Source of the DNA: Maridesulfovibrio sp.
GTDB lineage: Bacteria; Desulfobacterota; Desulfovibrionia; Desulfovibrionales; Desulfovibrionaceae
Reading direction: 5' to 3'
Length of the DNA stretch: 64,000 bases
NCBI RefSeq assembly: GCF_963667685.1
Contig: NZ_OY763930.1
Span: 2,153,501 to 2,217,500 of the forward strand
Shown: piece after piece, positions 1-64,000 of the stretch
Layout: every line of letters begins with the position of its first letter
Numbering within the stretch: the first letter of the stretch is position 1
Program-made: the position numbers and the translations under genes
The notes under the pieces: generated by a model
Told to the model about the DNA's origin: nothing
What the model saw: the letters and a program-made list of their open reading frames with translations, nothing else
Database searches by the model: none

Positions 1-1563
1 GCCGCGTCTGAGCAAGGGCCTTTCATTTTGGGAAGTGTTATTCACAGAGCGCATCACGTTATCAGAGTCGCCTGCGGGCACGGTGAAGGTGGACTGGCGG
101 CCCTGAATCTTGACGTGCTGGATGCGAACAGGATTGATGCGGGCGCGGCGGCAGATCATGTCGACCAGTTTACGCGGGGTCATGCCGTGAGAGCGACCTA
201 CTTGTGCGGTAAAACGAACACGGCCGCGGTTCGCAGCGGGACCGCCGCATTCTTCGATTTTATGGTAGCTGCGCTTGTCGAGAACGCTGCCCTGAGAATG
301 CTTGAACAGTGCGGCAACGGCTTCCACAGGATCAATCTCTTCGAGCAGTTCATGGGCGAGATCAAGGTAGGAAAGATGTTCTCCTGCTTCAATGATGTCG
401 CTCAGTTCGGCTCCCACACGGGATTTTTTGACTTCGATGACTTCATCGATGCTCGGCAGGGGTTTTTTATCAACACGAAGGCCGGTGACTTTGGTTATGT
501 AGCGCAGTTTACCGAATTCGCGGGGTGAAATCAGGGTTACAGCTACACCCTTTTTACCTGCACGTCCGGTACGGCCTACGCGGTGAACAAAGCTCTGCGG
601 GTCCTGCGGCAGGGCGAAGTTAACAACATGGGAAAGATCGGGAACGTCGATACCACGGGCGGCAACATCGGTAGCAACGAGGATTTTGCAGCGGCGTTTA
701 CGAAAACGCATGAGGATATCTTCGCGGCGGGCCTGAGAAAGGTCACCGTGGATCGGCTCGGCAGGGTATCCGCGTTCAGCAAGTGTGCCGGCCACGCGGT
801 CAGCATCAGCGCGGGTGCGGCAGAATACAAGACCGTAGAATTCGGGCTGTGCATCAACAACACGGCAGAGTGCTTCAAAGCGGTCACGCTCGTTTACTTC
901 ATGGAAGATAAGTTCGGTGAGCGGTGTTTCGTTTTTCTCGCGTTTTACAGTGACAACATCGTAGTCGCCCATGAATTTTTTGGCGATGCGCATAACTTCG
1001 GGCGGCATGGTTGCGGAGAAGAGCAGGGTGCGGCGGTCTTCGCCTGCGTTTTCCATGATTTCGGAAACTTCATCGAGGAAACCCATATTACACATTTCAT
1101 CAGCTTCATCGAGTACGAAGTTATTGATCTGGGAAAGGTCAAGGGAGCCGCGGCGAATGTGGTCAAGCACACGGCCAGGGGTACCGACAACGATGTCTGC
1201 ACCGCGTTTCAAAGCCTTGAACTGCGGAAGCATGGGCTGTCCACCGTAAACTGTGGCTACGAAAATTTTGCGCTTGCCGCGGAAAGAAATGATTTCATCC
1301 GCAACCTGTAGAGCCAGTTCGCGGGTCGGGGTCAGTACGATGGCCTGAACGTGATTGGCGCCTTCGCGGATATTTTCAATGATGGGCAGGCCGAAAGCTG
1401 CGGTTTTACCGGTTCCTGTCTGGGCCTGACCTACGATGTCTTTTTCTCCGGAAAGGAGCATGGGGATGGTCTTTTCCTGAATGGGGGTGGGAGCTGTGAA
1501 GCCTTTTTTCTCAAGAGCTTCAATTGTGATATCGGAAAGGCCGAGGTTTCTGAATTTTTCCAT
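1..1563 (-). CDS. deaD: DEAD-box ATP-dependent RNA helicase with DbpA-type RNA-binding domain (3' end beyond window)
   Basis: Starts at the ATG at 1563 and stays open to the left edge (at least 521 codons), so the C-terminus is missing. I translated the minus strand directly. The helicase core is complete: Q-motif GFTAPTPIQ, motif I AQTGTGKT, PTRELA, TPGR, DEAD box LDEADEM, SAT, VATDVAARGID and HRVGRTGRAG. After the core comes a DbpA/CsdA-like RNA-binding region, GRVRFTAQVGRSHGMTPRKL and following. CsdA/DeaD proteins unwind structured RNA during ribosome assembly and cold growth in the cytoplasm. The start MEKFRNLGLS fits the family. The upstream region is over 600 bp and structured, which may mean a long regulatory leader. 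Confidence 0.93.
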   Translation of the reverse strand, partial: MEKFRNLGLSDITIEALEKKGFTAPTPIQEKTIPMLLSGEKDIVGQAQTGTGKTAAFGLPIIENIREGANHVQAIVLTPTRELALQVADEIISFRGKRKIFVATVYGGQPMLPQFKALKRGADIVVGTPGRVLDHIRRGSLDLSQINNFVLDEADEMCNMGFLDEVSEIMENAGEDRRTLLFSATMPPEVMRIAKKFMGDYDVVTVKREKNETPLTELIFHEVNERDRFEALCRVVDAQPEFYGLVFCRTRADADRVAGTLAERGYPAEPIHGDLSQARREDILMRFRKRRCKILVATDVAARGIDVPDLSHVVNFALPQDPQSFVHRVGRTGRAGKKGVAVTLISPREFGKLRYITKVTGLRVDKKPLPSIDEVIEVKKSRVGAELSDIIEAGEHLSYLDLAHELLEEIDPVEAVAALFKHSQGSVLDKRSYHKIEECGGPAANRGRVRFTAQVGRSHGMTPRKLVDMICRRARINPVRIQHVKIQGRQSTFTVPAGDSDNVMRSVNNTSQNERPLLRRG

Positions 1564-1605
1564 GATTTATCTGTCTCTCTAAAATGTAGTCAAAATATTA
1601 AAAGG

Positions 1606-2190
1606 GTAAAAAAACACAACCGCGTCTCGGGCTTGAGTCTCGCGTGGATGCATAAATCCATATCAATATGAATTTAATGAGTGCGACACTGGCCGGGCGC
1701 GTGTTTAGTCCCGTTTCAGCTGGGCCGGATATATTAAATCGGGTCGTTTGTTATCACTGGCAAAAGTACAGCAACACGAATCAGCAAACCGCACGTGCGG
1801 TCTGATCCGGGGAAGTTCCGGTCTTGCGGAAAAGGGGGTGAAAAACAAAGCAATACCTGCCCCTTAATAGCAGGGGAGGTTTTTAGCTACCGTAATAAAT
1901 GTCCGGTATTTTTGGAGGGACCGTCCGGTTATCTCGATCTACTTAAGGAGGGCTAAAACTCATCAAGGGCAGATCGTACTTTCTCCTGAAACAGCAAGGC
2001 GAACTGCCTGCATAACTGGTCCCAATCTTCTAATTAGGTTTCAGGGGAATCGTCACATAAGGACGATGTACGAAACTTTGTACACTGCCCTTGCAATTAA
2101 AACTTGGATCTCTATGGACCCAAAACAACCGGATATGGACGGACGCTAGAAGCCTTAAGCATCGAATTGTGATTGGGTCAAGCGTTATTT
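1606..2190. ncRNA. Highly structured intergenic region; candidate ncRNA or long deaD leader, identity unknown
   Basis: No reading frame of note here, but nested long-range complementarity. GTCCGGTT (1923-1930) pairs with AACCGGA (2127-2133). AAGGGCA (1965-1971) pairs with TGCCCTT (2086-2092). TCTCCTGAAAC (1982-1992) pairs with GTTTCAGGGGA (2038-2048). Local hairpins include ATCGTC/GACGAT (2047-2066) and AGGC/GCCT near 2000. A further hairpin (ACCTGCCCC..GGGGAGGT then TTTTT, about 1856-1883) looks like a plus-strand terminator, and CGCG..CGCG followed by a T-run on the minus strand lies near 1607-1645. The rod-like nesting resembles 6S RNA in general form, but I could not match it to 6S, tmRNA, RNase P or SRP RNA. 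The strand is undecided. Confidence 0.4.
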
Positions 2191-3096
2191 TTAATACCCG
2201 CCCCGTTGAATAGCGTCCTCATTCAAAATTTTCCATGAATTCGTGCGCGGATTAAATATTCCTGCTTGAGACAGTATCTTGCGGATGAATCCCTGCTTGC
2301 GGAGTTTTTTGATTCCTTTTTGCAGGGCACCATATACTTCTTTTCCCCTTGGGTGTTTACGTGAAACCAGGAAATGCCTGCTTTCGAGTAGTGAAAATTT
2401 GATTCCCGGGATAGGAACGAGAGTAATGCCCTGCATAGTTATGCTGAAATTTTTTGAATTGGCGATTTCCAGCGGAATCCAGCCAGCTCTTCCTACTTCA
2501 ATTATTTTCAACATGGATTTAAACGTCGGTGCTGTTATTAAGTTTGTGATGCCTATGGATCTGAGGATTTGAATGTCATTATTCCAATGCTGGCCGACTA
2601 TGCCCCTGCCGCGCATGTTTATTTCTTCAGCGCTCGTTGCAGACAGCAGTGCCGTGTTTCCCGGCAGGCAGTAGAATCCCTTTTGGAATTCTCCGAATCT
2701 GGTGATCGGTGCTGTAGTCAGGAAGGCATTTTCATAGCCGGGGACAGTGTTGGTTTTTTTGTTCAGCTGCTGACTGCATAGCACTGTCCTGCCTCTTGCC
2801 GTTTCCTCAGTTGATCGACGCGCATTTGGGACAGAAATAAATTCAACGGGCGAGTCTATTCCGCCGAGTCTTAATGCTCGAAGCAGTATAATTACGTCTG
2901 CCGATGATCGGCTCATTTCTATATCAGGAACGTTTTCAAGTTTATCAAGTGGGGTAGCAAGTTTTGCAGCAAGGTCGTTAATCTGTTTCAGAGAATTTTG
3001 TTCTATGGCAATAGTTATCCCTGCATTGCCGGATACATCGCATGGCAGCAAAATAAAAATCAGTGCAAAGGCGGCTAGCCTCACAATTGTTTGCAT
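2191..3096 (-). CDS. Periplasmic solute-binding-like protein (type 2 PBP fold)
   Basis: 301 residues with a clear N-terminal signal sequence (MQTIVRLAAFALIFILL..VSGNA). The body has the look of an extracellular solute-binding family 3 protein: segments such as RTVLCSQQLNKK, a mid-protein PGIKFSLLESRHFLVSRKHP and a C-terminal KGIKKLRKQGFIRKIL helix. It lacks the well-conserved ligand-site motifs of typical amino-acid binding proteins, so the ligand is unknown. Its ATG follows the stop codon of the gamma-glutamyltransferase gene directly (TAAATG), which implies translational coupling. The pairing suggests a role in sensing or handling gamma-glutamyl compounds or amino acids, but that is inference. 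No permease gene is adjacent. Confidence 0.7.
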   Translation of the reverse strand: MQTIVRLAAFALIFILLPCDVSGNAGITIAIEQNSLKQINDLAAKLATPLDKLENVPDIEMSRSSADVIILLRALRLGGIDSPVEFISVPNARRSTEETARGRTVLCSQQLNKKTNTVPGYENAFLTTAPITRFGEFQKGFYCLPGNTALLSATSAEEINMRGRGIVGQHWNNDIQILRSIGITNLITAPTFKSMLKIIEVGRAGWIPLEIANSKNFSITMQGITLVPIPGIKFSLLESRHFLVSRKHPRGKEVYGALQKGIKKLRKQGFIRKILSQAGIFNPRTNSWKILNEDAIQRGGY

Positions 3097-4764
3097 TTAG
3101 CAAAGGCCTCCGGCATATCCGTCAGAGCGGGGATCGCATCCGGCGCATAAAACTCCTGTGCCCGGATCGCGCACTATGATCTGCCCACGTCCGAAAACTG
3201 AACGCTCGTAGCCGCCGCACATTTCTAGAGCATGACCCATGTCGAAAAGACGCTCTACTGTTTCCATCGGCATACCTTCTTCCAAGCGTATCTTCCCGCC
3301 TGTTTCATCAGGTTCAATGCAGAACCGCAGTCTGTTCAACGCTTCTTGCGGGTCGACTCCATCGTCGAGCATGGCTGATATAATCTGCATGTGACCTTGC
3401 GGTTGCATGAATCCGCCCATGACCCCGAATGTGGAGTGCAGGGATTTGTCTGCGCGTAGGCATATGCCGGGAATAATGGTGTGGTAGCTGCGCTTTCCCC
3501 CGGCCAGTACATTAGGATGTTCCGGGTTAAGGGAGAAATTGTGTCCACGGTTTTGCAGTGAAAATCCGAGTCCTTCGGGAACGATACCTGTTCCGAAGCC
3601 TAGATATACGGAATTAACCATGGAGCATCCGTTACCGTCTTTATCCACCACGCAGAAATAGACCGTGTCAGATGAATTTACCGGAACTCCGTTGGTGATC
3701 TCCAGCATGGCCCGGTCCGGGAGAATTAATGCGGCCCTGCGTGCTCCGTAGCTTGGTGAAAGCAGTTTGGACAGCGGTACTGAATATTTCTCCGGGTCGG
3801 CCACATGCTGCCGTGCGTCGGCGAAAGCCAGACGCATGGCTTCGATGAGATGATGCATGCGTTCCGGTGAATCAGGGCTGCCAAGTCCGGAAACATTGAT
3901 GTCGGCCAGGGTGTTCAGCGCCAGCAAAGCCGCCATACCCTGTCCGTTAGGCGGACATTCGTGAATCTCATAGCCACGGTAATTCACGCAGATGGATTCC
4001 TGAAACAGACTGCTATGATCAGCCATATCTCTTTCAGAAAGAAATCCGCCATTTTCACGGACGACTCTGACAATCTTTTCTGCAGCATCTCCCTCATAGA
4101 AAAGTTTTTTCGCTTCATGAGGAGAACAGTCCGCCAGCCGGGCTAAGAGCTGGCCAAGGTTGCGGTTGAGCATTATTTCGCCGCAGCGTGGTGCTTTCCC
4201 GTTAATCAGCAGCTGGTCTCCGCCGGGACTCGTTCTTAGTATCTCGGCGTCTTCCGCCCACAGTTGCGCTGTAACCGGACTGACCGGGAATCCTTGCATA
4301 GCGTAGCGTATGGCTGGACTTAGGATCTCGGAGAGAGACATGCTTCCGTGTTGCTCAATAAGATCTGCCCACAGTCCCAGTGCGCCGGGAACATTAACAG
4401 TCATGGCATGACGCAGGGGCAATTCACTGCCGATTCCCATTTTAGTCACTTTTTCAAGTGTAATTGCTTGCGCAGATTTACCGGAACCGTTCAGCGCAGA
4501 TACTTTTTTTTCTTTGGCTTTATAAAATAATGCAAAAGCATCCCCGCCAAGCCCTGTGCTGCACGGTTCAAGTACAGAAAGAGCCGCAGCTACCGCAATG
4601 GCTGCGTCTGCAGCATTACCGCCGGCGCGAAGAATCTCCAGCCCGGCTTCTGTGGCCAGAGGTTGGCTTGATGCTACCATTCCTTTGGTGGCGTAAACCG
4701 GGGATCGACGTGCATTGAAAGTGAATTTAGGGTGGATATGGTTGAAAATCTCAAAAGGATGCAT
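3097..4764 (-). CDS. ggt: Gamma-glutamyltransferase family protein
   Basis: 555 residues, the usual length. The N-terminus carries the family signature (MVASSQPLATEAGLEILRAG, then NAADAAIAVAAALSVLEP and GLGGDAF). The autoprocessing site, where the threonine becomes the N-terminal nucleophile of the small subunit, is SSDTVYFCVVDKDGN. Further on, SMVNSVYLGFGTGIVPEGLGF matches the small-subunit core. Gamma-glutamyltransferases cleave or transfer the gamma-glutamyl group of glutathione and related amides. There is no signal peptide, so this is more like the cytoplasmic YwrD-type branch than the exported E. coli enzyme. The downstream periplasmic binding protein starts at the next base after the stop. 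Confidence 0.9.
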   Translation of the reverse strand: MHPFEIFNHIHPKFTFNARRSPVYATKGMVASSQPLATEAGLEILRAGGNAADAAIAVAAALSVLEPCSTGLGGDAFALFYKAKEKKVSALNGSGKSAQAITLEKVTKMGIGSELPLRHAMTVNVPGALGLWADLIEQHGSMSLSEILSPAIRYAMQGFPVSPVTAQLWAEDAEILRTSPGGDQLLINGKAPRCGEIMLNRNLGQLLARLADCSPHEAKKLFYEGDAAEKIVRVVRENGGFLSERDMADHSSLFQESICVNYRGYEIHECPPNGQGMAALLALNTLADINVSGLGSPDSPERMHHLIEAMRLAFADARQHVADPEKYSVPLSKLLSPSYGARRAALILPDRAMLEITNGVPVNSSDTVYFCVVDKDGNGCSMVNSVYLGFGTGIVPEGLGFSLQNRGHNFSLNPEHPNVLAGGKRSYHTIIPGICLRADKSLHSTFGVMGGFMQPQGHMQIISAMLDDGVDPQEALNRLRFCIEPDETGGKIRLEEGMPMETVERLFDMGHALEMCGGYERSVFGRGQIIVRDPGTGVLCAGCDPRSDGYAGGLC

Positions 4765-4936
4765 GTTGCGGCTCCGGATGTAGTATTAATAATTTGCGTT
4801 ATGGTAGTGGAAGTAGCAGGTAAAAGGCAATACTCATGATGAAAAGAGTTTGTATTATTGCGTGTTGAGAGAGGCTTGGGCTTGATTTGTGTCAGAATAG
4901 TCACATTTGCTTTTAACTGGGTTTTATTGATAACAT

Positions 4937-5701
4937 GTGAAAATGGTTACAAGGTTATTTATTCTAATCATGTTGACGTGTCTGCTGATCATTTCAACAA
5001 ATGCATATTCTTCCAGTCTGAAAATTATGGCTGAGGAATATCCGCCCTATAGCTATCAGCAGGAAGGAAAGGCCCGTGGTCTTTTCATTGACCTAGTGCG
5101 TAACATTCAGGAAATGTTGGATGAAGAGCCTTCTGGCGTAACCTTTTACCCTTGGGCTAGGGGATACAAGCGATTAGAATACGGTTCCGGGGATATTTTA
5201 ATGCCAATGTGTATGACCCCAGAGCGGTCACTGAAATTTAAATTTGTCGGCCCGGTTTTTTGGGATGATATTTATTTTTATCGAAGGAAGGGCAGCGGTG
5301 TAGAGCTTGACAATGTGGATGATGCCAGAAAAGTGCACATGATTACTGTGACTAGAGATGATATTCTACACCAGAACCTTGTTAGCATGGGGTATACTAA
5401 TCTGGATTTGAGCGCATCCACGAAGTGCGATTTTATGAAATTGATTCGTGGCCGTGCAGACCTTGTCCCCATGGGCCGGAAAGTGATCTCATATTTTTTT
5501 AAGTGCAACCCCGAGCTTGATCTTAATAAAGTGGAGCGTGTCGGGCCTTCGGTATTTTTTACAACAAACTACATTGCTTTTGCTAAGCATGTCCCGGATG
5601 AAGTTGTCAGGAAATGGCAGATTGCGTTTGATGAATTGAAAGCCAGCGGGAAATGGCAGAAAATTGTAGATAAATATTTTCCGCCGGGATTGCCGAATTG
5701 A
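4937..5701 (+). CDS. Periplasmic amino-acid-binding-like protein (SBP family 3)
   Basis: 254 residues read from a GTG at 4937, or 252 from the ATG at 4943. Signal peptide: a hydrophobic stretch LFILIMLTCLLIISTNAYSS. The mature start LKIMAEEYPPYSYQQEGKARG is typical of family 3 solute-binding proteins in Desulfovibrio, as are DILMPMCMTPERSLKFKFVGP and the C-terminal helix followed by WQKIVDKYFPPG. Such stand-alone proteins without a permease are numerous in these organisms, and their ligands are mostly unknown. It is divergent from ggt across a 172-bp region and ends at a strong terminator shared with convergent gltX. Confidence 0.82.
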   Translation: MKMVTRLFILIMLTCLLIISTNAYSSSLKIMAEEYPPYSYQQEGKARGLFIDLVRNIQEMLDEEPSGVTFYPWARGYKRLEYGSGDILMPMCMTPERSLKFKFVGPVFWDDIYFYRRKGSGVELDNVDDARKVHMITVTRDDILHQNLVSMGYTNLDLSASTKCDFMKLIRGRADLVPMGRKVISYFFKCNPELDLNKVERVGPSVFFTTNYIAFAKHVPDEVVRKWQIAFDELKASGKWQKIVDKYFPPGLPN

Positions 5702-5710
5702 TTTTCCATA

Positions 5711-5750
5711 AATAAAGCGCCGTACATTCTGTGATGTACGGCGCTTTATT
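5711..5750. terminator. Bidirectional intrinsic terminator between convergent genes
   Basis: AATAAAGCGCCGTACAT pairs perfectly with ATGTACGGCGCTTTATT across a 6-nt loop. The A and T tracts on the two sides make it work in both directions, for the solute-binding gene and for gltX. Confidence 0.92.
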
Positions 5751-5769
5751 CTTAATTGTGTATATCTGC

Positions 5770-7164
5770 CTAAACCAACGTTACTGCACGGTTCATGCGG
5801 GCGATTGTCTCTTTTTTGCCAAGCACGAGCATAAGGTCATAGAGGCCGCCGGGAGATTGGACTCGGCCACAAAGAGCCAGACGGACAGGCTGTCCGATTA
5901 CTTTAAACTTCAGCTCTTTTTCTTCTAGGAATCCCTTGCAGAGAGCCTCAAGAGAGTCGTGGCTGAATTCGGTGTCTGCTTCGATCCGTGCGGTAAGCTC
6001 TTTGATGATTTCCACTGCTTCAGGATTGAATACCTTGGCAACGGCTGCTTCATCATATTCCAGCGCATCACTATCCACGAGGAAGAAGTCGCACATGTCG
6101 GCCATTTCCTTGTAATTGGTAGAGCGCGGCTGGAGCAGAGGGATGATCTTTTCAAGATATGCGTCTTCAGCTTCCACACCTTCGGGAAGGAAAGAACGCA
6201 TTCCGGGAATAAGTTCAGCCGGAGCTTTGGCCTTGATGTATTCGCTGTTAAGCCAGTCCAGTTTCTTGGTGTCGAAAACGGATGGAGAGTTACCGAGGCT
6301 GTCAGTGTTGAACAGTTCGATAAGTTCTTCACGGGAGAAAATTTCCTGATCACCGTGAGACCAGCCCAGACGCACGAGGTAGTTAACCACAGCTTCGGGC
6401 AGGTAACCCATTTTTTCATATTCCATAACGGAAAGAGCACCATGGCGCTTGGAAAGTTTTTTCTTATCCGGGCCGAGGATCATGGGTACGTGGCCGAACT
6501 TGGGAACATCCCAGCCAAGAGCTTTGTAAATCAGGATCTGGCGCGGAGTATTGTTAACGTGGTCGTCGCCGCGCAGAACGCTGGTAACACCCATGGTATG
6601 GTCATCAACAACAACCGCAAGGTTGTAGGTCGGAGAACCGTCGCTGCGGCGTAGGATCATGTCGTCCATCTCAGCGTTTTCCACGCTGATAGGGCCTTTG
6701 ATCATGTCAGTGAATGAGGTGCGGCCATCCTGGGGAGCCTTAAAGCGTACGACTCTGTTCTCGCCGGGACCGAGATTCTTCTCGCGGCAGGAACCGTCAT
6801 ATTTGGGTTTGCGTTTTTCCTTCATGGCCTTTTCGCGCATGGCGTCCACCTGCTCAGGAGAGCAGTCACACCAGTAGGCTTTGCCTTCGTCCAGCAACTG
6901 GTCGATGTAGCTGTTATAAAGATCGAAACGCTCGCTCTGGTAAGTTGGTTCGCCGTTCCAGTCCATACCCAGCCATTTCATGGAATCGAGAATAGCATCA
7001 GTGTATTCCTGCCTGGAACGCTCACGGTCGGTATCTTCGATACGCAGGACAAAGTCTCCGCCGTCGTGTTTGGCAAGAAGCCATGCGAAAAGCGCGGTGC
7101 GGGCTCCACCAATATGTAAATGTCCGGTTGGGCTGGGCGCGAATCTGGTTACAGTCTTAGCCAT
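5770..7164 (-). CDS. gltX: Glutamyl-tRNA synthetase
   Basis: 464 residues from the ATG at 7164, which is preceded by AGGAG and gives the family N-terminus MAKTVTRFAPSPTGHLHIGG. The frame is open further upstream, but that part shows no homology and lies over the ribosome-binding site, so the longer start was rejected. The HIGH-type motif is HIGGARTALF and the KMSKS-type motif is KKLSKRHGA. The region CDCSPEQVDAMREKAM corresponds to the connecting domain. The enzyme charges tRNA(Glu) in the cytoplasm. It is convergent with the solute-binding gene at 4937 and lies downstream of the nifU-like gene. Confidence 0.97.
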   Translation of the reverse strand: MAKTVTRFAPSPTGHLHIGGARTALFAWLLAKHDGGDFVLRIEDTDRERSRQEYTDAILDSMKWLGMDWNGEPTYQSERFDLYNSYIDQLLDEGKAYWCDCSPEQVDAMREKAMKEKRKPKYDGSCREKNLGPGENRVVRFKAPQDGRTSFTDMIKGPISVENAEMDDMILRRSDGSPTYNLAVVVDDHTMGVTSVLRGDDHVNNTPRQILIYKALGWDVPKFGHVPMILGPDKKKLSKRHGALSVMEYEKMGYLPEAVVNYLVRLGWSHGDQEIFSREELIELFNTDSLGNSPSVFDTKKLDWLNSEYIKAKAPAELIPGMRSFLPEGVEAEDAYLEKIIPLLQPRSTNYKEMADMCDFFLVDSDALEYDEAAVAKVFNPEAVEIIKELTARIEADTEFSHDSLEALCKGFLEEKELKFKVIGQPVRLALCGRVQSPGGLYDLMLVLGKKETIARMNRAVTLV

Positions 7165-7273
7165 TATTTTTATCTCCTGAAAAATTATATGCGGGAAGTA
7201 TAACGCAAAAAATCCGCCAACAAGGGGCGGTATTGTATTTTCTGAACTTGCTTCGTTCTTGTTTTTATTTTCC

Positions 7274-7301
7274 ATCCGGCCGAAGCATGCCCCGGCCGGA
7301 T
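7274..7301. terminator. GC-rich hairpin after the nifU-like gene
   Basis: ATCCGGCCG and CGGCCGGAT form a perfect 9-bp stem just past the nifU-like stop. There is no long T-run on the minus strand, so it is either a weak terminator or an mRNA-end stabilising hairpin. Confidence 0.5.
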
Positions 7302-7306
7302 TGATA

Positions 7307-7531
7307 TTATTCGGCCGGCTCTACGCCTTTGAGCTCGGGAATTTCCTTGAGCAATGTACGCTCAATCGCGTTTCTCAAGGTGATCTGGGACATGGGACAG
7401 CCCTTACAGGCTCCCTGCAAACGCACTTTGGCGATGCCTTTGTCTGTTACCTCAACGAGTTCTACGTTGCCACCGTCAGCCTGAAGAAGAGGTCTGACTT
7501 TGTTAAGAGCGGCTTCGACTTTATCGAGCAT
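7307..7531 (-). CDS. NifU C-terminal-domain Fe-S scaffold protein
   Basis: 74 residues, the length of a stand-alone NifU-like (Nfu) domain. It contains the family core RPLLQADGGNVELVEV and the cluster-binding CxxC in GACKGCPMSQITL. These proteins carry a [4Fe-4S] cluster and pass it to client apoproteins in the cytoplasm. The start is supported by GGAGGATTTACC just upstream. It sits between the HDOD gene and gltX on the same strand, and nothing in the context points to a dedicated client. Confidence 0.93.
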   Translation of the reverse strand: MLDKVEAALNKVRPLLQADGGNVELVEVTDKGIAKVRLQGACKGCPMSQITLRNAIERTLLKEIPELKGVEPAE

Positions 7532-7667
7532 GGTAAATCCTCCGTTTGCTATGCCCGCTCAAGTACTTTCTTTAAACAGCCTTGTCAAACACGTGAGTAC
7601 TTGTTTTATGCCTTTATGCAATATGTGTTGCAGCGTATGAATAATGAAGTCCAGTTGTTTCAGAGTA

Positions 7668-8729
7668 TTACCGTTGAGCTGCCGTGTTTTTGAGAATGGC
7701 GAATGCATCATGCAGGAGAGGTGTGATTTCGGTATCAAGCTTGCGTAATTTATCAGGTGTCAGCCCGTGCTTTTCCCATCTTTCGTTGTTTACATTACGG
7801 ATGAAAAAGTCTCCGCTGCCGCCGACACCCATGGTTTTTGCGATAATGTTGGCGAAATATACATAGAGAGCTTCCGGTGATTTGGAGGCCTTTGCAGGAT
7901 TGTGGTGGTTGAGCACGGCGTTGACCAGCGAGAAGGGCAGATTCCATTTGCGCAGCAGCATGCCTCCGAGTTCAGAATGGTTGAAGCCTGTCACTGCCTG
8001 TTCGGCCTTGAACATAAGTGCTTTCTTATGCCGCGAAATGGCGGTTGCGGCGATAGCCTGTTCCGGCAGGGCGATCAGCAGTACCGGGCGTCCTATATCG
8101 TGCAGCAGGCCGGCCACAAAGCATTTTTCAGGGGTTCCCTGCTTAAAGGTTTTGGAAAGCTGGCTGGCTATGATTCCACAGGCGAAACTATGCCGCCAGA
8201 ATAACTCCAGATCGATTATATCCGCAGGGAGTCCTTTAAACATGTCCATGATTGAAGTCCCCATTGCCAGCGTTGAAAGCTGGTTGGTTCCAACTACTGC
8301 GACTGCCCGTGAGATGGTATCGATCTGGGCGGGAAAATTGTAAAACGCGCTGTTGACCATACGCAGCAGAAAAGCGGACAAGGCCGTGTCGCGTGATATT
8401 ACCTTGGCAAGGTCGGATGCAGAACTTGCCGGGTCGTTGATTACCCGGCGCATTTCTATGAAAACCTGCGGCAGCGAAGGTAGTTTTACCTCGGTTCTCA
8501 TAAGCGAGATCGGGTCCACCTTTTCAAACCGCTTGGTAGGCATGGGCCGTTCGGCATGCGGCTTGTAAAGTTCTGGGTTTGCCATGATATCCTCGGCAAC
8601 ATGTTTCACACCAAGTTCAAATAGGGTTGCAATAACCGGCTGTTCCCGATCGGTGTGGATAAAGCGATCTTCCATCAGAGCAGTGGCCTTATGGATAAAT
8701 TCGTCGGGTGTGGTAATCTGTTCAGTCAT
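7668..8729 (-). CDS. HDOD domain protein
   Basis: 353 residues from the ATG at 8729 (a TTG two codons upstream is also open). The HDOD region starts around LPSLPQVFIEMRRVINDP and includes LAKVISRDTALSAFLLRMVNSAFYNFP, a classic HDOD helix, and FVAGLLHDIGRPVLLIA followed by LGGMLLRKWNLPF and NAVLNHHNP. HDOD proteins are HD-related and usually act as signalling or regulatory modules, not as proven hydrolases. This one keeps an HD pair (LLHDIGR), so residual metal binding is possible. Its role here is unknown. Confidence 0.88.
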   Translation of the reverse strand: MTEQITTPDEFIHKATALMEDRFIHTDREQPVIATLFELGVKHVAEDIMANPELYKPHAERPMPTKRFEKVDPISLMRTEVKLPSLPQVFIEMRRVINDPASSASDLAKVISRDTALSAFLLRMVNSAFYNFPAQIDTISRAVAVVGTNQLSTLAMGTSIMDMFKGLPADIIDLELFWRHSFACGIIASQLSKTFKQGTPEKCFVAGLLHDIGRPVLLIALPEQAIAATAISRHKKALMFKAEQAVTGFNHSELGGMLLRKWNLPFSLVNAVLNHHNPAKASKSPEALYVYFANIIAKTMGVGGSGDFFIRNVNNERWEKHGLTPDKLRKLDTEITPLLHDAFAILKNTAAQR

Positions 8730-8817
8730 GGTCAACCGCCTTGGATTTCAATGGAATACTTAACTATATGTTATATTAAAAGATGTGTCAGGGGAAGCAT
8801 CACACAAATAAAATAAT

Positions 8818-8846
8818 AAGCCCCGGCAGTGTAACTGCCGGGGCTT
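8818..8846. terminator. Intrinsic terminator after proX
   Basis: AAGCCCCGGCAG pairs with CTGCCGGGGCTT across TGTAA, just beyond the end of the betaine transporter operon on the minus strand. Confidence 0.88.
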
Positions 8847-8871
8847 TGAAGTTAAGTCTGTGTTGAGTAGA

Positions 8872-9723
8872 TTATTTTAGCCAGGAATCAACCTGAGCTT
8901 TGTTTTCCTTGATAAAACGCTTTGCGTTTTCATAAGGATCAGCTCCTTTTTCCTGGTTCCAAGCCATAACCATCTGAAGCTGGTTTGCGTCCTTCCATGC
9001 GAATTTATCGAGGAAAGCATAAACCTTGGGCATGTCTTTATCGAGACCTTTGCGCACTATAGTGTTGATGGTTTCGGATTCACCGAGGACCCCCTTGGGA
9101 TCTTTGAGGTATTTAAGATCCCAACGGCCGAACATCCAGTGCGGGGACCATGCGGTGACAACAATCCATTTTTTATTTTTGATGGCGTTGGACAATGCTG
9201 CAGTCATGGTAGCGCCGGAACCTTCCATGAGTTCAAATTTATCGAGGTTGTATTCTTTCATCGCATCCTCGGAGAGACGCATCAGCCCCGCACCGGGGTC
9301 GATGCCGATAATCTTGTCATCAAATTTGTCAGCATACTTGTTGAGATCTGCGATCGAATCAGCTTCTACATAAGTAGGAACTGCCCAGCCGAGCTTTGCC
9401 CCGGAAACAATGGGGCCGAGGTTGACGACTTTCCCCTGAACCCTTTTCAGGTAGTCTGCGTGGGTTACGGGCAGCCATGCTGTTGCCAGACCATCGACAT
9501 CACCGGTTCCTACAGCCTGCCACATGGCTGCGGCAGCAACAGGGATGATCTCGCACTCCATGCCGAGGCGTTCTTCAATTACTGCTTTGATTACGTTGGT
9601 GGTCGCAGTTGCGCAGTCCCATTCAACATAAGCCAGTTTTACTTTTTTATCCGCGGCGAAAGCTGCTGTGCTGAAAGCTGCGAAGAGCAGTACTGTAAGT
9701 GTTAAAATTAAAATCTTCTTCAT
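8872..9723 (-). CDS. proX: Glycine betaine/proline ABC transporter substrate-binding protein
   Basis: 283 residues with a signal peptide (MKKILILTLTVLLFAAFSTAAFA) and the OpuAC/ProX fold signatures: LAYVEWDCATATTNVIKAV, AVGTGDVDGLATAWLPVTH and WIVVTAWSPHWMFGRWDLKYL. The tryptophans of the last two segments match the aromatic cage that holds the trimethylammonium group in this family. It binds a quaternary-ammonium osmolyte in the periplasm and delivers it to ProW. AAGGAGACTTAACG precedes the start. Third gene of proV-proW-proX. Confidence 0.93.
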   Translation of the reverse strand: MKKILILTLTVLLFAAFSTAAFAADKKVKLAYVEWDCATATTNVIKAVIEERLGMECEIIPVAAAAMWQAVGTGDVDGLATAWLPVTHADYLKRVQGKVVNLGPIVSGAKLGWAVPTYVEADSIADLNKYADKFDDKIIGIDPGAGLMRLSEDAMKEYNLDKFELMEGSGATMTAALSNAIKNKKWIVVTAWSPHWMFGRWDLKYLKDPKGVLGESETINTIVRKGLDKDMPKVYAFLDKFAWKDANQLQMVMAWNQEKGADPYENAKRFIKENKAQVDSWLK

Positions 9724-9756
9724 CGTTAAGTCTCCTTCTTTTGGTGTTGTGCCCGG

Positions 9757-10590
9757 TTATTTCTTGCCGGAACCGATTTTCTGAAGCACCTGATCCATGA
9801 TCATGGCTACGATGACAATTCCGATACCGGCCTCAAAGCCTTTGCCCATCTGTAGTCTCTGGATTGCTTTCCATACTTCGCCGCCGAGCCCCTTGGCTCC
9901 GATCATGGAAGCGATAACAACCATGGAAAGAGCCAGCATCACTGTCTGGTTTACACCGGCCATGATGGTGGGGGTGGCGATAGGCAGTTCAAGTTTAAAA
10001 AGTCTGTGCCAGCGGTTGGAGCCGAACGCTTCTGCGCATTCAACGAGGTCTTCAGGAACCTGCTTGATTCCGAGACAGGTCAGCCTGATTGATGGCGGCA
10101 TAGCAAAAATAATTGTTGAGAAAATGGCTGCTACTTTGCCCAGTCCGAAAAATGGGATGGCCGGAATAAGGTAGACAAAAGCGGGCATAGTCTGCATCAC
10201 GTCCAGAATCGGCATTACTATCCGGTTCACATGCTTGTTCATGGCGGCAAGAATCCCTATCGGTATGCCGATCATGAGCGCCAGCAGCGTAGCAACAATT
10301 ACCAGAGCAATCGTGCTGACCGTGGCCTGCCATAGGCCCATATTCCAGATCAGCAGAAGTCCGACTATGGAAAATATTGTAGTTCTTTTGCTCTTGGTCA
10401 TCTTCAGGGTTATTGCTGCCACAATGAGGATGAATGCCCACGGCGGACATGCCTTCATGGCACCTTCGACTACATCCAGTCCGGCATCGAGAACTGCCGA
10501 AAAGGCCTTGGTGGCAAAAGAAAAATGTTCCACCAGAAAATTGATAAACGCTTCGATTGTTTCCCCTATGGGAATGCGTGGGATATTCAT
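9757..10590 (-). CDS. proW: Glycine betaine/proline ABC transporter permease
   Basis: 277 residues from the ATG at 10590, one base after the proV stop (TAAGATG); GAGGGGGAAACTAAG supplies the ribosome-binding site. Several membrane segments are visible, among them FILIVAAITL, IALVIVATLLALMIGIPIGILAA and TVMLALSMVVIASMIGAKG. The EAA loop region is ECAEAFGSNRWHRLFKLELP. It forms the translocation path of the betaine importer with ProV. The open frame upstream of 10590 overlaps proV and is not taken as coding. Confidence 0.93.
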   Translation of the reverse strand: MNIPRIPIGETIEAFINFLVEHFSFATKAFSAVLDAGLDVVEGAMKACPPWAFILIVAAITLKMTKSKRTTIFSIVGLLLIWNMGLWQATVSTIALVIVATLLALMIGIPIGILAAMNKHVNRIVMPILDVMQTMPAFVYLIPAIPFFGLGKVAAIFSTIIFAMPPSIRLTCLGIKQVPEDLVECAEAFGSNRWHRLFKLELPIATPTIMAGVNQTVMLALSMVVIASMIGAKGLGGEVWKAIQRLQMGKGFEAGIGIVIVAMIMDQVLQKIGSGKK

Positions 10591-10591
10591 C

Positions 10592-11782
10592 TTAGTTTCC
10601 CCCTCTTTCAGCAAGTGCACCGATAAGAGTGCCGCGGACGATAACACCTTTCAGTTTTTTATCCTCATTTATGACCGGCAGTGGAAGTGTGCGGTCCTGC
10701 ATGATATTAAACAATTCCTGAGCGGGGCAATCCAGATCAACAGCTTGTAGGTCGGTACTCATTATAGTGCGGATGTCCTTGCCTCCCTGTTCCACAAGCT
10801 TGGCGCAGTCTGCTGCGTTAAGCATGCCGATCAGTTTATGCTTTTCGTCAAGCACAAAGAGGTTTGAAATATTGTTTTTACGCATCTTGCGCAGGGAAGC
10901 CCTTGGGCCGTCGGTTTTGATGTTTGCAACGGCATCGATTTTTTTCATTACGGATTCTGCGGTAAGGACTTTAGTGATATCAACGTCCTCGACAAAGCGG
11001 CGGACGTATTCTGTAGCAGGTTCAGTTAGAATTTCCTCAGGTGTTCCTACCTGAACTATCTCACCATCCTTCATGAGTACGATACGGTCTCCGATCTTGA
11101 GGGCTTCGTCGAGATCGTGACTGATAAAGACGATGGTTTTGTGCATGCGTTCCTGCAGGTTGATAAGCTCATCCTGCATATCGCGACGGATTAGCGGGTC
11201 AAGTGCACTGAAAGCTTCGTCCATAAGCAGAATGTCAGGATCCAGGGCTAATGCCCGGGCGAGCCCCACACGCTGCTGCATCCCGCCGGAGAGCTGGTCT
11301 GGATAAGATTCTTCCCAGCCGCTGAGCCCAACTAGTTCTAAGGCTTCCATGGCTTTCTGCTTGCGGGTTTTAGGGTCTGTATCTGCTATTTCCAGCCCGT
11401 ATTCAGTGTTTTTAAGAACCGTACGGTGTGGGAAAAGCGCGAAGTTCTGAAAAACCATTCCCAGTTTTTCCAGCCGAATCTTGCGCAGCTTGTTTTTGCT
11501 TAGGGTTGTAATGTCTTCACCATCAATAAATATTTTCCCGCCAGTGGGTTCGATTAGCCTGTTTATGCAGCGGACAAGGGTGGATTTTCCGCTGCCGGAA
11601 AGCCCCATGACCACAACAATTTCACCTTCTTCAACACTGAATGAGGCGTTGTTTACACCTACACCGTGTTTTGTTTTTTCCATAATTTCATCTTTAGTTG
11701 CACCCTTGTTAAGCATAGGAATTATCTTGCTGGGGTTGCTTCCAAAGATTTTATAGAGATTTTCGACTCTGATTTTTTCCAT
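10592..11782 (-). CDS. proV: Glycine betaine/proline ABC transporter ATP-binding protein with CBS domains
   Basis: 396 residues from the ATG at 11782 ([15 protein letters not shown]), preceded by CGGAGAAATC. Walker A is [13 protein letters not shown], the signature is [15 protein letters not shown] and Walker B is [13 protein letters not shown]. From roughly residue 270 to the end there are two CBS repeats ([25 protein letters not shown] and [25 protein letters not shown]), as in OpuAA/ProV, where they sense ionic strength or nucleotides. First gene of the operon. Confidence 0.95.
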
Positions 11783-12334
11783 GATTTCTCCGTTAAGTAA
11801 AACCAAACACCTTCTCGCTATTGTAGAGGCTAGTGGTATTATTAGTAAAATAAACAAACAACGATCAGGATTAAAGGAGGGGGTATTTTTTCCGGGGCAG
11901 AATTTAAATTGATTTCCTGAACGGAAGTGCCGGTCTTTTTAATGTAGTAATGTTGTTTGGAGTGCATCTTTCTATGCAGTGTTTGTTTTTTATAGTTGTG
12001 TTTAATGTTACTGTTTAAAAGTACTGTTTTTACATTGAGTAAATACAGTGTGTAGAAGCTGTTTACATTGGTAGTAAAAGCTCACTTCTGTCGATCAATT
12101 TTGGCGTGTTAAGATAGCGTAATAAGTTTTTCTGAGGGATTGAAAATTATGACTTCGAGTTTTAAGGTTAGATAAAATAAAGGACTATGTCAAATAAGAT
12201 TGAATTTTGATTGAAAGCATTCATTTTTTATCTGTTTTAGAAGTATTTTTAGCTTGGCAAATATCGTAGTAGATTATTTGCTCTGAATGGGGGGAGAGTG
12301 CTCATAATCACGAATAATTACGGTTAATAAAAGG
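11783..12334 (-). promoter_or_regulatory. AT-rich region upstream of proV, possible promoter
   Basis: No coding sequence is apparent in about 550 bp. A weak sigma-70-like pair on the minus strand is TTTACT (11844-11849) and TACAAT (11820-11825) with an 18-bp spacer. The stretch 11940-12100 has several TACTGTTT-like repeats in a very AT-rich background and could hold operator sites. Nothing else is recognised. Confidence 0.3.
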
Positions 12335-12364
12335 AAAGCCCGAAAACGTATGTTTTCGGGCTTT
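12335..12364 (-). terminator. Intrinsic terminator after the zraR-like gene
   Basis: AAAGCCCGAAAAC pairs with GTTTTCGGGCTTT. It lies about 70 bp past the stop of the response regulator gene. Confidence 0.9.
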
Positions 12365-12432
12365 ATAAAGCTGACCGCAATATGTCAGCGTGATCTATTT
12401 GTGTATGCTGCGTACAGCTTTGCAATTGAAGA

Positions 12433-13863
12433 TTAGCGGCGGGTCAATCCATATTTTTTAAGCTTATATTGCAGAGTTCTTCGGCTGATGCCAAGCGCGT
12501 CTGCTGTACGCTCTCGGTGATGCTGGTTGGCTTCAAGGGCGGTTATCAATGCCTGACGTTCGGCATCGTCTAAAGTTGGCGTTCCTGTTGCTTGGGCTGG
12601 CGCTGCTGATGCCGTGGCAGGTTGCTGCACCGGTCGCTGGTCTGCGGATGCTTGTTGCATGGTCTGCTCAAATTGTGTCTGCCGTGGCACGGGATTCTGG
12701 ACTTGAGGTGGCAGTAGTTCCGGCCCGAGTACTTCACTGCGGCTTAGGATAATTGCCCTTTCAAGAACATTCTCCAATTCACGGACGTTGCCAGGCCAAT
12801 CATAAAATCCCAGGATATCGAGAAAGGAAGGGGTCACCGAACGGACTTTTTTATTGTTTTTACGACCCAGTTTTTCCAGCAGATAGGCTACCAGAGCCGG
12901 CAGGTCTCCCACACGTTCCCGTAAAGGAGGAATACGTATCTCAAGTACACTCAGGCGGTAATAAAGGTCCTCGCGGAAATTCCCGTTCTCCACTTCTTTT
13001 TTCAGGTCGCGGTTGGTTGCTGCAATAATACGCACATCTGTTTCAACCGGAGAAACACTGCCCAGCGGTTCAACCACCTTTTCCTGCAATGCTCGCAGGA
13101 TTTTGGCTTGCAGTACCGGGTCCATTTCACCGATCTCATCAAGAAAAAGAGTTCCGCCCGAGGCGAGTTGAAAACGTCCCGGCTTGTTAGCATTGGCGCC
13201 GGTAAAAGCTCCTTTCATATATCCGAAAAGTTCGCTTTCCAGCAGATCGGCAGGAAGCGCGGCACAGTTGACTTTGATCAGCGGCTTGTCAGCCCTCTGG
13301 CTGGAACGGTGCAGACCTTCGGCTACCAGTTCTTTACCTGTACCCGATTCTCCAAGTACGAGAATGGTAGCTTCGGAAGGTCCGGCCTGCTCAATAAGAT
13401 CTTTTACATGCAGCATGCCCTGAGAGTTGCCGATCATTTCCTCGGTTGCTCCCGCTGCTGATTTTAATTTTTCGTTTTCATCCACCAGCCGTGAATAATT
13501 GAGCGCCTTGGCCATGACCGCTTTTAATTCTTCATTATCAGCAGGCTTGGTCAGGTAGTCGAAAGCCCCGTGTTTCATAGCCACAACTGCGGAGTTAACA
13601 TTACCGAACGCAGTAAGCATTATGACCGGAAGTCCCGGCATAATGGTGTTCAATTCCTTGAGCAGGGCCATGCCGTCCATGCCTTCCATGCGCATGTCGA
13701 TCAGAGCCGCGTTCAGGGACAGTCCCGGGAGAATTTCGAGCGCCTGCTCACCTGACTGTGCTTCGTGTACGGTCCAGCCGTCGCCTTCCAGCACGGCGCG
13801 GATAAGCATGCGCAGCGAAGGTTCATCATCAACTATGAGTACGTGTTTTCCTGATGCATTCAT
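12433..13863 (-). CDS. zraR: Sigma-54-dependent response regulator, ZraR/NtrC family
   Basis: 476 residues. The receiver domain (1 to about 120) has acidic DDE at 12-14, a phosphorylatable D56 in LIDMRMEGMDG and LTKPA near 105. The AAA+ domain has Walker A GESGTGKE, the sigma-54-contacting GAFTGA loop, Walker B GGTLFLDEIGEM and sensor IIAATNRD. The C-terminal Fis-type helix-turn-helix is ERTADALGISRRTLQYKLKKYG. It is downstream of the ZraS-like kinase with a 2-base gap, so kinase and regulator are a cognate pair. Likely targets are the three -24/-12 promoters found at 17122, 17997 and 20451. The symbol is by homology and regulon, not proven zinc specificity. Confidence 0.9.
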   Translation of the reverse strand: MNASGKHVLIVDDEPSLRMLIRAVLEGDGWTVHEAQSGEQALEILPGLSLNAALIDMRMEGMDGMALLKELNTIMPGLPVIMLTAFGNVNSAVVAMKHGAFDYLTKPADNEELKAVMAKALNYSRLVDENEKLKSAAGATEEMIGNSQGMLHVKDLIEQAGPSEATILVLGESGTGKELVAEGLHRSSQRADKPLIKVNCAALPADLLESELFGYMKGAFTGANANKPGRFQLASGGTLFLDEIGEMDPVLQAKILRALQEKVVEPLGSVSPVETDVRIIAATNRDLKKEVENGNFREDLYYRLSVLEIRIPPLRERVGDLPALVAYLLEKLGRKNNKKVRSVTPSFLDILGFYDWPGNVRELENVLERAIILSRSEVLGPELLPPQVQNPVPRQTQFEQTMQQASADQRPVQQPATASAAPAQATGTPTLDDAERQALITALEANQHHRERTADALGISRRTLQYKLKKYGLTRR

Positions 13864-13865
13864 TA

Positions 13866-15602
13866 TTAATTTTCCTCATTACGCATGGCCGGGAAGAATA
13901 GTTTGACGCATGTTCCTGTCGGACTTTCACTGTCCTCCGGCGCGGTGATTGTTACACGCCCGTTATGGCCGCGCATGATTGTGTTGACAATAGCAAGGCC
14001 GAGGCCGGTCCCCTTGGGCTTGTCGGTAAAAAATGGTTCAAGCGCGTGTTTGCGTATATCCTCAGGCATACCAGAACCGTTATCGCATACGCTGATCCAG
14101 ACACCGTGCTCAGCTGTGACTGCGGTAATGGAGATGTGTCCATCCTTTTCGGGGACTGCATCCAGACTATTGACCAGCAGGTTCAGCAAGACCTGTCTTA
14201 TCCCGTCCGGGTCGGCGTAGACTTCGGCTGTGTTTAACTCTGTATGCAAGATGGTTCCTTTGTGTTCAAGGTCAAATCCCATAAGAGTCTGCATCGAATC
14301 ACAGATTTCATGAAGGTTTAAAATTTCCGGCGCAAGCTCATGCGGCTTGGAGAGGTAGAGTAGGTCGGTCACAACCCGGTTCAGGCGGTCCGCCTCAGTC
14401 AGCATGGTCGTGGCATAAGTCCCGTAGGGCTGTTCTTCTTTGAATTTGTCGGCGAAAAGCTGGGCAAATCCGCGCAGCGAACTGAGCGGATTGCGGATTT
14501 CATGGGCCACTCCGGCGGCCAGTGAACCGATTGAAGCCAGTCTGCGTGCTTCGTAAAGATCTTCTTCAAGTCCGGCAATATCAGTACGGTCACGGATGAT
14601 AATCATTGTCCGCTTTTCTTCTCTGCTTTCAAAATAAGGAAAGAGAATCAGCTCCAGGTTTTTCCCTCCCAGACGGACATGCTCCCATACAACTTCGCCC
14701 CGTTTGAAGTCCTGCAGGGACTCATATGAAAATTCATTCCAGTTTTTACCGACCAGTGCTTCATTTGCGGAACTTTGCAGCAGTGCGTGCGCCGAACCGT
14801 TTGCGGCCAGAATGGCCCCCTGCGGTGAAAGGGTCAGCAGCCCGTCGGGCATATTGTCCAGCAGGTTGGCCTGAAAACGTTCAAGCCGGGTAAGTTTCTT
14901 GCCTTCTTCCCTGCGCTGGAAATAGGCAACAGCCAGCAGCCAGAGGACCAGTCCAGCCAGAAAAATGTATCCGGTCTGGAGAAGCGCGGCCCTGCGGTAC
15001 TGGTTGAACTGGCGCAGATGCTTTTCCGCGCTTAAGCCAAGCAGCAGGTAGGTTTCCTTTTCCTGCGGGGGCATAAATCCTCTTTGGTGTTTGTTGTGTC
15101 CATATAATCGCTGGAGAATAGGCTGTCCCACCGTCCCGTATAGCAGGGCGGCTTTGCCCTTGATCATTACCGGAGTGCTTGATTCACGCATTTTCGTAAT
15201 CATACTGAAAAGTGACGAAGGCGGAGTATAAATCGGACTGTTGTCCACATTCTGTTCCACAACCAGCATGGGTTTATAGTCAGGACCGTAGAGCGCTATG
15301 TACAGCAGATCTCCTTCGGCCACCATTTCTTGAAAAAGTTCCCGTGCTTCCGGCATCAGGCGGTCAGGCATACGCCTGTTATGCATTCCCGGAGGACGCA
15401 TACGCCGCGCGCCTTCAACAAGCTGGATATCCAGGCCGCGTGCGATGGAGCGGGCGGAAAGCAGCATATGTTCAAACACTGTCTGGTGCATCTGGCGCAG
15501 GTTGTGCCATGTCAGGTACAAACTTCCGGCCCCGAGTAGGATCAGGGCGAGCAGGGCCAGTGCAAGTGGCAGTTTCTGCGATTTTTTTGAGCTAAGTTCC
15601 AT
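13866..15602 (-). CDS. zraS: Membrane sensor histidine kinase, ZraS-like
   Basis: 578 residues. A transmembrane helix near residues 12-32 and a second near 212-230 bracket a periplasmic sensor domain. That domain has a Met/Arg/His-rich stretch ([19 protein letters not shown]) that could bind metal. A PAS domain follows ([19 protein letters not shown]), then the H-box [20 protein letters not shown]-box [12 protein letters not shown] and G-boxes CDNGSGMPE and GTGLGLAIV. It phosphorylates the regulator encoded 2 bases downstream. It begins 12 bases after the DUF4405 gene, and the three probably form one operon. The signal (metal or envelope stress) is inferred from the ZraS family. Confidence 0.87.
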
Positions 15603-15614
15603 TAAATATCTTGA

Positions 15615-16457
15615 TTAAGGATTAAGAAGAGAGCTGACCGCCCGAGGCGAGTCCAGCCCCAGTGCCCCTGCAATTTCCTTGATGGTGGTTTTTTTGTCAA
15701 CAACTACGCCGTTTTCACGCAGGATATCGAGAGCTGTATTTAGATTAAGATTATATTTTGCACAGTACTGTTCAATGCTCATGCGCCCGATTCCGGCCCC
15801 GGACTGCTCGGAGTGTTGCTTTGAATTCATGTTTGCTTTGTTCATGGATGAATCATGCTCCGGCTGGTCCTTGAGAATTAAATCATGCACCTCTTTCGGT
15901 GTAAGTCCGGCATTAGCGGCAATGGATTTGATTGTCTCTTTGGTTGATTCAAGCTCCAGACCTGCATTTTTGAGTGAATTTACAGCTTTCTCCAAATCAA
16001 GACCGGTGCGTTTGCAGAAAATATCAAGCGGGCTGAGTTCGGCATGACCGTAAGGTGGAACTCCGTACTTGGCCTCTCCTTTTGCCTGAAAGTACCGGCT
16101 GAATTCCAGAACTTGTCTCATGGGTGGAAGTCCTGTCAGAGCACCGATGGATACGAAAAGAGTGAGAAACAAACTGATGAAAAACGCCGGCGAGGTAAAA
16201 ACCGCTTCTCCGGTTTTCTTTTTTAGATAGGCAATGATTAATTTCCAGTTCAGCCAGATGTGCAGCATGGAAACGGTGAGAAAAAATACTCCAAGACAAA
16301 TGTGCATGTCTCCCCATTGCTCTTTGCTGAGGCCCAGCATGCTCCAGTCCGCCCAGTAAGCGACACGTCCTTGCGGAACAACATAGAGGACAAGGCTGGT
16401 AATGATGAGTGTGATGAAGGAAAAAAAACTGGTAAGGGAAGTGATCTTTCTAAACAT
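15615..16457 (-). CDS. DUF4405 membrane protein with duplicated C-terminal helical module
   Basis: 280 residues. Three membrane helices are evident: SFITLIITSLVLYVVP, ICLGVFFLTVSMLHIWLNW and FFISLFLTLFVSIGALTGL. Histidines in WGDMHICLG and SMLHIWLNW match the DUF4405 pattern, a family related to b-type cytochrome subunits, so heme binding is plausible. The C-terminal half has two similar modules, LSPLDIFCKRTGLDLEKAVN (with SIAANAGLTPKEV) and MSIEQYCAKYNLNLNTALD (with EIAGALGLDSPRAV), joined by a His/Met/Ser-rich linker. It is the first gene of the kinase/regulator operon and may report redox or metal state to the kinase, which is inference. Confidence 0.75.
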   Translation of the reverse strand: MFRKITSLTSFFSFITLIITSLVLYVVPQGRVAYWADWSMLGLSKEQWGDMHICLGVFFLTVSMLHIWLNWKLIIAYLKKKTGEAVFTSPAFFISLFLTLFVSIGALTGLPPMRQVLEFSRYFQAKGEAKYGVPPYGHAELSPLDIFCKRTGLDLEKAVNSLKNAGLELESTKETIKSIAANAGLTPKEVHDLILKDQPEHDSSMNKANMNSKQHSEQSGAGIGRMSIEQYCAKYNLNLNTALDILRENGVVVDKKTTIKEIAGALGLDSPRAVSSLLNP

Positions 16458-16525
16458 TTTGCGCTCCTGTGCTTCTTTTCTGATAGCAATATCTTAAATA
16501 TGGGCGCGCTTGGAAGTGTTTTAAT

Positions 16526-16558
16526 AAAAAAAGGAGGACCGGTTAAGTCCTCCTTTTT
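16526..16558. terminator. Terminator between zraP-like gene 1 and the DUF4405 gene
   Basis: AAAAAGGAGGAC pairs with GTCCTCCTTTTT across a 7-nt loop. It separates the first zraP-like gene from the DUF4405-kinase-regulator operon. Confidence 0.92.
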
Positions 16559-16604
16559 GCCCGTTTTCCTGTAATCAAGTGTAGATGAACGTTATTTAAG
16601 TGGC

Positions 16605-17072
16605 TTAGGAATTCTGACCGGGACATCCACCCGCAGGACAGTCGCCCCTCTGGTTGTATCCGCAGCCCCCACCGCCCCTGCCATATCCCTGCCCCATGGG
16701 GGGGAAGGTCAGGCCGGTTGCTTTTTCTATTTCATCAGTCATCTTTTCATGTTCTTCGTTGAGCTTATCCCTTACTTTTGTAAGTTCCTGCACAAGAGCA
16801 TGAATGGTTTCTTTGTCGGCTTTACCTGAATCCACCAGCGCGTTGAGTTCAGTGTGCTTTGCCCACTGCTCGCTTTTCAGCTTCTGGAAAGTGGATTCAT
16901 ATTTTTTGATGATATCTTGTACCTGATTTTGTTTTTCAGGTGTCAGCTGCTCATATGCAGCCCAGTTACCGCAGTGGTAACCAGTGTTCCGGTAACCGTT
17001 TCGTGCCATTGCGACAGATGCTACTGCCAGAACCAGCACTACGATCAAGGGAACAAAAGCTTTTTTCTTCAT
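16605..17072 (-). CDS. ZraP-like periplasmic heavy-metal-binding protein 1
   Basis: 155 residues from the ATG at 17072, preceded by AGGAGATCAT; the open frame upstream is not used. A signal peptide (MKKKAFVPLIVVLVLAVASVAMA) is followed by the Spy/CpxP/ZraP-type helical region: YEQLTPEKQNQVQDIIKKYE, TELNALVDSGKADKETIHAL and DEIEKATGL. The C-terminus is Gly/Cys-rich (GRGGGGCGYNQRGDCPAGGCP), adding possible metal ligands. ZraP proteins form periplasmic oligomers that bind zinc and act as chaperones and feedback regulators of ZraS. It has its own -24/-12 promoter at 17122-17137 and a terminator. Confidence 0.88.
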   Translation of the reverse strand: MKKKAFVPLIVVLVLAVASVAMARNGYRNTGYHCGNWAAYEQLTPEKQNQVQDIIKKYESTFQKLKSEQWAKHTELNALVDSGKADKETIHALVQELTKVRDKLNEEHEKMTDEIEKATGLTFPPMGQGYGRGGGGCGYNQRGDCPAGGCPGQNS

Positions 17073-17121
17073 ATGATCTCCTGATGTGGTTAAAAGTTGT
17101 TGCCCTCTCGGCAAGACATAA

Positions 17122-17137
17122 AGCATGTGCCGTGCCA
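17122..17137 (-). promoter_or_regulatory. Sigma-54 promoter of zraP-like gene 1
   Basis: On the minus strand the sequence is TGGCACGGCACATGCT. The -24 element TGGCACG is a perfect consensus match, the spacer is GCAC and the -12 element is ATGCT (consensus TTGCW). It lies 50 bp upstream of the start codon. Confidence 0.9.
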
Positions 17138-17200
17138 AAAGTAAAAAATGTTTAAAAACAGTGTCTTGTAGGTTGGAAGGCCGCCTTTTTGTCTGTTGAA

Positions 17201-17268
17201 AGTGCAAAATAAAGTGCATTATGTTGCACAATAGTGCATGCGTTCGTGCATTAGAAATTATGCATGCA
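17201..17268. promoter_or_regulatory. Candidate activator-binding sites (TGCAC/GTGCA array) upstream of zraP-like gene 1
   Basis: Half-sites AGTGCAAAA, AGTGCATT, TTGCACAATAGTGCATG, CGTGCAT and TGCATGCA lie in 68 bp. The central TGCAC-AATA-GTGCA (17225-17238) is an inverted repeat about 88 bp upstream of the -24 element, the usual distance for a sigma-54 enhancer site. Confidence 0.65.
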
Positions 17269-17312
17269 ACTAAGGTGATAGCGGAAGAATTGACAGTTTA
17301 TAGCTGGAGAAT

Positions 17313-17346
17313 AAAAAAAAGGAGGCCCGGGGATGGGGGCCTCCTC
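17313..17346 (-). terminator. Terminator after zraP-like gene 2
   Basis: AGGAGGCCC pairs with GGGCCTCCT across a G-rich loop, about 75 bp past the stop codon. Confidence 0.85.
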
Positions 17347-17418
17347 TTGACAGGGGGGAAGGAGTGAACCTGTCTGGTCTACGCAGGGATGATAAGATGT
17401 TCTGTAATTAGGGATTTT

Positions 17419-17940
17419 TTAATAGGAGTTCCAGAATCCTCTGTTTTCATTGTAGTGTCCGCGTCCATTACGGGAACCACCATCGAAATAGCGGCCGCCC
17501 ATATGGTGACTGTCGTCGTAGTTACGTCCACCGAAATTAAAGCCGCATCCACGCGTGGGCATAACAATTCCTGTTGCTGATTCTATTTCATCATTTAGCT
17601 GGTCCCGGAGATTGTAGCTTCTGGTTTTGAGCTCGGTCATTTCTTTTACCAGTTTGGTGATGGTCTTCTGGTCAGCTTTACCCGAATTTACCAGTGCGTT
17701 AAGTTCAGTGCGTTTAGCCCACATCTGAGTTTTGACTGTCTGTAATTCCTTTTGATGTTTTTTGAAGATAGCTCTTACTTCCAGCTGTTTTTCCGGGGTA
17801 AGCTGTTCGAATATCATGCGGGGGCCATTGTTGCTGTAACCGGCATTGCTGTTTCGTTGGTAGCAGCCGCGGGCCATTGCTGTTCCGGCCATCGACATGA
17901 CCATTATGGCTACGATGGGAATCATGATTTTCTTTTTCAT
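17419..17940 (-). CDS. ZraP-like periplasmic heavy-metal-binding protein 2
   Basis: 173 residues. A signal peptide (MKKKIMIPIVAIMVMSMAGTAMA) is followed by the same helical core as its neighbour: IFEQLTPEKQLEVRAIFKKH, AKRTELNALVNSGKADQKTI and DEIESATGIV. The tail is rich in His, Tyr, Asn and Gly (DDSHHMGGRYFDGG), unlike the Cys-rich tail of the first copy, so the two may differ in metal preference. AGGAGAGCAACA precedes the ATG. It has its own -24/-12 promoter at 17997-18012. The two genes are clear paralogues in tandem. Confidence 0.88.
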   Translation of the reverse strand: MKKKIMIPIVAIMVMSMAGTAMARGCYQRNSNAGYSNNGPRMIFEQLTPEKQLEVRAIFKKHQKELQTVKTQMWAKRTELNALVNSGKADQKTITKLVKEMTELKTRSYNLRDQLNDEIESATGIVMPTRGCGFNFGGRNYDDSHHMGGRYFDGGSRNGRGHYNENRGFWNSY

Positions 17941-17996
17941 TGTTGCTCTCCTTGGGCTTTGCGAAAAAACTATTGCTAACTCGTTAACCCCACTAA

Positions 17997-18012
17997 AGCA
18001 TCAGTCGTGCCA
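17997..18012 (-). promoter_or_regulatory. Sigma-54 promoter of zraP-like gene 2
   Basis: On the minus strand the sequence is TGGCACGACTGATGCT, with the same -24 (TGGCACG) and -12 (ATGCT) elements and the same spacing as at 17122-17137. It is 57 bp upstream of the start codon. Confidence 0.9.
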
Positions 18013-18081
18013 AAGTGTATAAGCTGCTAAACTACTTGAATTATGGTACAGTTTTATACCGGAAAGGTCTGGAAAAGAACA

Positions 18082-18138
18082 TGCAAATAGCTGCGCAAGA
18101 GTGCACAACTTGTGCAAGAATAATGTTAAAATGCACAA
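18082..18138. promoter_or_regulatory. Candidate activator-binding sites upstream of zraP-like gene 2
   Basis: TGCACAA-C-TTGTGCA (18102-18116) is a perfect inverted repeat about 90 bp upstream of the -24 element. ATGCAAAT and TGCGCAA lie on one side and ATGCACAA on the other. Confidence 0.68.
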
Positions 18139-18154
18139 TACAAACTTAATATTT

Positions 18155-18817
18155 CTATATACTTCGCCCGTCTTCAAGATAAATTGTGTCTTTGGACATA
18201 CTTGCGTGGATGTGGTCGTGAGTGACCATGGCAATTGTGAGTCCCTCACGATTCAGCTGCTGGAGGATTTCCATGATTTCATTGCCTGTACTTTTGTCCA
18301 GACTGCCGCATGGTTCATCTGCGAAAAGGATAGAAGGTGATTTTACCAGTGCCCGGGCAATGGCGATGCGTTGCTGCTCTCCACCAGAGAGCTGACCGGG
18401 TAGGCGGTTTTCCTTTCCAGACAGGCCCACCTGTTCCAGACAATCAAGTCCGCGTTGCAGAATATCTTTGCCCGCAGGGGCTAAGCGATCAAGAAAAGGT
18501 AGTAGCACATTTTCATGTGCGGTTAGATACGGAAGCAGATGATGGGACTGGAAAATTATGGAGAAATCCTCTTTTCTGAGCTTGTCTGTTTCTACTCCTG
18601 AAATTGATGTGATTTCTCGGTCCTTGAAATAGACCTCTCCATGATCAGGGCGTAACAGACTTGATATGATGCTAAGCAGGGTTGATTTTCCTGAGCCGGA
18701 GCGCCCAACAATTGATGTGAATCCCCCTTTGGGGATGTTGATGGATACGTTATCCAGCACTGTTACCGCTGCGGAACCTTCGCCATAGCGATGAGTTATT
18801 GATTCAGTTCGAAGCAT
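18155..18817 (-). CDS. ABC transporter ATP-binding protein (LolD/MacB type)
   Basis: 220 residues, full length for the family. Walker A is [10 protein letters not shown], the signature [15 protein letters not shown] and Walker [14 protein letters not shown], with the switch histidine in MVTHDH. It pairs with the FtsX-type permease whose stop is 9 bases upstream. LolD/MacB-type ATPases drive mechanotransmission across the membrane and not classical import. Third gene of the DUF2318 operon. In Campylobacter jejuni similar ATPase and permease genes lie with a DUF2318 gene in the P19/Ftr1 iron uptake locus, suggesting a metal-linked role. Confidence 0.9.
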
Positions 18818-18826
18818 GATAAATCC

Positions 18827-19987
18827 TTATAGTGAAACAAGGGTTCGCGAGGGATCAATGCGTGTGGCACGCAGAGCAGGAATAGTCGCCGAGAGGAAAG
18901 CCAGCCCCGCAACAGCAAGGAAAGTCAGCCCGAAAGACTGTGTGGCGAAAACAATTTCAGCTTCACCCATATCCAATCTTTGCAGTATTTCAGTACTGGC
19001 AAAAAAACCGCCTGCATATCCCATAATCCCGGAAATACAACCCATAAGCAGGGCTTCAAGGCAGAAGATGGAGAATACCGAGCTTGTGGAAAAGCCCAGT
19101 GAACGCATAAGTCCGATCTCGGTCTTGCGTTCATTCACAGCCGAGAAAATAGACAGCCCGATCATGAAGCAGGCCGTTAGCAGGATAACCCCGCTGACAG
19201 TCCAGGCCATCTGGTTCACAAAACTGATAGCCGACATACGCTGTTTAACCACATGTTGAAGTGCTTTTACTTCAGCATCAGGTACAGCTTTTGAGATCTG
19301 CTGCACTATTTCATCGATGGGACATCCGGAACATAGGGCAGCCACTTCGATAAAATGAACTGCCCCGGGGCGGCCTACGCTGTTACGCAGCAGGTCTATG
19401 TCCATGAAAACTACATTGTCATCCTCTGCGCCTGTAGGATCCAGAATTCCTGCAACATAAAGATCATTCCCTTCAATATTAAGGGAATCTCCTGGCTTAA
19501 GGTTCAGTTTTGCGGCAGCATTGAAGCCGACTAGAATATCGCTCCGGCTTTCAGGGAAGCGTCCCTGCGGATACCAGTGGGTCTTGATCTTGATCTCGTC
19601 ATCCATGCTTACTCCGACGATCGCTACCTGCTGGTTATTGATTTTTGAAATTGTAGCGAATTTAGGAGCTACTGCGCTGAGTCTTTCCTTTAAATCAATA
19701 CCACGCACAGCTTTAAGCACCGGTGCTCCATTAAGCTCATGAGAGCCGTAAGCCACATTGCCAAGATCCAGTCCGCCATAGCTCACAGCTAAAGATTCAG
19801 TCTTCGGTGTGACCAGTATGTTGGCACCGAATTTACTCATTTTCTCTTCAAGGTTGTTGCCTACAACCGTAGAAAGTAATTGAATGGAGACTACCGACAT
19901 TACCCCGATGGTGAAGACTGCGCAGAGCAGAATGGTGCGCATGGGCCTACGTCCAAGGTTACGCAGTGGAATTGTGAATAGATTCAT
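18827..19987 (-). CDS. FtsX/MacB-type ABC transporter permease
   Basis: 386 residues from the ATG at 19987 (MNLFTIPLRNLGRRPMRTIL); the upstream open frame overlaps the preceding gene and is rejected. It has the four-helix FtsX layout: one N-terminal helix (TILLCAVFTIGVMSVVSIQL), a large periplasmic MacB-like domain, then three C-terminal helices (VSGVILLTACFMIGLSIF, LEALLMGCISGIMGYAG, LTFLAVAGLAFLSATIPAL). The periplasmic domain carries an unusual CSGCP motif that could bind metal or form a disulfide. The substrate is unknown. Confidence 0.88.
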   Translation of the reverse strand: MNLFTIPLRNLGRRPMRTILLCAVFTIGVMSVVSIQLLSTVVGNNLEEKMSKFGANILVTPKTESLAVSYGGLDLGNVAYGSHELNGAPVLKAVRGIDLKERLSAVAPKFATISKINNQQVAIVGVSMDDEIKIKTHWYPQGRFPESRSDILVGFNAAAKLNLKPGDSLNIEGNDLYVAGILDPTGAEDDNVVFMDIDLLRNSVGRPGAVHFIEVAALCSGCPIDEIVQQISKAVPDAEVKALQHVVKQRMSAISFVNQMAWTVSGVILLTACFMIGLSIFSAVNERKTEIGLMRSLGFSTSSVFSIFCLEALLMGCISGIMGYAGGFFASTEILQRLDMGEAEIVFATQSFGLTFLAVAGLAFLSATIPALRATRIDPSRTLVSL

Positions 19988-20000
19988 CCTGCTAAACTCC

Positions 20001-20414
20001 CTAAAAGTAAATTGCCCCGGCCCGGAGCGCATCGAGGGATATGATCAGGTTGTCGCCTTCTGTTCGTCTTTCAAGCGGTGAAGGATTGCAGCCACCTTTA
20101 ACGACATTGATGCGAGTGGAGTGGAAGCGCATACCGCAATTGTTGCAGACCATGAAATCGCCCTGCTGTGAATAGCCTTTCTTAGAATGGTAGCAAACAT
20201 CACAGGCATCAAAAGCAGCCCTTATGATTCCATCTTTACTGCGGATTACGAAGAAGCGTATTTCTTTACCGTCAACGTCAATCGAATAGTAATGTGCTTT
20301 ATCTGCACTGATATCTTTGATCGGAATCGTCAGGTCTTTCTCCCCGATCTGCATTCCAGCCATGCTGTTTGCCGGCAACATCAAAAGTCCCAAAAGCAAA
20401 ATCAATTTTCTCAT
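20001..20414 (-). CDS. DUF2318 (Fe-S-membrane-like) exported protein
   Basis: 137 residues. A short signal peptide (MRKLILLLGLLMLPANSMA) precedes a DUF2318 domain with its paired cysteines: FDACDVCYHSKKGYSQQG, then VCNNCGMRFHSTRINVVKGGC. The family is found in iron/copper acquisition loci (FetM of E. coli, Cj1660 of C. jejuni) and is thought to bind a metal or redox cofactor. It is the first gene of a three-gene operon with an FtsX permease (14 bases downstream) and an ABC ATPase. A near-consensus sigma-54 promoter lies at 20451-20466. Confidence 0.85.
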   Translation of the reverse strand: MRKLILLLGLLMLPANSMAGMQIGEKDLTIPIKDISADKAHYYSIDVDGKEIRFFVIRSKDGIIRAAFDACDVCYHSKKGYSQQGDFMVCNNCGMRFHSTRINVVKGGCNPSPLERRTEGDNLIISLDALRAGAIYF

Positions 20415-20450
20415 TAAAAATCTCCTTTAGAATTCTATACCGCCAAGGTA

Positions 20451-20466
20451 TGCAATTGCTGTGCAA
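20451..20466 (-). promoter_or_regulatory. Probable sigma-54 promoter of the DUF2318-ABC operon
   Basis: The minus strand reads TTGCACAGCAATTGCA. The -12 element TTGCA is perfect and the 4-base spacer correct; the -24 element TTGCACA has one mismatch (TT in place of TG). It is 37 bp upstream of the start codon. Confidence 0.65.
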
Positions 20467-20528
20467 AGAGTGTTATTTCAGGGAGAAATGATTTTGGATG
20501 GGAGTAATCAGCTCCAGATCGATGTGTT

Positions 20529-20558
20529 TGTGCAAGGGTTTTGCACATAAGTGCAAAA
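20529..20558. promoter_or_regulatory. Candidate activator-binding site upstream of the DUF2318-ABC operon
   Basis: TGTGCAA-GGGTT-TTGCACA (20529-20547) is a perfect inverted repeat, followed by GTGCAAAA. It is about 63-80 bp upstream of the -24 element and has the same half-site as the zraP-like upstream regions. Confidence 0.65.
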
Positions 20559-20565
20559 GATTTTT

Positions 20566-22254
20566 TTAGCTCTCTTCAAGCCACTGATGCATACCGCAGC
20601 TTTTGCAATCCGCACAACCGTTTGGGGGACAGACCGGGGTCTTCTGGGCTTTTTGAAAGCGTTGCCATTCGCGCCAGAGGTAGGATTTTTTAACTCCGGT
20701 ATCAATAAAATCCCAAGGCAGGAGGCTGTCTTTGTCCAGCGGTTGATCTATGAAACGTTCGTAGTCACCTTTGCAGAACTTGGAAGCTTTTTTCCATCCA
20801 CCGTTTTCAGCTGCGTAGCTGATAAATTCGGCCAGCGATTCGTCGCCACGGGAAAGAATTCCCTGCAAGCGGGCCTGAAAAGGATTATCGCCGGAAAAGG
20901 CCATGCCTTTATATTTTTTTGTAAGCCCTTTTACTTTGGAAAGAATATCTTTGAGCTCTTTTTCGGAAGGCATAGGGGCCCATTGCAAAGGAGTCCACGG
21001 TTTCGGCACAAGGCAGCTGGCACCAAATGTTATGCGCATAAACTGTTTTTTCTTATTGCCCTGGCCGCGTTTGCGGGCCTCATCCATTTTTTCGAGCATG
21101 CGGGCCAGCTCTTCATAATCGTCTTCAGTTTCTCCGGGCCAGCCCACGATTACATACACGCGCAGATGGTTAACCCCCTTTGCGGCGCAGAGTTCCACCG
21201 CTTGCAGAAAGTCCTCTTCTTCGAGGTTTTTGCTGGCGGCATCACGCAAACGTTTGCTGGCACCTTCGAGTGCGAGTGTTACAGTTCGAATTCCAGAAGC
21301 GCGCAGTATATCGAGAAGTTCTTCGGTCAGCCCATCGGCGCGAACGGATGACAGAGAAAATTTGGTTTTACGCTTTTTGAGCCATTCTATGTAGGGAATG
21401 AGATCCGGCCAGTCGGTTAGTGCGGTTCCCACTAATCCTACTTTAGGCGGATCGGCCTGTTCCACTATCCTTTTAAGCTGGTCAATGGAAGCATGACGAG
21501 GCGGACGGTAGATATAACCGGCGGCACAAAACCGGCATCCATATGGACAACCACGGTTTACTTCTACCAGAAACATGTCCTTAAATACTGCTTCCGGGCT
21601 GATAAAGCATGAATACGCCGGATTGCTCAGCAGGGGGACACCATGACCTTCATCAATGGGGCCGGGCGGTAGTACTGCCCTGCGAACTTGTCCCTTGGTC
21701 ATACCGGGGACATATACTCCGTCGCGGTCTTTAATCAGTTCCAGAAATTCTTTTTTGCTTCCCCCGTTATATATGTGCTGTTTCAGCTCAAGGCATAGTT
21801 CCTTCAAGCCCATTTCAGCTTCACCCACCCAGAAAAAGTCAAAGAAGGGCGCAATGGGGGTCGGATTGATAAATGCCACCGGGCCTCCGCCCATGACCAG
21901 CGGGAAGTCCGGGCGTTCCGCAGCAAGTGGCGGAACGCCCGAATCTTTCAGCATTCTGACTAGATGGAGGTATTCCTCCTCAAAGTTGATGCTGAAACCG
22001 ATCAGGGGAAACTCGGACAGCTCTTTATCACTGTCCATGGAAACAGACGGTTTACCCGGTTCGCCAAGAAAGAACCTCTCCACAGCAAGCTCCGTATCCG
22101 GAGCAAGCAGACGGTATACGGCCTGCCAACCTAAGGTTGAAAGTGCAGACCCCTTCCGTCCGGGGAAGACAAGGGCCGTGGGCAGACGGCCACCTGTTTC
22201 ATCGGGCGAGGGTTCTTCCTTGCCGTAGTAGAAGAAGTCTTCAGTTACGGACAT
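20566..22254 (-). CDS. Radical SAM protein with B12-binding-like N-terminal region
   Basis: 562 residues. The N-terminal part (about 20-200) has the look of a B12-binding-like fold (ALVFPGRKGSALSTLGWQ, FPLVMGGGPVAFINPTPIAPFFDFFWVGEAE). The radical SAM cluster motif CPYGCRFC is near residue 240, followed by GYIYRPPRHASIDQLK. A C-terminal Cys cluster, CPPNGCADCKSCG, could hold a second Fe-S cluster. Related proteins occur as fusions with a ribosome-associated TIGR03936-type domain in other bacteria; the reaction is unknown to me. It follows ftsZ on the same strand with a 66-bp gap and no evident terminator, so some cotranscription is possible. Confidence 0.82.
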   Translation of the reverse strand: MSVTEDFFYYGKEEPSPDETGGRLPTALVFPGRKGSALSTLGWQAVYRLLAPDTELAVERFFLGEPGKPSVSMDSDKELSEFPLIGFSINFEEEYLHLVRMLKDSGVPPLAAERPDFPLVMGGGPVAFINPTPIAPFFDFFWVGEAEMGLKELCLELKQHIYNGGSKKEFLELIKDRDGVYVPGMTKGQVRRAVLPPGPIDEGHGVPLLSNPAYSCFISPEAVFKDMFLVEVNRGCPYGCRFCAAGYIYRPPRHASIDQLKRIVEQADPPKVGLVGTALTDWPDLIPYIEWLKKRKTKFSLSSVRADGLTEELLDILRASGIRTVTLALEGASKRLRDAASKNLEEEDFLQAVELCAAKGVNHLRVYVIVGWPGETEDDYEELARMLEKMDEARKRGQGNKKKQFMRITFGASCLVPKPWTPLQWAPMPSEKELKDILSKVKGLTKKYKGMAFSGDNPFQARLQGILSRGDESLAEFISYAAENGGWKKASKFCKGDYERFIDQPLDKDSLLPWDFIDTGVKKSYLWREWQRFQKAQKTPVCPPNGCADCKSCGMHQWLEES

Positions 22255-22320
22255 GGACTAATTCCGGTGCGGACTATCAGGTCCGTTCTGTTTCCGGTTT
22301 ATATTCATTGCAAGCAGTTG

Positions 22321-23604
22321 CTAGTCAGCCTGCTTGCGGATGAAGGTCGGTACTTCAAAATCATCGTCATCGTGGAAAATGAATTCTTCGCCTCCGGAGT
22401 TTGCAGCCTGCTTAGGCTTGAGATGGATAGGCTCGTTGCTGCCTGCCGCTTCTACCGGCTTACTTGCAGTGTGGCGCAGGTAAGCGGGAATGGAACGGTC
22501 TTCTTCAGCGTGGGCACTTCCCATCTGGCGTACGCTAGTGGCATCCTCTTTTTTGGGAGCCATGCCGCGCGGGGTAAGGTTTGGACGCTGAGGCTGGCCG
22601 AAAGACTGCTGTTCAACTGGAGCTGGTGCTGCCTGCTCGACTGCGCTGTCGATACCGGTAGCGATAACTGTAATGCGCATTTCGTCTCCGACTTCTGCGT
22701 CAAAAACAGTTCCGAAGAAGATCTGAGCTTCTTCGTGCGCTTCTTCGTAAATGATGTTTGCTGCTTCACTGACTTCGTCAATGGTCATGTCAGGAGAGCA
22801 GGTGATATTGATGAGTACGCCTTTAGCGCCTTCAATAGAAACATCTTCAAGCAGCGGACTGGTGATAGCCTTCATGGCTGCTTCACGCGCTCTGTTTTCT
22901 CCGCGTGCGATACCGGTTCCCATAAGGGCGAGACCGGAGCTGGACATAACAGCCTGTACGTCAGCGAAGTCAAGGTTGATCAGACCGTGAACGGTGATCA
23001 GATCCGCAATACCCTTGACGCCGTAGTAGAGGACTTCGTCAGCTTTTTTCAGCATTTCGGAGAAAGCTGCTTTTTTTGCGGCAAGCTGGAGCAGACGGTC
23101 ATTGGGGATGGTGATAATGGAGTCAACCACTTTTTTGAGTTCCTCAATACCTTTTTCTGCCTGCAGGAGTCTGCGCTTACCTTCGAAATAGAAAGGTTTG
23201 GTTACAACGGCAACGGTCAGTGCGCCTGCTTCTTTCGCTATTTCAGCGATAACCGGAGCAGCTCCTGTTCCGGTTCCGCCACCCATGCCGGCGGTAACAA
23301 AAACCATGTCGCAGTCACTGACCAGCTCGCGGATCTGGTCGACAGATTCGAGGGCTGCGTTTTTACCCACTTCGGGGTTTGCACCGGCACCGAGACCTTT
23401 AGTCAATTTGTCGCCGAGCTGAATTTTGTATTCAGCAAGAGACTTGTTGATGTCCTGTGCATCAGTGTTGGCCACGATAAAGCGCACGCCGGAAAGCGCG
23501 GACTGGATCATGTTGTTGATAGCGTTACCGCCACCGCCACCACAACCGATAACCTTGATGCGGGCCTGACCGTCATTTTCGATTTCCATGTAATCCATCA
23601 TCAT
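22321..23604 (-). CDS. ftsZ: Cell division protein FtsZ
   Basis: 427 residues. The tubulin-like GTPase has [13 protein letters not shown] at the N-terminus and the signature [18 protein letters not shown]. After a variable linker (about 320-410) comes the C-terminal peptide [12 protein letters not shown], which binds FtsA and other division proteins. FtsZ polymerises at mid-cell and organises the divisome. Three consecutive ATG codons open the gene; AGGGGAAATG upstream fits the first. It is the last gene of the dcw cluster and is separated from ftsA by 220 bp that include an interspersed repeat. Confidence 0.97.
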
Positions 23605-23744
23605 TTTTCATTTCCCCTGTTAAACTTTTGCTGAGAATTTTCCGGTGATCGGGGTCCGGAATACCTTCATTTTGTCCTGTATACTGAAATTGCGGGATTC
23701 CACCCTACCTTCAAAACCCAGCGGCGAGTCCTACTAACTATTTA

Positions 23745-23817
23745 GGATTCTTAAACCCTTTTTCAAGGATTTCAATACGCCGGAGGCGAAATCAATTAAT
23801 AAAAATGCTAAGCACTT
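23745..23817. repeat. Interspersed repeat, copy 1 (ftsA-ftsZ intergenic)
   Basis: The element starts GGATTCTTAAACCCTTTTT, has a palindromic AACCC..AAGGATT portion, a core CGCCGGAGGCGAAAT and a tail AAAATGCTAAGCAC. It matches copy 2 at 60315-60392 in the same order. It is likely a member of a short non-coding repeat family, possibly REP-like. Confidence 0.7.
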
Positions 23818-23824
23818 CAACTAA

Positions 23825-25054
23825 TTAAGCAATATCAGTAAACCACTTACGCATCCTGCCCAGAATGCGATTGAAAACATTTTCGTCGCGGATTCTGAAG
23901 ACCTGCTCGGAGCAGCCTTCTTTTTCCGCACCATACATAAGCAGTCCCACCGCTGTTGCGAATTTGGGGCTGTTTACAACATCTTTAAGGCCGCCCATGC
24001 CGGCTGGGTAGCCGATGCGAACCGGCAGGTCGAAAATTTGTTCTGCCAGTTCCTGCATGCCGTCGACGAGGGAGGTCCCGCCGGTGAGCACGACCCCGGC
24101 GGCGATCATGTTCTTGTAACCGCTGCGTACCAGTTCCTGATCTACGAGAGAAAGAATTTCCTCGCAGCGCGGTTCGCAGATTTCAGCCAGAACACGTTTA
24201 GACATCTTGCGGTGGTCGCGTCCACCTACGGAGGGCACGTCGATGGTTTCATCGGTGGTGACCAGATCGGTGAGAGCTGTTCCGTATTTGACCTTGATCT
24301 GCTCAGCTGAACCCATGGGAGTGCGCAGTCCGAAGGCGATGTCGTTTGTAAGGTTGTTACCGCCAAGGGCAATAACCGATGTATGCTTGATCGAATCGTT
24401 GGCAAAGATCGCAAGGTCGGTTGTACCGCCGCCGATATCGACTATGGCAACACCTATTTCACGTTCTTCTTCGGAAAGCACTGCCTTGCTTGAGGCCAGG
24501 GATTCCAGCACGATATCGGAAACATCAAGACCTGAACGGTGACAGGAGCGGATTATATTCTGGGCTGAGGTCACTGCTCCGGTAACGATATGAACTTTAA
24601 CTTCAAGGCGCACACCTGCCATGCCCAGCGGGTCGGCAATGCCGCGTTGATCGTCGACAATGTATTCCTGCGGAAGAGTGTGAATCACTTCCCTGTCCAA
24701 TGGAATGGCGACGGCTTTGGCCGCATCGATAACACGGTCAACATCTTTCTGGGTTACTTCGCCGCCTTTAACAGCAATGACGCCGTGGCTGTTGAAACCT
24801 TTAATGTGGCTGCCAGCTATACCCGCGTATACTGAGCGGATTTCGCAACCGGCCATGAGCTCAGCTTCTTCAAGAGCTTTCTTGATAGACTGTACTGTCT
24901 GCTCGATGTTGACCACCACGCCTTTGCGCAACCCGGTGGAGGGGGCAGTGCCGATACCGACAATGTCAACTCCGTCCGCGGTGGGCTCACCCACAACAGC
25001 GCAGATCTTGGTGGTGCCGACATCGAGGCCGACTATCAGATCAGACTTGGACAT
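23825..25054 (-). CDS. ftsA: Cell division protein FtsA
   Basis: 409 residues with the actin-like ATPase pattern: phosphate 1 VGLDVGTTKICAVVGE, the SHS2 1C domain around residues 80-160, phosphate 2 VAIVDIGGGTTDLAIF and the adenosine motif VVLTGGTSLVDGM. The C-terminus FNRILGRMRKWFTDIA is the amphipathic membrane-targeting helix. FtsA tethers FtsZ to the membrane and recruits later division proteins. AGGAGAAATAAATT precedes the ATG. Confidence 0.97.
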   Translation of the reverse strand: MSKSDLIVGLDVGTTKICAVVGEPTADGVDIVGIGTAPSTGLRKGVVVNIEQTVQSIKKALEEAELMAGCEIRSVYAGIAGSHIKGFNSHGVIAVKGGEVTQKDVDRVIDAAKAVAIPLDREVIHTLPQEYIVDDQRGIADPLGMAGVRLEVKVHIVTGAVTSAQNIIRSCHRSGLDVSDIVLESLASSKAVLSEEEREIGVAIVDIGGGTTDLAIFANDSIKHTSVIALGGNNLTNDIAFGLRTPMGSAEQIKVKYGTALTDLVTTDETIDVPSVGGRDHRKMSKRVLAEICEPRCEEILSLVDQELVRSGYKNMIAAGVVLTGGTSLVDGMQELAEQIFDLPVRIGYPAGMGGLKDVVNSPKFATAVGLLMYGAEKEGCSEQVFRIRDENVFNRILGRMRKWFTDIA

Positions 25055-25109
25055 AATTTATTTCTCCTCATCATCCTTTATAAATTCGGGGTGTTGCCAA
25101 TTGAGGCAA

Positions 25110-25964
25110 TCATTTCCCGGAACTGTGTTTTTCAACCCAGACTCTGTTTTTACCGGTTGAAATGACTGCCACATCCCTGAACTCTCCCCTATTTTTGAGG
25201 TCTTTCCAAACTGTGTTCAGGTGTGAAAGCTGTTCTTGCCAGTTGTCCAGGCCCAGCTGCACCGTAAGGCCAAGCCTGTCCATAAAAATTTCCATTCTGT
25301 TTCCGCCTTTGATGTTGATCCATGCAATCTGGCCCGGATCAAAAGGCAGTTCCCGTTTGCTGAGCATGTTCATGAATTCTGGCAGAATATCTGCTTTGTC
25401 CATGGCATCTGCCTCAACGTTCAGATAGGGCAGGGAGCTGAACTTGCCCGGAGCCACCGGAGCAATAAGCTCTCCCTTGCTGTCGCAATAATAAAGAACA
25501 TCGTTGTGGCGCACCATGAAGCTTGGCTGTTTTTCCCGCACATGAATCTGCATTTTACCAGGCAGCTGTCTGCGTATGGCTGCGGATTCAATCCACAGGT
25601 TGTCACTGAGCCTGCTTTCAACTTCACCGATATTCACCGCGAGGCTGTTCTTGTTCAGGCTGACATCTGCGATGGACAGGATTTCACCGTAGCTTAAGCG
25701 ATGGTTGCCGCTGACTTTGATATCCTGCAATGCGAAGTACGGCAGGGCTGTAACCCAGCGGTATCCGGCCAGGCAACCAATGCCTACTATAGCCAGCACC
25801 AGAAGACATGCGCCGGAAATGCAAAGCTTGCGCAGCAGAGCACCGAAAATACCCGAAATAGGTTGAGAGCTGTCCTTACGCTTTTTTGTCTTGTTGCGGC
25901 TGATTCGTTTTTTACCCGATTTACTCAGGTTCAGCCTGCTTTTGTTTATTCCTGCTACGCTCAT
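25110..25964 (-). CDS. ftsQ: Cell division protein FtsQ/DivIB
   Basis: 284 residues. A Lys/Arg-rich cytoplasmic tail of about 45 residues leads to one transmembrane helix (LCISGACLLVLAIVGIGCL), then a POTRA domain starting FALQDIKVSGNHRLSYGEIL and the FtsQ beta domain (GAVIRR-like AAIRRQLPGKMQIHVREKQP). FtsQ links early and late divisome proteins via FtsB/FtsL. The start overlaps the murB stop by 4 bases (ATGA). Confidence 0.93.
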   Translation of the reverse strand: MSVAGINKSRLNLSKSGKKRISRNKTKKRKDSSQPISGIFGALLRKLCISGACLLVLAIVGIGCLAGYRWVTALPYFALQDIKVSGNHRLSYGEILSIADVSLNKNSLAVNIGEVESRLSDNLWIESAAIRRQLPGKMQIHVREKQPSFMVRHNDVLYYCDSKGELIAPVAPGKFSSLPYLNVEADAMDKADILPEFMNMLSKRELPFDPGQIAWINIKGGNRMEIFMDRLGLTVQLGLDNWQEQLSHLNTVWKDLKNRGEFRDVAVISTGKNRVWVEKHSSGK

Positions 25965-26833
25965 GACAGTATGATGACCTCCGGCTTAAGGGTTACGCCG
26001 AATTTTTCAGCCACGGCTTCGCTTGCTTGAGACATGAGTTCCAATGCCTGCTTTGCAGTTCCGCCACCCCTGTTTTCAAGGAAATTGGCGTGCATTTCGG
26101 AAAAACCTATGCCTCCGATGCTCTTGCCCCTGAATCCTGCATCGTCGAGCAGTTTGCCCGCGCTGTGCCCTTCAGGGTTTTTGAAAACGCATCCGGCGGT
26201 CTTTGCGGTGACCGGTTGGGTGGCTTTCTTTTTTGCGAAAGTTTCTTTGATCGCATTGCGGACTTTTTCTTCACTCGAGCGGGAAAGTTCAAACTCGACT
26301 TCCCAGACCAGAAAGAACTCGTCTGTTCCGGTGGAGAAATATCGATAGCCCCACGCAAGTTCGTCAGCATTCTTCCATATAAGGCCCCCGGAAGGAGTCC
26401 AGATGCGGACCCTGCTCACGGATGCCTGCATGTCGGTTCCATATGATCCTGCATTCATGGCTATGGAACCGCCTATTGAACCGGGAATACCGGCCAGACC
26501 TTCCATACCGGAAAGACCGCTCTTGATAAGTACGGAGAGTAAACCGGGCAGACGCATATCTGCCGGGGCCAGCACTTTGGTGCCGGATATCACAGCTTCC
26601 GCCTTGCGGTCACATGCTACCTGCACAAGGGCTAGGTTCAGTTCCCCGTCCTCGGCAAGCATGTTGCTTCCTTCACCGATGGCAAGCAGATCAGTCCCCT
26701 CACGCTCAACAAAGTGTGAGAGGTCATCCAGCCCGGCTTCATTGCGCACCCTGGCCAGAACACGGGCGTTTCCGCCAATGCCTAGGGAGGTGAGCTGTGC
26801 CATGCCCGGTTTGTGAAGCAGTTCCAAAGTCAT
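25961..26833 (-). CDS. murB: UDP-N-acetylenolpyruvoylglucosamine reductase
   Basis: 290 residues. FAD-binding motifs LAIGEGSNMLAEDGE and GLAGIPGSIGGSIAMNAGSYG are present, with GCVFKNPEGHSAGKLLDDAG carrying the catalytic serine. MurB reduces the enolpyruvyl group to give UDP-MurNAc, the second committed step of peptidoglycan synthesis. It lies 12 bases after murC and overlaps ftsQ by 4 bases. Confidence 0.96.
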   Translation of the reverse strand: MTLELLHKPGMAQLTSLGIGGNARVLARVRNEAGLDDLSHFVEREGTDLLAIGEGSNMLAEDGELNLALVQVACDRKAEAVISGTKVLAPADMRLPGLLSVLIKSGLSGMEGLAGIPGSIGGSIAMNAGSYGTDMQASVSRVRIWTPSGGLIWKNADELAWGYRYFSTGTDEFFLVWEVEFELSRSSEEKVRNAIKETFAKKKATQPVTAKTAGCVFKNPEGHSAGKLLDDAGFRGKSIGGIGFSEMHANFLENRGGGTAKQALELMSQASEAVAEKFGVTLKPEVIILS

Positions 26834-26845
26834 CTTTAATATCCG

Positions 26846-28315
26846 CTACAATGCTGTAATTTCTTCCGGTTTGAGAACTCTTTCACCGTCCTCTTCCAGA
26901 TATTTCAAAAATTTTTCACCAACGGTATAGATCGAACCGGCACCCTGAGTGATGAACAAGTCACCGGGCTGTAGAATGTTAGGCAGTTCGTTCTGCATCA
27001 TTTCAAAGTCCGGGTAAAAGCGGACCTTGGTGTCGCTTACCTGCCTGATTCCCTGCGCAAGTGACATTCCGTTTACGCCCGGAATGGGGTCTTCGGATGC
27101 GGGGTAGATTTCAGTCAGCAACAGTTCGTCGGCCTTTTCAAAAGTCTTGCAAAATTCGCCAAACAGGGCCTGAGTGCGGGTGAACCTGTGCGGCTGGAAG
27201 GCTACGACCAGTCTGCGCTGCGGGAAGCAGGACTTGGCTGTTTCAATGGTAGCCTGAATTTCTGCGGGGTGGTGTCCGTAATCATCCACCACGAGAATAC
27301 CTTTGGATTCTCCCTTTTTTTCAAATCTGCGCCCAACCCCCATGAAGTTGGAAAGACCTGCGAGGATAACTTCCGGGTCAAGTCCGGCCTCAAGGGATAC
27401 GCCGATAGCACCAAGCGCATTAAGCACATTATGTTTTCCCGGCTGGGCAAGGGAAACTTCACCGAGCAGTTCTCCGTCAAGGAAGACTTTGAACAGGGAA
27501 CGGACTTCGCAGGAAAGGATTTCGGCGCGCAGTCTGTTGCTCTTATTCAGCCCGTAAGTCATGCAGGGGCGCTTGATGGATGGCAGCAGCCTCTGCACAC
27601 CCGGATCATCACCGCAAACAACGTTCATTCCGTAAAAGGGAATGGAGTTCATAAATTTACGGAAGGATTCGTCAATGGCATCCTGACCGCCGTAAAAATC
27701 AAGGTGGTCCTTATCAACGTTGGTTACAACGGTGATAATGGGTGAGAGGCAGAGGAAAGAGCCATCGGACTCATCCGCTTCGGCAATAAGAAACTGACCG
27801 TCGCCGAGGCGGGCATTACTGCCGAACGTGTTCAACCTGCCGCCGATAATTACAGTGGGGTCCAGCTCTGCTTCAGTGAAAATTGTTGCCAGCAGAGAGG
27901 TTGTTGTGGTCTTGCCGTGTGTTCCGGCTACGGCAATACCTGTGCGCAGACGCATGAGTTCGGCCAGCATTTCCGCGCGGGGAATGATGGGAATACCTAA
28001 CTCGCGTGCTTTGAGCACTTCCGGGTTGTCCTCGGAAATAGCGGTTGATTTAACCACAACATCAGCGTCTGTCACATTGTCCGCGCCATGGCCGATAAAT
28101 ACCTGTGCGCCCATTTTCAGCAGACGCTTAACGGGAGCACCTGCGGCGAGGTCGGAGCCGCTTACGGTGAAGCCCATGTTGATTAGTACTTCGGCAATAC
28201 CGCTCATGCCTGAGCCGCCGATACCGATCATGTGGATGTTGCCAACCCTGCTGCGCATGATTGGACATGCTGTGTCCGTTGCCAGTGGTACACTTGGTCC
28301 TTCTGCTGCGATCAT
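26846..28315 (-). CDS. murC: UDP-N-acetylmuramate--L-alanine ligase
   Basis: 489 residues. The UDP-binding motif is [17 protein letters not shown], the ATP P-loop [10 protein letters not shown], and the Mur-ligase central segments [12 protein letters not shown] and [13 protein letters not shown] are present. The N-terminus has about 28 residues before the Rossmann motif, somewhat longer than usual. MurC adds L-Ala to UDP-MurNAc. The start overlaps the murG stop by 4 bases. Confidence 0.96.
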
Positions 28316-29394
28316 GCTGCACCTCTCACTGTTTTCATTCTAATAATATCTAAAGTGCCTTCCGCAATGGCGGAGGCTGCATCAGTCCGCGCAAATGAAA
28401 GCCCTTTTCTTCCCATGGCTTCCAGTCGGTCCTGATCCTCAATCAGCGCAATAATTTCATCTGCCAGCCTGTTTCCGCCAAGTTCACCCTGCGGAATAAG
28501 TTTTGCCGCACCCAGATCAGCGAGAGCACGTGCATTCCCGGTCTGGTGGTCGTGGGTTGCATGCGGAAACGGGATAAAAATGGCCGGCTTACCCGCAGCC
28601 GCTACTTCAAAAACAGTGGATGCACCAGCACGGCAGACCACAAGGGCGGCCTCGGCATAAGCTTCGCCCATGTTGTGGATGAACGGGGAGACTGCATCGC
28701 CTTCCATTCCGTTATCCATGTACGCCTTGCGTACTTTTTCAAAGTCGGTTTTTCCGGTCTGGTGGCGCAAGCTGATACCAGCACCTTTGAGCCTGGCAAG
28801 TCCGTTTACGATGGCGTCGTTAATGGCTGCCGCTCCCTGGCTCCCGCCGAAAACCAGTACAGCTTTCTGGTTTGCTTTTGTTTCGGAAGCAATGATTTCT
28901 TTGCGGACCGGATTACCCACAACGATAGTTTTAGCTGCGGGGAATGATCCGCTCCTGTCCTCAAATGAGGAGAAAATTTTGTTTACTACCTTCCCAAGAA
29001 TCCTGTTGGTAACACCGGGAACGCTGTTCTGCTCATGGATTGCGGTGGGGATACCAAGCATCCATGCCGCAAGTACCGGACAGAATCCGGCATAACCGCC
29101 AAAACCCAGGACTGCGTCAGGCTTGAAGCCTGCAACTTCCTTAAGTGACATGAGCATCGCACCCACAATCCAGAAAGAGCTGAAAATTTTTTTCAGGCCA
29201 CCGCCCAGAACTCCTTTTGCAGGAAGTCCCTTGAAGTTGATTCCTGCACGCTCGACCATGTCCTTTTCCGGTCCCTTGCCGCCGAGAAATAGAATCTCGC
29301 ATTCCGGAAAGCGTTTTTTTATCTCTTCGGCAACAGCCAGAGCTGGAAAAACATGTCCACCGGTTCCGCCGGTAGTCAGGATTATGCGTTTCAT
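28312..29394 (-). CDS. murG: UDP-GlcNAc:lipid I N-acetylglucosaminyltransferase
   Basis: 360 residues from the ATG at 29394 ([20 protein letters not shown]), which shares one base with the ftsW stop (TGATG) and follows GAGGGGGAAAGTC. The glycine-rich loops [11 protein letters not shown] and [13 protein letters not shown], and the sugar-nucleotide motif [31 protein letters not shown], identify the GT28 enzyme. MurG makes lipid II on the inner face of the membrane. Confidence 0.97.
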
Positions 29395-30509
29395 CAGACT
29401 TTCCCCCTCGATAAGTTGAGGAGAATGCCAATGCAGATGCACGAAATTATTAAGCTCGATCCGCCGTAGCTGACGAAGGGCATGGGTACACCCTTGGGCG
29501 GTACGGTGCCCATGACCACGGCAAGGTTCAGGCAGAAGCCGAGAGCGAGCATAATGGTCAGCCCGTAAGCAGTGAAACGGTCTTGCAGATCTTCCTGTGC
29601 CAGCGCAATTTTAAATCCACGCCAGACCAGAAATCCGATTACAGCGAAAACGGCCAGCACGCCGATGAAACCGAGTTCCTCACCCACAACGGCCATGATG
29701 AAGTCGTTGTGTGCTTCCGGGAGGAAGAAAAGTTTTTGCTTACCGGCGCCGAGGCCCTGTCCGAAAACATTGCCCGATCCGAAAGCATAGAGGGACTGTA
29801 CCAGCTGATAGCCTTCTTCATGAGCGGACTTGAACGGATCAATGAACGCGGTCATTCGTTTGAGTCTATACGGGGAGCTGGTAATGAGCATGTATCCTGC
29901 CCCGGCTGCGAAAACCAGTGAGGTCAGCAGGTAGCTGACTCTGGTTCCGCCGACCAGACTCATGAAAAAGAGAATCATACACAAAAATACCGATCCGCCG
30001 AAGTCCGGTTGCAGCATCAGCAGCAGACAGAGCGCTCCGGTAATGGCGAAAGGCGGCAGGAAACCTACACTGAAAGTTTTTATAAGTTCCTGCTTGCGCG
30101 AGAAAAAATAAGCCAGATAAAGGACCAGCGCCGGTTTACAGAACTCCAGCGGCTGAATGCGTAGCGGACCGAGCATGATCCAGCGCTTTGCTCCGCCTGC
30201 GGCAACAGACAGCGGAGAAAAGTCGCAGAGCAGCAGGAGTACAAATGCCGCCATCAGCCAGACATAGACCATGTTATAGAAAACGGCCTTGGGCAGACGG
30301 GAGCTGATGTACATCATGAAGGTTCCGGCCACGAGAAAAATAGCCTGCTTCTTGAAGAAGAGGTATTTATCGTCAAAGAAACGCTCGGCCATGATTCCGC
30401 TTGCGGAAAGGACCATCATCAGGCCGAAACAGGCCAGCAGGAGTGCTGCGCCTAACAGCCAGTAATCAAAGCGTTCCGGTTTGCCGGAGAGGTCCGTTTT
30501 CTTATTCAA
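29394..30509 (-). CDS. ftsW: Septal peptidoglycan glycosyltransferase FtsW (SEDS)
   Basis: 371 residues with about ten hydrophobic segments. SEDS signatures include [44 protein letters not shown] and [14 protein letters not shown]. FtsW polymerises lipid II into septal glycan together with the FtsI transpeptidase. The start overlaps the murD stop by 4 bases. Confidence 0.96.
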
Positions 30510-31810
30510 GAGAGTTCCTCCATGATCCGTTTGAAATCATCGCCTCTAGCCTCATATCCGGAGTAAGCGTCAAAGCTTGCTGTTGCCGGGGAAAGCAGGA
30601 TTGTTTCGCCTGCCTGTGCGTTTGCGAAAAGGGTCTTTACCGCCTTTTCGAGATTTTCGTGCCAGGAAATTTTGAAATCATCTTTCAGGGCCGGTTCGAA
30701 GTGCTCGCGCCCGTCACCAAACAGCCCGACCTCGACAACTTTGCCGTGCATGGCCGGAAGCAGTTCTTTTACATCACCGCCCTTGAAAACGCCGCCCAGC
30801 AGCAGCCTAACCGGACCTTCGAAGCTGTTCAGCGCCGCGCGGACCGCATCGAGGTTTGTACCCTTGGAGTCATCAATGAAACGGACCCCGTTCACAGTAC
30901 CAATATTCTGAATACGGTGTGGTTTGCCTTTGAAGGTTTTCAGCCCGGCTTCAAATTCTTCACGTGTCAGCCCTATTTTTTCCAAAGCCAGCCAAGCCGC
31001 TTCAATGTTCAAACGGTTGTGGTGTCCGGGCAGGTTTGGCTGTTCCGGGAATGTGGAACCGTCAAACCATTTAACTTCTGCGTTGGTGAAACTGGCCGGA
31101 TCGAGTTCGCCTTTCATTTGCGCAGGCAGGATAGCCAGTTCTTCAGCGCTCTGGCGCTCGAAAATTTTGAGCTTGGCCGCAAGGTACTCGTCCATATCCT
31201 CATGGTAATTGAGGTGGTTCGGTGCGATATTGAGCAGAATTGCGGCTTTCGGTCTGAACAAACGGCAGTTCTGTAGCTGAAAGCTTGAAACTTCAAGCAC
31301 CAGCACATCAGCCTTTCTGTCTTCATATATGAATTCGGAAAGGGGAGTACCGTAGTTGGCTCCGGCAAAAGGTTCACGTCCCGACTCTCTCAGGATGTGC
31401 TCGATAAGCGCTGTGGTCGTTGTTTTGCCGTTGGTTCCGGTAATGGCGATCTTCGGCTCGTTGGCGAACCATGAAGCCATTTCGAGTTCGGAGATGATTG
31501 CCCGTTCCGGCAAGTTGCCGATAAACGGAGCGATCTTTCGGGCCGGGATTCCGGGGCTGGCGATAATCACGTCGGCTCCTGCGAACTGTTCTTCACAGAA
31601 AGGTCCGGTCATGAGTTCAGCATCCGGGCCCAGACCAGCGAGGATGTCAGTGCTGAGGTCTTCGTTGCTGTCCACAATGCGCACGGTGGCCTTAAGCTTG
31701 TGCAGCAGTTTTGCTGCAGCAAGACCTGAACGTCCGGCTCCGGCAACAACTGCCAGTCTTCCGGTGAACATACGGGTCGATGTGACCTGTTCTACAAATG
31801 CGCTGTCCAT
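30506..31810 (-). CDS. murD: UDP-N-acetylmuramoylalanine--D-glutamate ligase
   Basis: 434 residues. The N-terminal Rossmann part is AVVAGAGRSGLAAAKLL, the P-loop ITGTNGKTTTTALI, then LVLEVSSFQLQNCRLFRP and the C-terminal FIDDSKGTNLDAV. MurD adds D-glutamate to UDP-MurNAc-L-Ala. It is 7 bases downstream of mraY and overlaps ftsW by 4. Confidence 0.96.
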   Translation of the reverse strand: MDSAFVEQVTSTRMFTGRLAVVAGAGRSGLAAAKLLHKLKATVRIVDSNEDLSTDILAGLGPDAELMTGPFCEEQFAGADVIIASPGIPARKIAPFIGNLPERAIISELEMASWFANEPKIAITGTNGKTTTTALIEHILRESGREPFAGANYGTPLSEFIYEDRKADVLVLEVSSFQLQNCRLFRPKAAILLNIAPNHLNYHEDMDEYLAAKLKIFERQSAEELAILPAQMKGELDPASFTNAEVKWFDGSTFPEQPNLPGHHNRLNIEAAWLALEKIGLTREEFEAGLKTFKGKPHRIQNIGTVNGVRFIDDSKGTNLDAVRAALNSFEGPVRLLLGGVFKGGDVKELLPAMHGKVVEVGLFGDGREHFEPALKDDFKISWHENLEKAVKTLFANAQAGETILLSPATASFDAYSGYEARGDDFKRIMEELS

Positions 31811-31817
31811 AACATCC

Positions 31818-32897
31818 TTACCTGATTTTCAGGGTACTCAGGGCCATGAGGGCCATTAAAATCGAGATGATCCAGAATCTGATTACGATCTTTGATTCGG
31901 GAACTCCCTTGTGTTCAAAATGATGGTGCAGCGGGGCCATGCGGAAAATGCGCTTACCACCGCTGACTTTAAAATAGCTGACCTGCATGATGACCGAGAT
32001 GGTCTCGAAGACAAAAACACCGCCGACTATGATCAGCAGCAGTTCCTGCTTGCAGAGAACGGCAATAAAACCGAGCACGCCGCCGATACTCAGTGAACCT
32101 ACATCGCCCATGAATATTTGTGCCGGGTAAGCGTTGTACCAGAGAAAACCAAGTCCCGCGCCGACCAGTGCGCCGCAGAAAACAGTTACCTCGCCGACTC
32201 CGGGAACATGGGGAACGCTCAGGTAGCTGGACATTCCAACATGACCGGCAATGTAGATAAAAAATGCGTAACAGGTGGCACTGGTAATGGAAGGGCCGAT
32301 GGCCAATCCGTCCAGTCCGTCTGTAAGGTTTACCCCGTTTGACGCCCCGATCATGACCAGTAGTGCGAATGGCAGATATAGCCAGCCGAGGTTCGGGGTG
32401 AAATTTTTAAAAAACGGCACAGCAAGTTCAGTTGAATAAGCAGGCTGCATGATCAACAGTGCCACGGCTGTTCCGGCTACGAGCAACTGTCCGAAAAGCT
32501 TTGCTTTGGGAGAGATGCCCTTATTCTTTTTGCCCTTGATTTTGGTGTAGTCGTCCACGAATCCGACCAGTCCGAATCCGGCGAAAACAAGCATGGTCAG
32601 CCAAACGTATATGTTGGTCAGGTCAGCCCAGAGCATGGTGGAAACCAGCACTCCGAAGCCAAGGAGCAACCCGCCCATAGTCGGTGTCCCCGCCTTACAT
32701 TTGTGCATTTCGCCTACTTCGTCCTGTATGTACTGCCCGCATTTAACTTTTTGCAGCCAGTGCATCATCATGGGGCCGAGCACGATGGTGATAACCAGCG
32801 CTGTGAGCAGGGCGTAGATGGACCTGAAGGTGATGTAACGGAATACGTTAAGCAGTCCCAGCTCGGTGCTTAAGGGGACTAGAAAATGATAAATCAT
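31818..32897 (-). CDS. mraY: Phospho-N-acetylmuramoyl-pentapeptide-transferase
   Basis: 359 residues with about ten membrane helices. The conserved cytoplasmic loops are present: [28 protein letters not shown] and [12 protein letters not shown], followed by [10 protein letters not shown]. MraY transfers phospho-MurNAc-pentapeptide to undecaprenyl phosphate, giving lipid I. The start overlaps the murF stop by 4 bases. Confidence 0.97.
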
Positions 32898-34285
32898 GCT
32901 TTGTTTCCTCCGGTCTCCCCATTAATGTCGCTGTTCAGAGCGTAGAAGTATTCTTCCATGTGGCAGGACCTCGACCCTTTAAAGAGGACTACCGCGTCGC
33001 TGAGACCCAGTTCATGTATTCCGTTGAGAAATTCATCCGGTTTCTTGACCGGAACCAAGGTGCAACCGTTCGTCTTGGCTGCCACTTCAGCATAATGCTG
33101 ACCGAAATAAAAAGTTGCATTCGGCTTAATCTCGGCGATTTTTTCGCCCAGATCATAATGCGCAGATCCGGCTTCACTGCCCAATTCCAGCATATCGCCA
33201 AGCACAAGTACCAGCGGCTTTTCCCCGGCAATGCGTTTGGCAGTGTCAATAGCCCGGTTCATGGACAGGGGATTGGCGTTGTAGGAGTCGTCAATAAGTA
33301 CCCATTCGCCGTGGGTATGGCAGTGGAAGCGCTGTTTAGGCATTTCAACTGTGGCCAGCCTTTCCGCGATTTCCGTCAACTCCATGCCCAGCTGGTGGGC
33401 TGCGCAGGTCACCGCTGCTGCGTTTTCCGCAAAGTGCTCACCACAGGTGGGAAGCACGACCTCTGTGCTTTCTTCTCCTGCCTTGAGCAGGAAACGTCCC
33501 GAACCGTCAGGCAGGGTATGCAACAGGGTACTGTAATACTCAGCAGTCTCATCTCTGGAGGAAAATGCAACGGGGGTTGTAATTTCGCTGGCTGCGTTCC
33601 AGAGCAGTTCATGGTCCTTGCAGCACAAAGCCTTGCCGCCGGGACGGATGTATTTGAAAAGTGATGCCTTTTGAACAGCCACATTTTCCAGAGAACCCAG
33701 ACCTTCAAGGTGTGCAGGTCCGATGTTGTGGATTATGGCCATATCGGGGCTGGCGATGGGACCCAGTTCTCCCATATCGTGTGGCAGACTGATGCCAAGT
33801 TCCATAACCCAGTATGTTTCCTCTCCGCTTGCTTCAAGCATGGACAGGGGCAGACCCAACTGGTTGTTCATATTCATAAAGTTCTTATGCACAGAATGAG
33901 ACCCGGAAAGTACGTGGGCGAGCATCTCCTTGACCGTTGTTTTTCCGGCGGAACCTGTAACTGCTATCATGCGGGCCTGAGATTTTTCGCGCCAGTACGC
34001 GGCCACCCGGCCAAGAGCCTGTACGGTATCGCGGACCATTATTGCCTGCCTGCCCTCAAGTTCGGGCATGAACTGGGAAACAACAACGGCTGCCGCTCCG
34101 GCATCAAGTGCCGCTTCAGCAAAGTTATGGCCGTCAAAATTCTCGCCCTCAATGCAGAAGAAGACATCGTGTTTATTCACAAGCCTGCTGTCAGTTCGCA
34201 CGGCTGTGATTTCGATGTCTGTCGCACAGGGCAGATCGCTGCTTCCCATGAGCAGTTCTTCGAGTTCACATAAGGTCAGCTTCAA
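32894..34285 (-). CDS. murF: UDP-MurNAc-tripeptide--D-alanyl-D-alanine ligase
   Basis: 463 residues. The P-loop is [14 protein letters not shown], with [29 protein letters not shown] and VLGDMLELG as family signatures. MurF adds the D-Ala-D-Ala dipeptide. No ddl gene lies in the cluster, so the dipeptide ligase must be elsewhere. It overlaps murE and mraY by 4 bases each. Confidence 0.96.
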
Positions 34286-35742
34286 CCGTAAATCTCCTTG
34301 ATCGCCTTGGAAACTTCTACGCTGTCGCTGAAGTCCCGTTTTTCTGTACCAATTATCTGATATGTTTCGTGGCCCTTGCCTGCGATGAGCAGAACGTCAT
34401 CCGTAGTCATTTCCGCAACTGCTTTCCTGATGGCTTCAGCGCGGTCAACTTCTTCGATGATATGTCCGCAACCCTTGAGACCGGGGCGCACATCTTCGAT
34501 GATCTGCATTGGGTCTTCAGTCCGCGGGTTGTCCGAAGTAAGCACAGCCACATCGGAATGGCGGCAGGCTGCTTCAGCCATGAGCGGACGCTTGGCCCGG
34601 TCACGGTCTCCACCGCAGCCGAACACGGTGATAACCCTTTTGAAATCAAGATCTTTAAGGGTGCGCAGGACATTATCCAGCGCATCCGGGGTGTGGGCAT
34701 AGTCCACGAAAATATTGAATCCCATATCATTGCGTACACGCTCAAGCCTACCTGGAACACCGGCAAATTCCTTGAAGACATCCATCTGGGCCGGGGTCAG
34801 GCCCATATGCAGTCCGATGGCCTGCGCAGCCAGCAGATTGGAACCGTTAAATTTACCGATCAGATCGGTTTCGATTTCCCATTCATCGCTGCCGAAGGTC
34901 ATTTTCAGCCGCATTCCGTCGCCGGAGCAGGAAATCATTTCACCGCACAGGGACTTATTTCCGGTGGTACAGCTTTTGTCCATACCGTACCCTATTGCCG
35001 GGGTGTAGCATTCCAGCAGCCGTCTGCCATACGGGTCATCGAAGTTAATGATTCCCCGTTTGAGAGCGCTGGGATAGTGCTGAAAGAGCAGGCACTTGGC
35101 CTTGAAGTACTCTTCCATGTCACCGTGGTAATCAAGGTGGTCCTGTGTAACGTTGGTTATTACCGCCGCGTCGAAGGACAATCCACAAACACGGTTCTGG
35201 TGCAAAGCGTGTGAAGACACTTCCATGACTGCCACTTCGACTCCGGCTTTATCCATTTTGGACAGCATTTCATGCAACTGCCAGCAACCGGGAGTCGTCA
35301 GCGGCGCTTCCTGTTCGAAACCGGGCCAGCGGTAACTTACAGTGCCGAGCACGCCTACTTTCATTCCGGCAGAGGAAAGCAGTTGTTCGATCAGATAAGT
35401 AGTGGTTGTCTTACCGTTGGTTCCGGTAATACCTATAAGTTTGATCCTGCTGTCTGCTGTCTTGAAATAAGTCATCGCCAGTTCGCCGAGAGCTTCACGG
35501 GGGGCTGGGTGGATAATCAGCTCGGCTGTCCCGGTATCGATTTCTTTGTCGCAGACGATATAAGCGGCACCGTTCTTCAGTGCCTGTGGTACGAAATCAG
35601 CACCGTCACGAAGAGGACCGGAGATGGCGACAAATACTTCACCCTCTCGGACAACCCGTGAATCCATACGGACCATCAACCCTTCGCCGACTTTGGCGAG
35701 GAGCGCGTCCCATTTAACTTTGTTCAGTACTGTTTCCGACAT
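34282..35742 (-). CDS. murE: UDP-MurNAc-tripeptide synthetase (meso-diaminopimelate ligase)
   Basis: 486 residues. P-loop ITGTNGKTTTTYLIEQ and MEVSSHALHQNRV are present; the substrate-selecting motif is DNPRTEDP, the DNPR form that indicates meso-diaminopimelate and not lysine. So the peptidoglycan is of the usual Gram-negative mDAP type. The gene follows ftsI by 10 bases. Confidence 0.96.
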   Translation of the reverse strand: MSETVLNKVKWDALLAKVGEGLMVRMDSRVVREGEVFVAISGPLRDGADFVPQALKNGAAYIVCDKEIDTGTAELIIHPAPREALGELAMTYFKTADSRIKLIGITGTNGKTTTTYLIEQLLSSAGMKVGVLGTVSYRWPGFEQEAPLTTPGCWQLHEMLSKMDKAGVEVAVMEVSSHALHQNRVCGLSFDAAVITNVTQDHLDYHGDMEEYFKAKCLLFQHYPSALKRGIINFDDPYGRRLLECYTPAIGYGMDKSCTTGNKSLCGEMISCSGDGMRLKMTFGSDEWEIETDLIGKFNGSNLLAAQAIGLHMGLTPAQMDVFKEFAGVPGRLERVRNDMGFNIFVDYAHTPDALDNVLRTLKDLDFKRVITVFGCGGDRDRAKRPLMAEAACRHSDVAVLTSDNPRTEDPMQIIEDVRPGLKGCGHIIEEVDRAEAIRKAVAEMTTDDVLLIAGKGHETYQIIGTEKRDFSDSVEVSKAIKEIYG

Positions 35743-35752
35743 AAATTTTCCT

Positions 35753-37699
35753 TTAAGAAACCCAGAGAACCATTTCTGCTTGTTTATCCTCAGGCCATTT
35801 GTCGCCTGCGGAGGGAACCTGCTTGGTTACGGTCATCCCATTACCTTTCAGTTTGGGGACGAATCCTTTCTGGACCAATATTTCAATTGCCCTGCGAATG
35901 GGCATTCCTTCCAAATTCGGAACTGTGTCACCGGAAACAACAGCCGCGGGCGGGGTAGCCCTGAGCGCCTTCTTAGGCATATCGGTAACTGTTTTTCCCG
36001 CAGCTATAACCGGGGTAGGATTGCGGTGTTCCGGTAGCTTGCCGTAGTAGGCAAGGGTCTGGGTCATAATCTTTTTTACCGCCGGAGCTACAACAGTGCT
36101 GCCGTAATGATCGGGTTTTGGATCGTCAACCATCATGTAGACGATGTAATCCGGGTTGTACCCCGGAACCAGCGCTGCGAAAGATGCAATGTACTCAGTT
36201 CCGTATCCGCCTTTACCCTGTGCTTTCTGCGCGGTTCCGGTTTTACCGGCAACAGTCGTCCCGCTTATACGGGCTCTGCGCCCGGTTCCATCGTCCTGTA
36301 CTACCTCGCGCATCATTGAGAGCACTTTTTCCGCAACGTCAGCACTGAAGATGCGCTTGGGTGCCTCCTCTTCTTTGGAGCGGGGGAATTGCACCAGGTG
36401 GAGCGGTTTTTCAACACCTTTATTGGCCAGGGTAAGGAACGCTTTGGCCATTTGCACTGTAGTGACACCGATACCCTGTCCGAATGATCCAGCGGCAAGG
36501 TCAATGTCATTCCAATTGGCTGCCGGCCTGATCAACCCTTTGCGGTCACCGGGAATCGGCAATCCGGTCTTATGGCCGAAACCAAGGTCGTTGATGAACT
36601 TGTGGTAGTTCTGCACACCCAACTCAAGACCGATCTTGGCGCAGCCGATGTTGCTGGAATAGCGTAGGATTTTGTGTACTGGGAGCCATCCTTCCTTATG
36701 GGTGTCCTTGATATACTTACCGTGGATTTTCCAGCGTCCGTTTTCACAATCAAAGAGCTTTTCCGGGGTGACAACCTTATGCTCAAGTGCCGCAGCCATA
36801 AGGAAGGGTTTGAAGGTTGATCCCGGCTCAACAACGTCGAGAGCCGCACGATTCCTCCATATGTTGGGGGAGCTGGTGCGGAAAATATTCGGGTTGAAGC
36901 GCGGACAGTTGGCCATTGCCAGAATATCGCCGCTGGATACTTCAACAATTATTGCGGACCCCCACTGCCCGTTGTATTTCTTAACTGCTTCAGCCAGAGC
37001 GTTCTCTGTGACTGATTGCAGATGTGAATCAATGGTCAGGTGGATGTCTTTACCGCGTACGTCCATTTCTCGGCCCATGGCATCTAGGTAGAGCCTGCGC
37101 CCGGAAGCGTCGCGTTGTACAACGAACTGGGCCTTGCGTCCTGCAAGACGGTCGTTGAATTCCTTTTCGAGTCCTTCAAGCCCTTTACCGTCAATACCGG
37201 AAAAGCCCAGCAGCTGCCCCGCAAGGTAGTTATTGGGATAAAGCCTGACGTATTCTGTGGTCAGGTATACTCCGGGTAGATCGGCCTGCTTTACCTTTTG
37301 GGCAATACGGTCATTGAGCTGCCGTTTGATCCAGATAAAGTTGGACTTTCTTGATAGTTTTTTTCTCAGTTTAGTTTGTGAAATACCGAGAATCTTTGAA
37401 AGTTTAAGAGCCGTTCCGTTTACATCGGTCACTTTGACAGGACGGATGTATACAGAAGAGGCTTCTACACTGGTAGCCAGCAGATTGCCGTTGCGGTCAT
37501 AAATGGAGCCGCGTTCTCCGCGTTCCAGTTCCGCTGCAAGATGCTGCCGGGAAACCATGCGTGAAAGGTCGGACCCTTTGAACAACTGCAACCATGCAGC
37601 CCTGCCCAGGAGTCCTGTCCATACAAGGGCGAAAAGGACCATGACGAAGAGCAGCTTTGTTCTGCTCGCCTTCAGGCTTTCTTTTTTCCTTTTGGCCAT
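35753..37699 (-). CDS. ftsI: Septal transpeptidase FtsI/PBP3 with C-terminal PASTA domain
   Basis: 648 residues. One N-terminal membrane helix (LLFVMVLFALVWTGLLGRAAW), a PBP dimerisation domain (about 55-230) and the transpeptidase with SxxK in PGSTFKPFLM, SSN in LRYSSNIGC and KTGTAQK. From about 585 a PASTA repeat (VPNLEGMPIRRAIEILVQKG) ends the protein, a SpoVD-like trait not found in E. coli FtsI. GGAG precedes the ATG. Confidence 0.95.
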   Translation of the reverse strand: MAKRKKESLKASRTKLLFVMVLFALVWTGLLGRAAWLQLFKGSDLSRMVSRQHLAAELERGERGSIYDRNGNLLATSVEASSVYIRPVKVTDVNGTALKLSKILGISQTKLRKKLSRKSNFIWIKRQLNDRIAQKVKQADLPGVYLTTEYVRLYPNNYLAGQLLGFSGIDGKGLEGLEKEFNDRLAGRKAQFVVQRDASGRRLYLDAMGREMDVRGKDIHLTIDSHLQSVTENALAEAVKKYNGQWGSAIIVEVSSGDILAMANCPRFNPNIFRTSSPNIWRNRAALDVVEPGSTFKPFLMAAALEHKVVTPEKLFDCENGRWKIHGKYIKDTHKEGWLPVHKILRYSSNIGCAKIGLELGVQNYHKFINDLGFGHKTGLPIPGDRKGLIRPAANWNDIDLAAGSFGQGIGVTTVQMAKAFLTLANKGVEKPLHLVQFPRSKEEEAPKRIFSADVAEKVLSMMREVVQDDGTGRRARISGTTVAGKTGTAQKAQGKGGYGTEYIASFAALVPGYNPDYIVYMMVDDPKPDHYGSTVVAPAVKKIMTQTLAYYGKLPEHRNPTPVIAAGKTVTDMPKKALRATPPAAVVSGDTVPNLEGMPIRRAIEILVQKGFVPKLKGNGMTVTKQVPSAGDKWPEDKQAEMVLWVS

Positions 37700-37725
37700 T
37701 GCTTAGGGCTCCCTGTGTTTTATGC

Positions 37726-38016
37726 CTATGGTTTCGACTTATTCGCGGGCCGTCTTATCTGTCCTTGCGATGCCGGACCGAAACCGTATTGTTTTGCCAG
37801 TTCCCTCAACCTAATTGGAGAGAGAAGATTATTTTTTTCAACTTCCAGCTTTGCAGCCAGAGCTTCCTGTTCATCGAGCCTTTTTTCCATGCGCCTCAGG
37901 TCATATGCCTTGTCGACCCGCTCGATATTCAGCCAGACCGAAACCAGCCCCAGTATCAGTGCCGATCCCATAGTCAGGGCCAGAGCCATGGCTATTCCCT
38001 TGGAATCACCTTTCAT
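37726..38016 (-). CDS. ftsL: FtsL-like cell division protein
   Basis: 96 residues, type II membrane layout: a short cytoplasmic tail, one helix (IAMALALTMGSALILGLVSVWL) and a coiled-coil stretch (AYDLRRMEKRLDEQEALAAKLEVEKNNLLSPIRL). Size, topology and place between rsmH and ftsI match FtsL; sequence conservation in the family is low, so the name rests on context. FtsL works with FtsB and FtsQ to activate FtsWI. Confidence 0.82.
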   Translation of the reverse strand: MKGDSKGIAMALALTMGSALILGLVSVWLNIERVDKAYDLRRMEKRLDEQEALAAKLEVEKNNLLSPIRLRELAKQYGFGPASQGQIRRPANKSKP

Positions 38017-38022
38017 GGCTTC

Positions 38023-38997
38023 TTACCCGTCCTCCCCGGTCCTTTCGGCTACGCGGAGTTTTGCGCTTCGGCTGCGGGTGTTGACCTTCATTTCTTCCTC
38101 TGTGGGGAGGACAGGTTTTCTGGTCAGCACATGCATCCGTTTGACCTTTCCGCATGTACACATGGGCTGCATGGGCGGGCAGTCACAGCTTTGCGACTGC
38201 GCCTTGAAGGTCTTTTTCACGATGCGGTCTTCCAAAGAGTGGAAGGATATGATCGCGACCCTTGCGCCGGGGCTTAAGCGTTCCGGAACCCGGTCAAGGA
38301 AGTTCTGCAACTCTTCCAGTTCGGAATTCACGGCAATGCGCAGTCCCTGAAAGGTTTTTGTCGCCGGATGGGTTCGGGACAAAGCCCTGCGTTTTGCCGG
38401 GTATGCCTTTTCCACAATGGAGGCCAATTGCAGAGTTGTAGTGATTTTTTCTTCTTCACGAGCTGCAATGATCGCCTTGGTGATCTTTGATGCCAGTGGT
38501 TCCTCGCCGTACAGCTTTAAAATTCTGTTCAGGTCGGAATATGAACCTTTGTTAACGATGGAAGAGGCCGGGGGCATACCACCTGCCGGGTCCATGCGCA
38601 TATCCAGCGGTCCATCTTTTATGAAGCTGAACCCGCGCTCGGCATGGTCCAGATGCAGGGATGACACGCCAAGGTCCAGAACCACGCCGTCCACGGTGTC
38701 CCAGCCCAGTTCATTGAGTGCCGCTTCAAACTTACTGAAAGCAAGGTGGAACCTATGGGCCTTATCGCCAAAAGGAGCCAGCCGTTCACCGGCGAGTTCA
38801 AGGGCCTGCTCATCGCGGTCCAGACCGGCCAGTTCTGCTCCTTCACCTGCGGCTTTAAGGATTGCACTGGAGTGTCCGGCCATGCCGAGGGTACCGTCAA
38901 GGTAGCGGCCACCGGATTTGGGAGCCAGCCATTCAATGACCTCGTTCAGCAGGACAGAAGTGTGGACCTGTTCAGGTATTAATTTCTTGCTTTCCAT
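38023..38997 (-). CDS. rsmH: 16S rRNA (cytosine(1402)-N(4))-methyltransferase
   Basis: 324 residues from the ATG at 38997, which has AGGAAATT just before it; a TTG at 39012 also opens the frame. Motifs: HTSVLLNEVIEWL, GGRYLDGTLGMAGHSSAIL for SAM binding, VVLDLGVSSLHLD and RTHPATKTFQGLRIAVNSEL. It methylates C1402 in the ribosomal decoding centre. Second gene of the dcw cluster. Confidence 0.96.
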   Translation of the reverse strand: MESKKLIPEQVHTSVLLNEVIEWLAPKSGGRYLDGTLGMAGHSSAILKAAGEGAELAGLDRDEQALELAGERLAPFGDKAHRFHLAFSKFEAALNELGWDTVDGVVLDLGVSSLHLDHAERGFSFIKDGPLDMRMDPAGGMPPASSIVNKGSYSDLNRILKLYGEEPLASKITKAIIAAREEEKITTTLQLASIVEKAYPAKRRALSRTHPATKTFQGLRIAVNSELEELQNFLDRVPERLSPGARVAIISFHSLEDRIVKKTFKAQSQSCDCPPMQPMCTCGKVKRMHVLTRKPVLPTEEEMKVNTRSRSAKLRVAERTGEDG

Positions 38998-39133
38998 AAT
39001 TTCCTGATTCAAAACTTTTTTGTCGGTTTTAGGACCGTACTCGGGGGGAGTCGGTGCAAACCGCAGCGGTTTTGAAAATCAAGTTTTAAAGTCTATAAAT
39101 GCGCGTGTTTGTGGGACGGAAACGCGAAATCGG

Positions 39134-39583
39134 CTAGAAAGGGAGTTCTACTCCGCATTCTGCCAATTCATCTGACACATCATCAAAATCCTGTTCAAGC
39201 AGTGCTTCGTATTCACGCTTGTCCCAGATCTCGAATCTGTCGCCGACTCCGGCAAGGACTACGTCCTTGTCCAGCTTGCCGCTTTTCCGCAGATAGGAAG
39301 GAATGGTGATTCGACCTTGTTTATCAAGGTGAACTTCTTCGGAACCTGAAATGATTATTCGGATGAAATTTCTGAGTTTCCGGCTGGGGCTCTTGATGCT
39401 GGTGAGCTTTTCTTCAAGTATAGCCCAGTCCGGTGGTGTGAATCCGACTATGTTTCCTTCGAAAATAGTCAGCGTCACGCAGCCTTTCGGGGAATCAGCG
39501 TATACTTGATCCCGGTACTCAGGCGTAAGCATCAGTCTGCCTTTGGCATCCATGCTTCTATGTGCGTGACCTCTAAACTTCAT
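39134..39583 (-). CDS. mraZ: Transcriptional regulator MraZ
   Basis: 149 residues from the ATG at 39583, giving the expected start MKFRGHAHRSMDAKGRL. The two AbrB-like half-domains each carry the DxxxR signature, DAKGR and DKQGR. MraZ binds repeats in its own promoter and regulates the dcw cluster. The upstream ribosome-binding site is poor (GAGTGGTAG), which may relate to its overlap with the operator. Confidence 0.94.
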   Translation of the reverse strand: MKFRGHAHRSMDAKGRLMLTPEYRDQVYADSPKGCVTLTIFEGNIVGFTPPDWAILEEKLTSIKSPSRKLRNFIRIIISGSEEVHLDKQGRITIPSYLRKSGKLDKDVVLAGVGDRFEIWDKREYEALLEQDFDDVSDELAECGVELPF

Positions 39584-39589
39584 TTTTCT

Positions 39590-39635
39590 ACCACTCAATC
39601 ACACAGATTTACCACCAATTCCCCCCGTCTCACCA
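39590..39635 (-). promoter_or_regulatory. Candidate MraZ operator upstream of mraZ
   Basis: On the minus strand TGGT occurs at 39635, 39614 and 39593, spaced exactly 21 bp, with further G-rich or GTG steps between. MraZ operators are tandem TGG-type repeats close to the mraZ start, so this is probably the autoregulatory site. A possible -35 TTGACT lies just upstream (about 39651-39656). Confidence 0.55.
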
Positions 39636-40011
39636 CCTGTGTTTGAAAATGGTGAAAAAGTCAAGACCCTCAAAAAAATAAAAGGGTCGAAAACAGGCTG
39701 TTTTCAATGCTTAAAGCCGATTTTGGCTCCTCTAAAAGCTTATATATACAGCCCTTAGAAAGAATTAATAAAACGCAAAAAAAGTTTATATTTTTTTCAA
39801 AAATAATAGATAAAAATCGTAACATGTCGGACACAGGCTTCACGAACAGAGCTATGAATGCTATAGGGCAAGTGAAATCCATGATTCATATCGGTTTTCG
39901 TGTGCTGAATCACAGCTAACTGTTTTTGTGGTTAGCTAATGTTGATTGTGGGTCTGTTTTACTAAAGTAAATATTTTCAGGTGCTTATAAGCTATGGGGT
40001 AAGGTTGATAT
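39636..40011. other. Divergent intergenic region between mraZ and the HD-GYP gene
   Basis: No coding sequence seen. It contains a hairpin GACCC..GGGTC (39664-39687), a palindrome GAAAACAG-G-CTGTTTTC (39689-39705) and a very AT-rich stretch (39740-39830) that could hold promoters for both directions. Confidence 0.5.
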
Positions 40012-41025
40012 ATGCATGCAAAAGGTAGAATGGATGTTCCAGATGGATTGAATGAGGAATATTATCAGATCAGTCCTGATATTCTCCAGAGTTTCAATAA
40101 GTTCCGACCTCCGTTGGATATTTTCATGTTCAATGAAGACGTTGCCCGCATTTCAGCATTTTATACGGTGGGTGGGAGACTAAGCAAGGATGAGATTGAA
40201 CAGCTGGCCGGGATGGTTAAAGAGGGATTGATTTTCGTCTCCCGTAAGGACCACCCTGTATACGTCAAACATATTGCCTATCAGCTTGATCTTGTCCTGA
40301 TCGACCGCAACCTTAAAGAAAGTGAAATAGCTGATATTTTTATTGAAGCACTGACCATGCGCATGAGTGAATTCCTTGACCAGCCTGTGGCTGCGGTTAT
40401 GGATAAGCTATGGTCGGATCTCATGGTTCTGACTGAATATCTATGGAACGACCCATACCGCATAAAGGCTCTTACCAAGAGACTCCACAAGGAACACACC
40501 CTCGGGCAGCATAGTGTAAACTGTGGCGTGCTGGCTTTGATGATCTACATTCGTATGAAAGGGGACGGCATTGCCAGTTCAGCTATAACCCGCACCCACT
40601 TCAACAGGCTTACCGCCGGTTTTTTCCTGCACGATATGGGCATGAGCAAGATTCCTCTGTTTATCCGGGAGAAACCAAAGCCGCTGACAACCGACGAGCG
40701 GCAAAAGGTCGATAAGCATCCCATGCTTGGTTATGAGATGCTTGCCAAGCTTGACCTCAAATACAAGGAAATTGAGGCTTGCGTGATTGAGCATCATGAA
40801 AGGCTGAACGGCAAGGGGTATCCACAAAAAAAATCCGGGCGGGATATTTCGCAACTGGGTAGAATTATCGCAGCGGTTGATTCCTACTGCGCTATGATCA
40901 CCAAACGGCCTTTTGCAGAAGCCATCGATCCTTTCAAGGCAGCAGCGGATATTTCTCAGGATAAGGGTTATGACCCGGAAGTTACCAAGAATATCCAGGC
41001 ATGGGCTCTGACCTTAAAGAAATAA
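40012..41025 (+). CDS. HD-GYP domain protein, probable cyclic-di-GMP phosphodiesterase
   Basis: 337 residues. The N-terminal 140 residues are not recognised. The C-terminal half is an HD-GYP domain: LGQHSVNCGVLALMI, FFLHDMGMSKIPLFI (HD pair), KHPMLGYEML, EHHERLNGKGYPQ and LGRIIAAVDSYCAMI. The GYP variant and the metal-ligand histidines are intact, so activity is plausible. HD-GYP enzymes hydrolyse cyclic-di-GMP. There is no receiver domain, so the N-terminus may sense something else. An efficient terminator follows. Confidence 0.87.
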   Translation: MHAKGRMDVPDGLNEEYYQISPDILQSFNKFRPPLDIFMFNEDVARISAFYTVGGRLSKDEIEQLAGMVKEGLIFVSRKDHPVYVKHIAYQLDLVLIDRNLKESEIADIFIEALTMRMSEFLDQPVAAVMDKLWSDLMVLTEYLWNDPYRIKALTKRLHKEHTLGQHSVNCGVLALMIYIRMKGDGIASSAITRTHFNRLTAGFFLHDMGMSKIPLFIREKPKPLTTDERQKVDKHPMLGYEMLAKLDLKYKEIEACVIEHHERLNGKGYPQKKSGRDISQLGRIIAAVDSYCAMITKRPFAEAIDPFKAAADISQDKGYDPEVTKNIQAWALTLKK

Positions 41026-41048
41026 ATTAATATCGTATGAAGAATATT

Positions 41049-41092
41049 AAAGGCCCTGTTTCCGGTAGTGGAAAGCAGGGCCTTCTTTTTTT
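41049..41092 (+). terminator. Intrinsic terminator after the HD-GYP gene
   Basis: AAGGCCCTGTTTCC pairs with GGAAAGCAGGGCCTT (one bulge), followed by CTTTTTTT. Confidence 0.93.
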
Positions 41093-41118
41093 GCTTACAA
41101 AGGTGCTAGAAATGTAGA

Positions 41119-41152
41119 GCGTGAAACCTGAATATAACTTTTCAGGATTCAC
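41119..41152. other. Hairpin downstream of the CBS-domain gene
   Basis: GTGAAACCTGAA pairs with TTCAGGATTCAC with a matched A/A bulge. There is no T-run on the minus strand, so it is a weak terminator at best. Confidence 0.4.
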
Positions 41153-41176
41153 GGCAAGATATCCGAAGTCAAAAAA

Positions 41177-41662
41177 TTAAAATTGCTGAACCAGATCGCT
41201 GGTCACTTCGCGGTATACGTCACTCAGCAGAACTACTCCGATGATATTCCCGCCTTCTTGCACCAGTGCCCAAGTGCGTTTCTTTTTACGAAAAATTTCC
41301 AGCACGACCAGCATAGGGTCAGTTGGTTTAAGGATGGCAACATCTTCTTCTATGTATCCGTCGAGTCCTTCAGAGCAGCAGGCTGTTCCTGCCCGTTTGA
41401 ATGCGCGATCCCAATCCGCTTCCTCGGTCAGGCTTAGATCCTCATCTTTGAGCACCATGTCTTCCACTGCTTTGAGCATGGTCCAGATGGAGGCAACACC
41501 GCGCAGGGAGCCGTTTTTCTTTTTTACCACTATAACGTGGTTGTCCGGATTTTCCTTCATGCTGTCGCGCAGTGCGCGCACAGCTTCGGCAAGACTTGCG
41601 GATTCTTCAATAGTGGAAAAATCTTCATTCATTATATCCCATGCACGTTTTCTCAGCAGCAT
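41177..41662 (-). CDS. CBS-domain-pair protein
   Basis: 161 residues made of two CBS repeats and little else: AWDIMNEDFSTIEESASLAEAVRALRD with NHVIVVKKKNGSLRGVAS, and EDVAILKPTDPMLVVLEIF with WALVQEGGNIIGVVLLSDVYREV. CBS pairs bind adenine nucleotides or related ligands. AGAAGGAGATTTCA precedes the ATG. It lies 104 bp downstream of the HD hydrolase. No partner is known. Confidence 0.86.
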   Translation of the reverse strand: MLLRKRAWDIMNEDFSTIEESASLAEAVRALRDSMKENPDNHVIVVKKKNGSLRGVASIWTMLKAVEDMVLKDEDLSLTEEADWDRAFKRAGTACCSEGLDGYIEEDVAILKPTDPMLVVLEIFRKKKRTWALVQEGGNIIGVVLLSDVYREVTSDLVQQF

Positions 41663-41766
41663 TGAAATCTCCTTCTGGACTTATCTGTGTTTAGCGTTTG
41701 AACAAGTTCAGCTTGCAATCATTCATATTGTTTAAACCACATTTTGAGGTTTCACGCAAAGGCGGA

Positions 41767-43011
41767 TTATTCAAAGTCAGCCAGCAGAGGTCCAACATGA
41801 ATTCCGGCGACCACCGGATTTTCCATATAGTTCTGGCTGATCCGCCAGTAAGCCTGATGCAGGTGCGGTGAGGTTATACCGTTCTGCATGGCGTTATAAG
41901 CTTCCATAAAGGCTGCGAGGTGATCGCAGAGTTTGAGCAGCTCTCCATCCTTGGGGTCATAGGAATCATCATTGTAGCGGGCATCAAGTTCTTCAGTGGA
42001 TATTTTCTTGGCTGATCCTCCGATAAGGGCTGCCGCGTCAAATTCCGAGCCTGTATCAACTCCGAGGAAATAACCTAATCGGTCTGCAATCTGCCCGTAT
42101 CCGTTTTCTTTCAGCGGGGACATTATCCGTCTTTCCATTTCCTGCTCTTCATATTCGCGGATAAGTTCACCGATGGTGGGGTCTGATTTCTTGACCGGGG
42201 ATATGATATCGCGGGTCAGCAGTTCCGGGATGTCGTGAAACAATCCGGTGAAAAAGTTGTTCTGCCTTCTGGCAGAACATGACCCTTTCTCAAGGCTGAA
42301 GAACCATGCAAAGGTTGCTACGATGAAGACATGCCCTAGCACAGACGTTTCGGGAACACGCGGTGTCTGTGACCAGCGGGTCTGAAAACGCAGGCGGCCG
42401 CAGAGATCAGCAAATCTTCCGAGGGCGTTTGCTTCGGAGTGCAGAAGTTCGTTCACCCCGGAAAGATTTGAATAGCTTTCCAGCCTGTCAATGAAGTTTT
42501 GTTCTATTCCGGCAAGCTCGTCATCCATCTGGTTGAGGTGCTTAAGAAGTTTAAATTCAGAATAGCTGGCGTACATGTGCGAGGCATCAAGCAGTTGCCG
42601 GGCGAGAGATGTTTCGTCGGGATTGAGGTGGTATTCTGTCAGCCGTTCCCAGAAATCCCTGCCCAGAGGCATGAGTCTGGGGCGCAATTGTTTAAGAACC
42701 CATTTGGACAGCTTGCGGTAATGTTCGGGATTTTCTTTGATTCGGTAGAAAACAGGTGGTTTGATATCAGTAATGACCATGCGGAAAAGGTACTCGAATA
42801 TACCTCCTTCAACTATATCATCCCCCAGCCTGATCCGTTCACGCTGGCTTAGCTGATCCTGATTGAGCACAAATAGGATCCATGCTGCGATCATTTTGTG
42901 GGCCTGTTTATCTACCTCGACCATTTCCATTGGCCGGAGTTTGTCATTCCACCTTTTCATGAATGAACCGGAGAAAATCAATTGCAGCAGGCTTTTTCTG
43001 ATAATTGGCAT
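41767..43011 (-). CDS. HD-domain hydrolase (YfbR-like)
   Basis: 414 residues. In the middle, SVLGHVFIVATFAWFFSLE supplies the first His, and FFTGLFHDIPELLTRDIISPVKKS is a close match to the HD motif and following loop of YfbR-type 5'-deoxynucleotidases. It is twice the length of YfbR, with an extra N-terminal region of about 200 residues. A nucleotide phosphohydrolase is likely; the substrate is unknown. It is 53 bp downstream of the large adenylate cyclase and on the same strand. Confidence 0.78.
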   Translation of the reverse strand: MPIIRKSLLQLIFSGSFMKRWNDKLRPMEMVEVDKQAHKMIAAWILFVLNQDQLSQRERIRLGDDIVEGGIFEYLFRMVITDIKPPVFYRIKENPEHYRKLSKWVLKQLRPRLMPLGRDFWERLTEYHLNPDETSLARQLLDASHMYASYSEFKLLKHLNQMDDELAGIEQNFIDRLESYSNLSGVNELLHSEANALGRFADLCGRLRFQTRWSQTPRVPETSVLGHVFIVATFAWFFSLEKGSCSARRQNNFFTGLFHDIPELLTRDIISPVKKSDPTIGELIREYEEQEMERRIMSPLKENGYGQIADRLGYFLGVDTGSEFDAAALIGGSAKKISTEELDARYNDDSYDPKDGELLKLCDHLAAFMEAYNAMQNGITSPHLHQAYWRISQNYMENPVVAGIHVGPLLADFE

Positions 43012-43064
43012 TACAGTTCGTCCTCTTGGGTGGGAATTTTTTGTCCGGTCGTGTTTGAGCTTGC

Positions 43065-46000
43065 TTAATGTCCTAACCTGACCGGAATTTTAAGGAAGGG
43101 GCATTCGGCATGACTTGGCAGAAACTGGCCCAGCTCAATCTCACCGTGGTAAAGTGATCCCATGTCATCTTTCAGATATTGCTCCGGGGTCTCAATCAGT
43201 TTCCGGTTCACCTTCAGCTGTTTGCAGAAAACCTCACCCCAATTTGTACTGTATACAAAGTGTACTTCCTGAATTCTCTTGTTTTCCGGTGGTATACAGA
43301 GGTTAACAATGAAGAACCCTTTTGTTATGCGCTCCGTATTAAGAGTTTCTTCGATGCGAATATTGAAAGTGTCTTTTTCCGGAAAGAAAACCATAAGATC
43401 CTGGATGAGTTTTTTTACTTCTCTTTCGCGCAACGGTCCTGAACTGATATCAGTCTTGATCTGCATCTCGCGGTTGTACAGTCTGTTGAGGGCAAGCCAT
43501 ACCAGCATGAAGTTAAGGTCTTTTCCTGACTCGATTTTGGTTTGTATCTTTCTGGACCCGGATTCATCCATATATTCTCCCTGAAGATGCCATGTTATCT
43601 CATTTTCGGAGCGGGATATGATTATGGTGTTGAAAAAATGGGTTTTGGGTCCGGGCAGGGAAAGACGTAAAATTTTGTCCTTGCGTCTGGCAAAAGCGGA
43701 AAAGATGACTCTGCCGAGTCTGGTAAGGTCTTCAGGAGTAATTGCAACGCCGGGAAATTTTTCCTGTTCTCCGCGTACTTTCATGTAGGTATTGACCATG
43801 AACTGGTTGATCTGTTTACCCAGTTCTGTCACTGAACTGAAATCGCTCAGGTTATTGAAACCATCAATCATTCCTTGTGGACTCTTTTGGGAAAGATTGA
43901 CATTGAATTCTACCAGTTCAATGTCTTCAGGTCTTGCAGAATCTTTTTCAACTTTGTTTTCCCCTACGAGACCGCATTTTAAACGCAGAGCCATGGCTGT
44001 GAGCCATGCTTTTTCATCCTGATCGCGTTTGGTATAAAATTCAGCCAGCTCTTGATACAGAAGCATATACGGGTCTGTGCTGAAGATTGAGCGGGAGCCT
44101 TGCTGGACATTTTTTTTTAATTTTTCACATAGGAGAGAATATTTGCTGTCTGAAGTGTAAAGCTCCAATAATCCGAATTTCATGATAGCCTTGAATGGAC
44201 TTTTTATTCCTTTGACAATCTGCCAGAGAGATGCGCCAAAGAATTCTTCCATAGGAATGTTCGGAATATTGCCGAGGTCAACGCAGAAGCTTTTCCCCTT
44301 GAGCAGCCTTATCCTTTTCCTGCAGTTCTCATATGTCCTGTCGTCTGCCTCAGGCGGGGAAAACCACCACAGGGGAGGTTTTCCGGCCAGCAGCAGAGCT
44401 GTTCGGTAAAATTCTTCTTTAAGAATGGCGCTTTGGGCTGAACCGGAACTTTCTTCATCGCTTAGACCAAATTGGTTGTTGCGCACTTCACGGACATCCA
44501 TGGTGAAGAAGTGAATTTCCAGCGCGAATTCTTCCTGGGCCCATTCTTCTATTTTTTGCAGCTTTTCATTCAGTTTTTCCCGCCTATCAGAAGATATTCC
44601 CCTGAAATCGCAGCAGACCCAGCTGTCAAGGTCGGAGTCAGCGGTCTGGGCAATTGTTCCAGTGCTGCCTATGGACATAAAGGCTTCAATAGGTATGGCA
44701 CCGATCCTGCTCTCTTCATATTTTAATTCGGGGAAAACATTTTCCAATAGTTCGGCTGTTTGTGAGGTTATTTCATAGTTGCTGATTTTTGCTTCACTGC
44801 CATTACTGTCCATTCCGGATTTAATTTCAAAAATATTTGTGTGCAGCAAGGCGGGAAGTATCTGCAAAAATATACGTCCCCGTTTATTCAGTTTTGAGGC
44901 AGCCCAGTCCAGTCGGCGTTTGTTGTTATCGGTAAACAGCGTTTGGTTTCTCTCAATGTCCTTAAGAACGAACCAGCGTTTAATTGCTTTATAGAGCACC
45001 CCCCGGCTGTACTCATCTGTTTTGCCAAATCCGATGGAACGTTTTTTCAGATTCTCCCTTTTGTTTAGCCTGTGGGCTAAATAGCGCTGCATGGATTTGA
45101 GCAGTTCGGGGGAGTTCGTTTTAACATTCATGGCCTGACATTCTTTCATGCTGCATTCTTCGAAATTTGAGCCTGCTACGCTTGAATCCTTGAATAGGGC
45201 GCTGTTGAAATCGGACAGGTTGAAGTCACATGCCTTGACTGTTCCTTTGTAGAAGTATGTTCCGCGGAAGTCACAGATATCAAATAGGCAGGTCAAAAAT
45301 CTGGTGCGGCAAAAATATGCTTTAGGAGTGGCGACAGTTTTGAAACTGCAGCTTTTAAACTCACTAAGGAAAGTAACCGCAGAGTCAAAGTGGGAATTTT
45401 GGAATATGCAATCCTTCAGGGAGCAGTCATAGAAAATACTTCCATTCAGCGAGCTGTTTTTGAAAGTGCAGTTAGTGAATTTGCTTTCAAGAAAGACGGC
45501 ATCGGCAAATGAACATGCTTCGAAAACACATCCTTTGAAGGAGCATTCTTCCATGAAAGCATCCCGTAATTCGCAGGCCTCAAAGGTGCAGTTCTGGAAT
45601 GTCAGCCCTTGTGAAATACTTTTCCACTTGTTGAGTTTGTGTAGCCGCTGATTGGTGATCTGTCCGTCAGTGTATATGTCCGGTAGGCCGTCGGATTGGA
45701 CTTCATTTTTGCCGAAAATACGTTTGAATCCGGTACTCTCTTGTTCCTTTTTTTCAATGTTAAGGACAATCGGGCCGCCGGATTTTATAAAATCGACTCC
45801 GGGAATGCTTTTTCCCGCAATCATTTCCGGCCGTGGCGGTTCATTAAAGGCTTCGGTCTCCATTGTCCGAACCAGCAAAGCTTTGAGACCGCCGGCTTTG
45901 TTGCTGCGCGATTGCTTAAGTACATTGCTGAGTATATTTCCGAAGCATTGTGGATCTTCTTCACTTATGGTGGAGAATAAAACAGCCAGAACAGGTACAT

Positions 46001-46997
46001 GAAATGTGCTCGGTATCTCTTTCATGAATCTGGCAAAACTGTCACTATTGAGCAGGGGAACCCTGTTTATCAATTCTGCCCTTAATTTCGGGGCTTCATT
46101 AAAAAGCTGAACGAATATACGTCCACGTTTTGTGCCGCCGAATTTGACCATGATATCCATGCCGGCTTTGGCAAGCGGCAGTGAAGGAGATTTAGCAAGG
46201 GGCATTATTTCCTTCAGCAGGTCATCATCAATTTCATCCGCAAGTCTTTCTACAGCCCTCAGGACCTTCTCCATGATGATCGGGTCCATTGTTTTCAGGT
46301 GGAAAGAAATATCTTTGACAATTTCCCTGTCCGGGTAAGGAGGCATTGTCTCAGTACAGGACGATATCTCTTCGAGGCTGTCCGGGTTGTGTAATTTTTC
46401 GCGACAGGTTTTACCATAGTTCCCGGTCATAAATTTTCCCAGCGTATGCAGGGAGAGTTCGCCTTTACGAGTCCCGTTTCTGCTAAAAAAACTCATTGAT
46501 TCTAGAATAGAGAGCTCTGAGACCTTGTCCAGCTGCGATCGCGCGAACTTGATCCGTTCCGGGACGTCTCCGGGATTCACGACCAGCAAGCGGTCGGCAA
46601 CTGCTATGGCGGTTTCGTCCTGCTGGGAGGCGAACCATTCTTTAACCCGTGAAAATGGGAGGGCTCGATGGCAGAGAATTAAAGCTGCCAGATTTCTGCC
46701 GCATATTCCCATTTGTGCCAGATAGTCGAGGCATATGGCTGCTGTGCTGTCGGACACGTCCGGGCTGTAAGATATTGCGCTGCTGTCCTCGGCTTCTTTC
46801 ACAATTGCTTTTATTGCCATGGCATGCAGAAGTACGCCGTATTTTGCAGCTTCAAGTCCTTCTGGATTATTTTCTGCTCTACTGAACTTACCTTCCAGTT
46901 TATAACGCAGCTCAGCCAGCTGGCGCTCTTCCGGAGGGTAGAGAGTTAATCTGCGTAGCTCATCAAGCAGGGTATCATGTGTTTCAATCGCAGCCAT
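43065..46997 (-). CDS. Class I adenylate cyclase with N-terminal helical and pentapeptide-repeat regions
   Basis: 1,310 residues. Residues about 1-420 are helical and HEAT-like. About 466-620 is a pentapeptide-repeat region in A(D/N)LxF style (FQNCTFEACELRDAFMEECS and many more). From about 640 on it resembles class I (enterobacterial CyaA) adenylate cyclase: the nucleotidyltransferase motif GSTGTIAQTADSDLDSWVC (about 776-795) with its DxD pair, then DEESSGSAQSAILKEEFYRTALLLAGKPPLWW. E. coli CyaA has 848 residues and no pentapeptide repeats. It makes cAMP from ATP if active. It begins 17 bases after rlmD and is followed by the HD hydrolase. Confidence 0.85.
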   Translation of the reverse strand: MAAIETHDTLLDELRRLTLYPPEERQLAELRYKLEGKFSRAENNPEGLEAAKYGVLLHAMAIKAIVKEAEDSSAISYSPDVSDSTAAICLDYLAQMGICGRNLAALILCHRALPFSRVKEWFASQQDETAIAVADRLLVVNPGDVPERIKFARSQLDKVSELSILESMSFFSRNGTRKGELSLHTLGKFMTGNYGKTCREKLHNPDSLEEISSCTETMPPYPDREIVKDISFHLKTMDPIIMEKVLRAVERLADEIDDDLLKEIMPLAKSPSLPLAKAGMDIMVKFGGTKRGRIFVQLFNEAPKLRAELINRVPLLNSDSFARFMKEIPSTFHVPVLAVLFSTISEEDPQCFGNILSNVLKQSRSNKAGGLKALLVRTMETEAFNEPPRPEMIAGKSIPGVDFIKSGGPIVLNIEKKEQESTGFKRIFGKNEVQSDGLPDIYTDGQITNQRLHKLNKWKSISQGLTFQNCTFEACELRDAFMEECSFKGCVFEACSFADAVFLESKFTNCTFKNSSLNGSIFYDCSLKDCIFQNSHFDSAVTFLSEFKSCSFKTVATPKAYFCRTRFLTCLFDICDFRGTYFYKGTVKACDFNLSDFNSALFKDSSVAGSNFEECSMKECQAMNVKTNSPELLKSMQRYLAHRLNKRENLKKRSIGFGKTDEYSRGVLYKAIKRWFVLKDIERNQTLFTDNNKRRLDWAASKLNKRGRIFLQILPALLHTNIFEIKSGMDSNGSEAKISNYEITSQTAELLENVFPELKYEESRIGAIPIEAFMSIGSTGTIAQTADSDLDSWVCCDFRGISSDRREKLNEKLQKIEEWAQEEFALEIHFFTMDVREVRNNQFGLSDEESSGSAQSAILKEEFYRTALLLAGKPPLWWFSPPEADDRTYENCRKRIRLLKGKSFCVDLGNIPNIPMEEFFGASLWQIVKGIKSPFKAIMKFGLLELYTSDSKYSLLCEKLKKNVQQGSRSIFSTDPYMLLYQELAEFYTKRDQDEKAWLTAMALRLKCGLVGENKVEKDSARPEDIELVEFNVNLSQKSPQGMIDGFNNLSDFSSVTELGKQINQFMVNTYMKVRGEQEKFPGVAITPEDLTRLGRVIFSAFARRKDKILRLSLPGPKTHFFNTIIISRSENEITWHLQGEYMDESGSRKIQTKIESGKDLNFMLVWLALNRLYNREMQIKTDISSGPLREREVKKLIQDLMVFFPEKDTFNIRIEETLNTERITKGFFIVNLCIPPENKRIQEVHFVYSTNWGEVFCKQLKVNRKLIETPEQYLKDDMGSLYHGEIELGQFLPSHAECPFLKIPVRLGH

Positions 46998-47014
46998 GTA
47001 ATATTCTGACCTGT

Positions 47015-48412
47015 TTAGACCGTTTTCGTCAACAGAGCGACGGATTCAATATGCGACGTATGCGGAAACATATCTACGGCGGCAAAGCGCTCCAGCTTGT
47101 AGTTCCCGCCTATTTTTTCCACATCACGGGCAAGTGTTGAGGGGTTGCATGAAATGTATAGAATTCTATCCGGTTCCAGTTCAATAAGCCTTTGCAATGA
47201 TGGATCTGGAACACCGGAACGCGGCGGGTCGACAATTACCATATCCGGGCGTGGCAGATCCTCAGGCAGCCCTTTGGCCGAGGCGAGGTTGCCGACTATG
47301 TAGATGGTGTTTTCCAATCCGTTAAGTCTGGCATTCTCTTTTGCTGAGCGCACGGATTCTTCCGAGACTTCAATCCCGATCATTTCGCCCACATCCTTTG
47401 CCATGAACATTCCGATACCCCCGGAGCCGCAGAAAAGATCCCATACAACATCATCTGCTTTGGGGGCAGCCAGCTCAACACTTTTGCGGTAAAGAATTTC
47501 CGCGCCTTTTGAATTGGTCTGGAAAAACGAGTTTGGAGTAATCCGGTAGCTGACTTCCGTCCCGTCGCTGCGGGTCAAGGTTTCGGTAATGAATTCCTTT
47601 CCGGTCAATGAAATAAGCCGTTCTCCGGTGGCAAGGTCCGCACGCCCTTTACGTGTAGAGTGAACAAAGCTTTTCAGCTGAGGCAGATGGTCGGAAAGAA
47701 GTTTGGCCAGCCCCTTTATTGTATGATGAGATTTGGCAGGTCCGGTGAGCAGATGGATCATAATCTCCCCATTGCTGTGGGAGTAGCGGACCACCAACTT
47801 GCGCCAGTATCCACCCTTATTATGGCGGTAGGTTCCGACTCCGGTGCTGGCACAGTAGTCGCGGACTAAGGCCGGGATATCAGCGCACGGCTCAGGGAGC
47901 AGGGGACAGCTGTGAATGTTCAACACATCGGTTTCCGAGCCGCGTCGTTTAAAACCGAGTTTGAGTGAATCACCGATGCCGTGAAAGGAAAATTCCATCT
48001 TGTTGCGGTATCCGTACTCCAAAGGTGATGGATGGGCTTCATTACCCATGCCTGGAGTCTCTTCGGCAATTTTGCCTATTCGCTGTAGGGTTTCACAAAC
48101 CTGCCGACCTTTCCAGTATGCTTGCGCTGTGTATTTTATATCCTGATGCAGGCAGCCGCCGCAGGTGCCGAAGTGTTCACAAAGCGGAGTCTGTTCGTCT
48201 TTCGCATGGGTAACAATTTCTATGCAGCGGGCTTCTGCAAAGCGTTTTTTTAGTTTGGTGATCTCGCAGCGCACAGTCTGGCCCGGAACGACTCCTTCAA
48301 CAAAGAGGGTCAGTCCTTCATAGCGGCCTATCCCTTTGCCGCCGAAGGCCAGTGATTCGATTTCAGTTTCAACTATATCACCCTTATTGATGGGTTTGTT
48401 TTCATTAGGCAT
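47015..48412 (-). CDS. rlmD: 23S rRNA (uracil(1939)-C(5))-methyltransferase
   Basis: 465 residues from the ATG at 48412 (MPNENKPINKGD), preceded by AAAGGAGAAC; a longer frame upstream overlaps the divergent promoter and is rejected. It has a TRAM domain (INKGDIVETEIESLAFGGKGIGRYEG), the 4Fe-4S cysteines in CEHFGTCGGCLHQD, the SAM motif DLFCGSGGIGMFMA, VDPPRSGVPD and the catalytic-cysteine motif YISCNPSTLARD. It methylates U1939 of 23S rRNA; other RumA-family specificities cannot be excluded. Confidence 0.93.
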   Translation of the reverse strand: MPNENKPINKGDIVETEIESLAFGGKGIGRYEGLTLFVEGVVPGQTVRCEITKLKKRFAEARCIEIVTHAKDEQTPLCEHFGTCGGCLHQDIKYTAQAYWKGRQVCETLQRIGKIAEETPGMGNEAHPSPLEYGYRNKMEFSFHGIGDSLKLGFKRRGSETDVLNIHSCPLLPEPCADIPALVRDYCASTGVGTYRHNKGGYWRKLVVRYSHSNGEIMIHLLTGPAKSHHTIKGLAKLLSDHLPQLKSFVHSTRKGRADLATGERLISLTGKEFITETLTRSDGTEVSYRITPNSFFQTNSKGAEILYRKSVELAAPKADDVVWDLFCGSGGIGMFMAKDVGEMIGIEVSEESVRSAKENARLNGLENTIYIVGNLASAKGLPEDLPRPDMVIVDPPRSGVPDPSLQRLIELEPDRILYISCNPSTLARDVEKIGGNYKLERFAAVDMFPHTSHIESVALLTKTV

Positions 48413-48451
48413 GTTTGACAGTTCTCCTTTGGCCGCTGTACGCTCGGGTTC

Positions 48452-48760
48452 ATGATTGATAAAGCAACAGCACTTGAATCGGTTTTGCGAAAGCTGAAAA
48501 AGCTCCCTGTGGGACACTGCATAGACCTGCGCACCTACAAACGCAACCGTTCCCTTCTAATTTTGCATGATCGGGAGCAGGAATATATTATTTACGAAGA
48601 CGGTTATGAAACAAGTGAGCATCAAGCAGCCTTGAAGGACATGAAAAAACTTTTGAAGGTTCTTTTCAAAAGGGAGTTTCCGCGTAGCAATAAAATCCGT
48701 ATGTATGAACTTGGGGAATACAATGAAGATAAACATCTCCGAGAAATGAAAAAGTTATGA
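48452..48760 (+). CDS. Small protein of unknown function
   Basis: 102 residues, divergent from rlmD with only 39 bp between the starts. It is basic and rich in Lys, Arg and Tyr (VLRKLKKLPVGHCIDLRTYKRNRS, then QEYIIYEDGYETSEHQ and MKKLLKVLFKREFPRSNKIR). No signal peptide or membrane segment. I do not recognise the family. Its base composition matches its neighbours and the frame is clean, so I take it as real. The regular charged pattern could suit nucleic-acid binding, but that is a guess. Confidence 0.65.
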   Translation: MIDKATALESVLRKLKKLPVGHCIDLRTYKRNRSLLILHDREQEYIIYEDGYETSEHQAALKDMKKLLKVLFKREFPRSNKIRMYELGEYNEDKHLREMKKL

Positions 48761-48854
48761 GAGTGAGTTTTGTCTTAATGCTGAAAAGCTTGCCACCGCC
48801 CCGAAATATGCATAAAGGTAACGTGCATTGTACTAAATTCGGCAGGAGAGATAA

Positions 48855-49580
48855 ATGATCAAAAAGATATTTTTAGTTCTGGTTTTGATGCTGTTTTTTA
48901 CAGCACCTTCTTTTGCGCAGAACGGAACTTCAGATAAGAACGCGGAAGCCGTTATTTTAACAGATCCGATTGTAATTCCAGCTGATTACCGTGAAGAAGG
49001 CATGGCCTCATGGTATGGCGAAAAGTTTCAGGGTAAGCTCACCGCCAGTGGTGAACCGTATGACATGGAAAAAATGACCGCAGCTCATAACTACCTGCCG
49101 CTCGGTGTGAAAGTCACAGTTACCAATCTCAGCAATAAAAAAAAAGTTACCGTGATCATTAATGATCGAGGGCCATTTGTTCCTGATCGTATTCTTGATC
49201 TCTCTCGCGCCGCAGCACAGGAACTTGGTTTTATAGATTCCGGTAAGGCAAAGGTTCTTATTGAGCCTTATCGCCCGGAACCTGATCCCCTGCCTGTCGT
49301 AGTCCCCGCCGCTGCCAAAGCACAAAGAAATATCTATGGTGCTTTCTACATTCAGGCCGGAGCCTACAAGGTAAAAGCTAATGCCGACCGCCTGATTGAA
49401 CGTTTGAGCAAGGCCGGGTTCAATAACACCCGTATTGTCCGGGTGGTAACCGATAGTGCCCAGATTTTTAAGGTCCAGTTGGGTATGTATAAAACCTTAG
49501 CCAATGCCCGCAAAGCACATATGTCTTTAGGTAAAGGTTTTCCGGGTACTTTTGTTCTGGCGGATGTGATTCAGGATTAG
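48855..49580 (+). CDS. rlpA: RlpA-like lytic transglycosylase with SPOR domain
   Basis: 241 residues. A signal peptide (KIFLVLVLMLFFTAPSFA) without a lipobox leads to the RlpA double-psi beta-barrel: GMASWYGEKFQGKLTASGEPYD, MTAAHNYLPLGVKVTVTNL and INDRGPFVPDRILDLSRAAA, with the catalytic-type D/H residues. The C-terminal 75 residues are a SPOR domain (GAFYIQAGAYKVKANADRL) that binds denuded glycan at septa. AGGAGAGATAA precedes the ATG. A strong terminator follows. Confidence 0.92.
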   Translation: MIKKIFLVLVLMLFFTAPSFAQNGTSDKNAEAVILTDPIVIPADYREEGMASWYGEKFQGKLTASGEPYDMEKMTAAHNYLPLGVKVTVTNLSNKKKVTVIINDRGPFVPDRILDLSRAAAQELGFIDSGKAKVLIEPYRPEPDPLPVVVPAAAKAQRNIYGAFYIQAGAYKVKANADRLIERLSKAGFNNTRIVRVVTDSAQIFKVQLGMYKTLANARKAHMSLGKGFPGTFVLADVIQD

Positions 49581-49602
49581 CATCAAATCAGCAATATAAA
49601 AT

Positions 49603-49645
49603 GAAAAGAGCCCAGCGAACATGGAAATGTTGCTGGGCTCTTTTC
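49603..49645. terminator. Bidirectional terminator between rlpA and fxsA
   Basis: GAAAAGAGCCCAGC pairs perfectly with GCTGGGCTCTTTTC, between convergent genes. Confidence 0.94.
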
Positions 49646-49661
49646 TTATTGCCGTTCGCCG

Positions 49662-50162
49662 CTACTGGAGCGGTTTATCTTCTTTTTTGGCTTCTACTTC
49701 AACATCAATGACATCGTGGTCAATACGTCTTTTGGGCTGTTCCTGATTGGTCCAGGCTGTAAATTCTGAATTGTGGTGGACAACGTGGATGTTGGGGTTG
49801 TTCTTCATATTTTCAAACTGGGATCTGAGTATGCGTTTAAAGTAGCCTCTGGTGACAGGGAAAAGAATGAGCAGTCCGAAGATATCGGTCATGAATCCGG
49901 GGGTCAGCAGGACGAGACCGGCAAGAAAAATCAGTACCGCGTCAAGGATGTCCTCTGCGGGCATGATGCCTTTATTCAGGTTTTCCTGAACCTTTTGCAT
50001 GGTGGCAACACCCTGGGATTTGGCAAGTGCTGCACCCACAAACGCAGTCAGCAGACAGAGAGCAATGGCGTTAAGGGTCCCGATTTTGGAACCGATCTGT
50101 ACCAGAATGTAGAGATCGATCAGGGGAATAAGGACAAAACCCAGAAAAATCTTAGCAAACAT
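49662..50162 (-). CDS. fxsA: FxsA family membrane protein
   Basis: 166 residues with three or four hydrophobic segments ([72 protein letters not shown]) and the family motif LTPGFMTDIFGLLILFP. The C-terminal 45 residues are charged and cytoplasmic. In E. coli FxsA affects phage T7 exclusion by the F plasmid; its normal function is not established. Confidence 0.9.
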   Translation of the reverse strand: MFAKIFLGFVLIPLIDLYILVQIGSKIGTLNAIALCLLTAFVGAALAKSQGVATMQKVQENLNKGIMPAEDILDAVLIFLAGLVLLTPGFMTDIFGLLILFPVTRGYFKRILRSQFENMKNNPNIHVVHHNSEFTAWTNQEQPKRRIDHDVIDVEVEAKKEDKPLQ

Positions 50163-50188
50163 TTAATCTCCCGTGCTTAATTTCATAG

Positions 50189-50911
50189 TTAGACGTTCTG
50201 GAATATAAGCATTAATCCCATGAAGACAAGCAGAGTCATAATGATTCTGCGGTAAAATTCCTCTGAAATACAGCAGGAGAGTTTGCTGCCGAGATACGTC
50301 CCTGCCAAAATGGGCAGAACTGAGGCCAGAACCAGCTTTAAAGCGTAAAAAGTTGTCAGTCCGCTAAGCAGATGGCCTGATGCTGCCAGACTACCGGAAA
50401 AGAGGAAGAAACTGACCAGTGTGGCCTTAATGGTATCTTTATTCCAGCCCTGAATTGATGCGTAGATAATGCTTGGCGGACCGCCCGCGCTGACTGCTGC
50501 GCCAATTGATCCGGTTAGGAAACCTGAGAAGTAGCCATATTTATTACTCAAGTGCAGTTTTATCGGCTTACCGAACAGTGAATAGGAGGCGAAAGCGGTA
50601 ATCAGACAACCTAGAAAAAGCCTGATATAATCACCGTTCAATTCCTTGAGCATCATGGTCCCGAAAATTGAACCGGGGATGCTGCCGATGATCAGGGGCA
50701 TGATTTTGGTGCGCTCAAGTTTTTTGCGCAGCGAGAACGTCATGTTCGTGTTAATAACCAGTCCGCAAAGGGTGCAGACCGGAACCGCCAGCTTAATGTC
50801 CATAACAAAAGCCAGTAGCGGCATAGCAAGCAGTGCCTGTCCGAATCCGGTCAAGCCTTGAATGAATCCGGCGAAAAGGAAAATAATGGGTACAAGCAGG
50901 AAAGGGGACAT
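50189..50911 (-). CDS. TauE/SafE family membrane permease
   Basis: 240 residues, mostly hydrophobic, with family traits: FLFAGFIQGLTGFGQALLAMPLL near the start, KLAVPVCTLCGLVINTNM, the SIPGSIFGTMML loop and LTGSIGAAVSAGGPPSIIYA in the second half. TauE/SafE proteins move organosulfonates, sulfite or other sulfur anions. AAAAAGGATAGCC precedes the ATG. It begins 19 bases after the stop of the putative selenoprotein gene and is probably cotranscribed with it, which hints at sulfur or selenium traffic. Confidence 0.9.
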   Translation of the reverse strand: MSPFLLVPIIFLFAGFIQGLTGFGQALLAMPLLAFVMDIKLAVPVCTLCGLVINTNMTFSLRKKLERTKIMPLIIGSIPGSIFGTMMLKELNGDYIRLFLGCLITAFASYSLFGKPIKLHLSNKYGYFSGFLTGSIGAAVSAGGPPSIIYASIQGWNKDTIKATLVSFFLFSGSLAASGHLLSGLTTFYALKLVLASVLPILAGTYLGSKLSCCISEEFYRRIIMTLLVFMGLMLIFQNV

Positions 50912-50930
50912 GGCTATCCTTTTTCCGTAA

Positions 50931-51155
50931 TTACAGTTTGCGCAGGGTCAGCAGGGTGAGGTTTTGCGGGATAGCTTCTTCAGCAATAATTTCTGACTTT
51001 CTGACCCGGCAGATAATATCAATATTAGAACGCTGGTCTTGGCGGATCTCCACCTGTAAGGTCATGCCTGATTCCAATTCCTGAAGGTGCGAACTCACCT
51101 CCTTGAACCCGGATCAGCAATCTTTCCAGCAGACGATAGCGTTGTTATTATTCAT
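50931..51155 (-). CDS. Putative small selenoprotein (in-frame UGA read as selenocysteine), TusA/SirA-like
   Basis: A 75-codon frame from ATG (51155) to TAA (50931) interrupted only by TGA at 51116-51114 (codon 14). The context is VCWKDC-U-SGFKEV. Right after the UGA a 7-bp hairpin with a 6-base loop (51102-51083) fits a bacterial SECIS. After the UGA the protein runs SGFKEVSSHLQELESGMTLQ and on to LTLLTLRKL, coding-like throughout. The helix after a Cys-rich loop, LESGMTLQVEI and the Cys further on (DIICRV) recall the TusA/SirA fold, where CPxP is the sulfur-carrying site. It precedes a TauE/SafE permease. The Shine-Dalgarno is poor and the promoter unclear. A decayed gene remains an alternative. 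Confidence 0.6.
51083..51116 (-). promoter_or_regulatory. UGA codon with SECIS-like hairpin
   Basis: UGA (51116-51114), an 11-base spacer, then GGAGGUG-AGUUCG-CACCUUC with seven pairs including one G-U. The loop begins 19 bases after the UGA, close to the placement in E. coli fdhF, and has GU in the loop. Confidence 0.55.
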
Positions 51156-51168
51156 GGTAAAATAGAAA

Positions 51169-51203
51169 AAGGGCCGAATATTCAAATAGAATACCCGGCC
51201 CTT
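51169..51203 (-). terminator. Terminator after rpsA
   Basis: AAGGGCCG and CGGCCCTT form the stem, 6 bp beyond the rpsA stop; the minus strand then reads TTTTTCTATTTT. The putative selenoprotein ATG follows 13 bases later. Confidence 0.85.
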
Positions 51204-51209
51204 AAATAA

Positions 51210-52733
51210 TTATTTCTTGTTTTTCATGGCTTCCTGCAGCTTGTCGCCAAGCAGGCCGCCGAAACCGCCAGAGCCGGTAGATCCGCCGGAGCCACCGGAA
51301 GTGGTGGATTTAGGAGCGGATTTGCGGGGAGCAGATTTTTTGGGAGCGGTCTTGGTGTACTCTTTCCAGTCGCTGTCTCCGTCAGCTTTCTTTGCTTCGC
51401 CGGCAGTGAGAGTGACTTTGCGGTCTTTGGTATTGATCTCTTCAATGGAGATTTTTACCTTGTCACCTGGTTTGAGGGCTTCAAGTTCAGCCTGTTTACC
51501 GGAACGTGTGATGCGTGACATGGGCAGCAGACCGGTGATGCCGGGAACGAGGTTAATGAAGATGCCGAACTCGGCGCGATTCTCCACGGTCCCTTCTACT
51601 TCCTGACCGACTTTGAAGTTGTCTTCCATATCCATCCAGGGATCACCGGCAGCGTCTTTCATGGACAGGCTGATGCGGCGTTTAACCGGATCAATTTCCT
51701 TGATCATGACAGCAACTTCCTGACCGGGGGAGACTTCGTCTTCCGGCTTGTGAACGCGCTTGGTGTAGCTCATCTCGGATACGTGAACCAGACCTTCAAT
51801 GCCGGGGGCGATTTCAACGAAAGCACCGAAGTCGGCACAGCGGACAACTGTACCGCTGGTTTTGTCGCCGGCTTTGAACTGATCTCCGATTTCATCCCAG
51901 GGATCAGCCTGAAGCTGCTTGAGGGAAAGACCGATTTTGAGGCCTTTGCCGTCTTTGCGGGGCTCCATGGAAAGGATACGTACGGAAACTTCGTCTCCGG
52001 GCTGAACGATATCTTCAGGTTTGGCGGAACGGGACCAGCTCAGTTCGGAAACGTGAACCATTCCTTCTACACCGGGGGCAAGCTCTACAAATGCGCCGAA
52101 AGGCATCAGTTTGGTGACCTTACCTTCGAGAACAGCGTCGGGCTGTACATCCTGCATAAACTGTTCGCGGGCTTTTTCCTGTTCCTGTTCGAGAAGAACT
52201 CTTCTGGAAACAACGATGTTGCGACCGTTTTCTTCGAACTTGATGACCTGAAAATTGTGAGTGCTGCCAACGAAAGCTTCTGCGTCCTCAACAAAGGAAG
52301 CGTCGATCTGGCTTACCGGGCAGAATACTGTGCGGTGCATCATTTTAACTCTGAAGCCGCCTTTGCAGGTTTCTGCAACCTTGCCTTCAACCGGGACTTT
52401 GTTCTCGTATGCTTCGCGAAGCATATTGAGACCGCCCGCGCCGGACATGGCTTTGGAAAGGACGATTTCATTGTTGTTCATGGAGATCACGTAGAGTTCT
52501 ACAGTATCTCCGTCCTTAACGGTCAGTTCGCCTTCTTCGGTCAGTTCATCACGGTCAACAACCCCGTCCACTTTGGACCCGGTGTCGACAAAGACGGAAT
52601 CTTTGGTGATTGAAATGACGGTACCTTTGATCTGATCACCAACCTGGAGGTTGTCATTTGATTCAGACTGGAAGGCTTCAAACAGTTCGGCAAAGTTTTC
52701 TTCGCCATTGGTTTCCAAGTTTTTCTCGGACAT
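51210..52733 (-). CDS. rpsA: 30S ribosomal protein S1
   Basis: 507 residues from the ATG at 52733 (MSEKNLETNGEENF), preceded by AGGAGAAATAAG. Five S1 repeats can be traced: VGDQIKGTVISITKDSVFVD, VEGKVAETCKGGFRVKM, LEGKVTKLMPFGAFVELAPGVEGMVH, SGTVVRCADFGAFVEIAPG and VEGTVENRAEFGIFINLVPG. The C-terminus is low-complexity (Lys/Ser/Gly). E. coli S1 has six repeats. It brings mRNA to the small subunit. Confidence 0.95.
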   Translation of the reverse strand: MSEKNLETNGEENFAELFEAFQSESNDNLQVGDQIKGTVISITKDSVFVDTGSKVDGVVDRDELTEEGELTVKDGDTVELYVISMNNNEIVLSKAMSGAGGLNMLREAYENKVPVEGKVAETCKGGFRVKMMHRTVFCPVSQIDASFVEDAEAFVGSTHNFQVIKFEENGRNIVVSRRVLLEQEQEKAREQFMQDVQPDAVLEGKVTKLMPFGAFVELAPGVEGMVHVSELSWSRSAKPEDIVQPGDEVSVRILSMEPRKDGKGLKIGLSLKQLQADPWDEIGDQFKAGDKTSGTVVRCADFGAFVEIAPGIEGLVHVSEMSYTKRVHKPEDEVSPGQEVAVMIKEIDPVKRRISLSMKDAAGDPWMDMEDNFKVGQEVEGTVENRAEFGIFINLVPGITGLLPMSRITRSGKQAELEALKPGDKVKISIEEINTKDRKVTLTAGEAKKADGDSDWKEYTKTAPKKSAPRKSAPKSTTSGGSGGSTGSGGFGGLLGDKLQEAMKNKK

Positions 52734-52853
52734 GCTCTTATTTCTCCTGAAAGGGCAAATTGGTCCCGGCAAGGTAGGTTTTTTATAGCGCCATGGACAT
52801 TGGGAACCTAACGGGAAAAGACACAATTTTCAAACGATTTATTCATATATTTT

Positions 52854-53606
52854 TTATTGTGCCGTTCCATGGATGGCAGCTCCAAGCGCCCCAACGAAAT
52901 CCGGGTCGTCAGGGATAATAGGTTCCATGCCTAGTGCCTCTTTTAACATGCTGACAACACATGGGTTATTTGCCACTCCCCCAGCAAATACCAGCGGAGC
53001 ATTCAGCCCGACACGGCTGAGCATGTTGGTAGTGCGTCGCACAATTGATCCGTGCAGACCAAGCGCTATGTCCCGTGGGTTCTTCCCCTGTGCCATAAGC
53101 GAGGTCGCTTCAGTTTCCGCAAAAACGGTGCACATGCTGTTGATCATAAGCGGTTCATCGCCTTCCAATGCATAGTTTCCGAATTCTTCAATGGGAATCT
53201 GGAATACTGTTGCCAGATGTTCCAGAAATTTTCCGGTTCCTGCTGCGCAGCGGTCGTTCATCTCGAACTTGGCAACCTTACCTTTGCCGAGCAGGGAAAT
53301 GGCTTTGGTGTCCTGACCTCCGATATCCAGAATGGTCCGTGCTTCCGGGACAATGTGTGAAACTCCCAGGGCATAGGCTTTGATCTCGGTCAGCGAAATG
53401 CATTCACAACCTGTAAGTTCCTCAGTAACCAGCTTGCGGCCATATCCGGTGGCCGAAATACGTTTTACATCTATCTCAGTAAAAATCTTATTGATTTGTG
53501 CGGACGGGTCAAAAGTGGTCGGCAGTTTGCGTTTCATGACGATGCTATCACCGTCAAGAACTACAAGCTCCATGGACCGCGATCCGATATCGATGCCTGC
53601 AATCAT
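52854..53606 (-). CDS. ATP-dependent activase of the 2-hydroxyacyl-CoA dehydratase/DCCP family
   Basis: 250 residues. ASKHA fold: IAGIDIGSRSMELVVLD, TILDIGGQDTKAISLL and the Fe-S cluster site FEMNDRCAAGTGKFLE, with a second Cys in NSMCTVFAETE. A single [4Fe-4S] bridges a homodimer in such proteins, which couple ATP hydrolysis to low-potential electron transfer. The gene after the double-cubane protein shows it is the DCCP reductase type. It is 53 bp downstream of that gene, with a terminator-like hairpin between. Confidence 0.92.
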   Translation of the reverse strand: MIAGIDIGSRSMELVVLDGDSIVMKRKLPTTFDPSAQINKIFTEIDVKRISATGYGRKLVTEELTGCECISLTEIKAYALGVSHIVPEARTILDIGGQDTKAISLLGKGKVAKFEMNDRCAAGTGKFLEHLATVFQIPIEEFGNYALEGDEPLMINSMCTVFAETEATSLMAQGKNPRDIALGLHGSIVRRTTNMLSRVGLNAPLVFAGGVANNPCVVSMLKEALGMEPIIPDDPDFVGALGAAIHGTAQ

Positions 53607-53623
53607 GAATACTCCAAATTAAA

Positions 53624-53651
53624 AAGGGTAGATGCTTGAGCATCTACCCTT
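53624..53651 (-). terminator. Hairpin between the DCCP gene and its activase gene
   Basis: AAGGGTAGATGC pairs perfectly with GCATCTACCCTT across TTGA, followed by TTTTTAATTT on the minus strand. It could terminate or attenuate transcription inside the operon. Confidence 0.75.
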
Positions 53652-53659
53652 AAACAAAA

Positions 53660-54937
53660 CTAAGATATCATTTCTACAAATGCTTCAACACGTGTTTTTA
53701 GTTGTTCGGCGTCTTCCATGCTGTAATCTGTTTCAATTGAAAGCATGGGCACTTCGGCTTCGGCCAGAGCTTTTTCCACTTTGAAAGTTTCGTGAGTGTA
53801 TGGTTGGCAGAACATAAGTGAATAGTGGATCACGCCGTCCACTTTGGTCTCTTCGGCCAGTTTAGTGATGTTTTCAAGACGTTCGCTGTTGGGGGTGAAG
53901 CAGGCACAGTCGATTTTCATATACCGTTCACAGATAGCGTCGATCATCTCTTCTAAAGTCTCAGCTGATTCGTCTACGAGATCACGAGTGTTGCGGGTTC
54001 CGATGCAGGACTCTTCGGACACGACGACTGCGCCGGAGCTTTCTACTATGTAGGGCAGCTTCCAGTTCGGTACAGCCATGGGGCAGCCGGCGAGCATAAG
54101 GCGGGGAGTCTTCTCTGGAACAATTCCCTCGTCTTTGGCAATGCGTTCTTCAATCTGGTCGCAGAGGGTGTTGATGGAGTTGGTGAAGCGGACCGGATCG
54201 TCATAAAAGCTGACCTGGTTAATAAGCAGTACATCGCGGCCTGAGATAGGGGTGGGTACTGCCGCACGCAGCTTGTTCAGACGTTGCAGGGCCCTGCGTT
54301 TATCGTTAACGGTTTTGATCCCTTTCTTGAGAGCTTCTGCTGTGATGGTTTTTCCGGTCAGCTTTTCAAGCTCTTCCTTGTAGCGCATTACTTCTGATTT
54401 CCAGAGCGCGCGGTCAGAAGCTTCTTTGCGCTGCGGGATTTCCATAATGTACATGGGAGCCATTTCACCGAATGCTTCGTAGGCTTTCTTTTTGCCGTCA
54501 CAGGTGGTTTCCCCGATGATCAGGTCACAGGATTCAGTGTAAGGACAGATCTTGGCCATTTTGAAGCCGATGAAAGATTTGATCAGAGCGCAGGTGTTGC
54601 GGGGGACAACCGTCTCGGCGGCTTCGGTACCGGCATCAGCTCCGGCGCAAAGGCCGACCTGTATTGCATCAACGGCGAGGGTCAGCTCTTCGGGCACGAA
54701 GACACAGAATGTGCCGATTACTTTGCGGCCCTGTTTCTTGGCATCAACCAGTTCCTGAATGCGCAGTCCGTGTACTTCGGAAAGTACGAAATCAAGATAT
54801 TCCATGCCTTGCAGACGGCCCTGCTGGCTCATGTAGATATCGCCGTAAAATTTACCAAGAACTTCCAGCAGCCCCTCGTGGGCCTCAATGTCAAGGTTCA
54901 GGTTTTCCCACATTTCTGTGTATGAAGCTTTTTCCAT
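53660..54937 (-). CDS. Double-cubane-cluster protein, 2-hydroxyacyl-CoA dehydratase family
   Basis: 425 residues from the ATG at 54937, with GGGAGATTTG upstream (a TTG two codons earlier is also open). Family cysteines are in VVPRNTCALIKS, KICPYTESCD, GETTCDGKKKAYE and EESCIGTRNTRD. The single-subunit form paired with one activase matches the double-cubane [8Fe-9S] cluster proteins described from Carboxydothermus, which reduce small molecules at very low potential. The physiological substrate is unknown. There is no CoA-transferase or fermentation gene nearby. Confidence 0.9.
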   Translation of the reverse strand: MEKASYTEMWENLNLDIEAHEGLLEVLGKFYGDIYMSQQGRLQGMEYLDFVLSEVHGLRIQELVDAKKQGRKVIGTFCVFVPEELTLAVDAIQVGLCAGADAGTEAAETVVPRNTCALIKSFIGFKMAKICPYTESCDLIIGETTCDGKKKAYEAFGEMAPMYIMEIPQRKEASDRALWKSEVMRYKEELEKLTGKTITAEALKKGIKTVNDKRRALQRLNKLRAAVPTPISGRDVLLINQVSFYDDPVRFTNSINTLCDQIEERIAKDEGIVPEKTPRLMLAGCPMAVPNWKLPYIVESSGAVVVSEESCIGTRNTRDLVDESAETLEEMIDAICERYMKIDCACFTPNSERLENITKLAEETKVDGVIHYSLMFCQPYTHETFKVEKALAEAEVPMLSIETDYSMEDAEQLKTRVEAFVEMIS

Positions 54938-55142
54938 GATCAAATCTCCCGAATTTATTGTTGAGAAATGTTGTAGCCAAATATGTCCTGAATAAATGAG
55001 TTCCCGTGCTGCGACAAATAGATAGAATATATAAATTAGACATTCTTAGATTTGTATTTTCAATATTGGGAGAATGCTTGGGCTGGCTTAATTATACTGT
55101 TTCGTATAACTCTTTGCTGCATATTTTTAAGCGAGGGATAAA

Positions 55143-56723
55143 TTGAGAAAAGACGAAGCCAGAGCGTACGCGCGGGGACTTACCCCGGAAAGAGAATTCA
55201 GTGCCGCTTATATGGATGTACGCAACCTGCGTTCATTGCTCCAGAAAGAACCGGAATGCGCGGATGATGAAATACTGCATGCAGTGTGGGATATTCTTAT
55301 GGAGCAACGCTACAGCTCACAGCGGATGTCCCAGCTCCTTTACCGTGAATGCTCAAAAGCTATGGCTGCCATAGGTCATGGCTGCCCGGACTGCGCAGTT
55401 TCGCAATCTGCGTTGCAATTACAGGTTCAGGCTGCATCCAGTTGCAAAAAATACGCATCAATCGAAGCTTCCGGCGGATTGGGTGGACTTCCGTTTAGTA
55501 TTGCGCTGCCTGACCCCCCGGATAATTTTTCCGGTTTCGCGCCCAGCGTAAAGTGGGAGATCCTGCTTAAGAATGCACAAGTTACCGGCGAACCTGTTTT
55601 TTCCGGTCGCAGCGCGGTTATGCAGGCCGAGGGCAATGAGCGTATTTTTGCGATTAAGATTCTGCGCAAGGGTGAAGACCCGCAGGGCTTGCATCTTGAA
55701 GGACGCTGGATGGAGCGGCTTTGCGCAGAAGGTGGACCGGAGAATGTACGTTTTGATTGTCCCAGTCCTTACACTATCGGTGGGCATGTTGTTTTCCGGC
55801 TGGAAGGTCTTCCCGATTGCGTACCGGAAAATTTGCATCCGGAATTTTACGCCATGGCCTATCATGCCCATAGCGACTACTTTGTTTATCCTAATGATGA
55901 CCGGGATGATAAGCGTAGTACCGCGGCAGAAATGCTTGAAATAATGGGACGCAATTCGTTTCTGCTTGGACAGCTTGCCGGACGGGGAATAGTTCATGAA
56001 GCGCCCATTCCTCTTTTTCATAACCGTGTTCAGGCCACCCGCCGCACTGATGAAGGAGTCTACGAATGGCGCAGATTCGGGAGGCTGGACCGCTGGCTTG
56101 ATTCCTGCCGCTACCCGAATTTCGGGCGGTCAGGTCTACGTGACTTTGAACACCTGCGGGTAATGAAACCGGGGCGTGATTCTTTCTACTGGGCCATAGG
56201 CTCCCATTTCATGTCCATCCTTCTGGTGCTGGGCAGCTGGTTCAGGGCGCAGGAACCAGAACTTTGCGGATTAGATGCGGACAACGATCCTATAGACGCA
56301 CGTCATCTGTTTGATTCTGAATTCTTTGAGAAAGCGGTCAAGCGTTGTTTTGACCAGTACTATTCCGGCTTTACCGGAAAAGACTTCTGCAATGAAATAG
56401 ATCTGCACATCCCGAAACTGGTGCAGGACATGATTAATGAGATGGGCGTAGACCGTCACATGTTCGAATTCATGCGGGTGGTGGATCAGGAATTGCTGGA
56501 AGAGAGTGAATTTCGCAAATATCTTATCAAATGCGGCATGGAGCCGGATAAGGCATATTCCATAGAGAAGAACAAGGAAGATATTCCCTTGGTAACCGGA
56601 CCGCATCTCGGGGGTTTCAACAGTACCATATCTTTGCCGGAAATAATCGAATGGTCAGCAATGGCTGCCGGATGCTGTATAGCTTCGCGGGCTTTAGGGG
56701 ACAGGTGGGGTAGGGCCATTTAA
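55143..56723 (+). CDS. Kinase-fold protein, possibly SidJ-related pseudokinase
   Basis: 526 residues from a TTG start with GAGGGATAAA before it. Residues about 150-290 have a kinase-like outline: GRSAVMQAEGN loop, a beta-3 lysine in RIFAIKILRKG (near 170), WMERLC as a possible C-helix, and GRGIVHEAPIPLFHNRV (near 282) at the place of the catalytic loop, though without HRD. Legionella SidJ is a pseudokinase that glutamylates proteins; the resemblance is from memory and unproven. The C-terminus CIASRALGDRWGRAI is repeated, diverged, at 57935-57970 on the other side of the ParA gene. It is convergent with pbpC. Confidence 0.65.
   Translation: MRKDEARAYARGLTPEREFSAAYMDVRNLRSLLQKEPECADDEILHAVWDILMEQRYSSQRMSQLLYRECSKAMAAIGHGCPDCAVSQSALQLQVQAASSCKKYASIEASGGLGGLPFSIALPDPPDNFSGFAPSVKWEILLKNAQVTGEPVFSGRSAVMQAEGNERIFAIKILRKGEDPQGLHLEGRWMERLCAEGGPENVRFDCPSPYTIGGHVVFRLEGLPDCVPENLHPEFYAMAYHAHSDYFVYPNDDRDDKRSTAAEMLEIMGRNSFLLGQLAGRGIVHEAPIPLFHNRVQATRRTDEGVYEWRRFGRLDRWLDSCRYPNFGRSGLRDFEHLRVMKPGRDSFYWAIGSHFMSILLVLGSWFRAQEPELCGLDADNDPIDARHLFDSEFFEKAVKRCFDQYYSGFTGKDFCNEIDLHIPKLVQDMINEMGVDRHMFEFMRVVDQELLEESEFRKYLIKCGMEPDKAYSIEKNKEDIPLVTGPHLGGFNSTISLPEIIEWSAMAAGCCIASRALGDRWGRAI
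56690..56712. repeat. Left copy of the gene-end direct repeat flanking the ParA insertion
   Basis: GGCTTTAGGGGACAGGTGGGGT codes ALGDRWG at the end of the kinase-fold gene. It matches the right copy (57946-57967) at 18 of 22 bases, most differences being synonymous. Confidence 0.7.
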
Positions 56724-56731
56724 GCCCTACC
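56709..56731. terminator. Perfect hairpin at the end of the kinase-fold gene
   Basis: GGTAGGGC and GCCCTACC, 7-nt loop containing the stop codon. No T-run, so a junction palindrome or weak terminator for the convergent genes. Confidence 0.5.
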
Positions 56732-56742
56732 TCTGTTGTAAT

Positions 56743-57825
56743 TTAGATTAGTTCTTTTACAAATTGTTGAATATGTATGAGGGATTCTTGGTAGTTTTTT
56801 TTGGGCAAATTTACTTTTTCCCCATCAGGCATAATATAGTTTGTTCTGTTTGGTAATTCATGCATTGGTATTCCAAGGCTAGCTGAGACTTTTCCTGCAC
56901 TGTGAAAATCTTTCACCTTTGATAAATACAATTCTTCCCAATCGGATGATGAATTTATATTGTTAGTTGGTGACGTGAATAGGTTCGGAAATTTGTTATA
57001 TTGGTCATAGCAAAATTTCACTAATTCTTCTTTAACTGAGTCGAAAGCTGTAGCTACACCAGAATTAATTGTATAGTTATTGAATACGAATTCAAAAAGG
57101 GTTGGAAGGGAAAGATTATCTTTTTCTATCTGTCTATTAAAAGTTAAGATGTTATCAGCATATTTTTTTAGTGCAGACGATGGGTACTTTCCATAAAGTA
57201 ACATCAATAAACTCTTGATTCCTTCTAAAGAACTATAGTCAGCCATCATTGGTACTATTAGGTAGTCAGATGAAGCTAGTGCCATTTGCGTATAGATAGA
57301 GAAGCTTGGATTGCAGTCTATAAATACAGTCATTTTTTTGTATTGATCTTTTGTCTTTTGAAATTGAAGTTCACAGAGTCTTTTTATTGCACTCATGCTT
57401 TCCGTCCACGCGTTTAGATTGGCTGGATTCAAGACAGAGTAATTGAGTGCTAAGGAAAGTGATTCAAGAAATGAGTCACCCGCTATTAAATATACATTGT
57501 CGGGGATGTATTGATTGTGTTTTGATACTTGAATTGCGAAGTTATTTTTTTGAAGACTTGTAAAACCAGAGTTGCCTCTAAGCATCCATTCTAAAAATCC
57601 AACAATGTTTGTTCGTGACATTGTTTGTTGTAGTTTTTGATTTTCTTTATACCCTTTCTCCCCTCCCCCGAGAAGAAACTGTGAAACGTTTGCTTGGGGG
57701 CAAAGATCTAGGACTAAAACTTGTGTGTTGGGGTTATTTTGCGCGTAGAGTGCTGCTGCATTTTGGCATAAGGTTGTTTTGCCAACACCACCTTTGTTGT
57801 TGTAAAACGAGTAGATAGAAATCAT
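56743..57825 (-). CDS. Orphan ParA/MinD-family ATPase
   Basis: 360 residues. The deviant Walker A is FYNNKGGVGKTTL at the N-terminus; VLVLDLCPQANVSQFLLG is the A' motif, IDCNPSFS and LIVPMMADYSSLEG follow. No ParB gene or parS-like site is adjacent. The gene is visibly more AT-rich than both neighbours and uses many A/T third positions, a sign of transfer. Its own promoter is at 57863-57891, and AAGGACACAC precedes the ATG. It is the only gene in an insertion bounded by repeats. Partitioning of a lost plasmid, positioning of a protein or a defence role are all possible. Confidence 0.85.
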   Translation of the reverse strand: MISIYSFYNNKGGVGKTTLCQNAAALYAQNNPNTQVLVLDLCPQANVSQFLLGGGEKGYKENQKLQQTMSRTNIVGFLEWMLRGNSGFTSLQKNNFAIQVSKHNQYIPDNVYLIAGDSFLESLSLALNYSVLNPANLNAWTESMSAIKRLCELQFQKTKDQYKKMTVFIDCNPSFSIYTQMALASSDYLIVPMMADYSSLEGIKSLLMLLYGKYPSSALKKYADNILTFNRQIEKDNLSLPTLFEFVFNNYTINSGVATAFDSVKEELVKFCYDQYNKFPNLFTSPTNNINSSSDWEELYLSKVKDFHSAGKVSASLGIPMHELPNRTNYIMPDGEKVNLPKKNYQESLIHIQQFVKELI

Positions 57826-57862
57826 GTGTGTCCTTATATATGGTAGTTAGTATGAGTTATGA

Positions 57863-57891
57863 TTTATACCCTAATAAATATATGAAGTGAA
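57863..57891 (-). promoter_or_regulatory. Sigma-70-type promoter of the ParA gene
   Basis: Minus strand TTCACT (57891-57886), a 17-bp spacer, TATAAA (57868-57863). Confidence 0.55.
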
Positions 57892-57927
57892 GTTTTATTT
57901 GTCTTCGCTGGTGTTTCTATCGCAGTT

Positions 57928-57970
57928 TGGCTGCATTGCCGCAAGGGCGCTTGGGGATAGGTGGGGTTAA
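57928..57970 (+). pseudogene. Displaced 3' end of the kinase-fold gene (right repeat)
   Basis: Reading plus strand from about 57931: GCIAARALGDRWG and stop TAA (57968-57970). This equals the C-terminus of the gene ending at 56723 (CCIASRALGDRWGRAI) with synonymous codon differences (TGT/TGC, ATA/ATT, GAC/GAT). No homology is left upstream of it. The stop overlaps the pbpC stop on the other strand. It is best read as the former end of the gene before the ParA segment entered, or the remnant of a paralogue. Confidence 0.68.
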
Positions 57971-60273
57971 CGCACCTCAAATTCCAGCGCGTCCGTCCGG
58001 CCCAGTTCGTCACTTACTGATATCCTGTGTTTGCCTGTTGTTATTTCTGTGAAAAGTTTTTTATTAAATTTGCCTGCGGCTACAAGACGTCCGTCTAGAA
58101 ACCAGTACAGGGTTCCGCTATCAGGACCTGCCTCGGCTTTCAGTGCGATCTGCTGAAATTTCAGCGGAGTATCTTTGCGCAGCAGGTAGGGCGTGCCGGA
58201 TGCCGGGGAGATGATCTTCGGAGCAATTCCTGCGGGGATGAGTCCGCAATCCGGGGCCAGCGGAGGCAGTTGCGGGATTTCGAGATTATTCTCCGCCCGC
58301 CAGCGGGCCAGTCTGGCCGGAATGGTGTGGATAATTTTTGTTTTGACCCCCTTGCGTCCAAGGCATCCACCTGAAATGCGGTATCCGCTTTTGCCGTCCA
58401 CAAATATCTGACGGCATTCCTCGCATGGATGCAGCCTTGTTTTTCCGGAAAGTGTCCGGATGCTGGTGAGCTCAGTACAGAACGGTCCGGGGAGCTGGCG
58501 GCTGTGGGCACAGACTTCCACTCTGCTGAGGCCGGGGCCTTCAGGCGGCTTGGGCAGTCTGGCTCCCGGTGAGGCCATTCTGAGCAGTTCAAAAAGCAAT
58601 GGTCCGGCATGCATGGCACCGGAAATTCCCTTGCGCGGCCTGCCATCCGGGTTGCCCACCCATACTCCGATTGCGTACTCTCCCGAAATTCCAACCGCCC
58701 AGGCATCACGGTGTCCGAAGGATGTCCCTGTTTTCCATGCTGTTTCCGGCATGTCCCGGGTCAACATCCAAGTCTCGTTCATCTCGGGTCTCGTCACCGA
58801 AGACAGCATCTCAAGCACCAGCCATGACGATTGAGGTGATAAAATTTCTTTTCCAATATTTTCTTTTCCGGCAGTAGTTCTGAAAGGTTTGAACCTGCCT
58901 CCGTCAGCCAGTGTTGCGTATAAGTTTGTCAGCTCGGTAAGCTTGATTTCGCAACCGCCAAGAGCGAGCGGCAAACCGTATTCCATGGGCTTTTTATCAA
59001 GTGTGCTGATTCCGCCTTTTTTGAGCAGGTCGATGAATTCCGCAACTCCGATGCTGGCAAGGGTGGTAACTGCCGGAATGTTCAGTGATTTTGCCAAAGC
59101 CTGGCGCACTGTTACCTGACCGTGGTAGATTCGGTCATAGTTTTCCGGGGAGTACCCTGCATAATCTATAGGAATATCATAGACATAAGTTTCCGGGACC
59201 AGTTTGCCCTGATCAAACGCCAGACCGTAGATGAAAGGCTTAAGGGTTGAGCCGGGGGAACGCTCGGTATTAGCAAGGTTTATGGCGCCACCGAATCCCT
59301 CCTCGAAAAAATCGGCCGAGCCAACCAAGGCGCGGATTTCACGGCTTGGAATATGGATGATTACGCAGGCTGCGTTGTCGATATCGTCCCCGCGCAGGCG
59401 CGCTACATGGGTCTTGAGTTTTTCCTGTGCAGCCTGCTGCAAATCAGAATCAAGAGTTGTTTTAATTACCGGAACACGGCCATTCCGTTCCAAGACCATA
59501 CGGCAGAAATGTGGGGCATTCAGCGGGACATCCTTTATCGAATCAGGCAGAGGCATCTTTAAGTTGCGTTCGATCTCGTCCTTCGGGAAAACCCCTTTTA
59601 GCGCCAACTGATGCATTACAAGGTCGCGTCCCGCGCGGGACTGTTTTGGATTGCGCAGGGGATCATAGTAAACAGGACCACGTGGGATAGTGGTCAATAA
59701 CGCGGATTCCTCGAGTGAAAGACTCTCCACGCCATGACCGAAATAAAAATGGGAAGCCGCTCCAACCCCGACAATATTACCGCCGTAGGGCAGCATATTC
59801 AGATAAATTTCAAGCAACTCATTATTCGAATGATGCAGCTTGAGTTGTATGGCCCTGAAAGCCTCAATGGTTTTGGAACCCAATGTGCGCTGTTTAGGCT
59901 CTGCCATGCGCGCAATCTGCATGGGTATAGTCGAAGCCCCTGAAACAACGCGTCCGGCTGCGATGTTGCTGATGGCCGCACGGATAATGGAAATAGGATT
60001 GATTCCCGGATGGTATTCGAACCACTGGTCTTCGGAGGCAAGCAGAGTCTTCTTCAATACCGGGGAGATGTCTTCAAAATCAGCATGCATCCGCCGCGCT
60101 CCGTCCGGGGGCAGAAAAATGCGCAGGACTCTGCCTTCGCGGTCTTTCACAACTGAGGCCACCGGTGGATGCAATTTATGTTCAGGAAATGGAAAAATCA
60201 GATCTAGCGCCAAAAAAGACGCGATCAGGAAGAACAAAATTCCAGCAAAAATATAAAGACTTTTCTTCCTCAT
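57967..60273 (-). CDS. pbpC: Penicillin-binding protein 1C
   Basis: 768 residues from the ATG at 60273 (MRKKSLYIFAGILFF); the longer open frame runs into a repeat and is not used. One membrane helix at the N-terminus, the GT51 glycosyltransferase with LLASEDQWFEYHPG and GASTIPMQIAR, a transpeptidase with SPGSTLKPF, SLN and WKTGTSFGH, and a C-terminal BiPBP_C domain (ISPASGTPYLLRKD). PbpC usually travels with a YfhM-like alpha-2-macroglobulin gene, as here, and the pair is thought to protect and mend the wall. Convergent with the kinase-fold gene. Confidence 0.94.
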   Translation of the reverse strand: MRKKSLYIFAGILFFLIASFLALDLIFPFPEHKLHPPVASVVKDREGRVLRIFLPPDGARRMHADFEDISPVLKKTLLASEDQWFEYHPGINPISIIRAAISNIAAGRVVSGASTIPMQIARMAEPKQRTLGSKTIEAFRAIQLKLHHSNNELLEIYLNMLPYGGNIVGVGAASHFYFGHGVESLSLEESALLTTIPRGPVYYDPLRNPKQSRAGRDLVMHQLALKGVFPKDEIERNLKMPLPDSIKDVPLNAPHFCRMVLERNGRVPVIKTTLDSDLQQAAQEKLKTHVARLRGDDIDNAACVIIHIPSREIRALVGSADFFEEGFGGAINLANTERSPGSTLKPFIYGLAFDQGKLVPETYVYDIPIDYAGYSPENYDRIYHGQVTVRQALAKSLNIPAVTTLASIGVAEFIDLLKKGGISTLDKKPMEYGLPLALGGCEIKLTELTNLYATLADGGRFKPFRTTAGKENIGKEILSPQSSWLVLEMLSSVTRPEMNETWMLTRDMPETAWKTGTSFGHRDAWAVGISGEYAIGVWVGNPDGRPRKGISGAMHAGPLLFELLRMASPGARLPKPPEGPGLSRVEVCAHSRQLPGPFCTELTSIRTLSGKTRLHPCEECRQIFVDGKSGYRISGGCLGRKGVKTKIIHTIPARLARWRAENNLEIPQLPPLAPDCGLIPAGIAPKIISPASGTPYLLRKDTPLKFQQIALKAEAGPDSGTLYWFLDGRLVAAGKFNKKLFTEITTGKHRISVSDELGRTDALEFEVR

Positions 60274-60314
60274 CACGAAATTTAATTTACCGACAGTACT
60301 ATTAAAAGTTTTTG

Positions 60315-60392
60315 GGATTCTTAAATCCTTTTTGTAAAAAGGGTTTAAGTCGCAGGAGGCAAAATAATATAAACTAAAAGCGCTTAGCGCAG
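60315..60392. repeat. Interspersed repeat, copy 2 (upstream of pbpC)
   Basis: Starts GGATTCTTAAATCCTTTTT, then AAAAAGGGTTTAAG, CGCAGGAGGCAAAAT and AAAAGCGCTTAGCGC. It has the same order of blocks as copy 1 at 23745-23817. Confidence 0.7.
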
Positions 60393-60393
60393 C

Positions 60394-60433
60394 AAAAAGC
60401 CCCCGGCAGGTTCCCCGAAGGGCCGCCGGAGGC
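60394..60433 (-). terminator. Terminator after the alpha-2-macroglobulin-like gene
   Basis: Minus strand GCCTCCGGC pairs with GCCGGGGGC around a CCCTTCGGGG inner stem-loop, followed by TTTTT. Confidence 0.85.
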
Positions 60434-60440
60434 ATTCATG

Positions 60441-63400
60441 CTATTTTATAATCATCTTACCAAGCGCAGTGGCTGCGGATTTTTCAGGATTATACATCCC
60501 TTCCACCTGCACCGGGGGGACTTTGAACTCCCCACGGGTGACAGCTCGCAGCAGGGTCACATTCTCAATCTTTCCTTTGGCGGGAATTGCAGAGAAAACC
60601 AACACTCGATCATCGCGAATATCTACATGATCAGGGTTAACATTACCTGTGGAAAGCCATGGCAGGTCTTCGCGCGTGGCAAGCTTGGTGTTTTCAGGTT
60701 CCAAGCCTGACGGGAGCAGGCAACTGATTACCGCATTAGGCACGGGCGTGCCGCTTGAGCTGACCACTGTGCGCATGGTCACAAGCTGGCCCTGCTTGAT
60801 GGAATTGATATCCAGCGGTTCTCCGTCACGGGTCAGGAATTCGCGTTTGATCTCAAGGCCGTTGGAATAGGGTTTCCAGCTTTCGGCGGTTGGGACAGCT
60901 CTGCTGCTAATGGACCAGATAAAAGTCCCTTTTTCGGGAGCGGCGTCCAACTCAATGGAAAGCGGTGCATCGCCTTTGATAGTAACCTGAGCTGTTTCGC
61001 CATCCTTGAATACGGCCAGCTCTTTGTCACCGGACATGATCTTTCCGGCGGGATGCGGTGCAGATTTTGTCTGGGAAAAGAAAGTTCCCAGTGCAAGGAA
61101 TCCCAGTGCGTTATCCTGAGTCACGTAGCGTCCGCTGTCTGCCATCAGGTTGTATAATTTGTCTGCCAATTGCGGGATAGCGTCATCCTTGCGGTCGGCT
61201 TCCATACGCACCAGCAGTTCCAGGGCAAGGTCACGGACTTCTGAGCTGAAAAGCTGGTCCTTGTCTTTACCTTTTACTTCAGCTGGCTTGGCGGAGATCA
61301 GTTCCCGATACGCGGCCATGTCGCCGGAAGCGGCAAACGCCCCGGCCAGCAGGGTCAGGGAAAGCTTGTCCATGTCAGCAGCTTTGCGCTCGCGCAGGTA
61401 GTTCATGGGGCCGTGCATCACCTTGCCGGAACGGGCCAGCACATACTGGGCGTAGCAGGGAAGACGGTATGAATAGCCTTCACGGATGGTGTCGGCATAG
61501 TTGTTAGCTGCATATTGCTTGGCCTGATTCAGGAGCATGCTGTCTACCTGAAAGCCGGAGATGGCAGCCTGTTGCAGGAAATGGAGCACGTAAATGGATA
61601 CCCATGGCTCGGAATGGTTCCCGCCGGGCCACATAGCGAATCCGCCGTCGGAAGTCTGCATCATGGAAAGTCTGCTGAGCGCTGACTGGACCATATATTG
61701 CGGCGATTCCATTTCAAAGGATTGCGGCGAAAGCTCACGGGCCAGTTCCGGGAATTTCAATAATGGAAACGCCTGCGATACGGTCTGCTCAGCACATCCG
61801 TACGGATAATGGAGCAGGTAGTCGAGCTGCCCTGCAAGTCTGATCATGGGCTGGTTTCCGATGGTCAGGGTGCGCTCGGCAGTGGCAACTCGCATTCCAG
61901 CAAGATTCGCGGGAAATGCAGTTGCCTTGTCTTTGATGAACCCGGATTTTGAAGAGCGTTGCACAGGCAGTGCCGCGCGGATGTTCATTTCTACTTCTGC
62001 TTTGGCTGTTTCATTATTTCCTACAGCCGAGAATTTGAAGGTCGCCGGGCCGAGGTCCGGTCCGGTGTTGGTGTTGAAAATGGCTGTTTTCTGTCTCCCA
62101 TGAGGCACTGCAAAATCATTCATTTGTATATTCTGATGCAGGGAACCGCTGGCGTCGATAGCAATGTTGAATTTGCCGTCCTTCGGGGTGTCGTTACGAA
62201 CGCTAACGGGTACGCTGAAAGTTTCATCAGGGGCCAGAAAGCGGGGCAGGGTGGGTGTAACCATGAGCGGCGAACGCACGGTTAAGATTTTCGAGGCAGA
62301 CCCGAATTTTTTGCCGTCACTGACGACAGCCATGATGCGGAGCGCTCCACTGAATTCGGGAATTTGGGCATCGAATGTAGCCTTGCCGTTTTTGTCGGCT
62401 GTAAGGATGCCGGACCAGAATGTGACCGGCTTGACCCTGCGGATGGCGGAACTTCCGGCAAACTGCTTCATCATGGCCAGTTCCATGCCGCCACCGGCAA
62501 CGGCCTTGTTGATCGGACCGGCGTCAGGCATGAGAAGCCCGAAAGTATCGGACCAGCGTACTCCAAGCGCGCGCTTGGCATAGAAGTAATCAAACGGGTT
62601 TGGAGTCTTCTGCCCGGTCAGGCGCAGGATTCCTTCATCAACAGCGGCGATGGTCAGTTTTGCCCCCGGTTTGGTCCGGATCTGCATGGTCACGATCTTT
62701 TCCGGACGGGTAGTTTCAGGGCAGTTGATGTCGATGGCGAGTCTGTTGCTTTCGCGATCGACGAAAAGCGGAACTGCCCCGACAGCCCGTGCACTGGAGC
62801 CTGTTTCCAGCTTATTCACTGAGCGGATAAGGGTTGCGGTTACATAGGCGTTAGTGCTGATCCCTTTCTGGACCGGAACTTTTACTGTGGCGGTGTTTCC
62901 TTCCACTGTGAGAGTCTTGGTCCAGCGGATGGAATCGTCTTCAATGGCTACCAGCATCCGTCCGGCAAAGGGAGTGCGGATCTGATACTCGGCCATATCA
63001 CCGGGTTTGTAATCACCTTTACGGGTAGGGATAATTTCAAGGCGGGCCGGATTTTCCAAGGCCCACGGAGAATATCCCCAGCCACCGCAGAAGAAGTCTG
63101 CCTGAGCGGAAACACCGGATGCGGGATCACTGAGAATAACACGGTAGCTGCCGAATTCCGGCGGAGTGACCTTGAATGAACCTGCAGGAGAATCGGCGTT
63201 GATTTCCCGTGTTTCCAGCAATTGCGGATCGCGCTCGGTTACATACTTATATGAACCTGACGGCGTGGAACGCACGATGGTCTGCCAGCGATCGCGGTAA
63301 AGCTTCATGCTCAGCTTTCCGGCCTTGGTTTTATCGCCTTGCGGGGTCAGGGTTACGTAATCGAGTTTTACGGATTCTCCCAGTTCATACCCCTGTTTGG

Positions 63401-64000
63401 TCAGCTTTTTCAGTCCCGGGTAGAACTTTGAAATCAGTACCGGGTCGGTCTTGGTAGCAGTTACACCGCGTCCCCCGGTTTCACTTACCCGCGCAGTCAT
63501 GCGGGCCTGAATGGCTGATTCCGATTTTATGGATGCCGGTATGGTAACTTTGAAAGAAAACTTCCCGCTGTCATCAAGCTTGGCGTCGGTGTTTAAAATT
63601 TCGCGTGCTTTGAAAGAGCTTTCGTCGGTATTGAAACGATAATTTTCATATCCTGCAGGGGAGAAATGCGAAGGTTCAAGCATCACCCGGATATTTACAG
63701 GAAGGTCTTCAGCCGGAGGACCGAACAGGTAACGGCCTTCAACTTCAAAATTGAATTCCTGCCCGCTGGCAGCCTGGTTTGCGGCGATAATTTCCGCACT
63801 GATGCGGTCAGGCATGAAATCTTCAACAGAATAGTGAAAGTTGCCTATCCTTTCTTTCCCGGCCAGCAGTTTGATGTTGAATTGTCCAGTGGGTGAATAA
63901 TCGGGAATGTCTCTTTTGAATTCAACCATTCCCTGATTGTCGGTATGTCTGGTGCGGCGGAAAAGTTCCCGTCCGCGCTGATCGGAGTAGACCAGTACAA
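60441..64000 (-). CDS. Bacterial alpha-2-macroglobulin-like protein, YfhM type (5' end beyond window)
   Basis: At least 1,186 codons; the frame stays open to the right edge, so the signal peptide and N-terminal MG domains are missing. The visible part has MG-type beta domains (TGQFNIKLLAGKERIGNFHY), the ANA-like AVDEGILRLTG, and the thioester site YPYGCAEQTVSQAFPLL at about 61,785-61,810 (CxEQ intact). It then has the helical TED domain (FAMWPGGNHSEPWVSIYVLHF). Such periplasmic proteins are thought to trap proteases covalently. It is upstream of pbpC in the usual arrangement. Confidence 0.93.
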   Translation of the reverse strand, partial: VLVYSDQRGRELFRRTRHTDNQGMVEFKRDIPDYSPTGQFNIKLLAGKERIGNFHYSVEDFMPDRISAEIIAANQAASGQEFNFEVEGRYLFGPPAEDLPVNIRVMLEPSHFSPAGYENYRFNTDESSFKAREILNTDAKLDDSGKFSFKVTIPASIKSESAIQARMTARVSETGGRGVTATKTDPVLISKFYPGLKKLTKQGYELGESVKLDYVTLTPQGDKTKAGKLSMKLYRDRWQTIVRSTPSGSYKYVTERDPQLLETREINADSPAGSFKVTPPEFGSYRVILSDPASGVSAQADFFCGGWGYSPWALENPARLEIIPTRKGDYKPGDMAEYQIRTPFAGRMLVAIEDDSIRWTKTLTVEGNTATVKVPVQKGISTNAYVTATLIRSVNKLETGSSARAVGAVPLFVDRESNRLAIDINCPETTRPEKIVTMQIRTKPGAKLTIAAVDEGILRLTGQKTPNPFDYFYAKRALGVRWSDTFGLLMPDAGPINKAVAGGGMELAMMKQFAGSSAIRRVKPVTFWSGILTADKNGKATFDAQIPEFSGALRIMAVVSDGKKFGSASKILTVRSPLMVTPTLPRFLAPDETFSVPVSVRNDTPKDGKFNIAIDASGSLHQNIQMNDFAVPHGRQKTAIFNTNTGPDLGPATFKFSAVGNNETAKAEVEMNIRAALPVQRSSKSGFIKDKATAFPANLAGMRVATAERTLTIGNQPMIRLAGQLDYLLHYPYGCAEQTVSQAFPLLKFPELARELSPQSFEMESPQYMVQSALSRLSMMQTSDGGFAMWPGGNHSEPWVSIYVLHFLQQAAISGFQVDSMLLNQAKQYAANNYADTIREGYSYRLPCYAQYVLARSGKVMHGPMNYLRERKAADMDKLSLTLLAGAFAASGDMAAYRELISAKPAEVKGKDKDQLFSSEVRDLALELLVRMEADRKDDAIPQLADKLYNLMADSGRYVTQDNALGFLALGTFFSQTKSAPHPAGKIMSGDKELAVFKDGETAQVTIKGDAPLSIELDAAPEKGTFIWSISSRAVPTAESWKPYSNGLEIKREFLTRDGEPLDINSIKQGQLVTMRTVVSSSGTPVPNAVISCLLPSGLEPENTKLATREDLPWLSTGNVNPDHVDIRDDRVLVFSAIPAKGKIENVTLLRAVTRGEFKVPPVQVEGMYNPEKSAATALGKMIIK

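Follow-up and report, generated by a model that had tools for sequence, protein, structure and literature searches.

We conclude, with a probability of about 90%, that the window analysed here (64,000 nucleotides from the genome of a Maridesulfovibrio species) carries an intact selenoprotein gene, in which an in-frame UGA is decoded as selenocysteine (Sec) and which yields a product with the TusA fold. The features on which this reading is built are the following.

50931–51155, minus strand: coding sequence of the small selenoprotein, 74 codons from ATG (51155–51153) to TAA (50933–50931), Sec being codon 14
51114–51116, minus strand: in-frame UGA, the proposed Sec codon 14 directly after Cys13 (from translation and homologues)
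51083–51102, minus strand: SECIS core hairpin, 7-bp stem (51102–51096 / 51089–51083), loop AGUUCG (51095–51090)
51076–51109, minus strand: core hairpin with a lower stem (51109–51105 / 51080–51076), from the fold of the window sequence
51169–51203, minus strand: terminator-like hairpin of 15 pairs after rpsA, its stem ending 13 nt before the ATG
51210–52826, minus strand: rpsA (ribosomal protein S1; PF00575, five stretches), the upstream neighbour
50189–50911, minus strand: TauE/SafE-family membrane transporter gene (PF01925, 117.5 bits), 19 nt downstream of the small selenoprotein gene

The gene and its in-frame UGA

Minus-strand translation of window positions 51155 to 50931 gave MNNNNAIVCWKDC-U-SGFKEVSSHLQELESGMTLQVEIRQDQRSNIDIICRVRKSEIIAEEAIPQNLTLLTLRKL*, that is, 74 residues followed by TAA. 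The only internal stop is the TGA at 51116–51114, in the context CWKDC-U-SGF. An earlier sequence-only reading had proposed a frame between rpsA and the TauE/SafE gene that was interrupted by UGA alone. The translation bore this out and added the strand, which had not been given. Such a gene would be overlooked or cut short by gene callers for which UGA is always a stop.

Homologues were sought in about 676 genomes (handles G000 to G675), which were unevenly drawn, and the fraction carrying the gene (83/676) is not a prevalence. The profile searches were run within one phylum at thresholds of E ≤ 0.001 or 0.01, and nearly all protein comparisons used Cys in place of Sec. The protein is carried by 21 of the 58 whole genomes of relatives, with exactly one internal TGA in each. 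A profile built from these 21 matched 52 of 297 genomes of the class, among them the 21, and 20 of 395 genomes of the phylum, among them the window's own. When 71 distinct genes were read, the TGA stood at one column and was directly preceded by Cys in every one; the residue at position –2 to Sec was Asp in 69 and Glu in two. A wider profile (A4) matched 35 of the 395 phylum genomes at E ≤ 0.01. Thirty-two of these had one TGA, and 12 of the 32 were new. The motif C-U-x-[G/A] is present in all 71 genes and in 11 of the 12 later ones, the remaining one having Pro. The three stop-free rows of this search (3/35, E = 0.005–0.0095) comprised one TusA protein with CPIT and two noise-like matches. 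The first of these, the weakly matched L184 (E = 0.0095), is TusA-like with CPITYVKTK instead of CPxPV, possibly a stepping stone between TusA and the C-U-x-[G/A] branch.

The gene was found in 83 genomes in total. A check of the codon at the site, proposed together with the original claim, returned UGA in 83/83, and no Cys, Trp, Arg or other codon was seen at this position within the branch. At E ≤ 0.001, no match without a TGA was found among the 58 relatives, the 297 class genomes or the 395 phylum genomes. A scan of the genome collection for the Cys form CWxDCCxGF, using the Cys-for-Sec pattern only, yielded 49 stretches and a single tblastn match, which covered 16 residues of what is apparently another, longer protein. 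A single-protein pattern scan of the same collection, in which five of the six patterns lay outside the Sec site, gave no relative among 64 pattern matches; its reach is confined to close relatives, and records near the window's genome may be left out.

Disruption of the frame in close relatives was also looked for. The frame is intact in 16 of the 17 genus genomes. In the one genus member without the gene (G016), rpsA and TauE are immediate neighbours, and neither inspection by eye nor blastn showed a decayed copy or remnant. On the 3' side of the UGA, 13 chosen homologue pairs gave dN/dS values of 0.05–0.24, with dS above 1 in some of them. In five homologues of family f84 (L189, L191, L192, L194 and L195), the open frame reaches upstream of the motif and contains, by eye, hydrophobic stretches resembling signal or lipoprotein sequences; from these, some distant f84 forms may be exported.

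The SECIS hairpin

A 7-bp hairpin with a six-base loop, starting 11 bases after the UGA, had been predicted from the sequence, and the fold reproduced it. In the hairpin (GGAGGUG-AGUUCG-CACCUUC), the stem begins 11 nt and the loop 18 nt after the UGA. The fold energies were –13.7 kcal/mol for 41 nt (z = –2.2), –22.7 kcal/mol for 54 nt (z = –3.6) and –23.3 kcal/mol for 62 nt (z = –2.7). In the alignment of 21 sequences, the 7-bp stem was paired in 91.2% of cells as compared with 80.0% in shuffles, and its covariation was 0.421 as compared with 0.202; none of 500 shuffles reached either value. Double changes occurred in four of the seven stem pairs, a number attained by 14 of the 500 shuffles. 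Sliding the partner strand by 1–3 columns lowered every stem measure. The lower stem was absent from the consensus fold of the 21 sequences.

The bacterial SECIS model (PMC13188914) has a loop of 3–9 nt, a stem of 4–16 bp, a G in the first two loop positions, a position 16–37 nt after the UGA and an energy of –7.5 kcal/mol or below. Counted without the energy limit, this geometry was present in 70 of the 71 genes, and in 67 the distance from the UGA to the loop was exactly 18 nt. All 12 later genes showed it as well, ten of them at 18 nt, giving 82/83 together. The exception, L071, forms a hairpin that contains a mismatch close to its loop. The energy limit was reached by the 51 nt after the UGA in 71/71 genes and by the simple hairpin alone in 43/71; the simple hairpin of the window is at –8.4 kcal/mol. 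Over the 71 genes, the mean hairpin energy was –8.2 kcal/mol, as compared with –1.5 kcal/mol in synonymous recodings weighted by local G+C. The Rfam SECIS_1 model found no match in the window's genome, and likewise none in 14 control genomes including E. coli, which renders this search uninformative. Rfam gave no match on the 64-kb window either.

Selenium machinery

The presence of selB and selC had been named as a check, and both genes were found in the window's genome: selB at 390 bits (cut-off 242) and tRNA-Sec (selC) at 82.5 bits (cut-off 47). The same genome has three full-length FdhA genes, of which two contain an in-frame UGA and the third does not (L141–L143; G000:C2:765099, C1:102802 and C2:829437). 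In the phylum sample, selB exceeded the cut-off in all 32 carriers, yet it did so in 353 of the 395 genomes overall (hypergeometric 0.02), and this co-occurrence is weakly informative. Among the relatives, selB is present in 20 of 21 carriers and in 54 of 58 genomes. The fragmented assembly G029 contains the gene and tRNA-Sec and has no selB over the cut-off, for which an assembly gap or a divergent SelB may be suggested.

The claim of a small selenoprotein with its UGA decoded as Sec is supported by the invariant UGA, the presence of selB and selC and the frame kept intact in 16 of the 17 genus genomes. On comparative grounds, decoding as Sec is strongly supported.

Predicted fold

AlphaFold2 prediction for A4, with Cys in place of Sec, yielded a pLDDT of 90.8 and a pTM of 0.76. 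The predicted elements are a two-residue strand, a helix at 13–26, a strand at 32–38, a second helix at 39–51 and strands at 54–62 and 66–73. According to this model, the product is, with high confidence, a single domain of 74 residues with the TusA fold. VIA-align was run over 999 PDB chains taken from a Foldseek list, and six of the top seven were of the YeeD/SirA/TusA type: YeeD (8k1r, 10.8; 8j4c, 10.4), SirA-like (3hz7, 9.3), TusA (3lvj, 9.0; 3lvk, 8.5) and YhhP (1dcj, 8.9). At the sequence level, too, a TusA profile matches these entries. HP1264 (2lxr, 8.5) took rank 6 and Alba rank 8 (7.9), within 1 of the lowest TusA rows.

Sequence comparison gave a weaker signal in the same direction. 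The best of 64 members scored 27.9 bits against PF01206, under the gathering cut-off of 28.6, and eight of the 64 matched at E ≤ 1. In a search aimed at ordinary TusA genes, the Pfam TusA model matched the small selenoprotein gene of G002 at E = 1.7e-5, and hhalign against TusA gave P values of 1.1e-4 and 5e-4. A TusA profile made from 17 local sequences showed no significant match to the small selenoprotein, and a sequence search of the PDB showed no credible one. The PDB matches dropped as not credible were VopV with L060 (summed short repeats, E = 9.4e-12), PNPase with L060 (E = 0.019) and those of L015 (E = 0.77) and A4 (E = 1.4). Weak Pfam matches (COP23, BRCT and others) lay under the cut-off and were also dropped. 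The likeness to TusA/SirA noted from the sequence is thus supported by the predicted fold together with this weaker sequence match. The window's genome has a separate TusA-domain gene elsewhere, a 216-aa open frame.

Genomic neighbourhood

In the genus, the gene order is rpsA, the small selenoprotein gene, TauE/SafE and FxsA. According to a simple ORF caller, rpsA lies upstream in 16 of 16 carriers and TauE/SafE is next downstream in 15 of 16. The TauE/SafE gene is probably cotranscribed with the small selenoprotein gene. The latter is probably reached by read-through of the strong terminator-like hairpin behind rpsA, and this hairpin and the ATG may form an attenuator or read-through arrangement. 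By eye, several genus members have a similar terminator/ATG layout, and G016, which lacks the gene, still has a similar terminator-like sequence behind rpsA. Upstream of rpsA, the minus strand of the window encodes a double-cubane-cluster reductase (54943–53660; NF040772, 496 bits) and an acyl-CoA dehydratase-type activase (53606–52854; TIGR00241), and the pair is kept in all five genus loci read at length. Gene names related to this pair appear in a selenium gene table for another bacterium, in the accessible part of PMC5322559.

Elsewhere in the window's family, the gene comes after a nucleotide-sugar dehydrogenase gene. This arrangement was seen in 29 genomes (one of them from another family), with a gap of 1–3 nt in 15. 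A futalosine hydrolase (mqnB-type) gene is next downstream in 18 of the 71 genomes, 17 of the window's family and one of another family of the order. One representative of each of these two neighbours was profile-checked, and the starts are those of the ORF caller. In nine genomes (L078, L080–L083, L086–L087, L040 and L101), a 4-nt overlap with the mqnB-type gene was observed, and a polyprenyl synthase gene is usually next. A menaquinone role was considered from the mqnB adjacency and was not adopted, this adjacency being found in just 18/71 genomes.

In families f39 and f54, a LysR gene stands directly upstream in all eight gene-carrying genomes. Four of these LysR proteins were tested, and all exceeded the cut-off of NF040786 (selenium metabolism-associated LysR family transcriptional regulator, LysR_Se); the other four match it at 58–59% identity. 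LysR_Se has been reported solely in SelD-containing organisms (Lin et al., PMC5322559, accessible part). One of the eight genomes (G581; L106) has LysR_Se, the small selenoprotein, SelD (TIGR00476) and YedF (TIGR03527) on one strand within about 5 kb. There, the SelD and YedF genes lie 2–3 kb downstream, and two opposite-strand open frames intervene. For the f39 and f54 lineages, this context provides independent evidence of a link to selenium. In these two other families, it also suggests a role in the handling of selenium or sulfur and not in general metabolism.

Proposed mechanism and function

Codon 14 of the mRNA would be the UGA, followed by a SECIS hairpin with its loop starting 18 nt downstream. 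SelB with Sec-tRNA would decode the UGA as selenocysteine, and translation would run on to the TAA. In the product, the vicinal Cys13–Sec14 pair would sit where the first helix begins, the place occupied in TusA by the sulfur-carrying CPxP. The pair could cycle between a reduced and a selenenylsulfide state, or hold a persulfide or selenosulfide, and sulfur or selenium would be handed to partners.

We tentatively regard the protein as a chalcogen-transfer or redox carrier, at slightly short of even odds. Plain redox work follows close behind in likelihood: the TusA-fold selenoprotein would then perform thiol–disulfide or peroxide reduction and carry neither sulfur nor selenium. A vicinal Cys–Sec pair is suited to redox cycling, the majority of uncharacterised selenoproteins are believed to have redox roles (PMC13188914, accessible text), and in the 18 genomes with an mqnB-type neighbour it is this gene, not sulfur genes, that comes next. 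However, the fold and the placement of the Cys–Sec pair are those of sulfur carriers, and the neighbour genes in some lineages handle selenium.

A narrower form of the carrier reading is more tentative still. The Sec-only branch of the TusA fold, with Cys–Sec for CPxP, might be a dedicated selenium (or mixed selenium/sulfur) carrier or a redox switch in selenium homeostasis, placed in some lineages under LysR_Se and beside SelD/YedF. It would have no Cys counterparts within its own branch and would have been overlooked since common searches demand Cys homologues. Selenium depletion raises the TusA and TusD transcript levels in Methanococcus (PMC11097638, accessible part). This is a TusA–selenium link elsewhere and says nothing on the small selenoprotein described here.

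Other readings of the UGA

The comparative data alone do not reveal the inserted residue, and the UGA might be read through by ordinary suppression, for example by Trp or a near-cognate tRNA, with the hairpin acting as a stimulator and not as a SECIS. We consider this very improbable: the position and loop of the hairpin fit the SECIS model, selB and tRNA-Sec are both encoded in the genome, a Trp codon stands at the site in none of the 83 homologues, and selenium genes adjoin the gene in eight genomes.

The features around the start codon might be taken to favour a different arrangement, to which we give a slightly lower probability still. Here, the UGA would be a true stop closing a 13-codon leader, and the conserved frame after it would be made from an internal start, with AAGGAGG in the hairpin as the ribosome-binding site. 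The sequence-only reading had drawn attention to both supporting observations, and both are real. The hairpin contains AAGGAGGTGA, a perfect anti-SD match, and the ATG has a poor ribosome-binding site: it lacks a Shine–Dalgarno core and lies 13 nt past the terminator-like stem. In the homologues, however, AGGAGG occurs within 33 nt after the UGA in just 7/71, as compared with 70/71 for a hairpin of SECIS geometry; the conserved feature is therefore the hairpin, not the Shine–Dalgarno match. The invariant Cys at –1 and the Asp or Glu at –2 (each 71/71) make both halves look like one protein, and the predicted domain covers both sides of the UGA.

Chance is ruled out by the conservation tests. 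A chance open frame or decaying pseudogene, which the interrupting stop codon and the absence from G016 might suggest, is by far the least probable reading in view of these results: a single TGA at one column in 83 genomes, purifying selection and a covarying hairpin, to which a confident predicted fold is added.

Comparison with known systems

Sec forms of TusA/SirA had been taken as already known. This was not borne out by the catalogue of 2026, since a TusA/SirA-like family is missing from its accessible table (PMC13188914; 119 prokaryotic selenoprotein families and subfamilies), and no word in the text of that paper begins with "SirA" or "TusA". In NCBIfam of June 2026, no selenoprotein model matched any of 64 members at E ≤ 1; at this threshold, ten families were matched, each by a single member of the 64. 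The open-access main texts covered describe no TusA-like selenoprotein in the parts accessible, and where SirA-like proteins are mentioned, these are YedF or others of that type. From stop codons in 191 genomes, an early survey arrived at a single novel selenoprotein prediction, a cytochrome (PMC1914089, accessible part). Relative to the accessible 2026 list, the TusA-like selenoprotein thus appears to add a family to the 119, and Sec would be placed in a TusA fold.

An adjacent Cys–Sec is shared with the CU-motif selenoproteins in the accessible part of PMC13188914 (KCU-star, SaoC, SaoL, HgcA, MbdU and CopZ-like form 2). These are set apart by the NCBIfam mismatch, although CopZ-like form 2 has a cd number, so NCBIfam may not cover it. 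Glycine reductase selenoprotein A, of another family, was long thought to be the sole selenoprotein without Cys homologues, and Cys forms have since been reported. The accessible part of the deep-Sep paper, from which this comes (PMC12013277), states that Cys homologues now seem to exist for all known selenoproteins. The finding of no Cys form in the present branch, in the genomes searched, stands against that statement. According to the same source, the deep-Sep filter may drop families without Cys homologues; the TusA-like selenoprotein would fall in this gap, an indication that filtering on Cys pairs leaves such tools with a blind spot.

TusA, SirA and YeeD (PF01206; 3lvj, 3lvk, 1dcj, 3hz7, 8k1r and 8j4c) have the same fold as that predicted for the small selenoprotein. 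Their CPxP is replaced in the latter by C-Sec-x-[G/A], a motif one residue shorter. Because of this difference, the residue equivalent to the TusA Cys could be either Cys13 or Sec14. In the Pfam match, which starts at Cys13, this residue faces profile position 10 (by our own count, the motif Cys), whereas hhalign with relaxed settings and MAFFT put residue 14 opposite the motif Cys. Without CPxP and under the cut-off, the small selenoprotein is a TusA-fold relative and not a member of PF01206 as defined.

YedF (TIGR03527) shares the TusA-type domain and the selD link, and in G581 it is encoded with SelD near the small selenoprotein gene. It has a second, DsrE-like domain and CPxP (PMC5322559, accessible part), whereas the small selenoprotein is a single 74-residue domain. 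The delivery of selenium to SelD is incompletely known (PMC13188914, accessible text), and a Sec-bearing TusA-like protein beside LysR_Se, SelD and YedF would be a direct candidate for this step.
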